Assembly: GCF_036785885.1 (NCBI RefSeq)
Contig: NC_092312.1
Coordinates: forward strand, 22,214,001-22,278,000
DNA: 64,000 nt
From: Coffea arabica
Lineage: Eukaryota > Streptophyta > Magnoliopsida > Gentianales > Rubiaceae
Reading direction: 5' to 3'
Numbering within the stretch: position 1 is the first letter of the stretch; every line of letters starts with the position of its first letter. Positions 1 to 64,000 of the stretch are shown here, piece by piece. Below the pieces are notes generated by a model that was not told where the DNA came from, did not search any database, and saw only the letters and a list, made by a program, of their open reading frames with translations. A program made the translations under genes and the position numbers.

Positions 1-1451
1 AAAGATATATATATATATATGTTGAAAACAAGAAAAAGAAAGGGGAGAAAAAAAAAAGAGATGAAATTGTTTGTATTCATTATTTACAATGAGCTCATTT
101 GCTAAAGTGGGTAGTTCATTGGGTTTTCTCACATTCAAAAGAAATAAATCAGCCCACATGATTTGGGCTCTTATGTTCAAATTCTAGCGAGGACAGACAA
201 AGGCCTGAGCGGTCCAACCCAAAAAACCTGTCGTCCTTGTCTCTTATCCTCGTCACTCGCCTCCTCTGACTTCCCCGACATCGCCTCTGTTTTACCCATC
301 ACCGGCGCAAAATAAAAGGCCAAAAAAAAAAAAAAAAGGAAAGAGGAGACGTAGGGAGGAAACTTCACCGACTCCGTCGACGATTTCTGCTCCCCACAAG
401 CGTAATCACGTCTGAAGATTTTCATATAGAACTGTAATATCCTTCTTCATAGCTCTCTAATTTTTGTTTATTTTATCTGAAATATATGAGTATTTAGAAT
501 TTTTGTGGTGCTCACTAACTAGGATCTCTTGGGAAACTATTCTGTCCGTTTCTTATATGTATGTTTAACGTTGTGTACATGAGATGAAAATAGCTGGATT
601 TGTCGTTGTTTTTGGAGAATTTTTTCGGTTCTTCTCTGTTCAATTTCAATTTCAACTTCGTATGGAGGTTGCGACTGGGAGGTTTGCTTACTAACTGTTC
701 GAGTCAAAGCCGGGAAAGGAAAAAGAAACGCCGACTGTTATGCATGCTCAAAAGTGTTATATTTTCCTTTTGTCAATCTGACGCCGGTTACTCGTTTGTT
801 TGTCCTGAGCAAATTCATTTTTGCTTAATGTTGTAAGAATGCAAACTGAGCGCGTAGCTGGTTTTACATGGGGTATGGAGGTGATCATGTCAGCTAACGC
901 CTTGACCTTCTTTCCTCACGACTAAGCTCCCGGATTCATTTCTTTTGGTTTGGAAAGACATGTATCGGTTGGTGTTCCTTTTATTTTGGGGGGGTGGGGA
1001 AGGAGATCACAATGTGGATGGCTGAGACAGCTTTGTAAAGCATGACCTGTTGAGACCTATAAGCATGATTACATTTGAGGCGATTGAGATGAAATTGTTT
1101 TTAAGATTAAGTAAAAATAATTCTTTGTTTCATGAATAATTTTTATTCGGCTTGTTGGGACAAGAAACAAGAATGGAAATTTACAAAGATAAGAGTGGAA
1201 ATTTGTAAGTGAAAGCAGGTAAAGCGGACACAGACAAAGACACTTAAAACTGCTATTCATTTCAGTTTCCTGGTTGACAAAGAGTATTAACACTGTTAAG
1301 TACTAGTTTTCATGTCAAAAAATGTCAACCAAATCCTAGAACCCATTCTCGTATTTGCGAAGAGTTTGACTCTGACAGTTGTTTCTGTGACAGCTAATTG
1401 CCCAGGATTGTGAGATGGTTTTTCTTGATTTGTCAGATTTTGTTTACAGAA
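1..1451 (+). promoter_or_regulatory. 5' flank and probable 5' UTR of the PDRG1-like gene
   Basis: No coding exon is recognisable here. A short AT dinucleotide run opens the window (about 5-20). A CpG- and pyrimidine-richer stretch at about 180-420 stands out from its AT-rich surroundings and is the likeliest promoter and transcription-start area. The first coding ATG lies only 2 nt after an acceptor-like TTTGTTTACAG at 1440-1449, so an untranslated first exon joined by a 5' UTR intron is likely. Its donor cannot be fixed from sequence alone. Open frames on either strand in this stretch have no recognisable protein features. Confidence 0.35.
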
Positions 1452-2942
1452 ATGGGTGAATCCATGAAGCAATTTCAGGATGGTCTGATTGAGGTTGAGA
1501 TTGAAGCTGAAAATTTTTTGTTAGCCCGACACCAAGTAAGTGAGAACTATCTAAGCCTTGAGAAGAATGGATAATTTCCTATTTTCAACCGTCTCTGGTT
1601 TGTAAAAATGTAATTGCAGTTAGTTGAAAACGATAGATTGAGGAATGGCAACAGGGAAGCATTGACAGCACTAAGGAAAAGGGCTAGGACAACCAAAACA
1701 AGTATCCCTTCTCCTTTTGAGTCAATAATGAGGGAGATTGAATCAAGGCCATTGGTGAAAGAAATTTGTGGAACATGTGGTAACCATGATGGCAAAGAGA
1801 ATACATGGTTGATGTTTCCAGGAACTGACGTTTTTGCTGGTATACCATTTCATGCTGCTCATGCCATTTTGGATAAAGGTGTGTTACTTTTTCATTTTGT
1901 TTAGTGTCTTCATAAAATTGCACTCTGTTTATTTTATTAGAATTCAGATATTCTGTCTGCTCACATAAATTTTGTGCACGTGATGTCCTTATATCAGCAA
2001 AACAGAATGTCAATCATTTGATTTCTCGTGAGAATATTTCTTAGTTTATTGCACCATTAAGAATAATTTACTGTAAAGTGAAAGGGTAAGCTACTGCCAT
2101 CTCTTTGTTTAATTTGTAATAATATATCCGAGGCTATGTGAATATAAAGGTGGGATCCGCTTGCATGTGTTTATTGCTTCAGGTACGTAATAAAGCAATA
2201 GCATATTTGCATGTTTATGTTTATTTTTATTTTTTTTAACAAAAAGGTATTTGCATGGTTTTTTGTGTCATAAGATTTCCGGGTGAATCTTTTTTAGATG
2301 CTGAACAATATTGCAGTGGAGTTATTCTTGCATAAGCTAAGGGCAAAACATAATCATAAACTGCTTAATATGGTCATATCACGTGTAATTATCATGTGCT
2401 TGAAATGGGATTTTTGAAAAGTGGGAACTTGCTATAAGTTTGTTATACTCTATTGACTAGATACTTTGTCTTTTTGCTTGAAGCTGTAGAAAAACAAGGC
2501 TTCCACATTAATGTTGCTTTTTATTACAACCATCCTTCATATGCCTTAAATTTCTCCCAGATTTTGTGATTACTGGTATCCCCAGGAAGAAAAGAGAAAT
2601 GGAAATTTCATGTGGAATGCTGATATCTTGTATTAATGAAATGTAGATCAAGCTGGGTTAGATTTTGAAGCTAAAAAACTTCAAAGTTACATCAAGGAGA
2701 AGTCCTTCTGGATTTCTGAAAAAGGAGTTCTTGCTGACAAGATCAGTCCGGGTGTTCTTAGGTCTCTTGTTACTCTAACAGATCAGACAAAGTAAGTTTT
2801 GCATGGTTAGACGTTCGGTACTTTTTTTCCTTGTATATCTAGGTGAGACACCTGGTTGACATTTCCTCTGTAGTATTCTTCTTTCTCTATCCTATGCATT
2901 AACGGGCAAATTATCCCATCCAGGGATCAGGAAAAGGAGTAA
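1452..2942 (+). CDS. PDRG1: PDRG1-like prefoldin-family protein (4 coding exons, 168 aa)
   Basis: Exons are 1452-1535, 1620-1878, 2647-2791 and 2924-2942; introns of 84, 768 and 132 bp all have GT-AG ends, and the phases (0, 1, 2) join into one 507-nt frame ending in TAA. The protein begins MGESMKQFQDGL. An N-terminal helix (about 8-50) contains LVENDRLRNGNREALTALRK, which resembles the animal PDRG1 segment with the R-N-x-N-R-E-x-L-x-A-L pattern. A middle part (about 75-115) has an unusual CGTCGNHDGKENTW stretch and FPGTDVFAGIPF. A second helix (about 115-140, DQAGLDFEAKKLQSYIKEK) is followed by a conserved-looking tail. Two helices around a short beta region are typical of beta-class prefoldins. 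From family knowledge, PDRG1 belongs to the R2TP/prefoldin-like co-chaperone complex that helps HSP90 assemble RNA polymerases and PIKK kinases. Function in this plant is inferred. The last exon adds only six residues (frame-completing Lys-Asp-Gln-Glu-Lys-Glu) and is the least certain part. Confidence 0.8.
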
Positions 2943-3005
2943 ATCATCCAAGTCCTCTTTTGTATTGCAAAAACCAAGTTCGGAGACAGAAAGGTTATTA
3001 GTGAA

Positions 3006-3063
3006 ATCTCTCTCTCTCTCTCTCTCTCCCCCCCCACACACACACACACACTCACTCACTCAC
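3006..3063. repeat. Compound CT / C / CA / CTCA microsatellite
   Basis: A run of CT dinucleotides passes into a C tract, then CA dinucleotides, then CTCA units. It lies just 3' of the PDRG1-like stop codon, so it could be transcribed in the 3' UTR. Such tracts change length by replication slippage. Confidence 0.9.
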
Positions 3064-4424
3064 TTATTGCCTTTTCTGTGTATCCACTCTTTTGATATCT
3101 GTATATCTCTGCTGGGAAATCCACATGCATTATCCCTCAAATCTAGCTGTTGAAAGCCATGAGAAAGCTGGGAAGAGCCTTTTCTTTAAGAAAATTGTCC
3201 ACTGTGCATGTTCTATTTTTTTGGTGAAATTCCATTTTTGGCATTGTGACTTATGACTCAGCAAGAAACTGTATGCTTCCATGGATGTATATTTCTGTAT
3301 TCATTCATGTTGGATAATGTGTAATCAAGCACCACATCATACAGGTTTTGTGAACTTGGAAATCATGGTTAGTCTGTTCACAACTTGTGAACTTGTATCT
3401 TTCGCATTCGTTTTTCTTATTGTGTATATAATACCTGGCTTCATGAGCATATAGCAGTTACTCCCAAGGTTGGTCTCCTCTTCTCATCATTCAAGTATAC
3501 TTATTAGATTATTTGTCTGTGTTCTTGTACTTTTCATGGGACTAATTTGTGCTTTTGAGAAGTGAAGGTTCTTTGTACCTTGTTTCTATGAGCTACCAAG
3601 CTTTTTCATTATTGGTCGAGATGACTGTTTTGAGGATCTTGTAGAATTATGCCCAATTGCAAAGTTAAATTGTGTCAATGGATATATACTATACATGATT
3701 GTTGGCATACTAATTGAATAGGTTGCTGTCAGTGGGGTTTTCATTTTGTTTCACCGAGGGCCAATGCCAACCCCAAACTTATTTAGCTGGGAGTTGGATT
3801 TCATAGTATTTGTCATGCCATTGACTTTGCTCCTCTGAGTTCATCTTGTGAGGAAAATAAAATGTTCTGTGTAGTTAGTTCCTATAGTCTGGGCATTTGG
3901 ATTTGTTATTACATGTTCTACAGCTTAATGCAGAAATGTGGTGGTTCTTTTCTGAGTGTTATTTACTGGAAAAATGTGCTTGCTGTTCTGCTAATTGTAT
4001 GCATGTAGTGCTAGTAGCTTAACAAAATTGGATCTTGTTGTCAAAGTTTTATTTCTTTCTGGTTGGTGCTCAAGTGTTACGAAGGTAAGTATGGATTGAT
4101 ACTCTCCGTAAATTTTAATAGGTCCAGGAATATTGGATTACATAAGCCTGGTAAGAATTCTTGGTTTTTCTGTACAATAGACGTAGTATATGTTAATGTG
4201 GTAGTTATGTGGTGGCTGTGGGGCCAAATGGAACTTTTATAACTGAAGAAGATGATTAGTGATTTTTCTTCTCTTTGTCCTGGGGAGTTTTCTTTTTCAC
4301 ACCAACTTCAGAGATTGAATTTGGTATGAAGACATACAAGCAATGCCGTTAATTCTGCTTGATGTCTTCTCTAACCTCCTCCTTTTTCCCCATCTTTTTT
4401 CTCTCCCTCCATTTTGGTCTTGAT

Positions 4425-4571
4425 TCACTGGGAAGAGGTAAAGACTGAATGGCTAATTCGTTAGAAAATTTTTTCAGTGTACGTTCATTTGAATTGGTTC
4501 CTGGGAAGAGGTAAACATTGAATGGCCAATTCATTGGAAACCTTTTGGTGTACATTCATTTGAATTGGTTG
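4425..4571. repeat. Tandem duplication of about 73 bp
   Basis: Two adjacent copies (about 4425-4497 and 4498-4571) share CTGGGAAGAGGTAAA, GAATGGC, and CATTTGAATTGGTT in the same order with scattered substitutions. The divergence suggests an old local duplication. No coding role is visible. Confidence 0.7.
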
Positions 4572-5969
4572 CTGGATACTGAAATAATCTAGTTGGCCGG
4601 GAAAGCATCCTGCTGCGAGAAAGTAGACAATCATTTGCTTAATGACGCTATGAACATAGATATGTGCTGTGGAACGGAGATGTCATCTGCAATTGCCTTT
4701 AGATGCAAATCGAACTCATGGAATAATAGTTGCTTAAAGTGCCGGAAGGAGATGCTAAACGTACTAAAACTTAGGCAGGGTGGATTGGTTGGCAAAATAA
4801 CTGAGCGATACAATATAGTTGACTGTAATGAATTTGTTATTTAGATGTTCATGGAATAGTTTCTCTAGAAGCTCTCGCCGGTGTAAATATGCATTTTGTG
4901 TGGCACAAAAGGCCTGTATTACATTAGCATATACATATTAGGGTTGATCCCACTGCCTCGTTAAAAGGCTAGAACCCTTGACATGTCAAAGGAGCAATGG
5001 CAATTTGAAAGAAAAATTGATGGCCAGTTCAGGCTAACCTAATTTGGCCCATATATATATATATTCTTGTGGCTTTGGACGCTGCATTTGCCTGAATTGT
5101 AGAAGCCTTTGATGTGACAGATCACGAATTATCCCAGGTTAATGGATTATGCGTATTTGCAAAGTTTTTCTTGAAGGTTTTAACTCGCTACTGTTACGTG
5201 AGATCCGTTTAGCCTATTTCAAAATGGTCTTGCAGTAAGTTTGCATGTCAATGGTATCTTCCACCTTCAGCGAAGTTCGTTTTGTTTACTTGTAAAGATC
5301 TTGAAAGAAAAACCAGTGTTAATTGTTCACTGCTGCTTATTCTTGCTAGTGTGTTCGACCACATTAGGCAAAATTTGTCTGTGCAACTTGAAGTATCTAG
5401 CTACTTTCGACCCTCCACCTGTTCTTGGTCCTTAATTGCCTGTCTGCTGAATTGTTATGCAGAATTTGCGTGGAGCAAAGTGACGGAGAGGCCCCTTTAA
5501 ATGTCAGAAAAAGGGGATTGGAGTTTATGCTAACAAGATTAGTTCCAGGGTGTTCTCCAATCTCTCGTCAACATTCAACAAACATTCCAAATCGGTCTGC
5601 CAACCAGAACAATTATCTCAATGATGTGCACCCGATGCCTTGTAACTTATTCCTTGAAAAACTAAAGATTTTGACATCTAGCCGTCTACTTGCATCATCA
5701 TTTTGCTGAATATATTTACATTAAAGGCACAATCAGTTCTTCCGCCGATACCTGGAGATTGGTGGGCACTTTTCAGAATTTTTTTTTTTTTTTTTGTGCT
5801 GCAACACTAAAGAAAAACATTTAAGCACACTCTTGCATGTGCGTGTGCCCGTACGCGCGCCATTTAACTCAATTAATCAGAGGATCAACATATGGTTCCA
5901 TTTCAAATGAACGTTACAAACAACGAGTTACAAAGAGAGAAAATTAAGAAAATTGTCAAGTGGAAAAAT

Positions 5970-6158
5970 AACAATAATTGTGCCACCAAGACATCTTTTT
6001 AAGTCTTGGTGGAGGTGGGAGGTCAAGGGTTTGATCCTTGTCACCCACCAATCACTATTTGTGGCTTCTCCCTCTTCTTTTTCGTAGATTAGAATAGAAT
6101 AGATTATACGAACTGTTATCGTTGCAGATTAAAAAAAAAAAAAGAACAATAATTGTGC
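5970..6158 (+). mobile_element. SINE with 14-bp target-site duplication
   Basis: AACAATAATTGTGC is repeated exactly at 5970-5983 and 6145-6158. The 161-bp body between them ends in a 13-A tail (6131-6143) just before the second copy. The body has tRNA-like internal promoter elements: a box-A-like AGTCTTGGTGG and a box-B-like GGGTTTGATCC. A 10-bp hairpin (CCACCAAGAC / GTCTTGGTGG) spans the 5' TSD junction. The exact TSD, A-tail and Pol III boxes together make a tRNA-derived SINE the best reading; its named family is unknown. Confidence 0.8.
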
Positions 6159-7895
6159 ATCTAAAAATTCTAAATTTGGGCACCGTACCCTTTTCATTGG
6201 TTGAGTATGCGAGATGTTCGCTTGGTTCTCCGGATCTCCTGTTTGAAACTGGTTTCGCCATTCATGATTTTTGGTTCTCTGGTGATGATTCCCATTGCTT
6301 GCATTTGTTCACGTCATAATCCATGGAATGACTAAACATGTTTCCCTTTGGACCACACAAGATACGAGACCATCATAATTCTGTGTCTGATGCTATAATC
6401 ATCCATGCTTTTTCTCATCTCGTGTTATGTGGGTTTCAGACACTTTATTGTTTCTGGCCATTCCTCATCGATCTAAAATTTGAGTAGGTGTTGTTCTAGT
6501 GATCAAGCTGGATTGACGTTGTCATGTTGGTGTAACACAATAAATTAGAATCTTAAAAAGTGGACCAATGCCTAAAAGTTTTTTTGTCAGTGCGGCGAAC
6601 ATCATTTTGACTTGATATTTTTTTTCGGGAGTCACGGAATGAGCCAAAGAGGGACCTGCACATGATTTATAATCTAAATCGCTGTGTTGGGAATGTATTA
6701 TCACTATCATTTTCTGCATCATTAGACTTGAGATGTTGACAAGCCACAGAAAATAGTTTTGGCGCAGCAGAACTACTCTTGCCCTTGCCCTTGCCTATTA
6801 TGTAAGTATTCAACATCAAGTATTCAATGATGATAATGCTGCCTGACCTGCATGCATTGCGAATATTATGTTGTTTCCTACAATTTTATTTTCTGTCTGG
6901 CGAAACGGGGGTAGCCACGGTTACCACCTCCAATTTGACTTGTATGTTCTTGCACGATCTTCTTACCATTGTTGTCATTTAAGGTGACAAGACCTGTGGA
7001 GCCAGGATCCCTTCAAGAGATGGAGGCAGTAATACTACTGTTAGGTTAATCATCATGCATGTTCCATTATAGTTGCATGAAATCTTAAAGTGCTATTTAT
7101 AAACTCTAAGACGAAGATAACGAAGGTAAAACCATCACAAAAATTAATCCCTTAAAAAAGTTACTGGACAGTTTTTTTTTTTTTTTTTTGTTTAGTTTAA
7201 GCATGTCGCAACTTCTTTTTATCAATAAAAGGAGTTGTTAATCATTTAGATGCGTGACAGACTACGTACAATTTTACCTTCACTATATGCAAGTTAGGTG
7301 TCTTTCACATGGACTTCCTTTCGTTTGCCTAATGACATGTTGATGCTGTGGGGCTTAAATACATAAGTCAAAGTAAACGTGACTCTAGTAATAGTGTGAA
7401 GGGGGGGGGGGGTTGCAAAATATGAGTTGTTAACCCTTCATCAATAGTGTGATTGAATGCACGTAGCTGTAACTAACGTAACACTCAGCTCAATCAACTA
7501 TGTTTTGATATGGGCTAACTTTTGGGGGCTTGACTCTGTCAATTAGAATAGATGTTGTTCAAGAATATAGCTAACTAGGCAGGTGGGATAATATCATGTC
7601 CAAACTGTTGAAGATAAAACGTCTGTGAAAAGAGGCAGAGGAAGGTTGCTTTCAAACAGCGAAGGTTAAAACTCTTTTGAGGTTCGGTTGAGTCTTTTGT
7701 TGGCACCAGCGACTGTTTCGTAGTCGCTTTCAACCAAACAGATGGATGACTTTGAGAAAATGCACCATCTTTTAATCTTAGAAATGGTTTCCCTTATCAC
7801 AACTTTCCTTTGCTTTCCCGTACATTCCTTGCTCTAAAAGATAGGAACGATGGTTTACACTGAATTGTTCCCTTTACGCATGACAGAATTCAAAG
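6159..7895. other. Intergenic, no gene or clear element
   Basis: AT-rich spacer with homopolymer runs (T tract near 7171-7189, G tract near 7402-7413). I see no supported gene, RNA or bounded transposon here. Confidence 0.4.
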
Positions 7896-8103
7896 GAAGT
7901 GAAGACCCCCTAGCAAAGATTTGTTGCTCGGATTGTACATGGCTATCAAAATACTAGTTGTTTGATGATGTTAAATCTTCCACTAGAGACAAGATCAGCA
8001 GAAGTGAAGACCCCCTTGCTAGGATTTTTGCTCCGACTGTCCTAGGCTATTGAAATAGTTGTTTGATGATGTTAAATCATCGACTGAAGACAAGATTAAC
8101 AGC
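7896..8103. repeat. Tandem duplication, 105-bp unit, two copies
   Basis: Unit 1 (7896-8000) and unit 2 (8001-about 8103) both begin GAAGTGAAGACCCCC and both contain GTTGTTTGATGATGTTAAATC, followed by ACAAGAT near their ends. They differ at scattered positions. They abut directly, which points to unequal exchange or slippage rather than transposition. Confidence 0.8.
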
Positions 8104-9165
8104 TGCATCCCATGATTGGGCTTGGTGGTGGGTAGGTGTCATAACTCATAATCCTCTTAGATCATCTAAACTGAATTGTCGGCATCCTAATTAATTTAGA
8201 CCTTCCAATTCACAAACTACTCGACTGACGAACTTGTGCACTTTATGCCAACCAAATAAAAATAAAGGCACAAGACTAAAACCCCAACTACAATGTTATA
8301 GTGATGGTTAGAGCTAGCGGTGTTAAAGAACCTGAGGTTTCAACTCAAAATTCATTGAAAATAATTGGAGAGATTAAGATTTTTACGATGAGTTAACTTA
8401 GAGACTTTGGCTGACGATGTGGGATTATATTATTGCATGAAATCTTCTTCCTTTTTTTTTCCATGCGGAAAGTTTCTATGCTTAATGATCACATGGGCTA
8501 GAAAGAGGGAACTCAGCTGGAAGAGAGAACTAAATACAGGAGAGAATTGACAAGTCATTAAAGGGTAGAAATGCATTGATGGATGATGAGAATGTCAATT
8601 TGTTTAACTACCACCAAAATGTTGATGCATGTGTCTCCGATTTTGCCATTCACTCTCTATTCCGAGTACCAACAGACAGCCCTTCAATTTGTAGCATTCG
8701 GATCGCTTCTCTTTCTGTGCTGCGTTGTTTTAACCATTTTGCTGATTATTGACAATTTACACTAACCGGAAGACATCAAAACCTGGGTCATCTCTGATTT
8801 TGAGTTCAATGATATTGCCTCCAAAAAAAACTACTACCATATATGACTGGTCCCGTGTGTTGTTTAGACAGAAATGAGCTATCCATCCTAACCTCACAAT
8901 TAATTATACCTTGGCCAGAGCTACAGAGTCAATCAAGCTACCATAGGATTGGTGAACCAAAATTATTGCTGGTACCAGAATCAGTAGTATATTGCGCTTT
9001 TGACACGCGGGGCTGGGTTCTGCAGTGATGTTCCTTTAATTAACAGATCATGATCAAGTATTTTCCTGAATGAATAGTGTCGGCTTTTAAAGATGGGAAT
9101 AAGAAAAAAGAGTTTTTAAGTATTTACCTGGAAAAAGTTTTAGAGAAGTTTAGTCTAACCAAAAA
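8104..9165. other. Intergenic, no gene recognised
   Basis: AT-rich sequence with no protein-like reading frame of recognisable family and no bounded repeat. Short frames at about 8583-8765 and 8843-9028 show no features beyond chance hydrophobicity. Confidence 0.4.
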
Positions 9166-9908
9166 GGGATAACATCAGAAACCTCCTTTGAGATTTCTCC
9201 TAATATCACTTGGCACCCTTGAAGTTTTAAAAATATGACTTACCCTCACTAATAATTGTAAAAAAGATTATATTAACTCTCACTTGATACATAATTCACA
9301 TATCAAATAAACGGAACTCAAAATTTTTTAAAAAGAAAGAAAGAAACGAAAGTCACTTTCTTCTCTTTCCCTTTTCTCCAACATTCTCTCTTACTCATTT
9401 TTTGGATGACTACGCAATATTTTATTTGTAAATTACAATAAATTAAATTTTATTTATCTTTTACTTTTTGTGATAATGATAGAGTGGGTTATGATTTATT
9501 TACTTAATTTGAATTGATTTTTACAGTGAATGGTACAATTTAAAAGTTTGGACACGAGTTGAGAAGAGGTTGGAAAAGAATATAAAGTTTATAAGAAATC
9601 AATTTTGAACATATAGAGTTAAGTTGGTGGAAGTGTATTTCTTTGCGAATATCTTTTTTATTTTTTCAATTATATTTTAATGGGGCTATAGCATATAATG
9701 TTGTAGTATTACTAGAGATTGTTTTTTAGGTGATGAATTTTTTTTTTTTGAAGCAAACAAAATGGTTTAGGAATAATTTTTATGTAGCAAGTAAATGGGT
9801 AGCTTATGATTTTTAAAAATTTTGTTACACAAATAATAAAAATAAGGGTTTTAAAATTTTAGGGATGTCAAGTAATATTAAAAGAAACTTGGTTTCTGAT
9901 ATTATCCC
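9166..9908. mobile_element. TIR element (large MITE), 743 bp
   Basis: The left end GGGATAACATCAGAAACC and the reverse complement of the right end, GGGATAATATCAGAAACC, match over the first 18 bases at all but one position. Similarity continues less perfectly for about 45 bp, through a TAATATCACTTGGCA-like block. The interior is AT-rich with no coding capacity. No clear TSD could be fixed: the left flank is A-rich and the right flank begins AAG. It is a non-autonomous DNA transposon of undetermined superfamily. Confidence 0.65.
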
Positions 9909-10246
9909 AAGTGAACAAGACTAGAGTGGTCGTTATGAGCTTAATCTGCCACAAATTATTAACAGTAAAAAGAGACATTATGATGGTAACCATTTAATTG
10001 TCACTTCTCTGAGATGGCAAGAAGTTAGTGAAGGAGAGGGGAACAAGGCATATCCACCTAGCGTGCTATAGCTGCCTACAGGGAAGGCAACTGATGTGCC
10101 AATTGCTTGCGAATGGAAGGCACATGTGATTTGTGACATGGAACTTCTCCAATTGAAAGCTACTAGTGAAAGCTTCTTTTGCCATTTTGGAAAGTGGAAA
10201 ACCAAGAAGAGACAAATGTAACAAACTTGAAAGAAGAAGAACTAAT

Positions 10247-10412
10247 TCAATTCAAACCTAAGTTCTACGAGGCCTCGTCCTGCCACCAATTAGCTGGACG
10301 TGAGTTCTCTATGAGTCTCGCTTAAGTTTAATAAGCGTTAACTTTCGAGTATTTCTAATCTAATTATGTGTGTGTGTTTTTATCATTTACGAAAAAAAAA
10401 TCAATTCAAACC
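10247..10412 (+). mobile_element. Retroposed insert with 12-bp TSD and A-tail
   Basis: TCAATTCAAACC occurs at 10247-10258 and again at 10401-10412, and nine A's directly precede the second copy. The 142-bp body shows no clear Pol III box B, so it may be a 5'-truncated LINE end or a diverged SINE. The TSD and A-tail support target-primed reverse transcription. Confidence 0.6.
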
Positions 10413-10666
10413 ATTAAGTGAAGTGCATAGCAGGTGCTGCTAGTACTTTTTCGATTGATCATCGGTCTTTTTTCCAAAATGATAATGTACAGATAGCATA
10501 CCCGCAGAAAACTTATCCTCGAAATGTTTTTCTCATTTAGCTACCTACCTAGCAGAATACACAACTACGTCTGAACAAGGTGAAAATTAGTCAAAAGGCC
10601 AAAATACGTGTCCTATATAAGCCAAATGTTGGACTCATGGACGTCGGGTGGGAACTGGCAAGCACT

Positions 10667-10807
10667 TAGAGCTGTAAACGAACCGAAACGAATTGAGTAT
10701 TTCATGTTTGAGCTCTGTTCGTTAAGCAATTTGAACTCCGTTCGTGTTCGTTCGTTAACTTTCGAACTCTAAACCTGTGTTCGTGTTTGGCTCGTTAAGC
10801 AAAGTTT

Positions 10808-10838
<31 letters not shown>

Positions 10839-11364
10839 ACTCATTTAACATAAACGAGCCGTTCGGGAACACGCTTGAAAAGTTCGAATCCAGATTATTC
10901 TAGACCTTAAATATGCCACACAAATCATTAATCATCCTAAAAAATAATTAAAATACTAAATGACTAAATTCCATTATTCAATAATTGCATAACCAACATT
11001 AACATAAAAATAACAAATAAAACAAAGTAATTTGTCCTTCAAATATAAAAATTCAGCCATAAGACAAGTACAAATTTTTAGCAGCGGCCAACGGGGTAGG
11101 AAAACAAAAGTAAGGTTGGAAAGGGAAGGGGAAAGTTTTAGAATTTCTTATGAGTAACCCTAAAATTTGTCAAATAACAATTATGTCCCTGTTCGCGAAC
11201 GCTCGTTAAAATTCGCTAACATGTTCGTATTCGCTCGATTATTAAACGAACACAAAAATTTGTTCGTGTTCGTTTGTTTAAGGCTTTCGAACGAGCCTTT
11301 AACGAACATGAACGAGCCGAAACGAATCGAGCTAACGAACAGCTCGGTTCGTTTAACAGCTCTA
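10667..11364. mobile_element. Non-autonomous hAT element, 698 bp, 8-bp TSD
   Basis: An exact 8-bp TSD, CAAGCACT, flanks the element (10659-10666 and 11365-11372). Termini are TAGAGCTGTAAACGAAC and GTTCGTTTAACAGCTCTA, an inverted repeat matching the hAT 5'-YARNG end. Sub-terminal regions on both sides are dense in TTCGTGTTCG / CGAACACG motifs, as expected of hAT transposase-binding repeats. The AT-rich centre encodes no transposase. It shares its termini with the element at 57676-58123. Confidence 0.9.
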
Positions 11365-11379
11365 CAAGCACTGCAATCC

Positions 11380-12024
11380 TGGGATTGGCAACGGGGCGGG
11401 TTTGGGTTGGCGAGGCCCCGCTGCCCACTGTTTACCCCGCCCCTGTGCCTCTCGTTCTTGCGCAGGGTTAATAAAAAGTTGTCATATAATTTTATTGTAA
11501 TTAAATTTTAATAAATAATTAAATACTAAAATATCAACATTTCACCAAATCATTATTCATTGTAATTTCATAATTGAACCCATAAAAACTATTCGAATAC
11601 AATCTAATTTGATGAAACAAATACAACTAAAATAATCAAATTTTTTTTTCAAGTCAAGTTTTCACTTTTGAGAAAAAAGTGTTATTGTGTTAAGTATAAT
11701 TAGAAATTTAGTATAAATGTATTAATAAATTTAGTATAACTAATTAATAATTTCTATTAATAGACATGCATAATTATTATTATAATTGATAATATCAATT
11801 ATATACTAATATACATTATATAATAGTTATAACTAATAATATCATTATTGTAAGTTTGTAACTAATTAAATTAAATATTATATATACATATAAATATATA
11901 TATATATATATATAATGGGTGGCGGGGCAGAGGAAAAATATTTTCTCCTCCTTCCCATCCCCCTCCCGGCGCCCCATGCCCCGCCTATTAATCCCCCCCA
12001 CGGGGCAGGTGCCTGCCATTCCCA
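11380..12024. mobile_element. Older hAT-like element, 645 bp, diverged TSD
   Basis: The ends TGGGATTGGCAACGGGGC and, read inverted, TGGGAATGGCAGGCACC are similar. They are flanked by TGCAATCC (11372-11379) and TACAGTCC (12025-12032), which agree at 6 of 8 positions and differ by transitions. G- and C-rich subterminal blocks (CGGGGC-type motifs) flank an AT-rich core with a TA microsatellite at about 11895-11914. It abuts the TSD of the neighbouring hAT element. The assignment rests on TIR similarity and the decayed TSD. Confidence 0.55.
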
Positions 12025-12763
12025 TACAGTCCCCGAGTTACCAGGCAAAGATCTATGATTTGCCAAGTAGGCCTGTTTTATGGCCTTAAACCGATGGCCA
12101 TTCCCATGTTTTCTCACCAAACTTGATCGGTTTGGATGCTTGCTTGGCCTACAACATGTGGACGATAGGAGTTAGGAGAAAGGCGGGGAAAATAGAAAAG
12201 ATTTAGTCACATATTTGCCCCCCTTGAATTTTAGAAATCTTAAATTAGGCAAGAAAAAGTGAGTACAATGATTTTATTGCCCTTTTATCTATTAGATTAT
12301 CTATAACATACTATTATTTTCCTTTTATTATTAAGAGATATGCATCTTTTTTCTAGTATTCATTATACAAAAATATCAATTTGGTAAAAGAAAAAAAGTT
12401 TTATATTTAATTTTTTATGTTTAAAATTTTTCCTGTTGGATTAATGTTCATATATAGACATACATACATACGTACTTACATACATACTTTCTTACTTATT
12501 AGACTTTAAATGAAACAATAAGGATAAATAATATAGTGATAAGAATAAAGACATTTAGGAAAATTTTGAACACATAAGGTAATATTAAGCTTGTCATTTT
12601 TCAAAATATATATTTCATTGTTAAGCTTATATAAACTAAAATAATAATTTTATTGTCATTTTTTGTTTATCAAATTAGTGAAACATTAAATGCTTAACCA
12701 AAATTGCCTCAAAAGGGCTAATATGTCTTATTTTTAAGCTTAGAAGAAGAAAATGGAGATTAA

Positions 12764-13039
12764 GGGTGCGTTTGATAAAACTGAAATTTAAAATTTGAAA
12801 TCTGAAATTTGAATCCATTAAGTTATTGAATTATTTAATATTAAATCTAATACATTTGAGTGCATATCATAGTGATAAGTGAATAGCTTATCACTTAATT
12901 TTAAGACCAAGTTTTACCTAAAAAATTCAGTGCCATTTAATTAATTTAGATGTTAAATTTTTTGTTATCAAACGGTTTGAATATGTTAAGATCTGAATCT
13001 ATTAAGTTTAAGTGCGAAATTGGATTATCAAATAGGATC
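12764..13039. mobile_element. Tourist-like MITE, 276 bp, TAA TSD
   Basis: TAA at 12761-12763 and 13040-13042 flanks inverted ends GGGTGCGTTTGATAA and (inverted) GATCCTATTTGATAA. The 3-bp TAA/TTA duplication and the G-rich, GTTTGATAA-type TIR fit PIF/Harbinger-derived MITEs. The same family occurs at 51690-52330 and, more loosely, at 36234-36483. No coding capacity. Confidence 0.75.
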
Positions 13040-13042
13040 TAA

Positions 13043-14900
13043 ATTTAAATTTTTATTTTATTTTTTACAATAAAAAGACAATAATAGTAATTTTCAACAA
13101 TAAAAGTGCAGTAGCATCATAAGTTCATAACACTAACCGATGGAATTAAGGATTTCATGGTTAACTAGTTTTTATGAGAAGTAGAGTGGTAGCAAAGTGT
13201 TACTACCCTAAAGTTCAGGGGATCAAAGTGTGACTAATCCAATAGAAAACAAACCAGAACTCCCCAAAGCTTATAAACAAAACAGCCGAGTCTCGTGGAG
13301 TTGAAAAGTCCATCCTTCTCTATCTTCCCTGAAAAAAGCCTTATAGGCTGGCCTAAAAAGAGTGCATTTTTGTGTTTTGGGTTCCCGGGAGAGAGATATA
13401 AAGAGAGAGAAGGCGGGGAGGGGGCGAGGGAACACACGCGCCTAGCTAGCTTGATAAGTATGATAATGTGATAGTAATTCTTTCATCTCTTTCTCTTCGT
13501 TGTTGAACAGGGCGGGCGCAAAGCTCTCTCTCTCTCTCTCTCTCACACAACACACACAGTCCGACTAAGTCGACATTCCGTACAACGCGAGTCAACGTCT
13601 GTGTCAGCCTTTTCCCACCCGAAGAAGAGACAGCCCACGCTCCGTTCTTGTGGTTCCTCTCCATTATAATCCAATTTCTATTCTCCCCCAGATTTTCTGA
13701 TGATACCTGCACTCGCCATAAATATTTTACCACCCCCACCACCATAATACCTCCTCTCGTGTTTCACCGTCTCCTACTACCTACCGTTACATGTTAGTAT
13801 AATTTTCGGAAGTTTGTGGGGTGCAAAATGTCCCCTAATTCTCGCAGCCTCCACTCAAAACATATGATTGCATTGATCAATTATTTCCCCAATCTTTTCA
13901 GTTTTCTTCCGATCATCATTGTACTATTCATATTGCAAGACCAGTAGTTTCATGCAAATTTACAGTATGAGAAAAATTAATCTCTTATTCCTTCATCCAG
14001 TAAATAGTTTTCTCTAGCTGTGCATGCAAAGATATGACACCAACAAGAGTGACTATCATTCTTCTAAACCCAAGTTTAACCTAGTTAGATTCACATTTTT
14101 ATAATTCATGCTCGGTTCACCAAAACAAAAAGTTGGGTATTAAATGTAATTCGAGTAGGGCCAAATTCACCTCATGAATTTTTTAAGTTTGCAACAACTA
14201 GCTAATCTACATACATCCTATAATACCTAAAGAACAGTTTCAATTTCACGATAAAAATAATATAATTTATCATAACACCCGTAAACTTGTCAACTAGAGA
14301 TTGAAAAATAACGATTTATCAAAAAAAAAAAAAGTCATTTAAGAGCCCGTTTAGGATGTATTTTTTAGAAAAAAAAAAAAAGTTACTCTAACAATTTTAT
14401 AGAATACGATGTATGTAAGATGAAAAGATAATTAAAATTTATGTAGGAGAAATACTCACAAAAAATATATAAATATTTCTCTAAAAAAATCGAATTCCAA
14501 TCAAGGCGTGGATTTCAATACTATATTTGATTAGATTTAGATAAACAAATATTTTTAATCTCCCCCCCCCCACCTATGAGCCCTAGCATATGTATTATCC
14601 AGGCCACGATTAATACAACTCGAGTTCAGATCAAGCAAAATATTTTGATCTATAGTGAGTTCAACTCACGTCGCATAAGACACAACATGCTAAATTTGGA
14701 TAAATCAAAGCGAAATCGGAGTAGTCCAGCTCAATTGACGCGTCTGCCTCCAGGCACAACACGTTGCGCAGCACATTTATGATTTTAACTCTACTCCTCG
14801 GCTCAGAACATATTATTAATTCCGGCTGCTCTGCCGCCGCACTTGTCAAATTTTGATTGATAATCAGAGTATGGACTTATCCAAGTTCTTATGCACAGAA
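13043..14900. other. Intergenic, no gene recognised
   Basis: Mixed sequence with a CT/CA microsatellite near 13525-13557 and A or C homopolymers. A GC-richer patch (about 13380-13740) gives open frames on the minus strand that look compositional, with low-complexity Arg/Glu content. I see no supported gene. Confidence 0.4.
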
Positions 14901-15153
14901 TTTCTCAGTCATCGGAAAAAGACAGAATCCTCGGGGAGGTGATCTCTCCATTTCAGTGGGTGTCTGGGGGGTCTTTACTTCTTAGCAGCGGGGCACCCCT
15001 GTGGGGTTTCTATCCCACATCGGTTCGGGGGGGTTTGGGGTTTGGGTTTATTAAGGTCTGCGGGAGCCTTCAAAAGTTGCCGGCTTTTGAAGGTTTCTCG
15101 CAGGTCAACTTTAGTAACGAAAAAGTCTGAGTTTCTCAGTCATCGGAAAAAGA
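14901..15153. mobile_element. Small insertion flanked by 22-bp direct repeats
   Basis: An identical 22-bp sequence starting TTTCTCAGTCATCGG occurs at 14901-14922 and 15132-15153. The 209 bp between them is G-rich, unlike its surroundings. It contains a snRNA-type promoter motif pair (15012-15054) and a 10-bp hairpin CCTTCAAAAG / CTTTTGAAGG (15068-15094). There is no A-tail. It could be a retroposed small-RNA-like sequence, an unusual SINE, or a duplication made during double-strand break repair. Confidence 0.55.
15012..15054 (+). promoter_or_regulatory. snRNA-type USE plus TATA-like box
   Basis: ATCCCACATCG (15012-15022) matches the plant snRNA upstream sequence element RTCCCACATCG exactly. 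TTTATTAA (15047-15054) follows after 24 nt. From established knowledge of plant snRNA genes, about 24 bp between USE and TATA marks Pol III-type promoters, against about 34 bp for Pol II. No obvious T-run terminator follows closely, and this USE is also common in plant repeats, so promoter activity is only inferred. Confidence 0.4.
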
Positions 15154-15593
15154 ATAGGTTTGGTGCAGCCACTCAGAATTAAGGCGAGCGGGCACTGAAG
15201 AATGAATGATAAAAGAGAGAGCGTGCTGACAATTTCGCGAGCATGCATGTGGGAGTAGGGGCATAGGCACATATTGCATTGCTGAGATGAAAAGAAAACG
15301 TCGTACGTTGGAAGATACGATCGTATCCTCATCTGTCTCCTTGTTCGTATTCAACAGCTACCCTCCTGCTTCACTTTATTTACAGGAGATGCCTCCCAAT
15401 CGAACTTTTTTGGCCATGCTTCAATCTCCGTTCTAGTCCTTCTCCTTTGATCTGTAGCCTTTGGCCAGAGGTCCCCCCAATTCCACAAACGTTTGGAGTT
15501 GGAGGTTGGAACTTGGAGTTGAGTGTGAAAGATCATTCAATTCATGATCCTAAGGAAAAATTATAACAAAGAACCCGCAGCTGGCTTTAGGAC

Positions 15594-16174
15594 TTACCGT
15601 GAATTGAGGCACTCGCGAGCGGTTTAGTCAAATGCTCGATTTGAAATTGATTTGACTGGGATCGAGTTCGAACTTAAATGACTCGGTGCATATACCAAGT
15701 CAAGTTTGAGTCTCCATTTTGTGCTGTTCGAATGCTTGTCAAATAGCTCAATTACTGATATATTATTTATATTATATATGTATTTTAATTATGTAATGAC
15801 TAATAAGGATTTATGTTTTAGGTAATTTATCATAAGTTTTGTCTACTTAAAAAAAATTCTTAAATGGCAAAAAAGTAATACTGTAAAAACTAAAAAAGAA
15901 ACTAGAATTTTAGGTAATTTACCATATTTTTTGAGCTTTTTCTTTTAGTTTTTCGAGTTTTATTTCAAGCCTTGAAGTTCGTTAAGACTCAAGTCTAATC
16001 TTCGTCCTTAACGAGTCTGAGTTCAAACTTGGAAATGCATGCTAATGAGTGGAGTTGAGCCACATAGTTTTATTCTCACTCGAGTCGAACTCGAGTCCAA
16101 GTATGGTTGTGTATCATTGAGTTCAAACTCGAACATAGCACTATTCGAGTTTGACTCAACTTGTTAACACCCCT
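15594..16174. mobile_element. Degraded hAT-like remnant
   Basis: The right end CTTGTTAACACCCCTA resembles hAT termini (inverted TAGGGGTGTTAACAAG). The interior is dense in CGAGTTTGAACTC-like motifs on both sides, as in other hAT MITEs of this window. The left end and an 8-bp TSD could not be found, so the left boundary is approximate. Confidence 0.4.
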
Positions 16175-16229
16175 AGTTGATTTTACAAAATTCTTCTACA
16201 TGTGTGTATGCGTGTGTGTATATATGTAT

Positions 16230-18594
16230 TGTGACAACCCCACCTCACTATAGTTCTCAAATAAATTACAATGTAAATATCAAATATTACATCAAATACT
16301 CCATGAATTTACATACCACAAGTGAATCGAAATTCAAAATATACATGAGATATTCCATCCAGTCACACTAATAAGTTAATACAAGTGTTTCCTCTGCCTC
16401 GAACCCTATGGAGAGGAAATAAATATTTGGGGTGAGTTAGAAACTCAGCGAGTGTCCAGTAAAAATCAATAATCAAATAAGTTTTCACAATAGTGCATTT
16501 AGATGATGTCATGAGTCAATGATCAAATGTAAGTTTATTGCTCTTGTGAGCCAGTGAAATCATTGTACTTAAACATCCAACGCTCAAATAGATCAAGTAA
16601 CAGTCACGTAATACAAGGGAGACATCGGTGTTCCAACATTCAAGGCAAGTCAAATGTCATTAAGGTGGAAACGTTGGTGTTAAACACAAGACTTCCAAGC
16701 ACTCATTTGAGCCAAATCATTGCATAGCACACACGCAAGCACACATGATATGCAATCGAGAGTAATCAGTGTAAGAAATAGTTTCAAATGTAACTTTTGA
16801 AACAGTTTTGAAATTACTCACCAACTACAGTTCATGATCTTCATCTATCATAGATAGTTTCTTTGCTCAAGTCCAAGCCCTAGATCACAAATATCATGTC
16901 AAGTAAAGGAAATTCTAAAATCATCAAGTTCCTCTCACCTTTTGGCATTTTAATCACAACTGAAGCTACACTTATCAAATTGCGATGAATCTTATGGCAT
17001 TTCGAAACTAAGATATAGGTCTATATTTTCTATGAAAACATCGACACCCAATTCTCACATTTTCAGGGTAAAAAATGGACGGTCAGAAGCACATGCAAAA
17101 CAAGTTAGGAAAGTTCGAGTTTTGTGCAGTCAGGAGTGCTCTAACCAAATAATAAGCTAAAATGATCCAATTGATCTGAAATTTTGCAGGTAGAAAGTAA
17201 CTCAAATCCCTATAAGTTTCATGTGTTTGTCCAAAAGTTGATTCGGTCCATAAGTCAGTCAAATTCGAGTCTCAAGTTGCTACTTCATCCAGTAAAAGAC
17301 AGAACAGGTATGCAATTTCAGTCAATTTTGAAAAATCACACATATTCATGAAAATTGAGAAAAAGGCTGAACTTTTTATGGTTGATAGTATTCTGACTTT
17401 AGTTTCAAATGCAACAAACGAAACTAAATTCTGAATTTTCTACAACAAGATATAGCAGATTTTCTAAGACTGCCCAAAGGTTCCTGCAGACAAATTTTCA
17501 CCAACACCTCCTCTTAATTTCTTTACTTTTTCATCATATAATCAACACCAAAGTTCACTCAAAACAACCTCAATTGCACATACAAATCATAAACTATTAA
17601 ACACACTTAATCAAGGTCACAACACCCTTTAATTTTAGCCAATTAATGACTCTAAAACCAACCACAATCAAGTCCAAATTGGAAACCCTAAACTGAAATT
17701 TATGCACATAAGTTGGAAATTTCTTTAGATAAGTTAAACTAGCCTATAAAACCTCAATATTTCACATAGCAAAGCTATCAAACCATGACCAACACTTAAG
17801 CATCATATGTGGGCAGAAATTTACCAATAAAAACTGAAAATTTCCATAACACCACTTCAACTCATGAAATTTCCCATAAAACTACCACTTTAGCAACCTT
17901 AAACCACTGGTATGGTAGTATTAGAAACAAAGAGGGATTTCTTGGCAAACTTATCTTGTAACCTCAAGAAAGATGGCAACTTAATGCTTTTTCCTCCAAA
18001 ATTACTCTACCAACACCTTAAAATCTACCTTAGTTAGCATTTTTATAGAGTAGTTTGCACAAACTATGGTTGGAGCTCAAGATTCAAGTAAGAAAATTGG
18101 GATTGAAGATGAAGTTTCTCTCCCTTGTTTTTCCTCTCAAGAATTTCGGCCAAGACTAAGAAAAATGGGAAGAAATGAGGAAATTTTGGTCAATGTTTGG
18201 TTTTAGTAAGATTAAGAAAGATTTAGTCAAAATCCAACTTCTAACGGTTTCGCGACACTTGGGTCTTTAGGATTTTGTTCTCATCTTCTTGTCTTCCAAA
18301 GCTAATTTATTTAGTTAACCTCTGATTATCCCCTAGCACCTTATAAAATAATATCCCTTTATGCAAAACTTCATCGAGTAGTCAAAATTTTACCGCACTT
18401 ACCGCACTAGCGGGTCCCACGTCTATAATACACTTCAAACTTACCATGTACTAACTTATACCAAGAAAATGATTTAAAAACTTGACTTACTTATAAAAAT
18501 ATCTAGGAAATTAAGGTAATAAAGTAATATAAAGAAATGCATGAAAAGAAATAGAATAGATATAAAATAAGAATTTTTTTTTTGGGACATCACA
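16230..18594. mobile_element. Solo LTR, about 2.37 kb
   Basis: It begins TGTGACAACCCCACC and ends GGGACATCACA, so it has TG...CA termini. Flanks TGTAT (16225-16229) and TGTAC (18595-18599) agree at 4 of 5 positions and are likely a decayed 5-bp TSD. The first about 400 bp match the arms of the LTR palindrome at 18921-23658, for example GGGGTGAG..AACTCAG and GTGAGCCAGTGAAATCAT. There is no internal coding region, primer site or second LTR, so it is best read as a solo LTR left by unequal recombination. Its length suggests Ty3-type elements, but the lineage is inferred. Confidence 0.65.
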
Positions 18595-19862
18595 TGTACA
18601 TATGCATACACACATATATGCATGTTTGTGGCATACTTAAAAAAATTTCTTTAAATTTCTATTTTTCAAATCTTGCTATTATCTTCTCTGATTTATTTTC
18701 TCCTAAAAAAAGGAAAATGTTGCAAATGTGCCAATTCTAGAAAAGATTTTTTAATTGATTTTAGAACTCATATATATTTCTCATGTTTTATTTGAATAGG
18801 GCTGCAAACAAATCAAGTCATTTGCGAGTCAATTCGGTTAAAGTTTGACTCAAGTTTGGTAAATATTGAGTTCGAATGATACTCGAATCAACCAAATTAA
18901 GCTATCGAACTTGAGTCGAGTGTGACGGCTCCACCTCACCCTAAGGCGAACCAGAGGGTTCGGCGGACCGCCTACCTAACTCTCGCCGGGACTCAGTCGT
19001 TCACTACAATTCTCAAATAGATTACAATATAAATCTCAAATATACATCAAATTCTCCAATAATTACATGCCATAAGCGAAGCATCCACGCTTAGAATTAG
19101 TTTCCGCTTCGTACATCCATGCGATCCTTAATACCAACTATTATACAGGAGTAAGTTCAAAATTCAAAGTACACAAACATCCACTTCAATTCCAAATCTA
19201 AACTGTACAAGATATAAGCCATCCAACCACGTGAATAAGTACTACAAGCCTTCCTTCGCCACGAGCCCTGTGGAGGGGAATAAAATATTTTTGGGGTGAG
19301 CTAAAAACTCAGTGAGTAACCAGCAAAATCAGTACTCAAATATATTTCAAAATAAAGCACTTCAATGAGTTCATGACATTATCTGGAGCACCAACATTGC
19401 TCCCTCTTACTGTTAAACGTTAAAGGATTTATTTGAGCATTGGGTGTTTAAGTGCCATGATTTCACTGGCTCACGAGAGTAATAAACGTACATTTGATCT
19501 CTGAATCATGACATCATTGAAATGCTTTATTTTGAAATATATTTGAGTATTGATTTTGCTGGTTACTCACTGAACTTTTAGCTCACCCCAAAAATATTTT
19601 ATTCCCCTCCACAGGGCTCGTGGCGAAGGAAGGCTTGTAGTACTTATTCACGTGGCTGAATGGCTTATATCTTGTACAGTTTAGATTTGGAATTGAAGTG
19701 GATGTTTGTGTACTTTGAATTTTGAACTTTCTCTTGTATAATAGTTGGTATTAAGGATCGCATGGATGTATGAAGCGGAAACTAATTCTAAGCGTGGATG
19801 CTTCACTTATGGCATGTAATTATTGGAGAATTTGATGTATATTTGAGATTTATATTTTAATT

Positions 19863-20780
19863 TGTAAGTGCCCGGTGCAACCCAATGAGTACAAACAATT
19901 TCACAATGATGCACTAGGATATATCAAATTTAAGCACAATAAAGAAAACTTAATTAAAGAGAAAAGATAAGAAATGCAAACCAAATATCAATCCAATAGC
20001 CTCTTCAATTGATGGCGATGCTAACCAAGATGTACAAGTGAAGGCTCACTCCTTCCTCACCCCAAACACACTTTGGTTGAGCCAAGGAGTTTTACAACAA
20101 TTCTAGTTAACCCTCAACAACCTACACTTGAAAGATCACTCACCCAATTAAGAACTATTTTATACAAATGAGGCAACCTTCACCAAGGTTTTACCACTTC
20201 AAGTGAATAACTTTCACTTGAGCAACCTCACAACCCAACTTTCCCAACCCCTTATACAACCAACAAAGAATCTTTCTACTCAAAAATCTCACTTGTAAGC
20301 TTGTATTTTGTGTTGGCAAAAGTCTCTTGTCTTCTTGTGCTTTGGGGTGTTTATAGAAGGTGAGAAATGGCTTCAAAAGATTCTCCAACGGTCAAATATT
20401 AAATGCTGTCAAAACTAGCCGTTGGCCTGTCGGACGTCCGAACCACCTGTCGATCGTCCGAACCCTGCGTCCAAACCACCTGTCGGACGTCCGAACCCTG
20501 CGTCCGACCGTCGTCAGAGAGTCATCAAATCTTTGCGAAATTTCTCGGACGTCCGATGCGATCGATGTGCGTCCGACAGAGTTTCCTTCTTGATGTTCTT
20601 CATCCTTTCGGACGTCCGATAGCTTCCTTTCGGACGTCCCACATGAGTGCCCTGTTTTTGCTTCTTCTTTTATGCCACAAGAATCTGTTCTAACAAATTA
20701 CTCACATAAAAACATTAGCTCAAATCTACATTTTGGTTTGTTAATCATCAAAACCAAGGATTGATCGACCAAGGTCAACA
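19863..20780 (-). repeat. 3' LTR of the TR-GAG element
   Basis: On the minus strand it runs TGTTGACC...CACTTACA. A TATAAACA box lies at about 20349-20356 on the minus strand, roughly 425 bp from the LTR start. Upstream of it, within U3, are several copies of the 12-bp palindrome TCGGACGTCCGA or close variants (about 20438-20640). Confidence 0.88.
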
Positions 20781-20945
20781 ATCTCCCCCTTTTTGATGAT
20801 GACAAACAAAATGAAGATTTCTTTTATCAAATAAATTCAAATAAAGCTCCCCCTTAGAAAGTGCCAACATACAAAGAAATTTCAATAAATCCTACTCCCC
20901 CTTTTGGCATCAATCAAAAAAAAAAAACAAACTCCCCCTTTATTT
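20781..20945 (-). promoter_or_regulatory. Polypurine tract and repeated purine tracts
   Basis: Directly next to the 3' LTR the minus strand reads AAAAAGGGGGAGAT (20781-20794), the expected plus-strand primer. Three further GGGGGAG tracts follow within 165 bp: near 20849-20857 (AAGGGGGAG), 20896-20905 (AAAAGGGGGA) and 20931-20941. Repeated polypurine tracts near the 3' LTR are known in some Copia (SIRE-type) elements. Confidence 0.75.
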
Positions 20946-21032
20946 TTCAGATCAAGACCATATTGAATATCAAAATTTTCAAATGTACTTACAACCATAT
21001 AGCACTACTTGGATCAAATCTTCATGATGTAC

Positions 21033-22580
21033 CTAAATATGAGAAATTTCATTTGGTACCCTATCTTTATAGGGTCCTTGGGAGTTAATACGACATGATC
21101 TAGCAATCCACATGAATTTCATGCCTTTTCTCATATTTTTCTTTACATAGCAATCATTTTGCATATGTCCAAATTTGCAACAAAAGTTACACATGATAGA
21201 AGTATTTTGCACATATGTGGATTTAATGCAACTAATTTTCTTATTTCTTATCATAGCAAACTTATTTGTGCCTTGAAAAGATTTGCTTTCTTTTATTTGA
21301 GAAAACTTTTGTTTCTCATTTTGGAGAAACTCGTTCAAGTCATTAATTCTTTTCTTTAACACATTTTGTTCCTCCAACATTTTTTCATAAAACTTTGTTT
21401 TCTCTTCTAACTTCCTTTTCAAATTATTTTTGCAATCAAAAACACTTTTTTGATTTTTTAAATCATCATTTTCCATTCTCAAACATTTGTTTTCTTGAAA
21501 CAGTTTGGAGTTTTCTTCCAACAAATCATTTATTTTTGTTTTCAAATCTTTATTTTTAGCATAAGATTTTCTCAAACTTTTATGCATTTTAATCATAAGA
21601 ATTTTCACATCATCATCTTCATTATCTTCATCACAAGAAGAGTGATAAGAACTTACCTCATCTTCTCCAACGGCCATTAGTGCCATTTGGGCCAACTCTT
21701 CTTTTTCTCTTTTTGAATTGCATTCATCCCATGTAATTTTGCAATCTCCTCTTGAGCATCTCTTGTTGAAGGTCTTCTTGGAACTTTTGATGTGAGGAGT
21801 TGTATCATTGTCCACTTCCATGATTTCATTACCCATGAAGGATGGGTTATCCCCCACTTGAGATGCTTTAAAAGCTATGCCTCTCTTATACATTCTTGCA
21901 TTTTCTTCCTCTTGCACTTTGAATTTCAGCTTTAATTCATAAAAGGTTAGGGTATCCACAAGAGATTCAATGGACATAGAATTTAAATCATTTGCCTCTT
22001 CTATAGCATTTATTTTGTTTTCCCATTCTTTTGGTAAGGCATTCAAAATCTTTCTATTTTTCTCACCCAAAGAATATTCTTTTCCAAACAATTTAAAATC
22101 TTCAATAATGTCACAAAATCTACTACACATCTTATCAACATTTTCAAGAGGATGCATTTTGAAAAATTCATATTGAGAAACAAGCAAAGATTTCTTTTGT
22201 TCTTTAATATCTTGGTTACCTTCATGAAATACACACAATTTATCCCAAATATCTTTAGTTGATTTACAACCTTTAATCCTACTAGATTCATTTACATCTA
22301 ATGCATTGTACAATATACACATGGCCTTGGCATTCAAAGAAAGGTATCTCTTGTTTTTTTCATTCAATTCTTGTCTAGTCTTTAATCTACTCAAATTGGT
22401 GGTAGAGTCAACTATTCTAGCTTCATAAGGACCATCTTCTACCACATACCATAATTCAATATAAACGGATTGTAAGAAAATCATCATTCTTTGTTTCCAC
22501 ATGCTAAAATGAGAACCATTAAACATAGGTGGTCTATCAATAGATTGCCCTTCTAAAAAAGAAACTTTTATGGTTGCCAT
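21033..22580 (-). CDS. gag: Copia-type Gag polyprotein (515 aa), intact
   Basis: The frame runs uninterrupted from an ATG at 22580 to a stop at 21033. Residues 1-60 contain PPMFNGSHFSMWKQRM and the following E-LW-VVEDG, the classic start of plant Copia Gag (DUF4219/UBN2 region, about 15-225). Residues about 110-190 hold IWDKLCVFHEG and the RILNALPKEW stretch, also Gag signatures. A long Lys/Glu/Asn-rich coiled coil spans about 325-435. A zinc knuckle CNFCCKFGHMQNDC (CX2CX4HX4C) lies at 464-477. Downstream, NSQGPYKDRVPN resembles the end of SIRE-type Gag. An upstream acidic segment (CDEDNEDDD) follows a region where a first zinc knuckle is often found; here only CSRGDC remains, so that knuckle seems lost. 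Gag forms the particle that packages element RNA. No protease or pol sequence follows. Confidence 0.9.
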   Translation of the reverse strand: MATIKVSFLEGQSIDRPPMFNGSHFSMWKQRMMIFLQSVYIELWYVVEDGPYEARIVDSTTNLSRLKTRQELNEKNKRYLSLNAKAMCILYNALDVNESSRIKGCKSTKDIWDKLCVFHEGNQDIKEQKKSLLVSQYEFFKMHPLENVDKMCSRFCDIIEDFKLFGKEYSLGEKNRKILNALPKEWENKINAIEEANDLNSMSIESLVDTLTFYELKLKFKVQEEENARMYKRGIAFKASQVGDNPSFMGNEIMEVDNDTTPHIKSSKKTFNKRCSRGDCKITWDECNSKREKEELAQMALMAVGEDEVSSYHSSCDEDNEDDDVKILMIKMHKSLRKSYAKNKDLKTKINDLLEENSKLFQENKCLRMENDDLKNQKSVFDCKNNLKRKLEEKTKFYEKMLEEQNVLKKRINDLNEFLQNEKQKFSQIKESKSFQGTNKFAMIRNKKISCIKSTYVQNTSIMCNFCCKFGHMQNDCYVKKNMRKGMKFMWIARSCRINSQGPYKDRVPNEISHI

Positions 22581-22622
22581 GATCTTTACTCTAAGCGGTT
22601 AAGCTTGATCAAAAGAGACCAA

Positions 22623-22634
22623 GCTCTGATACCA
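22623..22634 (-). promoter_or_regulatory. Primer-binding site, initiator tRNA-Met
   Basis: On the minus strand TGGTATCAGAGC lies 2 nt from the end of the 5' LTR. This is the usual plant Copia primer site, complementary to the 3' end of initiator tRNA-Met. It fixes the element's orientation and its 5' LTR. Confidence 0.92.
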
Positions 22635-22636
22635 AT

Positions 22637-23554
22637 TGTAAGTGCCCGGTGCAACCCAATGAGTACAAACAATTTCACAATGATGCACTAGGATATATCA
22701 AATTTAAGCACAATAAAGAAAACTTAATTAAAGAAAAAAGATAAGAAATGCAAACCAAATATCAATCCAATAGCCTCTTCAATTGATGGCGATGCTAACC
22801 AAGATGTACAAGTGAAGGCTCACTCCTTCCTCACCCCAAACACACTTTGGTTGAGCCAAGGAGTTTTACAACAATTCTAGTTAACCCTCAACAACCTACA
22901 CTTGAAAGATCACTCACCCAATTAAGAACTATTTTATACAAATGAAACAACCTTCACCAAGGTTTTACCACTTCAAGTGAATAACTTTCACTTGAGCAAC
23001 CTCACAACCCAACTTTCCCAACCCCTTATACAACCAACAAAGAATCTTTCTACTCAAAAATCTCACTTGTAAGCTTGTATTTTGTGTTGGCAAAAGTCTC
23101 TTGTCTTCTTGTGCTTTGGGGTGTTTATAGAAGGTGAGAAATGGTTTCAAAAGACTTTCCAACGGTCAAATATTAAATGCTGTCAAAACTAGCCGTTGGC
23201 CTGTCGGACGTCCGAACCACCTGTCGATCGTCCGAACCCTGCGTCCAAACCACCTGTCGGACGTCCGAACCCTGCATTCGACCGTCGTCAGAGGGTCATC
23301 AAATCTTTGCGAAATTTCTCGGACGTCCGATGCGATCGATGTGCGTCCGACAGAGTTTTCTTCTTGATGTTCTTCATCCTTTCGGACGTCCGATAGCTTC
23401 CTTTCGGACGTCCCACATGAGTGCCCTGTTTTTGCTTCTTCTTTTATGCCACAAGAATCTGTTCTAACAAATTACTCACATAAAAACATTAGCTCAAATC
23501 TAAATTTTGGTTTGTTAATCATCAAAACCAAGGATTGATCGACCAAGGTCAACA
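22637..23554 (-). repeat. 5' LTR of the TR-GAG element
   Basis: It has the same length (918 bp) and termini as the 3' LTR. The differences between the copies, such as GCGTCCG versus GCATTCG at about 23274-23280, are mostly C/T or G/A changes. It carries the element promoter: the TATAAACA box on the minus strand at about 23123-23130. Confidence 0.88.
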
Positions 23555-24076
23555 TAATTTATTTGAGAATTGTAGTGAACGACTGAGTCCCGGCGAGAGT
23601 TGGGCAGGCGATCCGCCGAACTCTCTGACTCGCCTTAGGGTGAGGTGGGGCCGTCACATCGAGCATAGAGAAACTTGACTCGTTAGCTCATGAGTCTATT
23701 CAAATACACACACACACACATACACACATGTATATATACATATACATATATACATATATGTGTGTGTATTATTTTAATAGTAAAATTACATAAATTTTCT
23801 CAATATTTTTATTATTATTAAGAAAAATGACTATTTTATTCATTTTTTAAAAAAATAAAATAAATATTTTTTTTTTTACTTTTTAAAGTTTGAGTAGACT
23901 CGAATTGAGTTCGACTAGACTCGAATTTGAAGTCGGGTCGATTTCGAATTTTACATTCAAAGTTCATCGAATTCAACCTCCATTTCAAACTTGGTAAAAT
24001 TGAATCCAATTTGATTCGATTAAACCAATTCTCGATTTCAATTCGACTCAACTCATTTGTAACTTTGTATTCTGAA

Positions 24077-26680
24077 GTTAAATGATAGTCTATGTTCTTT
24101 GGGTGAAAATATGGGCAGTTGAAACCTACAAAATATTGAAAACAATCGGATTCAGGAATTGAACATTGGGAGACGAATACATCTATGCATACATGGATGT
24201 AGGGAGGGTTTACCTACAGTATTTATGAACACTCTGTTGGGGGCCAAAACCTGAAGTTCTAAACTTTTTCCCTTTTCCTTCTGGGTTTTGGGGGAGGGGG
24301 TGTGGGAGAGGGGATTCCTCTCCAAGATTTGCCTGTGAATAATCTGTCTCGCATTTTTTCACCTTTTTTTAACTTTTCATTTGGGCGTTTTAAATGACAA
24401 AACACTAGATGAATAAGTTTAATATTGAAGTTTAAAGAAACATTTTTGTTTATCAAATTTACTACTTTGGATTCAGATTTTGATGGTGTACCAAAATTGA
24501 CCTCTCCGTGCATTTTTTGGGTGGTTTCTGACATAAATCAGGTGACATATTAGCTCACATGCCCATCTAGTGAAAGCTAAAATTAGTGAAATTTTCCACA
24601 GTTTTATCCAGTTTATCGCGTCTTTTAGCGGAAAGTCAGTTGCCAGAACTTTTGTCCCCGGTGGTAAGTTATGCAAATTTATTTCGTACGTAGCAGTAGT
24701 ACAATATGGTGTTAAGGAGTCAAATTCTGGTTGCCTCTTCGCAAAAACATTAAACCAGAATGGAAGTTGAGCATGAGTACATTTGTTAGAGAAGACAAAA
24801 AATTTTGCTTACAGGATCATTATTCACTTGAAATCTTTGACCAAATAGATTTATTTAGAGTATAAGGATGACAATCGATCTCTTTAAAGCAGACAGCAAC
24901 AGTTCTTACTGTTGGAAGAGGCTGCAACTTTGTATTGCATTCTGCTATCATAAACTTCAGTTCCTTGTGAATCAAATACGTGTGAAATCCATCTCATGGA
25001 GCCATGCACCAAAAAAATAGAGGATAGGATCAAGTTGAGGATTTGATTAAGATAAAATCTGTATTTAATCAACATGCAATATACATTGATCTGAAGTAGA
25101 GATATCAATCACAATTCATTTGTATTGACCCATCCAAACTTATTCATTAATAAGTGAATTTGGGTGTGCACTACACTTTGAATTGGTTTAAATAATGTTT
25201 CAATTAGACCCATTTAATTGGTGTATAATGGATTGATTCGCTTCATTCATTTATACATATTTTAAAATAATTATATATTCAAATTCAATTTTTGGTTAGT
25301 ATTAGGGGGATAAATTTAAATTTCTTACTAATTTTATCATAATAAAATATCGTTATTTCTTGTCAAACATTATGCAAAAAGTAGAATTTCAAGCAGGTCA
25401 TAATAGGTATTTGGATATACCTATGTCCTTTTTATTAAATGGGTATAAATGATTTAACCAATTTAGACCAGCTTATTAAATGGATACAAATATATTAAGT
25501 AACACGATTATACCTATTATCGAAAACTCATCCAAACCCCCTTGAGTCTTTCATTTTGACACATCTAATAACCTGTAAGATCCAGTTACTTTGCTAAAAC
25601 TTGATGAAAACATTTGACTTTGTTAGACAACTCTCTAGGGACCGAGAAAATTTTATTTTCTAATTCTTTTAGAGTAAGTTGATTTTCTTTAAAGTGTCAT
25701 TCTTAAAGAAAATGAAAGAAAATGAATTATGTGTTATCTGTTTTGGTTCCAAATTCAAGAAATTGAAAGCATCTCATTAGTCGGTAGCAACAAAATACAA
25801 GTCGAAGACCAGAAAATTTTCCCTTTCTCACTCTATCAATGGAAAGGAAAAGAGAAGGAAAAACAAAAAGGTTAAAAAAAAAAAAAAAAAAAAAAAGAGG
25901 AGGAGGATAGCGAATTTGGTAAAGGACAGTATCGTCAAGGAAATTTAGTCGGTCGGTGGGTGATGATACTGCTCTAGTCCAACAATAAATGTGGCTGTTC
26001 AATTGCAACACCTAATTATAGGAAAGTGCCGTCACGCGCTAGCATGTTGCGTGGGCAACTTTGACCACCCGCTTCGAGAAAACTTTCAGCGATTCCCGTT
26101 CCTTGTTTCCTCTTCAGCCAAGGAAAGCTGTTGTTGCATCGCCGATATATGTATCAGCTCGCTTACGCGTTTTTGTCTTGGTGAAGGTTAAAGGCCTTCT
26201 AGAATGACAAAACTATCCCTACTAAATCCAATGCAAATCTCCATCTCAGACCATGACTTTACTCTGCGAAACTACGACTGTTGAAGTTGTTTGACAAATT
26301 TTTTCTTTTTTTTCACGTAAAGTCTGATAAATGTTAGTCGATAAAAATACCTTTTTGTAGTTAGCATTTTTTTTTTTTTGTGAAGCTACTTTCGTTTCTA
26401 ATAAGCTGAAGCTGACAAATGCCTTTTTTTCGTTCATTTGACAAAGGTAAAATGCATTTTCATTCACTTTGTCCAGTTTTTTTTTTTTTTTTCCTTTTTC
26501 TGTCAATTCCTCCTGTGGTTTACATGGAGAAGAAAAATCGGCAAACTCAATTTTTAAGCAATTGCTATCATTTTGTTTGTCACGTAATTTTTTCTCTTTT
26601 GTGTCCCAGGTCTTGTTTAATGGTGTCCTCCCGCTAAGCCGTGCAGGAGACAGAAGCAAAAGTAGGATATGAGCATGGTT
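24077..26680. other. Intergenic, no gene recognised
   Basis: AT-rich spacer with A/T homopolymers (A tract about 25874-25896, T tracts about 26367 and 26477). The segment 25096-25570 begins AGAGATATCAATCA and ends TTTGACACATCTAA, which may be another decayed hAT-type element, but no TSD was found. Frames such as 26246-26659 (-) are Lys-rich readings of homopolymer DNA. Confidence 0.4.
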
Positions 26681-26898
26681 GGCCCGTTTAGTAAGTGAGT
26701 TTTTTGGATGTTTATCTAAAATTTTATTATAACTTATTGCAGAAGTTGTAAATTTTTTTTTGAGATATATAAATTTTTAAATATTTTGAAATATATAGTT
26801 TAAAAATTAAAATTTTTTTTTGAGATTACTGTAACTAAATTTGTTAAAAAATTTGTAGCTGACAAACTTGGCCAACAATTTGCTTACCAAACAAGGCC
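26681..26898. mobile_element. MITE, 218 bp, likely 3-bp TSD
   Basis: The ends GGCCCGTTTAGTAAG and (inverted) GGCCTTGTTTGGTAAGC are similar and flanked by GTT on both sides (26678-26680 and 26899-26901). The interior is AT-rich without coding capacity. TIR type and length fit Tourist-like MITEs, although the TSD is GTT rather than the usual TTA/TAA. Confidence 0.55.
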
Positions 26899-26917
26899 GT
26901 TGTTTCGTAACTAGGCA

Positions 26918-27304
26918 TGGAGATGAAGTGAGCTAAGTCCAGTTATTTTGTGAGCTAATTACTTGGTCATAACTCCAACTTTGTTTGAGAAGTTGGAATA
27001 TCCTGATGAGTTTAAATTCGAGCCTTGCATGTGAGATTTGAAAACTCATGAGTTTAATCGAGTTTCAAATATAGTATTTCTTAAACTTTGTTTTTTATAT
27101 TTATTATTGTTAGATACCTGTTGTATCACTTGTTTATAATTATGTAAAAAAATATTCATTTATTTACTCAAAGCTCGATAAGTTCGATTGAGTTTGATTA
27201 TAAACTCAAGTTTGAGCAACTAAAATCAAATCAAAGTAGAATTTAAACTCAAGTTTTAAGAGTTTAATGAGCTATAGTCTAACTCGTTTGCATCCCTGTT
27301 CATG
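26918..27304. mobile_element. Non-autonomous hAT element, 387 bp, 8-bp TSD
   Basis: ACTAGGCA is repeated exactly at 26910-26917 and 27305-27312. Ends TGGAGATGAAGTGAGC and (inverted) CATGAACAGGGATGCAAACGAG are only loosely inverted, indicating decay. Both sides carry GAGTTTGA / TCAAACTC-type subterminal motifs. No coding capacity. Confidence 0.65.
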
Positions 27305-27312
27305 ACTAGGCA

Positions 27313-28083
27313 CCCCAATTTCAAGTGATAAGCTTTTCTTTGTCCCACCAATAGAAAAGTTGCAAACCGAAAAAAGGCAAGATAAATGAGGAAATAAGAT
27401 AGTTTGTTATCATATAGCTTAGGCATTGATTGTTGAACTTAATTGAAACCGGCTTGTGGTAACCAATTATGAAGTTTGATAAATCCTAGCTTAGATTCCG
27501 TGGATGGCATTTCATAAATCAAAATCGATGTATTGTAATTTTTGACTATTTTATTTCTCATGATATCCAAGAAATCCTAGCTCTTCTTCTTCTTCTTTAT
27601 CGCTCTAACAAAACCATCATATAAATCTTTTGTCAAAAAGTTCGGATGTTGATGACCTTGATGACATAGCGTTAAAGAAAGAGTTTAGTCTTCTTCATTT
27701 TGAGTCTTGGAGGTACTAGCCAGAGAAACTTTTCTTCTCCTCATTAATTTGTCACATATTCTTAACTATATTTTGAAATTAATACTCGTAAGATACGTAC
27801 GCTTACTAGATCCTTGTAATTAACAAAAGTTTGTGATCTTATATTCTCTATAGTAGTTACTCAAGTAATAAGGAGAAAGAAATGGATAGGTAAATTGAAA
27901 GAAGAGAAGGCACAAAAGGAATCAACATGAATTGCTCCTCGAAGAAATTTTCATACAACCCTACAGGAGAAAAATTGCAAGTCAATACCAGACTCTACAC
28001 CGTTAATGCTCAAGTGTACATATAAAAGAAAAGGAAAAATTATATGCTCAAGTGTACATATAAAAGAAATGTGATTACCGTTA
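27313..28083. other. Intergenic, no gene recognised
   Basis: AT-rich spacer. A short near-duplicate, GCTCAAGTGTACATATAAAAGAAA, appears at about 28008 and 28048 (each copy over 20 bp) and indicates a local tandem duplication. No gene or bounded transposon seen. Confidence 0.4.
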
Positions 28084-28231
28084 GGGTTGTGTTTGGATTG
28101 CATTTTTCATCATTTTTCATGGAAAAATTACTGCAGCGATTTGATATATGTGAAGGAAAAAGGTGATAGAGAAATATGATCACGGAAAACGATAATATGT
28201 TCCGACGAAAACAAGCAATCCAAACAAGGCC
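28084..28231. mobile_element. Tourist-like MITE, 148 bp
   Basis: The ends GGGTTGTGTTTGGATTGC and (inverted) GGCCTTGTTTGGATTGC match over GTTTGGATTGC. The flanks are TTA on the left and TTC on the right, a likely decayed 3-bp TSD. The same GTTTGGATTGC family recurs at 34136, 44803, 46734 and 56392. Confidence 0.65.
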
Positions 28232-29709
28232 TTCTGAACGAAAAATCTAGATTCACTATATTTGAGTTTCCCAAAGTCAGCAACTGTTTCTTGGCAAGAA
28301 GCACGCAGCTGAATTTTAGATCAAGAATACCTGCACCATTTTCCTTGACAGGAGATGTGTCAATGATCACCACCCTTTCAAGATTAGCTCTATAGTAGTA
28401 TTTTTTTTAAACCGCATTTCCAAGGATGATAAAAATTAGCTCTATATTTCATGATCAGCTCTAGAAAGCCTATAGCAAATTAAGACATGAGCTTGGATTA
28501 GACGGTGGATGCCTCATACTTGAGTCAAACTCAGATAACATATCGATTTAAAGAAAGTGGAAAACTGATGAGTCTTCTTTCAAGTCTTTACTAACAAAAG
28601 AAAGCCGTGGATGAGACGCATGGTTAACGGGAACCATACATACTGGTAAGAAAGAAAATTCCAGGAGGAGGTAGGTTTGACAGCAATTTCGCAGATTAAA
28701 GTAGGCTAAAATGGTAAAAGAAGCAAAGCTGAAAAACGTTTGCTCAACTAGCGGCATCTCTGAGCAAAGCCGCCTCATAAGTCAGTAGTTTTCAGCTCTG
28801 CTCTCACAACCTGCTCACCCTACACAATTCATAGACAAAACCTTTTCTCTCCTCTCTCTCTCTCTCTCTCTCGCTCCTCACCCTCCAAACTTACAAACTC
28901 AGACACAAACAAACAAAGATAAATAATTGAGGCCTATAGCCCAGAGGAGGAGTTAGCAACAGTGGGTAGTAGAGAAGAGATACCAATCCTACTATGCCAT
29001 AATAGAGAGCACAAAAGGCAAATCACAGCTACTGCCCCCTCCCACCCCGGGGTGCTCCTCTACAATCAAGTGATCACCTACTACATGTTTCTGTAAAAAG
29101 ACCTAAAGCTATATATTAAGCTAGCTCCCTAGACCACCTACACTAGTAAGTAAATACTACTGCTGCTGCTGTACTAGGGTTTTGAATTCCACACTGCAAA
29201 TCTCTCTCAGTCCTCACTTCCTAACTGTCACTCCTCACAAGGTTTGTTCTCCCTTTCTCCCTTTCTTGCTGCCCCTCTTTTATCTCCCCCGCCCCCCCCC
29301 CCCCCTTTTTTATATTTTTTTGGTTTCGGAATCCTTGTGCCCCTCATGAATAATGAACTAATAACGGCCCTCTAGCCCCGACATAAAAGGGCATTGAAAA
29401 CCTCTCAAAGTTGAACTCAAAAAGCAACCAATTACTGCTGCTACTACTAAAAAAACCCGCACTGCCAAGCGCCAGAAATCTCTGCAGCCTTTCTCACCGC
29501 AGTATCCTCAAACCCCCACCTTAAAGCTGACAGCTTTCGTTCTTTTCTTGATTCCCATGCTACACACTGCAAATTCAAGCTGCTACTCCCCTTTCTTGCT
29601 ATAAATGAACTCGCCAGTTCTTACAAGTGTTTTCTCTTCAATTCATTCTGCAGATCAAGAAACTCATAATTTTTCCAGCCAAGAGGGCTAGTTAGAGTTT
29701 TTGAAGGCA
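28232..29709 (+). promoter_or_regulatory. SPL8 upstream region with TATA-like box and CT-rich tract
   Basis: A CT dinucleotide tract lies at about 28848-28872, typical of plant core promoter or 5' UTR pyrimidine patches. CTATAAATG at about 29599-29607 is the best TATA candidate, about 105 bp before the SPL8 ATG. The TSS is not determinable, and the CT tract 840 bp upstream leaves a longer 5' UTR possible. No other gene is recognised here. Confidence 0.45.
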
Positions 29710-31375
29710 ATGTTGGACTATGAATGGGGAAACCCATCAGCGGTCATGTTCACCGGAGATGATTCCACCCAAGATGCTGACCAAAATCGCCAGCTGTTCG
29801 ACCCCTACGGCACCCAGAATTTCGGCGAAGCCACCGCGGCTCTTGTCCACCAGAATGCCCACTACTCCGCCGCCGCGCATCACCAGCACACTGGCAATCC
29901 TTTCCACCACCCACATGACCCACAGGGACAGTCTAGCAACGCCCACTTCAGCTCCCTGTTCGACCCACGCGCAGCCTATGGCGCGTCCTCATTTAACCCG
30001 CATCATCAAGCTTCAATGCTGTCGCTTGAACCGGCCGGTTCAACCGGTTTCATGGTTATACCCAAGAGCGAGCCGGTGGTTGGAGGGGCCGATTTTACTG
30101 CCGCCGGTCGAATTGGGCTGAATTTGGGTGGGAGGACTTATTTTTCCTCGTCCGAGGATGACTTCGTGAGCCGGCTTTATCGCCGTTCCAGGGTGGTTGA
30201 ACCGGGTTCGGTCAACTCCCCAAGATGCCAGGCTGAAGGCTGCAATGCCGACCTGACAAACGCCAAGCACTACCACCGGCGACACAAGGTGTGTGAGTTC
30301 CACTCGAAAGCCGCCACGGTCATTGCCTCCGGGTTGACTCAGCGATTCTGCCAACAGTGTAGCAGGTTGTAAAATGACCTAAACACCCCCCCTCCCTGCA
30401 TGCGATCTTCTCACATTTTCCCTTCTAAACCCAAAAGTTTTTGCTCGTTTCCCTGACATTTTGGTTGCGAGGAGAAAACCATAAGCTTGGTTGAGGATTA
30501 AGATGATTGACGAGAATGCCCTCGGGAAACGGGGGATGTGGACGGGGTAATGATTAGACTTGGGCCGTACGTGGGGCGATCCCGAGGGCATTTGTGTCCG
30601 TAAAATTATGTTTCCTCATAGGTTTGCACCGCGGTTCACGTTTTTACGTACGGTTTGCATTTTTGCTTTATATAGTAAGGGCTACTTTTCCTCCTCGTGA
30701 TAACGGAAAAATGTTACGGGGCATAAGCTTTTCTAATCAAGCTAGAAAAACGTACTATAGTCTGAAAAGTATACTCTTCTTTTCCGTAGGGGGCGGAAGC
30801 GGACTCTAATGAATTGTACATTCTAGAATGTAAAAACGCATTGTTCAGCTTTTTGTTAGGTGCATGTACCCCAAAAAAAAAAATAGTTGCAGAATTGTAA
30901 CAGATTTTTCCCAATCCCAGATTCCATCTCCTCTCTGAATTTGATAATGGGAAAAGAAGTTGCCGGAAGAGACTTGCTGATCACAACCGTAGAAGGCGAA
31001 AATCCCAGCAGCAGCAGCAACAGCCAAACCAAGAACACTGCAACACCAACAGCAAGAAGTCCCCAAATGACAATACGAGTAAGCTCTACCACTAATTTGG
31101 CTTGGCTTTTCCTTTCACGTCAGTGTTGGATTTGAATTCCCCACAAAAAACTTGATGATGTGCTACTTTATTGTGACTCGAGGAAGTTGTTTCTGGGAAT
31201 TTTCGTAGGGTCGCCACCTGACTCGGGAGCTCATTCATCATCGGTGACCGTAGCAGTTTCGCCACCAAGAATTTCATTGGACTGTTTTAGGCAAAGAGCA
31301 TCATATCAAGGAGGTGGTGCAGCAGCAACAAATTCATCCGCGTCAACAAGTTCGCTGTTTTTCTCGGACGGGTGA
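29710..31375 (+). CDS. SPL8: SPL8 orthologue, SBP-box transcription factor (3 exons, 326 aa)
   Basis: Exons are 29710-30365, 30921-31078 and 31209-31375; introns (555 and 130 bp) are GT-AG, phases 2 and 1, giving a 981-nt frame. The start is the ATG at 29710 (MLDYEWGNP), which matches the SPL8 N-terminus; a frame extension to 29701 begins TTG and is not used. Residues 135-161 ([24 protein letters not shown]) are the SPL8 signature. The SBP domain spans 171-247: zinc site 1 is C173, C178, C195, H198; site 2 is C214, C217, H221, C233; a basic nuclear-localisation segment KRSCRKR..NRRRRK closes it. A Gln run (about 249-254) and a Ser-rich C-terminus ending SLFFSDG follow. There is no miR156 site in the exons. 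SBP proteins bind GTAC-core DNA in the nucleus. In Arabidopsis SPL8 acts in anther, trichome and gibberellin-linked development; that role here is inferred. Confidence 0.95.
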
Positions 31376-34135
31376 TCTTCATCACGATTCATGCATGGCT
31401 TATTTGATTTTAGCCATCCAATGTTGGATTATGATATGGTACCGCCTCGTCTTAAGCTCACGAACTATATATATATATATATATATATGGTAGCCTATAT
31501 AAGCTAGCTAGCAAATAACATAGGGAAGAAGACGATCAATTGACAGGCGTAACTTGGCCCTCTAAAGTCATCCACTTTGCCGATGCAATGTCTGTTAAAA
31601 AGGGTTGCATGAGAAATGTATAACTATTAGTATTATCATATGTAGCAGCATCATCTTTTTCTCTGTCCAATCTCAATATTCCTCGTACGCAAGTCAATTT
31701 CCTCAATATTCGCATGTTGTGTAGCTTAGCTTTGCAGCGAGTGAATTTCTCGGGGCACTTGTATGTAAAGGCGTTTCACAGTTTTTTTTTTTTTTTTTTT
31801 TGGGTTTGTGGAATCTTCATCCTTTCCTTAGAATAATGGTGGAATTTGTTCCACTGGTCTGCCTTGGTAATTAATAGGAATATGGTTTTGGCAGAGAGGG
31901 GGAAAAAAAAAAGAAGAAGAAGAAGATCATTCATTCATAGGGGCGGGCCGATGATTATTACCGTTTTTAGGGTGCGCGCAATTATCTTCTTTTGTCCGGT
32001 GCTATGATATTTATTCCATGAAAATTGAGTGAAAGGGGTAAAAACAGGAGAAATTAATTGACCGTGGGAGTAACAGTAGTAATCAGAGCAATGGTTGGAG
32101 GAATTTTGGCATGGCTAGTTGGAGAAGAGGTCAATAAGTCAGGCTGTCTCCTGCATGGGAGCTTTTTTTGACGAAGCTTTTATACAAAGTGGGTCCGATT
32201 TATGAGGAATAGTACCAGATCCGGTTACGAATGCCCTACCAATTCACCAATTGCTTCCTGTTCTTCCGACTCCTTCCTTCCTGTGTCCATCCATTTTAAC
32301 ATGATGGTTTTTTTTTTTTTTTTTTTACTGTGCATTGGCATGTGATTTTAAGGACGGTGACAGAGCTGTTGTAGCGGACCCCTTTGCCAGCCATTGCCTT
32401 ATTTTTTATCACTTTTTAATTTAAGTGCGTAGAAGCCTTCTGATTGATCTGTTTCCATTGCTCCTCTCTTTTTAAGCTTTCTTTCTTTGCAATAAGTCAC
32501 TTAAATAATGTTCCGAAAAACCAATTCATCCCCTAGAATCCGAAACGTAACCTAAAATTGTCTGAGAAAACAATGAAGATTATTTATTAATTATGGTTGC
32601 TGTTGGAGTAAGTAATCGAATGCTGATGCTGGAAAATTTTGGCCAGCTGCTTATGTTCACATGCACAATTAATTGGATGTTGTGTCACATGTGAAGAAGT
32701 TTTTCCACGTGGGGGCTACATAGTGGGGAAAAAGGAGAGTTAAACATATGAGGCATAAAAACTCCCCGCAAGTTCCACGAAATTTTCCTTCGCTTGGACC
32801 CTTTCACAAGGGGAATCGTCCTCTGTTTTCTATTCTGAATTGAACTTCGTGTTTTCCTTTTAATTATTTTTTTTTCTTTCTTTGAAAATACCGGTTTTGA
32901 ATGAAGTTTCAGAGACAGTTGACTAGCGGTGAGCAAATTCAATACGTATCGAATTCATATCCGGTTTTAAATTCAATTTGATAATTTGAAATCGACTATT
33001 CGGTAATTTGGTACAAAAAGCGGTATTTATCAAATTCGTCTAATTCTAATGTGGTATGAAATAGGTAATGAAAATTTTAATTTGGTAATAACCGATTTCG
33101 AATTCAAATTTGGTAAAATGAAATAGGGTACCATATTACCGCATTTGAATACCAAATTAGTTTATAAAATTATATAATATATAGGTAAATACTATATAGT
33201 ATTGATGTGTTATATAGTTAAAGGCCATTAATAATAGATAGTACGTAGTATTATTAGGTACTTATAATAATAAAAATATATAATGATGTATAACATACTA
33301 TTTTAGTATTTGTTATATGACTATTATAATACAAATACACAGTAATACATAACTATAATACTTATCATTTTATACATAACTATAATTAGATAATAAGTAT
33401 AGTACTGAATATTACACATCATTAGTAATTAGAATTTAGACATTGGTTCATCATTCATGTTTGAATTATTAAATATTTGAATGTGTAATTTTTAACTTGC
33501 AAGTATTAGTATATTCTAAAATTACATTCCATATGTAATATGTGGATTAATATTCTTTAATCGCTAATCTTGTTTAAATTTGGCATTTTTGAAGCTATAT
33601 TTTGGGGATACGGTTAGAATTTTAAATTTTTATTGGTGAGCTTTTGAAAACTTTGCACCACCTGCCATTGCCCCTCCCTCCTCCACCTTCACCACCAGTC
33701 TTCTCCTCTTCTTTCCTCCTCTCCCTCCCCTGCATTCCACTGCGCCTAAGAGGGAGGGGATGAGAGAAAAGAGAGGAGAATGAAAGAGGGAGGCGAGAGA
33801 TAGGGAAAAAGGATGGTGGCTGTTGACGGTGTTGGTTGGTGATCTGTGGAAAAAAAGAAAGGGAATGACAATTTATTTACTTATTTTTTTAGCGTATTTG
33901 AGTGTAATTTTGGAGTTGTCTGTAGAATCACTGTAGACTCCATAGACAAAAATAATTTTGAGAAAAGGAGGCAATCCGTACAGAACTGAGCTTTCTGGGA
34001 ACGATCTTCCTTTTCCCACTTGCTTGTAGTAGATTCTTTTCTGGATCACTAAGTGAGATGAAGCAGGCAGCTCAGCAGTGCAGTCTGTATCAACTTTTGG
34101 CATCATGAAATGTTGGAAAAGCTCAGAAAGTGTAA
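31376..34135. other. SPL8 3' flank and intergenic DNA
   Basis: Holds the SPL8 3' UTR (end not determined), an AT microsatellite at about 31466-31488, T tracts near 31781-31800 and 32308-32326, and a CT-rich then GA-rich patch at 33660-33800. The 32930-33140 stretch begins TAGCGGTGAGCAAATTC, a hAT-like left end, with repeated AATTCGAA / TTTGGTAAT motifs, but no right end was found. No gene seen. Confidence 0.4.
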
Positions 34136-34284
34136 GCCTTGTTTGGGTTGTGATTTTTTTTGCAGAAAAATTTGTACATTATTCGTGAACACATCTCTCG
34201 ATTATTTTTTTATCTTTATATATATACAGCAAGTCACTACAGTATATTTTATTACAAAATCTCTTAAAAATAGCAATCCAAACC
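34136..34284. mobile_element. Tourist-like MITE, 149 bp, TAA TSD
   Basis: TAA flanks both sides (34133-34135 and 34285-34287). Ends are GCCTTGTTTGGGTTGTG and (inverted) GGTTTGGATTGCTA. Same family as 28084-28231. Confidence 0.7.
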
Positions 34285-34287
34285 TAA

Positions 34288-36230
34288 CAATCCCTTCTCA
34301 ATTCATTAATCGGCTTTCGAAGCCGATTTGATAATGTAATTAAAAAACCTAGTTACTAGCAAGTTACAAAATTTATTAGACTTGAAAAAACCAATTTTGA
34401 TTAGATTGGGCGTAACGAAATTTGACTTGTCCAAGCAGACACAGCAAAATTGAGCCTTTATCTGATCATGATTTCACTTTTCCTCTCCTTTTTATCAGAT
34501 CATGTTTAAGCATCACGAGATATTGAGATAGAGCACATCCAATCTTATATTGGTTAACGCTGGGCTTCGACTGCTTAAAATTGACCATGGGATACCCAAG
34601 GTTATTATGTACTTCAATTTCTAAATTGTTCCCCTTTTTTTTTCCTTTGATAATTCAACAAAAAAAAAATTTAGGAATCAAATAAAACACGTACCCCGAC
34701 TCAACCTTGTACTGAAACTCAAAGTAGCATTATGTTTTCTCTCAATTGGACCATTAACCTTTTTTTTTTTTTGTGGGGGGGGGGGGGGGGGGCTGGAGCT
34801 AAAATATCTTATTCTGGCTTTTCTTTGGCAGCATTTCATGATTGTGCTCAGAGTATTTCATTTTTTTTTTCCCCTTCTTCTTGTATTTAATTAAATATGA
34901 TTGTGTCCCCTGCATGAGGAGTTGTACATTTTCCTGGAACTCTCATTTCTTGTCCGATTGGACGCATCGTTTTAATAGGTAATCAAACAAAAGAGAAATA
35001 CTAACAAAGAGGATTGTTACAAAGGAAAAGAGGCAGCACGAAAAGCAAGCTTACTTCATTGGATGAGAGCAACATCTCCCTCGGTTCCCCCCATAACACA
35101 ATAATCTGTGGGATCTACACCCTTTTATTGGCTAAACAAAAATAGAAGTACTCTGCCTTTTGGTACCGAATTGCAGTTCCATGCAATAATGACGCTAGCA
35201 TGTCAGAGTCCAATAACCAAAGTTCAATTATATAAACACAAATAATAGAGTGTTAAGAAGTCCGAGCCTGGCAATTAAAAGCCAAATTTTATATGTGATT
35301 ATTTGGATTTGGATATATATATATATATATATGTGTGTGTGAATATACACACGAGTATACGTATACTCACGTCCCTCTCCACATCCTTACTTATCTTAAT
35401 TGTTAGGGATAAAATTTGAATTCGGAACTTGACAACGAAAAAGACTTTAATATAAAAAATATTTGTGATTGTATCATAAATAAACACGTTATAAGAATCA
35501 CAACATATAAACAAAATTGAAAGAGAATGATATATTCAAATTCCTTCCTGCATCTTTAAATAAGAGGCAAGGCAAAGTTGAATTGATCTCTTCCTATTTT
35601 TGTTCGAATTACACCAATTTGACAGAACCAGACGAAATTCATCGGGGCCTATCCTATTAACCTAAATAATTAACTTGTAACGTCATAAATGTAGCTATAT
35701 AGTGCATTCCATGTCAACATAAGGGTCGCAATTTTTACAATTTTTATGAATATATATATATTTTTTTTAATTTTCTATATATCAAATTGCCATCAAACAA
35801 GTTTTAAAGGTTGAAATTTTCCAAAGAGAGAGAGAGAGATAGAGAGAGAGAAAGGAAGAAAGAAAAAGACAATCAAGATCGAGGGAGGTAACATCTCAAA
35901 AGCAATCCTCAACCGTGGATGGGGTCCGCGGCTTTGATGTTGGATGCAACCACTCAACTCACTGCAAGAACTCTTGGTGAATGATTCATTTCGAAGGTAT
36001 GCACGTGGAGATCATTGCGTTAATCAAACCAATTCTTCTAATGGGGTTGAGTTTGTGCCTTTCGTCTGGGCCCATCCATGGACGTGAGGAGGGCGGTGTC
36101 CCAAGCCCTAGGTCCGTCGTGACGACAAATGATCAGATTAATGAGAGGGACCCTAAAAGACCCTAGACTATACATACAGACACTACCGTGGCTCATCATT
36201 GTTCCAAATTAAACACCCCTGCCAGTACAA
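34288..36230. other. Intergenic, homopolymers and microsatellites only
   Basis: Contains an adjoining T then G run at 34761-34793 (G tract of about 18), an AT/GT microsatellite at about 35315-35341, a GA repeat at about 35826-35850 and T-rich tracts. No gene or bounded element recognised. Confidence 0.4.
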
Positions 36231-36233
36231 GTT

Positions 36234-36483
36234 GGCTCCCTATTTGATAATTTCATTAAATATTTAAATTTAGTAGATGTTCGGATCCGTTTGACAACTA
36301 AAAATTGAACATCTGAATTAATTAAATGATACTGAATTTTTAAATAAAATTTATTTTCAAAAATAAGTAGTAAACAAATAATGTAATATACAATCAAATG
36401 TATCAAATTTAGTATTTAATAATTCAATAATTTAATAGATTCAAATTTTAAATTTTAGATTTCAGTTTTATCAAATACACTCA
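36234..36483. mobile_element. MITE of the GTTTGATAA family, 250 bp
   Basis: Ends GGCTCCCTATTTGATAATT and (inverted) TGAGTGTATTTGATAAAACTG share TATTTGATAA. GTT lies on both sides (36231-36233 and 36484-36486), a possible 3-bp TSD. The interior resembles the Tourist-like elements at 12764 and 51690. Confidence 0.5.
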
Positions 36484-36486
36484 GTT

Positions 36487-36682
36487 CGTAAGGACGGGCT
36501 GTTTCCTCACAAAAGGTCATGTGTTCGAATCATGCTACAGTGCTACCGATGTCAGGGTTGTGTTGATGATCAATCTGTAAGAATTTCTGTAGGTAACCTA
36601 TGGTCTCAAAGACATATCTTGACCCGTGATGGTAATCAAAGCCGAACCCACCCAAACTTTTATCTATTAGAAAAAAAAAAAA
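36487..36682 (+). mobile_element. tRNA-derived SINE, about 195 bp with A-tail
   Basis: A box-B-like TGTTCGAATC lies at about 36530 and the sequence ends in a 12-A tail at about 36671-36682. Body length and structure fit a plant tRNA-related SINE. No TSD was recognised, and the 5' boundary against the adjoining MITE is approximate. Confidence 0.5.
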
Positions 36683-37616
36683 GCATCCCCCAAATTTAAT
36701 ATTGGTCTATTTGTCCAAATTTTAACCGATGAATGTATCTTATTTTCAGTTAGAAGCATATCGAATCTTCAAAAATCCAAAGTGACGCCATAGCTAGATC
36801 TCCATCCTCTCTCACCAGGCCTCTGGCACTTTTCTTTGGACCTAATCTGACAATGAGTAATAATACTAGAAACAATCAACAAAGACTCGACGGCAGCACC
36901 AGACCAAACCCTAATGGCTTCGTTTTCAACTTTCAGCTAGAAATATCAGACTGACAAAAGAACCAATGCCTCAATTATATAGACTAGATTGCTCGAAAAA
37001 AAAATCCATAATTTACTTAATAATACCATTTACAAGAGACTCTGGCCAATTCTTTTTTTTTTTTTTTGGGTAAAAAAAGAAAAAGAAAAAAGGGAACCAT
37101 TATTTGAAGGCAAATGAAGGCCAGATGTTTTGTCAATATCTTGATCACAGCTCAATAATCTCAGGAGTAAGTTTCCAAAGCTTGCCATGGATAAAATTAC
37201 AAATGATAGTTTCATTCAACCTTCCTTCCTGCAGCTCATGTAACTGACTGCTAAGAGTTATGCATCATCCTTCTTTGTAGCAGCAGCGAGAGTTCATACA
37301 TGAATAATAATAATAATAAACAGGAAAAGAAAATGAAGCAATTAAAGTTTTACAGACAAATCACAAAATCCAATCTCTGCTACCAAAAAAGTGTTCACAA
37401 ATTTCTAGCTCTAACAGCCATAGACTACACAAGAAATGCAACCCTGATCTACCTATCGATTACAAATTACACAAAAGTTTACATGTATGTTACGGAGTAA
37501 AAAACAAATTAAGCATGGTTAACCCTCTTACAAATGGTGTACGAGTTAATGGATATACATATATAATGCTAAGTTATAATCTGAGCAGAATTTTCCAGCA
37601 AAGAATTATGAATTGT
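36683..37616. other. 3' flank of the miR156-targeted SPL gene
   Basis: Downstream (3') of the minus-strand SPL stop codon. It probably includes its 3' UTR, with an AAT microsatellite at about 37302-37319. No separate gene is recognised. Confidence 0.4.
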
Positions 37617-40600
37617 TCAAACAACATGGGCTCCCCCAAAAGAGCCCCACAGTCCAGGGCATTCTTCATCTTCCTTTGATTTCCCCCGCATGGACAAGAA
37701 ACTAAACGCAGAATTTGGAGCCTGCATCAGGTCCAGTGTCACGTGCTCCCCGGCTTCGTTGATGCGATCCCAACTATGCGAGCCAGTGGCCATAAGCTGC
37801 TGATAATTAGCGAATGCATTTGATCCATTCTGACGTGCACTATTCAAGTCTTCAGTCGGATGATTATGCCAGTGCCATTCCTTATCAAGAATGAGCTGTC
37901 GAGCCAAAATAGCCGCTCGATTTTCAGCAATTAACTCGCGAAGTGCAGCGCTGCACCTTGCAGGGAGATCAGCCGATGAAATCCAGGAATCGTTCTTTGA
38001 TGACAGAAGAGAGAGAGCACATCCACTACTTAGCGGATAATACGGATGTCTTCCACTACAAGTCATCAATTTACCATTCACTGAGAAAGAGATCAGACTG
38101 TTAATCCTGCTAAACATGCTGCAACTTCAGATAGGATTTGCACACTAAGGTCAGATTGCAATTGCTGAACCATTTAATGACTTTTAAGATGAAGCAGACT
38201 AAATCATAACAGGGAGCATGCAGCAATCAGCATATGACAATGACATCCAAGGACGGACCATGATTTTAGCTCGGAGGTCCAAAAATAATGGAGTTGGAGA
38301 AAACTTCGTGCTTGAAGTAGATTTAACGAAGCTAGTGAACATCAGTACTTGATCAAATAAACAAAAGTCATTTGTTGTGGGATTCGTTTCTAATTAACAG
38401 TTTGGCTAACAAAATGTCGATAGGCACTCGTTACCAAGATTCTCAGATATTAGTTTTTTTTTCAAGAAAAAATAATTAATTGAAGAGGTTGTTTAAATGC
38501 AAGAGTACAATAATTATGATTATGTATATTCACGTGATAAGTAAATCAAGAGTAATTTAAGTGCATTAACAAGTGTTCACTAAAAAAAAATGTCCGCTAG
38601 GTACCTAATAAAAAAAATCCTTTACTAGAGAGAGTTTTCTTAGTTGATAATATTTTAGAATTAAACTAAAACCTAATTATAACTAATAAAGGAAAATAAA
38701 GTTGGTTTGCAAGTGAAATTGATACTTCTTTACTGCTATCTAAAAGTTATACAAATTCTATAAGACACAAGGAAGCATATCATTTATTGTAGGATGCTTT
38801 AATGAAGAGAAATTAAAGGATACTACCATAACTAATAACGGTACATTTTGTAAAAAAAAAAAAAAAGGTGATATATTTTTGGGGAGGGCAAGGTTATAAA
38901 CTATTTGGGAGGTAGGGGGTAAAGTGATTGGTTTCACTTAAAAATACTACCCTAAGCGGTTTCTGGTGTCCGCAATTGATCATACCAAAGTTTCATATCC
39001 AATACATGCATCTGTTGCTAAAAGTCATGCCACAGGTAAAATTTCTAAATCAACTCTTGAGCTGACCTTGTGATTTTGCATCGTAATTGAAAGTTCCTCG
39101 TGAATTTTTTTTTTTGGTGCCTCAAAAATTTGTGTGGTTTTTGACAATTTTCAGAATTTGTTGGTTCTGCAGATGATTTGTAAGGTCTTTCAGACTTATA
39201 ATAAAATCTAAGGCATTATTAGAGGTTTTGAAGCTATTTTCTTATCAAGTAAGGGTTCTTGAGACTTGCAGCCCCTCCAGATTTTTGCTGATTACTATAT
39301 CCCCGTCACTAGCTTTCAAGGCGAATGATTTCTTCACAAGTTTCAATCATCTAATATCCATGCAAAGCACCTTGGACATGTCTTTCCACAAATATTTTCC
39401 AGGCCTCCCAAAAAAGAGGATCATAGTAAACAAATTCCTACCAGCATCAACCAAAAGAAAATGGGTTTGGGAGTCTAAATTTGTGCAGCGATTTTCCGCT
39501 GTCTTACATTTTTGTGGTTGTCTAACATTTCAAGCTTACACAATTTACATTTCAAGCTTACACAATTTTACTCCGGTCAAAGGATTTACCTTGCAAGTCA
39601 TCACGTCAATTAAGAAACGAGTAGTCATACCTTGAAGATCTTGTCTTTTGGAATGGTTGGCTTGAGTATTTTGGAGAATGAAATACATATGCTTGTTTAA
39701 TTTATGGTTTCCATCGCATAGCCCCAACATATATTCGTCCCTCTCAGCCTGATGATAATCACCTCTTTTACTGGTGAAATCTGTCATCAATCGTCTCTAA
39801 GTTCCCCATGGAGGACGTCGCTGTAGCCCAAGATATCCCCAACTCATGTTTTCCAGTGGAACCCATCCATTTCCTAGTTGTTAACTACCCGTTACCTAGC
39901 TGGACCTATTAATGAATACTGTCCCTTTTGTTTCCACGTAGTTTTAGTTTGGACACCTTACAACTCAATCAAGAAAGCACAATTAAACCCGTCTCAAGAG
40001 CAAATGGAAGTAAAAAATATGATGCACTTCCAGTTGATTTCTCCAGCTTCTGGAGGGCCTCCCTATATTTGATAAAAGAGTGAACTTTCATCTTTCTCAT
40101 AATCTTCATGCAACCAAGGCCAAAAACACCTAGCACTAAAGCTGCAATCAGATTCCAAATTAACTCCGCGTGAATAACCTCAATTTTAAATAGTTCTGGC
40201 TCGAAAGGAAGTTTGTTATGAGCTCGTGTTTTCCCTCTCCCCTTAGTTTGGTTTCGTGTCCTATTAACCTACCTATATTGAGCTTCAGTTCAAAGGGAAC
40301 TTTTTTGAGTTTCAGAATTTGCGTCTTGCTACTTGTAAATTCCATTCAAATATTTCGTTCACCTAACTTAAGATCGACAAATTTGTGAACTTGAACTTAA
40401 GACTCAAATTGAAGCTTACCCGTTTTCATTACAAAAGGGCTCAAATCATATTCAACCCCGCCCCACTTAGCTACTAATCTGATTCTTAATACACAGGCTA
40501 AGCAAAAGCTCAGTGGCCACCGGAGAGGGATTAGGCTGTAGCTGAAGGTGGGGGTTCAAATCCCACCTGCAGCAAAAAAAAAAAATATCCAATTATAATC

Positions 40601-43313
40601 CCCATTTGTTCTAGTCAGGTTTGCATACCTACTAGTCCCTACACACAACTCTCCTTAGGCTCCCCCTCCCGTACTATCCTTTATATACATAAGTATACCA
40701 GAATAAGCGCACGTGTATAATTTTATTTACATACAATTCCATAATAGATAGCCATTGCTAAGAGGTTCAAGATTCACCAGAGTTGTAAATGCTTTGCTTC
40801 GCTCTCGTGCCAACAAGAAGCACTAAAAATTGAATCCAAGGAAAAAGCAACATGACTTTGTACGTGCAGACTAAGTTGGAGGTCTTATATCAATAGAAAT
40901 AAATTAAAAGACAAAAGGCAAGCACTTTTCATCTTTAGATGAATGCATGATCAATTCTATTGTTAGACACAAATAATCTAGCATGTCGCTAGAGGTATTA
41001 CAAAATTTTTTTAATCTTTTCAATTTACTAATTCACATAATTCCATCTTTACGTGATCAAGCTAGTCTTGTCCAAGTAATCAAGCTCACTTATCATAGAT
41101 TAAACCAAAACTTTTACATAAAAGTAAATTTTCAACAAAAACCAAACCTACCAGGAAAAGAAAAGAAAGACAATAAGCACTAACCAAGAATGAATACTTG
41201 CATTTGCATAGAAAAATCTACAGCCACGAAGATATTTCTATGCAGTTTAGAATATGGTCCAAGTACCATAATTGTTTAATGGTCCAAGTAATAGCATGTT
41301 TTGAGGTGCGAAAAATCTTCAAATTTCGAAACAGATAAAAAAGGGGAAGAGAAGAGGGAGGGGGGGGGGGTTTGCGTGCTTAGTGAAGCTCAACGAAACA
41401 TTTTCGTATCTTTTAATTTGTGGACTATAGAGATTGAATCTGGTTCTTACCAAAAAAAGAAAGAAATACACTTAAAAAAAATACTATAGTACTTTTTCTT
41501 GATACGATGAATGTGTGATAAAAAAGCGATTGAAAAAATAAAAATACTGTTAAAAAATGTGTTTGTGATATAATTACAAATTGTTTACAAACAATACACT
41601 ATTGAAACACACCGGTTTGGGGAGAGGGTTGGGTTGATGATGATATGAAAGAGATTATAAGTAAGAGATATTGAATTTAAAATCTTTCATTTATCAAAAA
41701 AAAAGAAAAGAAAAGAAAAAAACACATCCATCTAGGTAAATTTCCAAAATTGGCATTACCTTTACTGCAAGACCAAAAAGGCAAGGAAATTGGTTACTCA
41801 GAAAAGAAGTGCTAACGCGAAAGTACAACCAAAGTCCTTACAAAATCAGACCCTAAATAGTACGCACACATCCTAATATTCTCAACACAGTGAAATGAAG
41901 CAAGAGCACTAGAAAGGATCTAGCTACCAAAATTGGCTGTAGACTTCAGACCATTTTGTCACCCAAGAAGATGATTATCTTTCCCTAAAGTTAATTGAGC
42001 AATACCAGTGAAGAGACCCTTCACTTGGCAGTAGTAATTTCCTTTGTGTGTACAAGCCGGCGGGCAAGGTTGAAGACATCACAGCACACGAATAACATTT
42101 GCCTCAACACTTGTTAATGCTAATAAAATGGAAGATGGATAGGTGAGTATTAGGAGTACCTTGAGTCTGGTTTCGAGGTGCAGATTGATCTTGAGAGCTC
42201 TTTCTTCTCCTCTCATTATGCCCGGCCAATCTCCTCCTGCAACTTCTCTTGGACTCGTCAAACTCTTCCACAGCATGAAACCTACACAAACCAATCACCC
42301 CCCATCAAATTACTAGCTAGCAACCCACAAATTTACCAGATTCTAAGATATCGCACTTTCCCATGCATATGCATATGCAAATATGACCCGGCCCCATGTT
42401 CTACGAAACAGCTGAATAAATGAGACAATAACAAAATGTATTCCAGAGACCCGTTCACCATCAAATACTGCAAGATCGGGTGCAACCCAAGAAAAAAACA
42501 AACCCCGACTCGGAAAGAGACAGTAGCTGAATAGAACCTGCTACATTGTTGACAGAACCGCTGTTCAAGCCCTAGGACCACAACTTTCGGAGCCTTGGAG
42601 TGCTGCTCGCAAACCTTATGCCTCCTATGGTAGTCCTTCGCATTCAGGAGCGCCACGTGGCACCCATCAACTTGACACCTCGGCACCGCAGCCGGCGTCA
42701 CAGCCACCGTCGCCCCAGCTGCAGCCGCAGCCGCAGCCGCAGCCGCCGTCATAGTCGACGGCCCAACAAGCAATCCAGCCGCAGCGTCATAGTAGGGTTT
42801 GCCTCTCTTTGTTGTCATCGAAAAGCCACCAGCTGCTGCCCCCTGACGGTCACCAAGCGGCGCCGCAGCGTCCCCGAAATAATGCCTCTTCCCCAACTTC
42901 AGGCACATTAGGTGTGGGTCCGGATAGCAGCACTGGGGGTGGGACCCTCCTCCTCCGCCTCCCCTACCGTACAGACATGAAGGAAATGGAGACGAAGACA
43001 CATTATCGAACATTAGCGCGTGAACCGCACCCTTTTCTTCTTGTTGGGATGCAATGACGGCGGCCGCGGTGGGGGCAGGGGTGTTGTCTAGGTTGAAGAA
43101 GGAGGAGGATTTGTCAAGATTATTTGTATTCCAATCAATTTTCGGAGTGGCAATAGTTCCAGAATCCCACATCGCACGTGCATTATTACTATCACTAGTA
43201 CAATTGGTGTTATTATTGTTATTACTACTATTACTGCTATTATTATGATGGTGTGTTTTTCCAATAAGGTTGTTGTTGGTAGTGATGTTGAATAAGTCCC
43301 AACCGTTTTCCAT
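37617..43313 (-). CDS. SPL: miR156-targeted SPL transcription factor (3 exons, 453 aa)
   Basis: Minus-strand exons are 43313-42538, 42281-42160 and 38080-37617; introns of 256 and 4,079 bp have GT-AG ends, phases 2 and 1, giving a 1,362-nt frame. The ATG at 43313 (MENGWDLFN) has G at -3 and +4; upstream in-frame sequence begins TTG and is 5' UTR. The N-terminus has Asn/Ser/His runs (about 22-45), a Gly run (117-123) and ten Ala (190-199). The SBP domain spans 211-287: zinc site 1 C213, C218, C235, H238; site 2 C254, C257, H261, C273; then the basic [13 protein letters not shown]. Exon 3 encodes CALSLLSS over the miR156 site, then a conserved [19 protein letters not shown] helix and a C-terminus ending [10 protein letters not shown]. 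It binds GTAC-core promoters; miR156-regulated SPLs drive phase change, branching and flowering. I cannot fix the SPL number. The large second intron could hide an extra exon, but the present join is in frame. Confidence 0.9.
38001..38020 (-). promoter_or_regulatory. miR156/157 target site
   Basis: The minus strand reads GTGCTCTCTCTCTTCTGTCA, the canonical 20-nt miR156 target of SPL genes. It lies in exon 3 and encodes the conserved ALSLLS core. From established knowledge, miR156 cleaves or represses such mRNAs in juvenile tissue. Confidence 0.95.
39527..39570. repeat. Tandem duplication, 22-bp unit, in SPL intron 2
   Basis: ACATTTCAAGCTTACACAAT occurs twice in direct succession. Local slippage; no function visible. 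Confidence 0.7.
40505..40587 (+). mobile_element. Short tRNA-like SINE fragment in SPL intron 2
   Basis: It contains box A AGCTCAGTGG and box B GGTTCAAATCC about 30 nt apart, then a 12-A tail. There is no cloverleaf with paired acceptor stem, so it is a tRNA-derived SINE rather than a tRNA gene. No TSD found. It is antisense to the host SPL gene. Confidence 0.6.
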
Positions 43314-43860
43314 AACGAGTGGGTTGGTCAGAAACTCAGCAGAAAGAGAGAGAGAGAGACAGAGGAGGAAGGAAGGAAGGGTTATTCTGATGGACAAGAA
43401 GTAAGACTGAGTACGTTGTTGTGGCTGGATGGGTTAGATAGATATAGAAGTACTAGCTAAAAGAAAGAAAGAAAGAGGCGGTTTTGCAACCCAAAGGGAT
43501 AACAGTGCTGCAAATGGGTAAAGATCTGAACGTTGTCTTTTATAAAAGAAGGAAAAAAAGATATGGAAAAAGGAAGTGGAGAGGGGGAGAGAGAAAGTGG
43601 GGTTTCAGAAAAGAAGAAGAAGAGAGAGAGAGAGAGAGACTTGGCAAGAATTTATTGGATGGATTGGACCGGATTAAAGGGAAGTGTTGAGTTGGATTGC
43701 GGTGGGTGGTCGCTGCTGCTCAAAGAGAAAAGCTGCCAACAGCAGAGTAGAGTGGTAGGGAGAAGCGTCTCTCCTCTCTTAAATCCTAATGTGGTGCGAT
43801 CGGCGATGGGGATGGATGCATTTGGCGAGTGAGTTGAGGAGGGAATTCGAACTGAGAGTC
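43314..43860 (-). promoter_or_regulatory. SPL core promoter and 5' UTR: TATA box and GA-rich leader
   Basis: TATAAAAG on the minus strand at 43537-43544 is a consensus TATA box about 225 bp before the ATG, putting the TSS near 43510. The predicted leader contains a CT-rich tract (GA repeat on the + strand, about 43348-43359); another GA repeat at about 43620-43640 lies upstream of the TATA. Both are typical of plant promoters. Confidence 0.6.
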
Positions 43861-43868
43861 GCTCGTAT

Positions 43869-43901
43869 CACGTGCACGTGACTCGCCGAGGAACGCACGT
43901 G
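43869..43901. promoter_or_regulatory. Triple G-box cluster (CACGTG x3)
   Basis: CACGTG occurs at 43869-43874, immediately again at 43875-43880, and at 43896-43901. The cluster lies about 330-360 bp upstream of the SPL TATA box. G-boxes bind bHLH (PIF, MYC) and bZIP (HY5, ABF) factors; regulation of this SPL by light or hormone signals is inferred. Confidence 0.65.
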
Positions 43902-44802
43902 ACGCGGAGGTTGGTGGGGCCCGGCTGCGGCTGCGCTTGTGGATTTTGAGTTTTGACATTTCAGCTCTGGTTTTGAACAAATGCAAAGATAAGTCGACCT
44001 TAATACTACTATAGCCATAGTACCAAGTACCAACCAACTAACTAATAGGCAATGGAGGATAGCAGAGGGGCCCTAAATTTCACTTGGATATTTCACGCAT
44101 TACTTTCTTTTCTTATCCTTAATTTCTTTCAAATAAAAAGAAAAAGAAGCCACACCCCCAACCCCCCCCCCCCCCGCCCGCCGAGTGGAATATCATATCC
44201 ATTTTTCTCCTCTCGGCTCTCTCTCTTTGTTTGTTATGGTCTTAGCATAAAGTTCATACAGATGCACTCAGCCTCTCAGTGCAGCGAATTGGAATTATAA
44301 AAAAATAATTAAAATGAGGAGGGAGGGAACTTGTTGGTCAAAAAGGTTGAGATGATAACGACGCAAGATCAGCGAAGGAGAATTGGAATAGTACTTGTAC
44401 AACTCTCCTAACTGGTTGGTTAGCCTGAAATCAAGATGCTTCTGCCAGCTATAAATTTATCGATAATTATTATTGGGAACTTGGTGGGATTGTCTGTTCT
44501 TCCTTGCATTTATGTTCAAGCTTGCAACTTTCCCTCCCCCCTCTGGACTCTCTGGTCTTGTACTTGCACTTGTAGGGTCATCACACGGTAGCGCTTCTAC
44601 CAATACAATACAATAGGGTGTGTATGTTCTCGTCTGTCTACAGGGGTTGGAGCCATTCAGGCTTTATTTATTTGGATTGCAATCTTTTTTTTTTTTAATA
44701 AAAAAAATTTATGTTTTCTATAAAAATATTTTTCAATCATTTTTTTTTATTTTACATATATCAGATCGATACAGTACATCTTTTTTTTTTTCCAATAATG
44801 AT
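43902..44802. other. SPL distal upstream region, no gene
   Basis: Contains a C tract at about 44162-44176, CT-rich sequence at 44213-44228 and T-rich runs. The 44660-44800 part begins TTTGGATTGCAAT and resembles one half of the GTTTGGATTGC MITE family. No gene recognised. Confidence 0.4.
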
Positions 44803-44980
44803 GGGTCTGTTTGGATTGTAAGTTATTTGGGATTATTTGAGATATTTTTACTGTAGCACTTTTTATGATGTGATGTATGTGAGATAAAAAGATATTGGGA
44901 AGATAAAAAGGTGTATTGAAAATTGTAAAGATGATGTAAGCAAATAAAATTGGGGAAATATGAAGCAATCCAAACAAACC
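44803..44980. mobile_element. MITE of the GTTTGGATTGC family, 178 bp
   Basis: The ends GGGTCTGTTTGGATTG and (inverted) GGTTTGTTTGGATTGC are matched. The TSD is unclear (GAT / AGA). Confidence 0.6.
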
Positions 44981-45953
44981 AGATAGCACGGGTCTATTAT
45001 TGGATAATGGCATTCGTCTCTAGTAAATACGCATCTAATTGCTAGTTAGTTCTTCTTGATTTCCATCTGTTTGCTAGTACGTGCATTAATTAAGCATATA
45101 GATTTACTCCAAGGGCCTAGATATTTAGCAGACCATATATAACTCTAAATATGCACACAATTGGCAGACTTGTACCAGTCGTCTCTCTTGGATGAATATT
45201 TGATCAAATGATAATCAACATGATGATGGAGGCTTGCAAAATAAAACATTATTATTATACATGCCAATCACATCTCCAACGTACGTGTTGTGCTGCAAAT
45301 TGAATCGCTCGACGCATGCAATTTCTTCGTCAAGGCGTTTATTGTCTTAACGAAAGCATTTGGCTTGCTTTGCTGATTCACAAGCAAAGTCCCTGTGCCC
45401 CCAATTGATTGATTTCGTTCTTTCGTTATTACCCAAGAACTAATCCTCTTTCGCAATTTCTAAAAATCCACGGATGCATATATGGTAAAAATTTCCAAAA
45501 AAAGGAAAGGAAAACCAATAATGAAAGAATAAACCCTGCCCCAGCTGGCTTCACTTTTTATTTGTTAAAAGATACTAATATGGCCTTAATTGCACGACAA
45601 GCTTAGAAGGAAGAAAAAAAAATGACGCAACGTCCGTAGGAAAAATGAAATTGACACATCAACTCGAACTTGAAAATTTGATAGGATCATTTTTGAGCCA
45701 CTGCTGAAAACAGGGAGAGGAACATGATCGATCTCCAGTAGCAAGCAGAAGTAATCTACGATAATAATGATCATTTGACACATTATAGATCCTAATTAGT
45801 TTAGCTATGAACCCTCTTAACACATAGAACTCTACTGTGCATGCCTGTTTCATCCGATGATGCTACTACACTCACATGATTAACAACAAAACAAAGAAGA
45901 GATTATGGTATACATAATTGCCCATTTGCCTGCGGGGTTTCATTTCGTGTGTG

Positions 45954-45998
<45 letters not shown>

Positions 45999-46733
45999 GT
46001 ATGTGTGTACGCGTGCGTGCGTGCGCGTTTGTTTTATTTATTTTTGCATGAATCCGTGTCTCGACGGTCAAGGCCAGGCTTCAAGGGCACATGTGTAGCA
46101 GAAGAGAAGAAAAGAAATGATTGACCAAAAAAAAAAAAAAACTAGAGCGCAAAAAAAGTAAAGAGAAAAATTAGAGGAAGAAAATACGTACTTTGACACA
46201 CAACAGAATGGGGTACGCTACAAACTGGTAAAAGAAGCACTGAAACAAAAATGTGCAGTCACATTAACATATACAGGCAGTACATAATTTACTATTCATG
46301 GTATATTGATATTAATGGAAGCCTCCAATTTTCGTAGCAGAAGACAGGCAAAGACTTGAATGCGTAGTTCAATGTGTTAGGTATACCATTTATCATTCTA
46401 ATTTGTTCAAACGTTTGACCGTCTACCATTCTTACCTTTGGATTGTTGTTGTTTAAAGATAAACTTTTTCTTTTTCTTTGCACAAATCTTTAGTTAATTA
46501 TTTTATTTTATACATATCAAATCGTTATGGTATATTTTTTTTTGCTGATTTTTCTTCTTATATCGGAGGAAAAAGATAGAAACAAAAATTACCTAGGAGA
46601 TGGAGTTCAAGTTATAACGAAGAGTATAGCTAGCGCTCTAGTCATATTCTCTTGTCATCTTGAACTCGGGGCTAATATATGTAAGTGGCGGAACAGCAGA
46701 AAAGTAGTTTTCACCAGGCAAGCACATTTACGC
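44981..46733. other. Intergenic, no gene recognised
   Basis: AT-rich with a long TA microsatellite at about 45958-45993 that continues into TG and CG-rich units. No supported gene or RNA. Confidence 0.4.
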
Positions 46734-46905
46734 GGACCCTGTTTGGATTGCTGTTTTTTATCAAAAAATTATGTCATTTTTTGTCGAAAAATTACGTCAT
46801 TTTTTGTAATCATATTTTTTTATTATCTTTTTTCTTCACATATATCAAATTACTACAATAATTTTTTCATAAAAAATCATGAAAAATACAATCCAAACAC
46901 ACTAA
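46734..46905. mobile_element. MITE of the GTTTGGATTGC family, about 170 bp
   Basis: Begins GGACCCTGTTTGGATTGC and ends, inverted, GTGTGTTTGGATTG, with AAAATTATGTCATTTTTT-type internal repeats. Boundaries are approximate; no TSD fixed. Confidence 0.5.
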
Positions 46906-48980
46906 AATTTAGCAGTTTGTACATGGAAATTTGTAAAGACAGGGTGGGTCGGAAGTAGATAGCGTGCAGTTATTGGGTCTTAGCCATACGCTTCAATAAT
47001 GAGTGTATGTATAGTCACTACCATAAGTATAGGCATAGAGTTGTAACTTTTGTAAGGAAGGGAGAGGTTTTTCTGGGGAGGAACATCTATATCATCAACC
47101 CCACTGCAGCGAAAGATGAAGAAGGAGAAGGAGAAGAAGAAATAAAGAAGAAGTACTCGAAATTAAAATTGATTTATGCTTCAATCTTCAATAAATGCAA
47201 CACAGACTGTAAAGTATAAACAGTCTCAAATGCAAAGGGTTAGCCATACACTTGTCTGCTGTCAGAAAAACCCAGGCCCTACGCCAAGATCTTTTCCCAC
47301 TACAGCCAAGATTGGCCGGATTGCCTGATCGTGACTACTCTTTCCCCACTCTTTTTCCAATTACAGTACTATTTTCCCTTTCACTACCCAACCAAGAAGT
47401 CCAAAAGATTTACATATATACATAAAGCTACGTCCAACTACATAGCCAAAGTCACAAAATCAAACGCTAACTATATAGAAGAAAAGCCTGCAAAGTTCTT
47501 GTTTATGCTAATGGCATTTGGCACGGAGATTATAATTTCATGACAACTGATTTTAGTTTAGAAGTATGAACAAATTAAAAGATGCATGATTCATAATTAA
47601 TTCGTTGGAGTATATAAAGCTATTCTTTGAAGTTTTTGTATAAAAAATATTACTACATTATAACGATTTGAGTATATAAAATAAAAAAAATGATTAAAAA
47701 AGGACGTAAAAACTTTTCTTCTTTAGATAACTACACGATTCAAACAAGTCTGTTATTACCAACACAAAGATAAAAAGGGAAAAAAAAATTAGAGAAAGTT
47801 TTACACAGCTAGGTAAAGCCTAGATGGTTTCAGCTTTCAGCTTGGTGAGCAACGGAGCATTGCAAGGGTGACACCAGGGTAAACAGGGACTGCAATGGCA
47901 TGGGGGGTTGCGCAGAAAAAGGGGAAAGAAGCGGATCTGCTGCAATTTTATCCTGAACTGGTACATCGTCGGGCTTGCACAAACTTTCTTCTAGATGGGG
48001 AAAGGGGAGACAGTTAATAATACATGACATCCCCCAACGGAATTCGACAAGCGGTAATTAGTAGTAAAAAGAAGACTTGTCCAGATCGATCAACCGCAGC
48101 TAGGTTAGGATATACAACAATAATTTCTGCATCGCAATGACGGTAAAAAAAAAAAAAAAAAAAGTCACAACTAAAGTTTAATTCGGCAGTGCACAATAGT
48201 TGTATAATGAGAACTTGTATAAAATCTAGAGGATTCATTGTCCTTTCTTTTTTCCTTTTTTGAAGTGGGACTGGAGCCTTTTAATGAAGAGGGAGGTCCA
48301 CCTTGTTTTCAAACAAAAATCAGCAAAAGATCAGGTTTCTTTTTATGCGTCAAGGTTGAGCTGATAATAGGGGATGTGCAGATGCTTGATTTAGAACGAA
48401 AGGCGCATGACCCCAGTAAAATTCCATTACCAGCTGCTAAATTGTACTTTCCTCCCTGCCCAACCCTATCTCCTTCCTCCTTAAGTACTTCCTGATCACT
48501 GCTCTCTCATCTAAAAGGGTAACACCATGCACGTACGGATGCCCTCTGCACCTCTTCCACTTCCCTCTTACCGTGTACTTGTCCCAACATCTGTTTCAAT
48601 TAATTTACCGCCCGCTTCTTCTTCAGCTCAAATACATGTTAAATCATGCACCTCTTTTAGGTTAAAAAAAAATACTGTAACTAAATTTGTGCCCAGAAGT
48701 TATAAATTGAAAGAAACTAACCATGATGCTAGTAACACAGTAATATCTATATATATATAAGTGATGATGGTGTAACCAGTTTTTTTAAGTAGTAGTTATT
48801 ACTACACGAGAGCATGATTGACTCTCTCATGCAAAAAGGAAGGAAGGAGCCACAAATCCTAGAGAGTAAACCCTAAACAAAATCAATGTATAGCTTATTT
48901 ATAATCCTTTCCATTTCTGGTAACAAATCTAAGACCGTACGTACACAATTACCAGCGGCTTCAACGATTTAGCACAGGAC
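46906..48980. other. Intergenic, no gene recognised
   Basis: AT-rich spacer. 47600-47750 resembles a decayed copy of the GTTTGGATTGC MITE interior (ATAACGATTTGAGTATATAA). An A tract lies at about 48146-48163. Short frames here show no recognisable domain. Confidence 0.4.
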
Positions 48981-48989
48981 ATAAAACTG

Positions 48990-50062
48990 GGTTGCGTCTA
49001 CGGTGTAAAGTTCACCTTTCTGCCCATAGTAGGCAGAACCAATGCAAGGAGGCCAGCTGTGCTATGTGGGACGCACAAAGAAGGACATCCGAGCACCACT
49101 GGAGAAAGCCGGTTTGGCTTGGATGAAAAACGTTATATATTTTAAAATTACAATAAAAGTCCTCTTAAAAATTTGTTCATCATCTAATGCCCAATACTTA
49201 TATTTGATAAATTAAAATAGTTAATTAAATATTCTATTATAATATAAACAACTATATGTCATTGAGTTGATTGAATGATATTTTTTTTTTGTATTTCAAT
49301 TAGTTGTCAATTAAGTTTCAATTGAAATAAATATTTTATAATTATTTAAATTATCAATTTAAGATGAGCATAAATATAAATACATTAAATTGTATTATTG
49401 AAATATTTGATTTAATATAAAAGAAAGACAAGAAATTTTTTAAAAATTTATGTGAGTCCTTTATATTAGTAATCACATTTACTTGTTATTATAATTACAA
49501 TGCCTAACCATAACCAATTGAAACTCATATACACAAGTCATACAACAATTTGCGTTATAATGTTTACAATTAAAGTTACTATACACTCAAATTAAAATTC
49601 TCTTTTTTCCACTAAAATTTCTTTTATATTAAATCAAATATTTCAATAATACAATTTAATGTATTTATATTTATGCTCATCTTAAATTGATAATTTAAAT
49701 AATTATAAAATATTTATTTCAATTGAAACTTAATTGACAACTAATTGAAATACAAAAAAAAAAAAGAAAATATCATTCAATCAACTCAATGACATATAGT
49801 TGTTTATATTATAATAGAATATTTAATTAACTATTTTAATTTATCAAATATAAGTATTGGGCATTAGATGATGAATAAATTTTTAAGAGGACTTTTATTG
49901 TAATTTTAAAATATATAACGTTTTTCATCCAAGCCAAACCGGCTTTCTCCAGTGGTGCTCGGATGTCCTTCTTTGTGCGTCCCCACATAGCACAGCTGGC
50001 CTCCTTGCATTGGTTCTGCCTACTATGGGCAGAAAGGTGAACTTTCCACCGTAGACGTAACC
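48990..50062. mobile_element. Mutator-like foldback element, 1,073 bp, 9-bp TSD
   Basis: ATAAAACTG is repeated exactly at 48981-48989 and 50063-50071; a 9-bp TSD marks Mutator-like elements. The two arms (48990-49426 and 49618-50062) are inverted copies of about 440 bp with only a few substitutions and small indels seen by eye, separated by a 191-bp loop. Termini are GGTTGCGTCTACGG and GGTTACGTCTACGG. The outer 150 bp of each arm is GC-richer than the inner part. No transposase is encoded. A transcript across it would fold into a long hairpin. Confidence 0.9.
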
Positions 50063-50071
50063 ATAAAACTG

Positions 50072-51686
50072 GGCTGTACAAGCGAAAGTGTAAAAAAAGA
50101 TGGGCAAAAGAAGTACTCTGTAAAAGTCGACAAACCAGAGTGGCTGAACCATTGCTTCCCACTTCCCAGTATACGGTACATGTTGATGGCAAATGTGAAG
50201 TACGTTGCAGACACCTTTTTGCTCAATTAGAGTAGTCTGTGTGGAATAGGGTTACCGCTTCCTAGGGTACAGGAAACAAAATAAATACTCCACGAGAGAT
50301 GCTTTATTGCTTGGTGAAATGGGTTGTTGACACGTGGACTTCATCCAGCAAATTCTCCCGTACTGTAGTTGGCTAACGGAGTGACATCGGGTCGCTACTA
50401 CAGTACTACTACTGCTGCTACTGGTTCCTTCATTCTTGCTTGCTTCACTTGCCCCTTACTAGTATTATTGTTTCTTTTAATGAAACACCCAAAAGAATAC
50501 AAAGAAAAGAGATAATATTTGAAGCATGGGAGTAGGGGACCATTTTTACATTAAATTCTTTTCCCCCACTTTCCTCCCTTCTTGGGATTTAGGAGGGGAC
50601 CAATCATAACCCTTTTTTCTTTTTTTTTTCTCCTCTTCCCCATAATTACTTAGTACTCAATTAACTTCTCCCATCGTGGGACTTTTGACCTTGTCAAATG
50701 ATTGCAAAGCTGCTCTGTGTCATATGAACCTTTCAAATTCATGCCTCATTTATTTTCGACATGGTTTCAAATGTTGAACAAGTGAATTTTATGAAATAAT
50801 AACTTTTGACCTTGAATTTTCACATAATGGGCAGTTTCTCCGCAACAAATATGAAGAGATGATGAGAAAACGGGGAAAGGAGAAGGTTGTTTAATATTTT
50901 TGGGACTTATTTTGGCAAGTGGGGAAAGGTGAAAAACCTGAAACTTTGGCAGTTTAATCGAGTAAAGTTTCACTCGGGCCCATGTCTCTGCGGGCCTCAG
51001 ACGTCTTTAAGAAATCTGCAAGTTTCGTAGTCTGCATGCAATAGGAGCCTGATTAATGAATGGGCCCATCCAAACTCTTTTTTAGCTGTCCGCCCCTGAC
51101 CGCCCAACCTTGAGAAAAGCGCTGACGTGTTCTCCCCGCAAGTTGTTTGAACTTTAGGCTTGAAACCGTAAGGACAATTTCCAAGTCTCCACGCTATGGA
51201 TTCGACGTTTTCTGCAGCAACAAAATTATACAATTATTTAAACCTTTTGTGTAAAATTTGCTGTTAATACTACATTATATTATCATACTAGGTCTATTGA
51301 AAACAAAAAGAACTATGTCAATTGAATTTAAGATGAATCAGAGAGGAAGAATGCACATAAATAAATTCTAATTTCTACTATGAATTAAAAAAAAAACTGA
51401 TTAGCATGAAAATTGTATATAAAGATAATTCAAAACTGACTAATAAAAGTCTTGGCAAGAATTTTAGAAAAAATGTACTTCAAATTTACATAAGTCCATT
51501 TTGTGACTCGTTCTATTTAATAGTTTTTCGAAAATAAATGCATTTGAAGTCTTTTACGTTGCAACTGACTTTTTTTTTTTTTTTTTCATTTTCCAAGGGG
51601 CTAATAAGACCTTTTCCAACATGGATTGTGTAAATCCTTATTTAGATTAAAAAATCATAAGAAATAATATAGTTCCAAAACCCAAC
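50072..51686. other. Intergenic, no gene recognised
   Basis: Mixed spacer with a short GC-richer patch at about 50940-51160 and a T tract near 51571-51588. No supported gene. Confidence 0.4.
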
Positions 51687-51689
51687 TTA

Positions 51690-52330
51690 GGTTTCGTTTG
51701 ATAAAACTGAATCTGAATTCTGAAGTCTGAATACTGAAACAATTAATATGCTGAATTTTGAGCACTGAAAAAATATATGAATGTCTGAATTTTAATGCTA
51801 AACCTATTTATACTGTTTGATAAATACTTATAGTTGAATGCTTAATAGGTTTAATTTGACAATTTAGCACTTATATCCTTTCATTAAAAAATATAGAATA
51901 TATGATTTAATTAGTTTAAAATTGTTACGTATGAAAATGATAATATTTATTTTTAAATAAAATTAATATAAAATATGAAATATATTATATGAGGAGTATG
52001 GAGAAGATGTGAAAGTCATTAAAAAGGGAGAAAAGAGAAACTAAAAATAGTTAGATAGAGAATATTAGGTTGTTTAATTAGATATAGATTTTGAATATAA
52101 TTAACAAACAATGGTAGATTTGATAGATAAGATAAGATAGTTGAATTAATTCTATTGATTCTTATCAGAATTAAACATTCAGTTAGGATTCTTGTGCTGA
52201 AAAAAATACACACAGGTTCAGCACTGCTTAACAAATTCAGCAAATAGATTTTCATTTATCAAACACTCAAAACATCTGAATATCTGACAAAATTCAGATT
52301 CAGCACATTTTAATATTATCAAACAGACCC
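51690..52330. mobile_element. Tourist-like MITE, 641 bp, TTA TSD
   Basis: TTA at 51687-51689 and 52331-52333 flanks GGTTTCGTTTGATAAAACTGA and (inverted) GGGTCTGTTTGATAATATTA. TIR and TSD fit the PIF/Harbinger superfamily. The interior is AT-rich with CTGAAT-type motifs at both ends and no transposase. Confidence 0.75.
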
Positions 52331-52454
52331 TTAGTTGATGGTGTCATTAGTCAATTGACCGCAAAATCATTGATTTGACTTTCAAATCCTTTCCTTTCCC
52401 CTCCCCTCCCCTCGTGTAAAACTTAGAATTCCCTAAAAAACCTAGGATTCACTA

Positions 52455-52686
52455 GTTTTTCAAAAATTAGTTTTTTAAATACTATTAAAATTTTTAAAAA
52501 TATTTTAAAAAGTAATCTAAATTTTTTTTAATATTTAAAAAAATCCTAAAATATATTCTAAAAACACTTCTACCCTTAAATATCCCAAAATATTTTCTAA
52601 AAAATCTCAAAATATAATATAAAAATTCAGCTACAGTAAAATTTTTAAAAATAATCCAAAAAATAGTTAATCCAAACGGAGCACTA
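52455..52686. repeat. AT-rich dispersed repeat, copy 1
   Basis: Shares, in order, AATTAGTTTTTTAAAT, AATATTTAAAAAAAT, AAAATATATTCTAAAAA and AATCCAAAC with 62733-62972. It begins and ends like the MITEs of this window (right end AATCCAAACGGAGCAC) but a TSD was not found. Confidence 0.55.
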
Positions 52687-53226
52687 GGTATTCTTGTGAT
52701 AAGCAAAACTTTTGGACCAAGGCTTTGGAGCTTGGACCTCTCGTTTCTTATTTGGATGACCTCTGCAGCCCCATGGATAGGGAGTCCAGGCATCAGCAAG
52801 AAAGCATGCTTTGTCTTTAACTTCCCAATTCTACTTTACGCAGGCAATTTTGTCCCCTAATCTTCAATTATAGAATGCACCAACTTATGCATTCAAATCT
52901 TAAAACATCAAGACGGCTTCAATATACATTTAAAAAAAAAAAAATCTTTTTTGGGAGTTGCTTTTCGACCATATGTCTTCTATTACGAATTATGATCAAG
53001 CAATATTTCCTGACAATTATTGACCAATGCTAGGATTCCATTTCTGGTGCATAGATTTTTTTTTTTTCCAATTCCTTTTTTTTTGATAAGCGAGAGATCT
53101 TAAATCCAAGATTGTCTATTTACTATTTTTCCCATTTTACGACCCAACATAATTCTCTTTCCTTTTTGGTACATAGCTTTTTTATTTTTTGGAGCTTAGC
53201 TATTTGTTAGAAACTTCTTACATATA
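52687..53226. other. Intergenic, no gene recognised
   Basis: Spacer with A and T homopolymers; nothing else supported. Confidence 0.35.
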
Positions 53227-53556
53227 GGGTTAAAAACAAAAAATTTTCTATGGTATGTCTAATACACAGAAAAGTCTTCCGTGGTTTCAAAACATATAAA
53301 ACGACACCTCATGTTTTAAACTAAATTGTAAACTAACAGAATTCGTCAAACTTAACAGAATCCAGTAAATTTAACGAAAAATTTAATGAAATCAGGTAAA
53401 TTTAACGGCTGAGACCATCATTTTCGTTAAGTTTAACGAATTCTGTTAGTTTATAATTTAGTTCAAAACATAATGTGTCGTTTTGCATGTTTTGAAATCA
53501 CATAGACCTTTTCTGTGTATTAGGTATACCACAGGAAACTTTTTTACTTTTATCCC
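53227..53556. mobile_element. Foldback MITE, 330 bp
   Basis: The left end GGGTTAAAAACAAAAAATTT and inverted right end GGGATAAAAGTAAAAAAGTTT pair. The arms continue to near the centre through CTAATACACAGAAAAG and CTTAACAGAAT-type blocks, so nearly the whole element is a hairpin of about 160-bp arms. TSD is uncertain (TA). Confidence 0.65.
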
Positions 53557-54070
53557 TTACATTTATTGATCATACTTTATTTCACCATTTTTTGCTCATG
53601 TTTAGCTTAAATTGGCTGCAAAATAACTCTACCACGGAGTTTATGCAAGCATTTTTTTTTCCACTACTTGGCCTATTTCGTGTATTTCTTTGCCACAATG
53701 CATAGCCCGCCACCAGGTACCTGCACGCACAACGTGAGCCCAAAAACCTAGTCTGAGTCTGATGATGTGATACACTAACGCCACTCAATTCTTTTTACAC
53801 TTTGGTAATAAATTGGAGATGTGATATGGTAAGATATTTTTGTAGCGAAAGAGTAGGAAGACAATTTTATTGCAAATAGTTGATAATGCAGAAGGTCAAC
53901 TTCGTTGATCATTGTCGTATGGCTTGGGCTGATACAACTTTCGCACCTTTCGATTTAAACCATGTTGTACATTGCGGTTAGGGTTTGTCAGAAGAAGCCC
54001 TTTATTATTTTGGCTCTGTTTCTAATTCAATTTTGTTACTAGTTTCCCAACAAAAGCCTGCAATTTTTTA
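53557..54070. other. Intergenic, no gene recognised
   Basis: Short spacer between two TIR elements; nothing supported. Confidence 0.35.
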
Positions 54071-54282
54071 GGAAAATTTGTCAAATTGGTCCCTCACATT
54101 TTAAAAAAAAACTTTTTTAGTTCTTCAAATTTAAAATCAGCCATAATAGGCCATCACATATTAAAATGCCCGCCTAATTGGTCTCAAGGCTCATTTTCAC
54201 TCACTTCTTCGGGCAAAAAGTGCACACTCTCTCATGCGCCCACAATTTTGAAGGCAAAAATGAAAATACACTTTGTTTCCTC

Positions 54283-54313
<31 letters not shown>

Positions 54314-54726
54314 GAAAATGTAAGCCACCAAATCCTTTCTTTCTCCTTCCGCCGATTTTTTCAGTTACCAAATTTGTACGCCACCAAGCCCCCAATCAAA
54401 GAAGAAAATTTCAATATGATTACTTCCAAGTAGTCGAAGAAGAGCAAAAAAAGATATCTAAGAAATTCACCCGCTGAAGAGTACAATGGAAGCAAACAAT
54501 GATTGATTTCATTGTAGCAACGAAGTGTGTTTTTATTGTTACCTTTGAAATTATGAGCACATAAAAGAGGTATGCGTTTTTTTGCCAGAGAAGTGAACGA
54601 AAATGAGCCTTGGGACCATTTGGGCGAATCTTTTATATTTGAGGAACTATTGTAATTGATTTTAAATGTGAGGGACTAAAAAAGTTTTTCCTGAAAATAT
54701 AATGGACCAATTTGGCCAAATTCCCA
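54071..54726. mobile_element. TIR element, 656 bp, with about 150-bp inverted ends
   Basis: The left end GGAAAATTTGTCAAATTGG and inverted right end GGGAATTTGGCCAAATTGG pair. The match continues through GTCCCTCACAT, AAAATCA and CAAGGCTCATTTTC to about 150 bp on each side. The centre holds a T/A homopolymer junction. No clear TSD or transposase. Confidence 0.65.
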
Positions 54727-56391
54727 TTTTTTTTATTTAAACAAGGGCAGGTAGACAACTTTCTTATTCTGCCCCTCTTATCGCGGGTGCAAGAGCATAT
54801 AAATTGGGTGGCTCAACCAAATAGGGATCAAATTAGCCACACAAATGTAGTTGAAGGATTAAATTGGCTAAGGACATACATTTAGAGACTAGTTTGTTTG
54901 TCTCCGATAAAATAGTTGAGGGAGTATTTTGGTCATTTGCTCACCCCCCCTGGTATTACCATTTTGCTCTCATTTTTGTGTCTTTTAGGATGGATGGTTT
55001 CGGTATGAGGCAAAAAGATAACCCAAAATGTCTCCATTTGAACAACCAAAAATCCTACGTGGTGCAACTCAAATTTGAAATTACACATCATGAAACAGGG
55101 AATTACGCATCTTGTCAATTTGATATACCGTCTGTTCAATTTGATGTCTAATATCATTTTTCTTTCTTTAGGCAATCTCCTCTCTAATTTCATTTCAAGA
55201 TACACTAATTCACAGATTATACTGAATACACTAATTCATTACCTCTTAAAGACAAGAAGTATATTAGGTGGGATTACTTGTCAACCCCTGATGCTTGAGT
55301 TAAACCAAACAAGGTGTAACACTTCGGATCTCATGCACATTAGCTACGTGTTGATGTTTTATAGTTTTACTATCATTTCACCCTCCGAAAATCTTGGGGC
55401 AAACCAATTTTCTTTTTGCAAGTTAGCCATCAAGTAAAGCATAACGTGTAGATCTCGCAGCAAAACATTGGTTCAAACCCTGGCACCCGCAATAAAATTT
55501 AAAGTGCAAACAGATCATAGGTTCAAATCCTAGTACTCGTACTAAAATCCAAACGGCATACAATAGTTTACTCTTTTGATAAAAAAAAAAGGGATTCTTT
55601 TTCTCTAACACTCCTATCTAAGATAGGCCCTCTCCTAATATAAGTTAGAATATGAATAGAAATAGGAGCTGACAATAGATTAAAAAAAAAAGGAAAGAAA
55701 GTAGACTGTTAGCCAATAAATAGTAGTTGGACATGGAAGTTGAGAAGCTAGTAAACAGGTACACAAGTTACAAAGCCTCGTCCCCCCCTCTATCGATCCT
55801 CCGCGCAGGAAGAAAGACACCATGGCCCAAGTACAATGTAAGGCTTCGCAGACAAAACCTATTATTTGGGTTTTTTCCGAACAATGCTTGGTGAGCCTGT
55901 CAGCTAACGTGAGAACAACAAGAAATTAGCAATTTGGAAAACAAAAAAAAAAAAGAAATATCTTCTTACATTTCTGCGACGTAAGAGGCTTCTATGATCG
56001 CAAAAGCATGCACTATGGTGTCTCCCATTCGCCGTTGAGCAAAATAGACGATGGTTCGTAACAGCTATTGAACAATAACAACTTAAGTATGGTTATTGAA
56101 ACTATAGTTTCGGTTGGAAGCGTGAATGTTGAGTAAAAATAGATGGAAAAAAGTAAGTAAAAATCACATCTCTTGTGGTTTTGGTTTCTTGAGGCATAAG
56201 TTGGGTTGGGTACCCTTAATTGAACCCCCAAAGCGTCAGTAAAAATCACTCCACCCTCTTTTTCCTTGGAAACTTCATTGTACTTCAGCCCACCTACCTT
56301 AAGGGCCTAGTAATTTTTTTTGCCTCAATGAAGCAGCAGCCTAAAATGTAACTATACGTGAAACTTTCGAATAGAATGTGATATTGCCGAC
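54727..56391. other. Intergenic, no gene recognised
   Basis: Contains at 55445-55560 two adjacent box-B-like units (GGTTCAAACCC and GGTTCAAATCC) with similar flanks, possibly SINE remnants. No tRNA cloverleaf or protein gene is supported. Confidence 0.4.
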
Positions 56392-56543
56392 GGTGGTGTT
56401 TAGATTGCAATTTTCTGAAGTTTTTATAGAAAATGTATTATAACGATTTGATATATATATATATAAGATAAAAAGATGATTAGAAAACGTGTTTACGAAA
56501 AATTAGAAATTTTTTGATAAAAAATGACTTTCCAAACAAGGCC
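56392..56543. mobile_element. MITE of the GTTTGGATTGC family, 152 bp
   Basis: Begins GGTGGTGTTTAGATTGC and ends, inverted, GGCCTTGTTTGGAAAG. It contains the family's internal CGATTTGATATAT motif. No exact TSD. Confidence 0.55.
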
Positions 56544-57667
56544 TAAATTTTTGTCACACAACAATTTTTTACTAATGGTGTACTCTATTTATCCTTTTCA
56601 AACCAGTTCAAGTATGATCATAATTTTTTGGAATAGTAATTTTGTCACTTCAATAAAAACTATTATAACATCAAAAAATTTAACTGTGATAGTAATAGTT
56701 GACTCTCGCATATAGTGCAGACAGACACGTACATACACACACATATATTTCGCAATTGCGTGATCAATATAACAAATTACAACTAAATCATGATATTATC
56801 CTCAAGGGCGATTCTCAAGCAATCATTAAATTGGTTTCTTGATATTATCCTCGAGGCCGATTCTCAAGCAATTACAAAGAGCATTATTTCAATGGAGGAT
56901 GATCAATCTGAGATGGGTCTAGTTTTTTTTTTTTTGAGATGGGTCTAGTTTTAGATGACATTTCCAGTACTTTAGTTCATTTTGTCACACTTGGAAAGCC
57001 AATTGGATTCCAAGAACACTTAACAACGTGCAAAACATATAGCTCACGTTTCTAGGTGGGATTCTACTCTCCCAACTTTGTCATTTCCGCTCTTAATGCG
57101 GACATTAGTTGATAATAATATCCCTAGTTCTTTATTACAAAAAAAAAAAAACAAATCTTTATATACTATAAGAAAGAGTATACTATATACTACATCATGA
57201 ACGACGTAAAAATAGAAGATAAATTAACTTTTGTAAGCGTCAATTGAGCCTTATTAATGACTCATTACAATATTTATTAGCTAAAACGAACTAGAATACG
57301 AAAGTTTGCATAAGGTGCCGATAAAGATATAAGAATACCGGAGTACCTTCTCATTCGCATAGTAGTGCGCTTCGTGAATCACAGTCGTATGATTCACAAA
57401 AGATGGATCATCCAACAGTACGAGTCAACAGGTCATCCAGTCTCATATAGGGGACAAGTCCCCACAAAAACAGTTGAACGCCTAATTTCGTGTGGTAACC
57501 GTGTTCAAACTATCTGCCCTTCGGGTTCGGTCCAATGGTTGTAGTTTCAGTTAGGGGAGAGTCACGTCCCGGAATCGAGTTCCCGGATCTACCCTGATCG
57601 GTGATATTGGACAGCCTCTCCCGGCCATGCAGTGGAATTAGTTGGGTCGTATGGTAACCAGTCCATG
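56544..57667. other. Intergenic, no gene recognised
   Basis: Contains a short direct duplication: TTGATATTATCCTC-AAGG/GAGG units at about 56790 and 56838, each followed by CGATTCTCAAGCAAT. No gene supported. Confidence 0.4.
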
Positions 57668-57675
57668 GACCCAGA

Positions 57676-58123
57676 TAGAACTGTTAATCGAGTCGAGTCG
57701 AGCCGAGTATTGGGCTGCCGAGCTCGACTCGAGTTTAATTCGAGCCGAGCTCGACTCGAGCTCGTTAAGAAAACGAGCTTTAAAATGTGTTCGAACTCGG
57801 CTCGTTAAATGTACATGTGGCTCGAGCTCGACTCGTTTATCACAAACAAGTCGAGTTTCACGAGCTCGAGCTCGAGCTCGTACAAATTAACATTAATAAA
57901 AACCTATAATTTTAATTTCTAAAATGACAAATATGCCCTTCATTAACGAGCTCTAACGAGCTATTCGAGTATCAAACGAGCGAGCTTACTCGGCTCGTTA
58001 ACTAAACGAGCATGTTTCGAGCTCGAGCTCGACTCGTTAACCAAAATTAACGAGCCGAGCTCGAGTCTTAACGAGCCGAGCTCTAACGAGCTTTCGAGCT
58101 ACTTGATTGGCTTAACAGCTCTA
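57676..58123. mobile_element. Non-autonomous hAT element, 448 bp, 8-bp TSD
   Basis: GACCCAGA is repeated exactly at 57668-57675 and 58124-58131. Ends TAGAACTGTTAATCGAG and (inverted) TAGAGCTGTTAAGCCAATC match the element at 10667. The body is dense in GAGCTCGA / TCGAGCTC motifs in both orientations, so it can fold and offers many CpG sites. No transposase. Confidence 0.9.
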
Positions 58124-58628
58124 GACCCAGATACCCACTGCGTTGAAAAAAAAAAAAAACCGTGTTCAAACTATCTTAATATTCCCAAATAGAATTAGAG
58201 GACGTTTCTTGTTAAGCTTCTGTTTATGGAAATGTTTCATGTGTAGTAAAATTTGGCTGCAAAAAGCAGTGGGAAAATAGGTAGGAAAGATAATAAGTTA
58301 ATCAAAGAGTCGAGAGCTTCCATGAGAGAGATCAAATTAAATTGTGAATTTGCGTTTTCTATTCCTAATTGACTTAAAAAGCATCGTGCTAAAGAAATAA
58401 AATGAAATCAAAAAGCAAAGTTGCCAGGCAATCAAGAGTCAAGAGCCTCCATGAGAAAAATCAAAATGATCTAGTCTTTAGCAATCAAGTTTTGTTACAT
58501 ACAATGCATGTATTTTGAAGATTGAACTAGTATTGCTAATGAATTAATATTGAAGAAGAAGAGGAAGCCGAGAAGACGAGAAGTTGTTAAGACTTTTTCC
58601 AAGAGTTGCACCTAGTCTTTCCAGGAAC

Positions 58629-58669
<41 letters not shown>

Positions 58670-59625
58670 TTTTTGGGGTCAAAAGTCATTCTAGGAACCC
58701 AAATTGGAGAGGTATAAAACAGATGAGAAATTGACTTGAGACTTTTTTGATGCTGTTGACGGACGCCTTTGAGTCTTTTACACTTCTCGAACTACCACTG
58801 CAATATCCCGTATTGGATCCTTTTACAAACGACCCGTCAAAACAAGGGCAGCAATAAATCAATCATAACCTTTAACGACCTGCAGCGATGTTCTGGTACT
58901 GAGGTGCGATGCTAGTTGCTTCAAAAGGTTAGCCAACCTTAACTTGAACATGAAACAACTGGAAAAAAATCACGTTCTGCCGTACCAAAAACTTCTGCTT
59001 GCTTCTGACACCTCCAAGACTTCAAGATTGCTGGCATTTTTTTTTCTTTTTTTGCTAATAACTATATAGTTGAGAAAATGAAATACATTTTGTGCTGATC
59101 TAACACTCAACTTTAATTTCATTTAGAAGAATAAATTTATTAGTTATATGACAAACTATATTGAAATTATGCGACTTTTCATTCCCGTCCGGGGCCAACA
59201 AATTACTATTGGTTGCCTCATGGCACCAGGAGCATAAGATACTACTCCAATCTCCTTGCCTTTCTTGGGCACAAACGGAAAATAAGCTAAAGGAGTTAAT
59301 AATGGAAATCATCAACCATTTTAGTCCAAAAGTCAGATTCTATGTACCCACGAAAAAGATACCCAACCAACACGCACAAACAAGAAGATTCAACCCAACT
59401 TCTCCATGATATCTTTTGTTGAGCAGATGGATGGGATATTATATTGACTTCATTGTCAATTATTCCTACATCACAGCTAACAATATCTCAATGACGATTA
59501 AATAGCTTCTTAGTGACGTATCTACTTCCCAAATCAGAATGTTGAAACATTACCTTTTTTCTTAATTGTAATATGAGATTCCTACATATATCCATCTTCC
59601 GGTCCTCGCACCAAACAAGCCCACC
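58124..59625 (+). promoter_or_regulatory. Intergenic DNA and MMP upstream region
   Basis: A CT microsatellite of about 17 units lies at about 58628-58662 and runs into a T tract. TTGAC W-box cores occur upstream of the MMP gene, e.g. near 59441. No clear TATA box; a CATATAT at 59585 is weak. The ATG context is CCCACCATG. Confidence 0.4.
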
Positions 59626-60681
59626 ATGTTTTCGTTATTTTTTGGATTTGTTCTCCTGCCTCTTCTCATTTCCTCACCATGCCTCTCTGCTAGAACAACT
59701 CCAATCTACCAAGATAGAACCTTACCCGCTAAAAATTACACCTACAAGTGGCAAAATTTTGAAAAATTCCTAGATGCCAGCAGAGGAAGCCAAGTTAGTG
59801 ACATGTCCGAGCTCAAGAAATATTTCCATCATTTTGGCTATCTGAAGGTTGAAGAAGAAATGAACTTCACCGATTTATTCGATGAAAAATTTGAGCTAGC
59901 CGTGAATAAATACCAAGCAAAGTTAGGCCTTCCAGTTACAGGTAAGCTAGACTCCAACACAATTGATCAGATCATGTCACCTAGGTGTGGCGTAAGAGAC
60001 GTGCCTAAAATGTTGCACGCAACGAGGCATTATGCATTTTTTGGAGGCCAGCCGAGGTGGGATCGGAGCATACCGATGACTCTAACTTATGCATTTTCTC
60101 TCGCGAATTTGATCACTTCTTTGAGCCTGCAAGATATAAGGGATGCTTGCAAACGTGCCTTTGGACATTGGGCATCAGTTATTCCCGTGAGATTCGTGGA
60201 AACGGATGATTACGGTTTTGCAGATATCAAAATAGGGTTTTACAGGGGTGATCACGGAGATGAGGAGGCTTTTGATGGAGTGCTTGGGATTTTGGGTCAT
60301 GCATTTTCACCAGAGAGCGGGAGATTTCACCTTGATGCAGCTGAGACATGGGCTGTGGATTTTCAAGTGGAGAAGTCGGACGAGGCGATTGACTTGGAGT
60401 CCGTGGCTACGCATGAAATTGGGCATTTGTTAGGGTTGGCACACACTTCAGTTAAGGAAGCTGTTATGTACCCAAGTTTGAAACCCAGAGAAAAGAAGAG
60501 TGACTTGAAGCTTGATGATATTAGGGGGATACAAGCTCTTTATGGTTCGAATCCTAATTTCAGCATTCAGAATTTCTCAGAATCCGATCTATCCTCAAAC
60601 TATGCAGTTGATTTAAGAATTGGTTCCTTGTCAACTTGGTGTGTCTTGCTTCTGGGACTGGTGTCATTCTGGTGTCTTTAA
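59626..60681 (+). CDS. MMP: Plant matrix metalloproteinase (351 aa, intronless, GPI-anchor-like tail)
   Basis: A single uninterrupted frame, as usual for plant MMPs. The ATG at 59626 sits in CCCACCATG and starts a signal peptide (1 to about 21). The propeptide includes a peptidoglycan-binding-like domain (about 60-117) and the cysteine switch PRCGVRD (119-125), whose Cys holds the catalytic zinc until activation. The catalytic domain (about 140-307) has the structural metal-site run DYGFADIKIGFYRGDHGD, then FDGVLGILGHAFSP and FHLDAAETW, the zinc site HEIGHLLGLAH (263-273, with Glu264 catalytic) and the Met-turn Met281. No hemopexin domain follows, which is normal in plants. Residues 333-351 form a hydrophobic tail consistent with a GPI signal, so the enzyme probably sits on the outer plasma membrane and cleaves extracellular proteins. 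All key residues are present, so it should be active. Substrate unknown. Confidence 0.95.
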   Translation: MFSLFFGFVLLPLLISSPCLSARTTPIYQDRTLPAKNYTYKWQNFEKFLDASRGSQVSDMSELKKYFHHFGYLKVEEEMNFTDLFDEKFELAVNKYQAKLGLPVTGKLDSNTIDQIMSPRCGVRDVPKMLHATRHYAFFGGQPRWDRSIPMTLTYAFSLANLITSLSLQDIRDACKRAFGHWASVIPVRFVETDDYGFADIKIGFYRGDHGDEEAFDGVLGILGHAFSPESGRFHLDAAETWAVDFQVEKSDEAIDLESVATHEIGHLLGLAHTSVKEAVMYPSLKPREKKSDLKLDDIRGIQALYGSNPNFSIQNFSESDLSSNYAVDLRIGSLSTWCVLLLGLVSFWCL

Positions 60682-61816
60682 CTGGGCACAACTGTTCTCA
60701 CTACCGTGATTAGTTAGTTTACACAACCAAAAAACATTAGGGAAAAGGAAAAGCAAAAGGTATATTGAAAGTTAATGTAGAACGCCCATTGAAAATATTT
60801 GTTTGGATTGCTTAATTTGAAGTAGTGATCAGCTAATCGATTAATAGCTGATAAGTCAGCTTCAACTTTTTGACATTTATGTTTTTTTTTTTTTGGGGAG
60901 TTGATAACCATATTTCAAAGAGAAATGTAATTGTGATATATTCCTCTTGAGTTTATCATAATTTTTTGGACTAAATCCATTTTGTAGCTCTAAACTTGTA
61001 TCACATTTTCAATTTACACCTTTAATTTTAATTTTGGATACTTTGAATCCCAAACTCTTAGATTTGTTTGACTTAAGTCCAATCAACAATAACATTAGCA
61101 AAATTAATGGAATAGAGGCCCGTACAAATTAATGATAATACACTAAAAGCGATCAAAAAAGATCAAAGGATCGCAGATTATACGAAATGATGCAGTGTCA
61201 TTGATTCGCACTATTCTCCATTTCGTAAATTTACTATCAATATTGTTGATTGGATTTAAGCCGTACAAATATGAGAGGTTAGAGTGCAAAATATATCAAA
61301 ATTTGAAATGCCGGGTATAAAGTAAGAATAGTGTAGAAGTTTGGGCGTATAAAGTGAGATTAATCTTAATTTTTTTCATAATTCTGACGTTTCTGAAATT
61401 ATCCCTTATCGTTTGTTCTTTAAACCACTTTTTCCCCTCTTTATTCTTTCCAGAACAAGGATTAGCACAACGACAGGAGGCTTATTATGATGATATCTAA
61501 GTCATTTGATTTGTTGTTGTGATGAGGTGGTGTTGAACTGTTGCAAGAAAGGGAGCTCCCACCCGCAACATCTCAAAATATCTATTACTTTCAAGTTTCT
61601 ATAGTGCAATTGTACTTTTTGCTACGTAAATTTCCAGATCTCATGACATGCCCTTTATCTGCCTCTTCCATGTTCATGAAAAGCAATTATTAATTATTAT
61701 TATCATGATAACTAGGTTATTTGACAGTCAACATTTTTGTAAAATCCGGCCACACTGAATTTACTGTTCGATTAAAAAGCAAAAAAAAAGAAGAAAGGTA
61801 GTATCTGCATAATTTC
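60682..61816. other. MMP 3' flank and intergenic DNA
   Basis: Holds the MMP 3' UTR (end not fixed). The 60955-61380 part has weak inverted blocks (TTTTGGACTAAATCC and GATTGGATTTAAGCC), perhaps a decayed TIR element. No gene. Confidence 0.4.
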
Positions 61817-62507
61817 TAGGGGTGGCAATTCCTAACACGACCCGAAAATACAATACGAACCTAACACGAAATTAATGGATTTGGGTTGAGGTTTCGGGGT
61901 CCGGGTTAGAATTGGGTCGAACCCGAAAAGAAAACAGGTCAATTTCGGATCAACCCATGGTGACCTGATATGACCCGATGTGACCCGTCCCATTTATGAA
62001 TTAAAAATAATTTAATAAACATAAAAATTATTTTATCTAACTAAACTAAATCATTTTTTTTCAAAGGCATTAATTACTTAATCCTAAATGAATTTATTTA
62101 ACTTGTGTGAAGTTGAAATTACTATATTTGGACAAATAATATATTATATTATTTTTCCTTTTATGCTGTTTTGATTTATTTTATATTTGATTTGGAATAA
62201 AACACTTTTACGGTGTTTAATTTATTTTAGATTTGGGTTGAAATTATTTATTTAAAATTTTATTACTTGATGATGTAATTAATTTTGTGAGAAATTGATT
62301 TTATTAGAAATTACAGTGATAAATTAATAAATTAAAATTAATTTTCGGGTCATTTCGGTCGACCCGCCAACTCGAAATTTTCGGGTTCGTGTCAGGTATC
62401 CTGACCCGTTTCGGATTGACGGGTCAGGTTCGAGTCAACGGGTTTTCTGTTATATTTGGATCTCAATCCGACCCGTCAACCCGAATCCGACCCGATTGCC
62501 ACCCCTA
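61817..62507. mobile_element. Non-autonomous hAT element, 691 bp, 8-bp TSD
   Basis: ATAATTTC is repeated exactly at 61809-61816 and 62508-62515. Ends TAGGGGTGGCAATTC and (inverted) TAGGGGTGGCAATCG are near-perfect 15-bp TIRs of hAT type. Subterminal regions carry many GACCCG / CGGGTC motifs; the centre is AT-rich and non-coding. Confidence 0.92.
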
Positions 62508-62515
62508 ATAATTTC

Positions 62516-64000
62516 CTATCAGAAAATATTTTAAAGAAAAACATAAAATAGTACACAGTCTTGTGGTTGGGTGCACTCATCGACTGTGAGTTTAGGTCAT
62601 CACCCTTTATTGCGTGTTGGTGACCCGGTATTGGCTGATGTCCAACATGGGCGGCCTCAGACATCTCCGTTTTGACACAGTCCTCCGTGGGAAGCAGCGA
62701 AGAAACATTTTAATATTCTGTTTGTAACCATCAGTTTTTTAAAAATTAATTTTTTAAATGCTATGAAAATTTTTAAAAAGTACCCTAAAAGGTACTTAAA
62801 AATAGACTAAATTTTTTTTAATATTTAAAAAATATCCCAAAATATATTCTAAAAACTCTACTACTCTTAAATATCACAAAATATATTCTAAAAATATTTC
62901 AAAATATACTCTAAAAACTCTATTATAGTAAAATTTTTCAAAAACACTCCCAAGAATAACTAATCCAAACAAGTAAAAATTTTTTACGTTTGTTATTAAC
63001 ATAATTTTTAATTATTTTTTTATTTTATGCACATAAAATCGCTACATTGTATCTTTTTACAAAAATTCCAAAAAAACCACTACAGGATTATATACAGATC
63101 AACATTTCAGAATTGAGTTAATTGCATTATTGCTGATTTTGTAGGTGTTGCAAACTTGCAATACATTTCATCTTTCTTTTTCCTCATCACATTTTGGTTC
63201 TGATCCCTCTCCTCCTCCTCCTCTCATCTACTCAATTTACTGTCTTGCAAGAACGGATCATTTTTTTTCGAATTCTGCTGTCGATATATGAGCTGTGTTA
63301 ATAACGGGCAGTCTGTAAAAATCTCTATAAATAGTCTACAATTCTCAAGAGACATGTTTTGACTCGTAACAGTGACAGAAGAAGGAGGAAAAAGCTTGAA
63401 ATTGGGACGTAAAAATATGGTGTATACTTTTTCGACTTTCTGAGCAAAACATACGAGTTCCATTCGAATCTTTTCTGATTTGTTACTCCTTCTCTAGTCA
63501 TTTCTACCGGCTATGCAAAACATCGAATTTCGATTCTCCGATAATCTTGAAATGTTGACATGGGCAGCAACTGCGAAACCGCGATATAATGCATGAGTTT
63601 TCTTCAGAGTTCTGCCTTGGACCTTAAATCAAACAACAAAAATATTTGTCAAATACACTTCCCTTAATTCATACAAAAAGATTTACCGTCTCATTTCTCC
63701 TGAATGAGAACGATGTGACGTAGGAGCTTATATGTCTTGATGATCTGTGGTTTTTACCCATTATATGTCACCACTCTAGTGAAGTCTGAGTAAGCTTTTC
63801 GTGCAACACTCGTAGTGCTTGTCAAGAGTGCTCTCGATGACGACATGATTTTTGTCAATCGGATAGGCAAAGGATCCTCTTTTAACTTCCTTTAACTTTC
63901 ATCTTATCTTTGTTTGTCTGTCTTTTACTCGAAACTTTGGGCATGCAGTGACTGACTGCGGGGACTGAGTGCCAACCACTAGTACTCTATAAGTCCTTGC
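62516..64000. other. Intergenic end of window
   Basis: Contains copy 2 of the AT-rich dispersed repeat (62733-62972). The final about 800 bp has no recognisable exon; a gene may start or end beyond the window edge, but nothing here supports one. Confidence 0.4.
62733..62972. repeat. AT-rich dispersed repeat, copy 2
   Basis: Collinear with 52455-52686 through the same ordered blocks, ending AATCCAAACAAG. Confidence 0.55.

What the first reader, a model, noticed from the sequence alone, without database searches (positions are those of the whole stretch)
18921..23658. Palindromic LTR insertion whose two outer ends are the same LTR terminus, with a 5-bp TSD
Both outer ends read TGTGACGGC inward, and both arms match the start of the solo LTR at 16230. 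A normal LTR has different ends (U3 start and U5 end). Here two inverted LTR starts appear to have been integrated as one unit, since TCGAG flanks both sides exactly. This suggests integrase joined two U3 ends of an aberrant palindromic cDNA, or that a foldback derivative of an LTR can move. I know of no common element with this form.
Basis: partly seen in the sequence, partly recalled or inferred. Interest (0 to 1): 0.75.

Follow-up and report, generated by a model that had tools for sequence, protein, structure and literature searches.

The report
Fold-back retrotransposon DNA, inserted whole
A plant retrotransposon's half-made DNA copy seems to have folded back on itself, copied itself into a palindrome and then been pasted into a chromosome by the normal insertion enzyme, leaving a fossil of a copying mistake that is described for retroviruses.

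Summary
Window 18921-23658 is a 1,041-bp palindrome of one LTR's terminal part, split by a younger gag-only copia insertion, with an exact 5-bp duplication (TCGAG). One correction: in relatives a tRNA primer-binding site abuts this LTR end, so it is the U5 end, where first-strand cDNA starts, not the U3 start. The element is U5-U5. The turn-around is an imperfect 19-nt inverted repeat with a 129-nt loop; in normal copy L047 it is the best of 1,730,730 19-mer pairs. The arms share a few private variants. Best reading: nascent minus-strand cDNA snapped back, primed itself, copied back to its own 5' (U5) end, and integrase inserted the product. The junction pattern occurs once in the 1.2-Gb genome: a one-off, not a mobile fold-back family. 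Two other loci have U5-U5 ends with perfect, different duplications: a 1,220-bp unit with unlike arms, and a full element whose 5' LTR is a 3.4-kb palindrome. A census by symmetric target sites found no pair among 112 U5 ends, so frequency is open. Precedents: a maize inverted TRIM with target duplication; HIV strong-stop self-priming.

The parts
18916..18920 (.). left target-site duplication TCGAG
18921..19357 (-). left arm: LTR terminal 437 bp, U5 end outward
   Evidence: orientation from PBS-adjacent relatives
19358..19376 (.). distal copy of the 19-nt inverted repeat CACTTCAATGAGTTCATGA, inferred 3'-terminal primer of the fold-back; junction at 19357/19358
19377..19505 (+). 129-nt loop, LTR sequence continuing the right arm
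19506..19524 (.). proximal copy of the inverted repeat (16 of 19 complementary)
   Evidence: row L029, which is the window
19525..19862 (+). right arm, inner part (rc of LTR 437 down to 100)
19863..23554 (-). nested younger non-autonomous copia-type element: 918-bp LTRs at 19863-20780 and 22637-23554, gag ORF 21033-22580, duplication TAATT at 19858-19862 and 23555-23559
23560..23658 (+). right arm, outer part ending in the second U5 end
23659..23663 (.). right target-site duplication TCGAG
16230..18594 (-). diverged related solo LTR (U5 end at left; flanks TGTAT/TGTAC, 4 of 5); context only

Best explanation
A reverse-transcription by-product was integrated. First-strand (minus) cDNA of a large-LTR, minimal-internal-region retrotransposon starts at its tRNA primer, so its 5' end is the U5 end of the LTR. 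When synthesis had reached about 604 nt, its 3' end folded back, paired through a 19-nt inverted repeat about 148 nt upstream, and primed synthesis on the same strand back to its own 5' end. After copying of the hairpin, this gave a linear duplex with a U5 end at each terminus. Integrase, which normally takes one U5 and one U3 end, inserted it with a normal 5-bp duplication. Shown: U5-U5 ends, duplication, junction at a strong inverted repeat of the LTR subfamily, 129-nt loop kept, arms closer to each other than to 26 other copies, single copy. Inferred: that the strand was minus-strand cDNA, self-priming, completion to a duplex, and integrase action.
For: (1) Relatives place PBS TGGTATCAGAGC directly after this end (8 of 9 U5|PBS rows are of this type) and a polypurine tract before the other end (3 rows), so this end is the 5' end of minus-strand cDNA. 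(2) The inverted repeat with a 129-nt loop is present in normal copies: 18 of the 19 loci L030-L048 and, with 135 nt, the units of L017 (13-16 of 19 complementary). In normal copy L047 it is the only pair with 16 of 19 among 1,730,730 19-mer pairs. Folded as DNA, the L047 strand ending there has its 3'-terminal base paired with position 363, the start of the proximal repeat, 17 pairs within the repeat. (3) The element keeps the distal repeat's own variants at the junction, as a retained primer would. (4) Arms 95.4% identical, above 26 other copies (best 94.5% to the left arm, 92.7% to the right), with 2 shared variants absent and 2 rare in those copies. (5) TSD 5/5 against 0 of 396 control comparisons. 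(6) Locus L012 has a 3,435-bp U5 palindrome with a 23-nt loop, halves 95.6% alike against 88.1-90.1% to two relatives, 55 jointly derived against 23 and 23 private sites.
Against: L030-L048 were fetched by a junction query that selects for the distal repeat, and L047 is among the best-paired of them; the pair was not found by the same scan in the other 19 of 20 ten-kb loci, including the copies closest to the arms. It is a subfamily feature. L025, also U5-U5 with TSD, has unlike arms, so simple self-priming does not explain it. The folded strand is no more stable overall than shuffled sequence (z = -0.44). Only 2 shared variants are strictly private, and 26 copies are a small, similarity-chosen part of the family. 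No cDNA or reads were seen, and the transcription start (end of strong-stop) was not located.
Confidence: 0.7

Rival explanations
1. Two separate cDNAs were integrated by one integrase complex, each by its U5 end, at one target. Their free inner ends were then joined by the cell through short inverted homology.
For: Gives U5-U5 ends and a TSD; naturally allows unlike arms as in L025; a junction in homologous sequence fits single-strand annealing.
Against: Arms share variants (2 private, 2 rare), and in L012 55 derived sites, pointing to one template; the turn-around sits at the best inverted repeat found in a normal LTR; L012 is nearly symmetric with a 23-nt loop. Two sister cDNAs of one RNA are not excluded.
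Confidence: 0.15
2. It is the solo remnant of an L012-like full element with a palindromic 5' LTR: recombination between the palindrome's inner arm and a 3' LTR removed the internal region.
For: L012 exists with TSD CAAGT on both sides; single LTRs with TSD are frequent in the loci examined.
Against: Only one L012-type locus seen; in it the 3' LTR belongs to another LTR subfamily. It still needs a fold-back first.
Confidence: 0.08
3. Two independent LTR insertions in opposite orientation plus deletion, with a TSD match by chance.
For: Ends of this type are very common (12,684 + 12,661 at up to 1 mismatch), and TCGAG-like words are common in these flanks.
Against: TSD 5/5 (0 of 396 controls), arms closest to each other, junction at the inverted repeat.
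Confidence: 0.04
4. Assembly or sequencing artefact (palindromic chimeric read).
For: Such artefacts exist (recalled).
Against: Arms differ at 18 of 437 sites; one arm carries a nested element with its own duplication; TSD is present.
Confidence: 0.03

Closest known systems
[quoted passage not shown] 2C legend; sections 8 and 22 and find passages seen, not the whole paper)
   Same: inverted LTR-element unit flanked by one 5-bp TSD (CTTCA); the paper says the Zma-SMART arrays were checked by PCR and sequencing
   Different: described as two inverted TRIMs, and the sections I saw give no mechanism or end identity for it; here only part of one LTR, U5-U5, turned at an inverted repeat
Self-priming of minus-strand strong-stop DNA in HIV-1 (two passages of PMC4668388, one the reference entry of Guo et al. 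1997)
   Same: 3' end of first-strand cDNA folds back and primes on itself
   Different: described as aberrant DNA reduced by nucleocapsid protein; here an apparent integrated product in a plant-like genome
Fold-back / long-TIR DNA transposons (MULE type; recalled)
   Same: palindromic architecture with long inverted repeats
   Different: here a 5-bp TSD, LTR ends and a single copy; the window has a MULE-like case at about 48990-50062 with an 11-bp flanking repeat for contrast
Solo LTR
   Same: TG...CA ends and 5-bp TSD, same LTR family
   Different: a solo LTR has one U3 and one U5 end

Membership tests
LTR-retrotransposon integrase product | short fixed-length TSD (5 bp) | tested here: met
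   TCGAG both sides; 0 of 396 control comparisons
LTR-retrotransposon integrase product | TG...CA terminal dinucleotides | tested here: met
   TGTGACGGC...GCCGTCACA
Ordinary LTR or solo LTR | one U3 end and one U5 end | tested here: not met
   both ends are of the type that is U5 in relatives
Self-primed minus-strand cDNA | turn-around at an inverted repeat, loop retained | tested here: met
Self-primed minus-strand cDNA | ends exactly at the tRNA-primer junction (U5 end) | tested here: met
   in relatives; the window element itself has no PBS
Self-primed minus-strand cDNA | both arms from one template | tested here: inconclusive
   favours it (95.4% to each other, 2 private and 2 rare shared variants) but rests on few sites and 26 copies
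Self-primed minus-strand cDNA | made by reverse transcriptase in a particle | not testable with these tools
   needs cDNA assays
Mobile fold-back element | several copies with the same junction and different TSDs | tested here: not met
   1 match in the whole genome; only the window spans the junction among 40 scored of 829 candidates
TRIM | element under 1,500 bp (criterion in PMC4717578, passage) | tested here: not met
   host family LTRs about 2.1-3.0 kb with an internal region of about 170 bp in L012

The most novel reading that the evidence does not exclude
U5-U5 fold-back cDNA is a recurrent integration substrate in this large-LTR family. A self-primed hairpin that also copied the PBS from the tRNA can stand in for plus-strand strong-stop DNA at the second strand transfer, giving elements such as L012 whose 5' LTR is a palindrome ending in U5.
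Probability: 0.3. Interest if true: 0.68.

Novelty: new variant of a known kind. Interest (0 to 1): 0.5.

Why it matters
Self-priming of first-strand cDNA is described for HIV-1 as a side reaction that nucleocapsid protein reduces (PMC4668388, passage). A TSD-flanked genomic product would show that it happens in living plants and that a retrotransposon integrase can insert DNA with two U5 ends. It gives a searchable signature (convergent U5 ends with a shared TSD and a turn at an inverted repeat) for measuring this error from genome assemblies. Integrated hairpins are also inverted repeats that could feed small-RNA silencing (inference).

Tried and rejected
Rejected: U3-U3 reading (PBS next to this end in relatives). 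Rejected: mobile fold-back family. Rejected: 4.7-kb element as one unit (nested copia with its own TSD). Tried without yield: the TSD-symmetric census (GTWAC 24 + 26 ends, CAWTG 33 + 29 ends; 0 convergent pairs within 15 kb, read from the full lists). Both ends must match the typed pattern; by eye, of the three known cases only L025 would pass the GTWAC version of the end motif, and L025 and the window the CAWTG version, so the census misses real cases, but it is a negative result. One close convergent pair on C1 among the 100 places listed (7.3 kb apart) had no matching flanks; its right end is followed by a PBS-like sequence. Paper searches, seen as listings, showed the maize case and HIV self-priming but no integrated self-primed LTR palindrome. 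A search for normal copies of L025's odd arm and the target patterns AAWTT, GAWTC and ATWAT did not complete.

Full report
Observation. Window 18921-23658 has both outer ends TGTGACGGC reading inward and TCGAG on both sides. Two sets of inverted arms are found. The larger span is produced by a nested element at 19863-23554: two 918-bp LTRs (10 transitions, 1 transversion, K2P 0.012), a gag ORF matching Retrotran_gag_2 (PF14223, E 1.4e-25), minus strand, duplication TAATT. Without it the host unit is 1,041 bp: 437-bp arms, two copies of a 19-nt inverted repeat and a 129-nt loop. Arms differ at 18 of 437 sites (16 transitions; K2P 0.043), so on a common clock the palindrome is older than the nested element.

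What the ends are. The window lies in an unnamed, 1.198-Gb, apparently plant genome (131 contigs). I fetched 20 loci of 10 kb around arm matches. One search gave 9 rows of an LTR end followed by TGGTATCAGAGC, the primer-binding site for initiator tRNA-Met (tRNA name recalled): L012, L013 (two), L017 (four), L018, L022. Eight have this type of end; the second L013 row is another LTR. In L012 and L015 (three rows) the opposite LTR end is preceded by AAGGAGGGGAGTT, a polypurine tract; a fourth row of that motif, in the window, is unrelated. Normal relatives are LTRs of about 2.1-3.0 kb with different ends and 5-bp TSDs: one search printed 13 such rows over the window and 19 loci (L014 dropped as a repeat of L013); two are the L025 palindrome itself and one (L019 minus 3055) is weak. 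The internal region in L012 is about 170 bp, and L017 is a tandem array of period 2,580 bp.

Junction. A scan of held loci found CAYTTC[AG]ATGATGTCATGA-like and TCATGAACTCATTGAAGTG-like repeats in inverted orientation with 129 nt between in 18 of the 19 loci L030-L048, and with 135 nt in the units of L017, 13-16 of 19 complementary. L030-L048 were fetched with the junction query, which selects for the distal repeat; the pair was not found in the other 19 ten-kb loci, so it marks a subfamily. In copy L047, one of the best paired, it is the best of 1,730,730 pairs of 19-mers over 1,900 nt and the only one with 16 of 19. Folded as single-stranded DNA, the strand from the U5 end to the distal repeat has its last base (529) paired with position 363, the first base of the proximal repeat, with 17 pairs in the repeat, although overall stability is not unusual (z -0.44). 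In the element the distal repeat is followed not by its usual neighbour but by the complement of the sequence next to the proximal repeat. Extension of a folded-back 3' end would give exactly this, and the distal repeat keeps its own variants. Such a strand must have its 5' end at U5, as first-strand cDNA does; this step is inference.

Single event. An 81-nt junction query matched in full only at the window among 40 scored of 829 candidates; the others match one side. A pattern spanning the junction with up to 3 mismatches has 1 forward and 0 reverse matches in the whole genome, controls 0. It is not a mobile fold-back family.

One template. Over 456 columns the arms are 95.4% identical; none of 26 other held copies is closer to either arm (best 94.5% to left, 92.7% to right). 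Two shared states are absent from the 26 and two are rare. The 26 copies were gathered by similarity searches and include near-duplicates, so this is support, not proof.

Recurrence. In the window plus 19 loci (49 U5-type ends) there are 12 convergent pairs; three share 5 of 5 flanking bases (window TCGAG, L012 CAAGT, L025 TCTCT), none shares 4, nine share 3 or fewer, and 0 of 396 shifted comparisons match. The window pair was the given finding, so two of the three are new. L025 is 1,220 bp: one arm matches normal LTRs over about 825 nt, the other only over the terminal 73-103 bp, and the boundary between them is not resolved. Self-priming on one strand does not explain it; priming between two different cDNAs could. 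L012 is a full element: TSD, a 3,435-bp palindrome in 5' LTR position directly before the PBS, about 170 bp internal, PPT, a 3' LTR of another subfamily, TSD. Its halves are 95.6% alike against 88.1-90.1% to L010 and L019, with 55 jointly derived and 23/23 private sites, and the loop is 23 nt (read). A hairpin that had also copied the PBS could serve in place of plus-strand strong-stop DNA; this is my inference. Against commonness: symmetric target sites GTWAC and CAWTG gave 50 and 62 U5 ends with no convergent pair within 15 kb, although two of 19 fetched loci would suggest several. The class exists but its frequency is open. U5-type ends number 12,684 + 12,661 at up to one mismatch.

Literature. 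Maize Zma-SMART shows a TSD-flanked pair of inverted TRIMs (PMC4717578, Fig. 2C legend; sections 8 and 22 and find passages seen). HIV-1 strong-stop self-priming and its reduction by nucleocapsid protein is in two passages of PMC4668388. PMC11054761 (passages) describes concerted integration and model reactions using single U3 or U5 ends. Searches showed no integrated self-primed LTR palindrome in their listings; many subscription papers are not held.

Verdict. A real, single-copy U5-U5 palindrome, best read as an integrated fold-back of first-strand cDNA: a new variant of known aberrant reverse-transcription products.

Noticed in passing
window 48989-50063: Second large inverted repeat: about 437-bp arms, 97.5% alike (3 substitutions plus gaps), flanked by CATAAAACTGG on both sides; looks like a long-TIR MULE-type element (flanks read by eye).
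   Followed up: partly
L012 (C1:37668894-37678893) 1102-7499: Full element with a 3,435-bp palindrome as 5' LTR and a 3' LTR of another subfamily, TSD CAAGT.
   Followed up: partly
L025 7781-9000: 1,220-bp U5-U5 element with TSD TCTCT and unlike arms.
   Followed up: partly
L017 (C11:46347259-46357258): Tandem LTR-internal array, period 2,580 bp, units over 99% alike, like tandemly arrayed TRIMs but with large LTRs; C14:25.93-25.98 Mb hits, mostly at 2,346-bp spacing, suggest another array.
   Followed up: no
held loci: The U5-terminal 70-100 bp is shared by LTRs whose remaining sequence differs, suggesting swapping of LTR bodies behind a conserved U5.
   Followed up: no
window 53226-53557: 332-bp palindrome, 78% complementary, with hardly any loop.
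   Followed up: no
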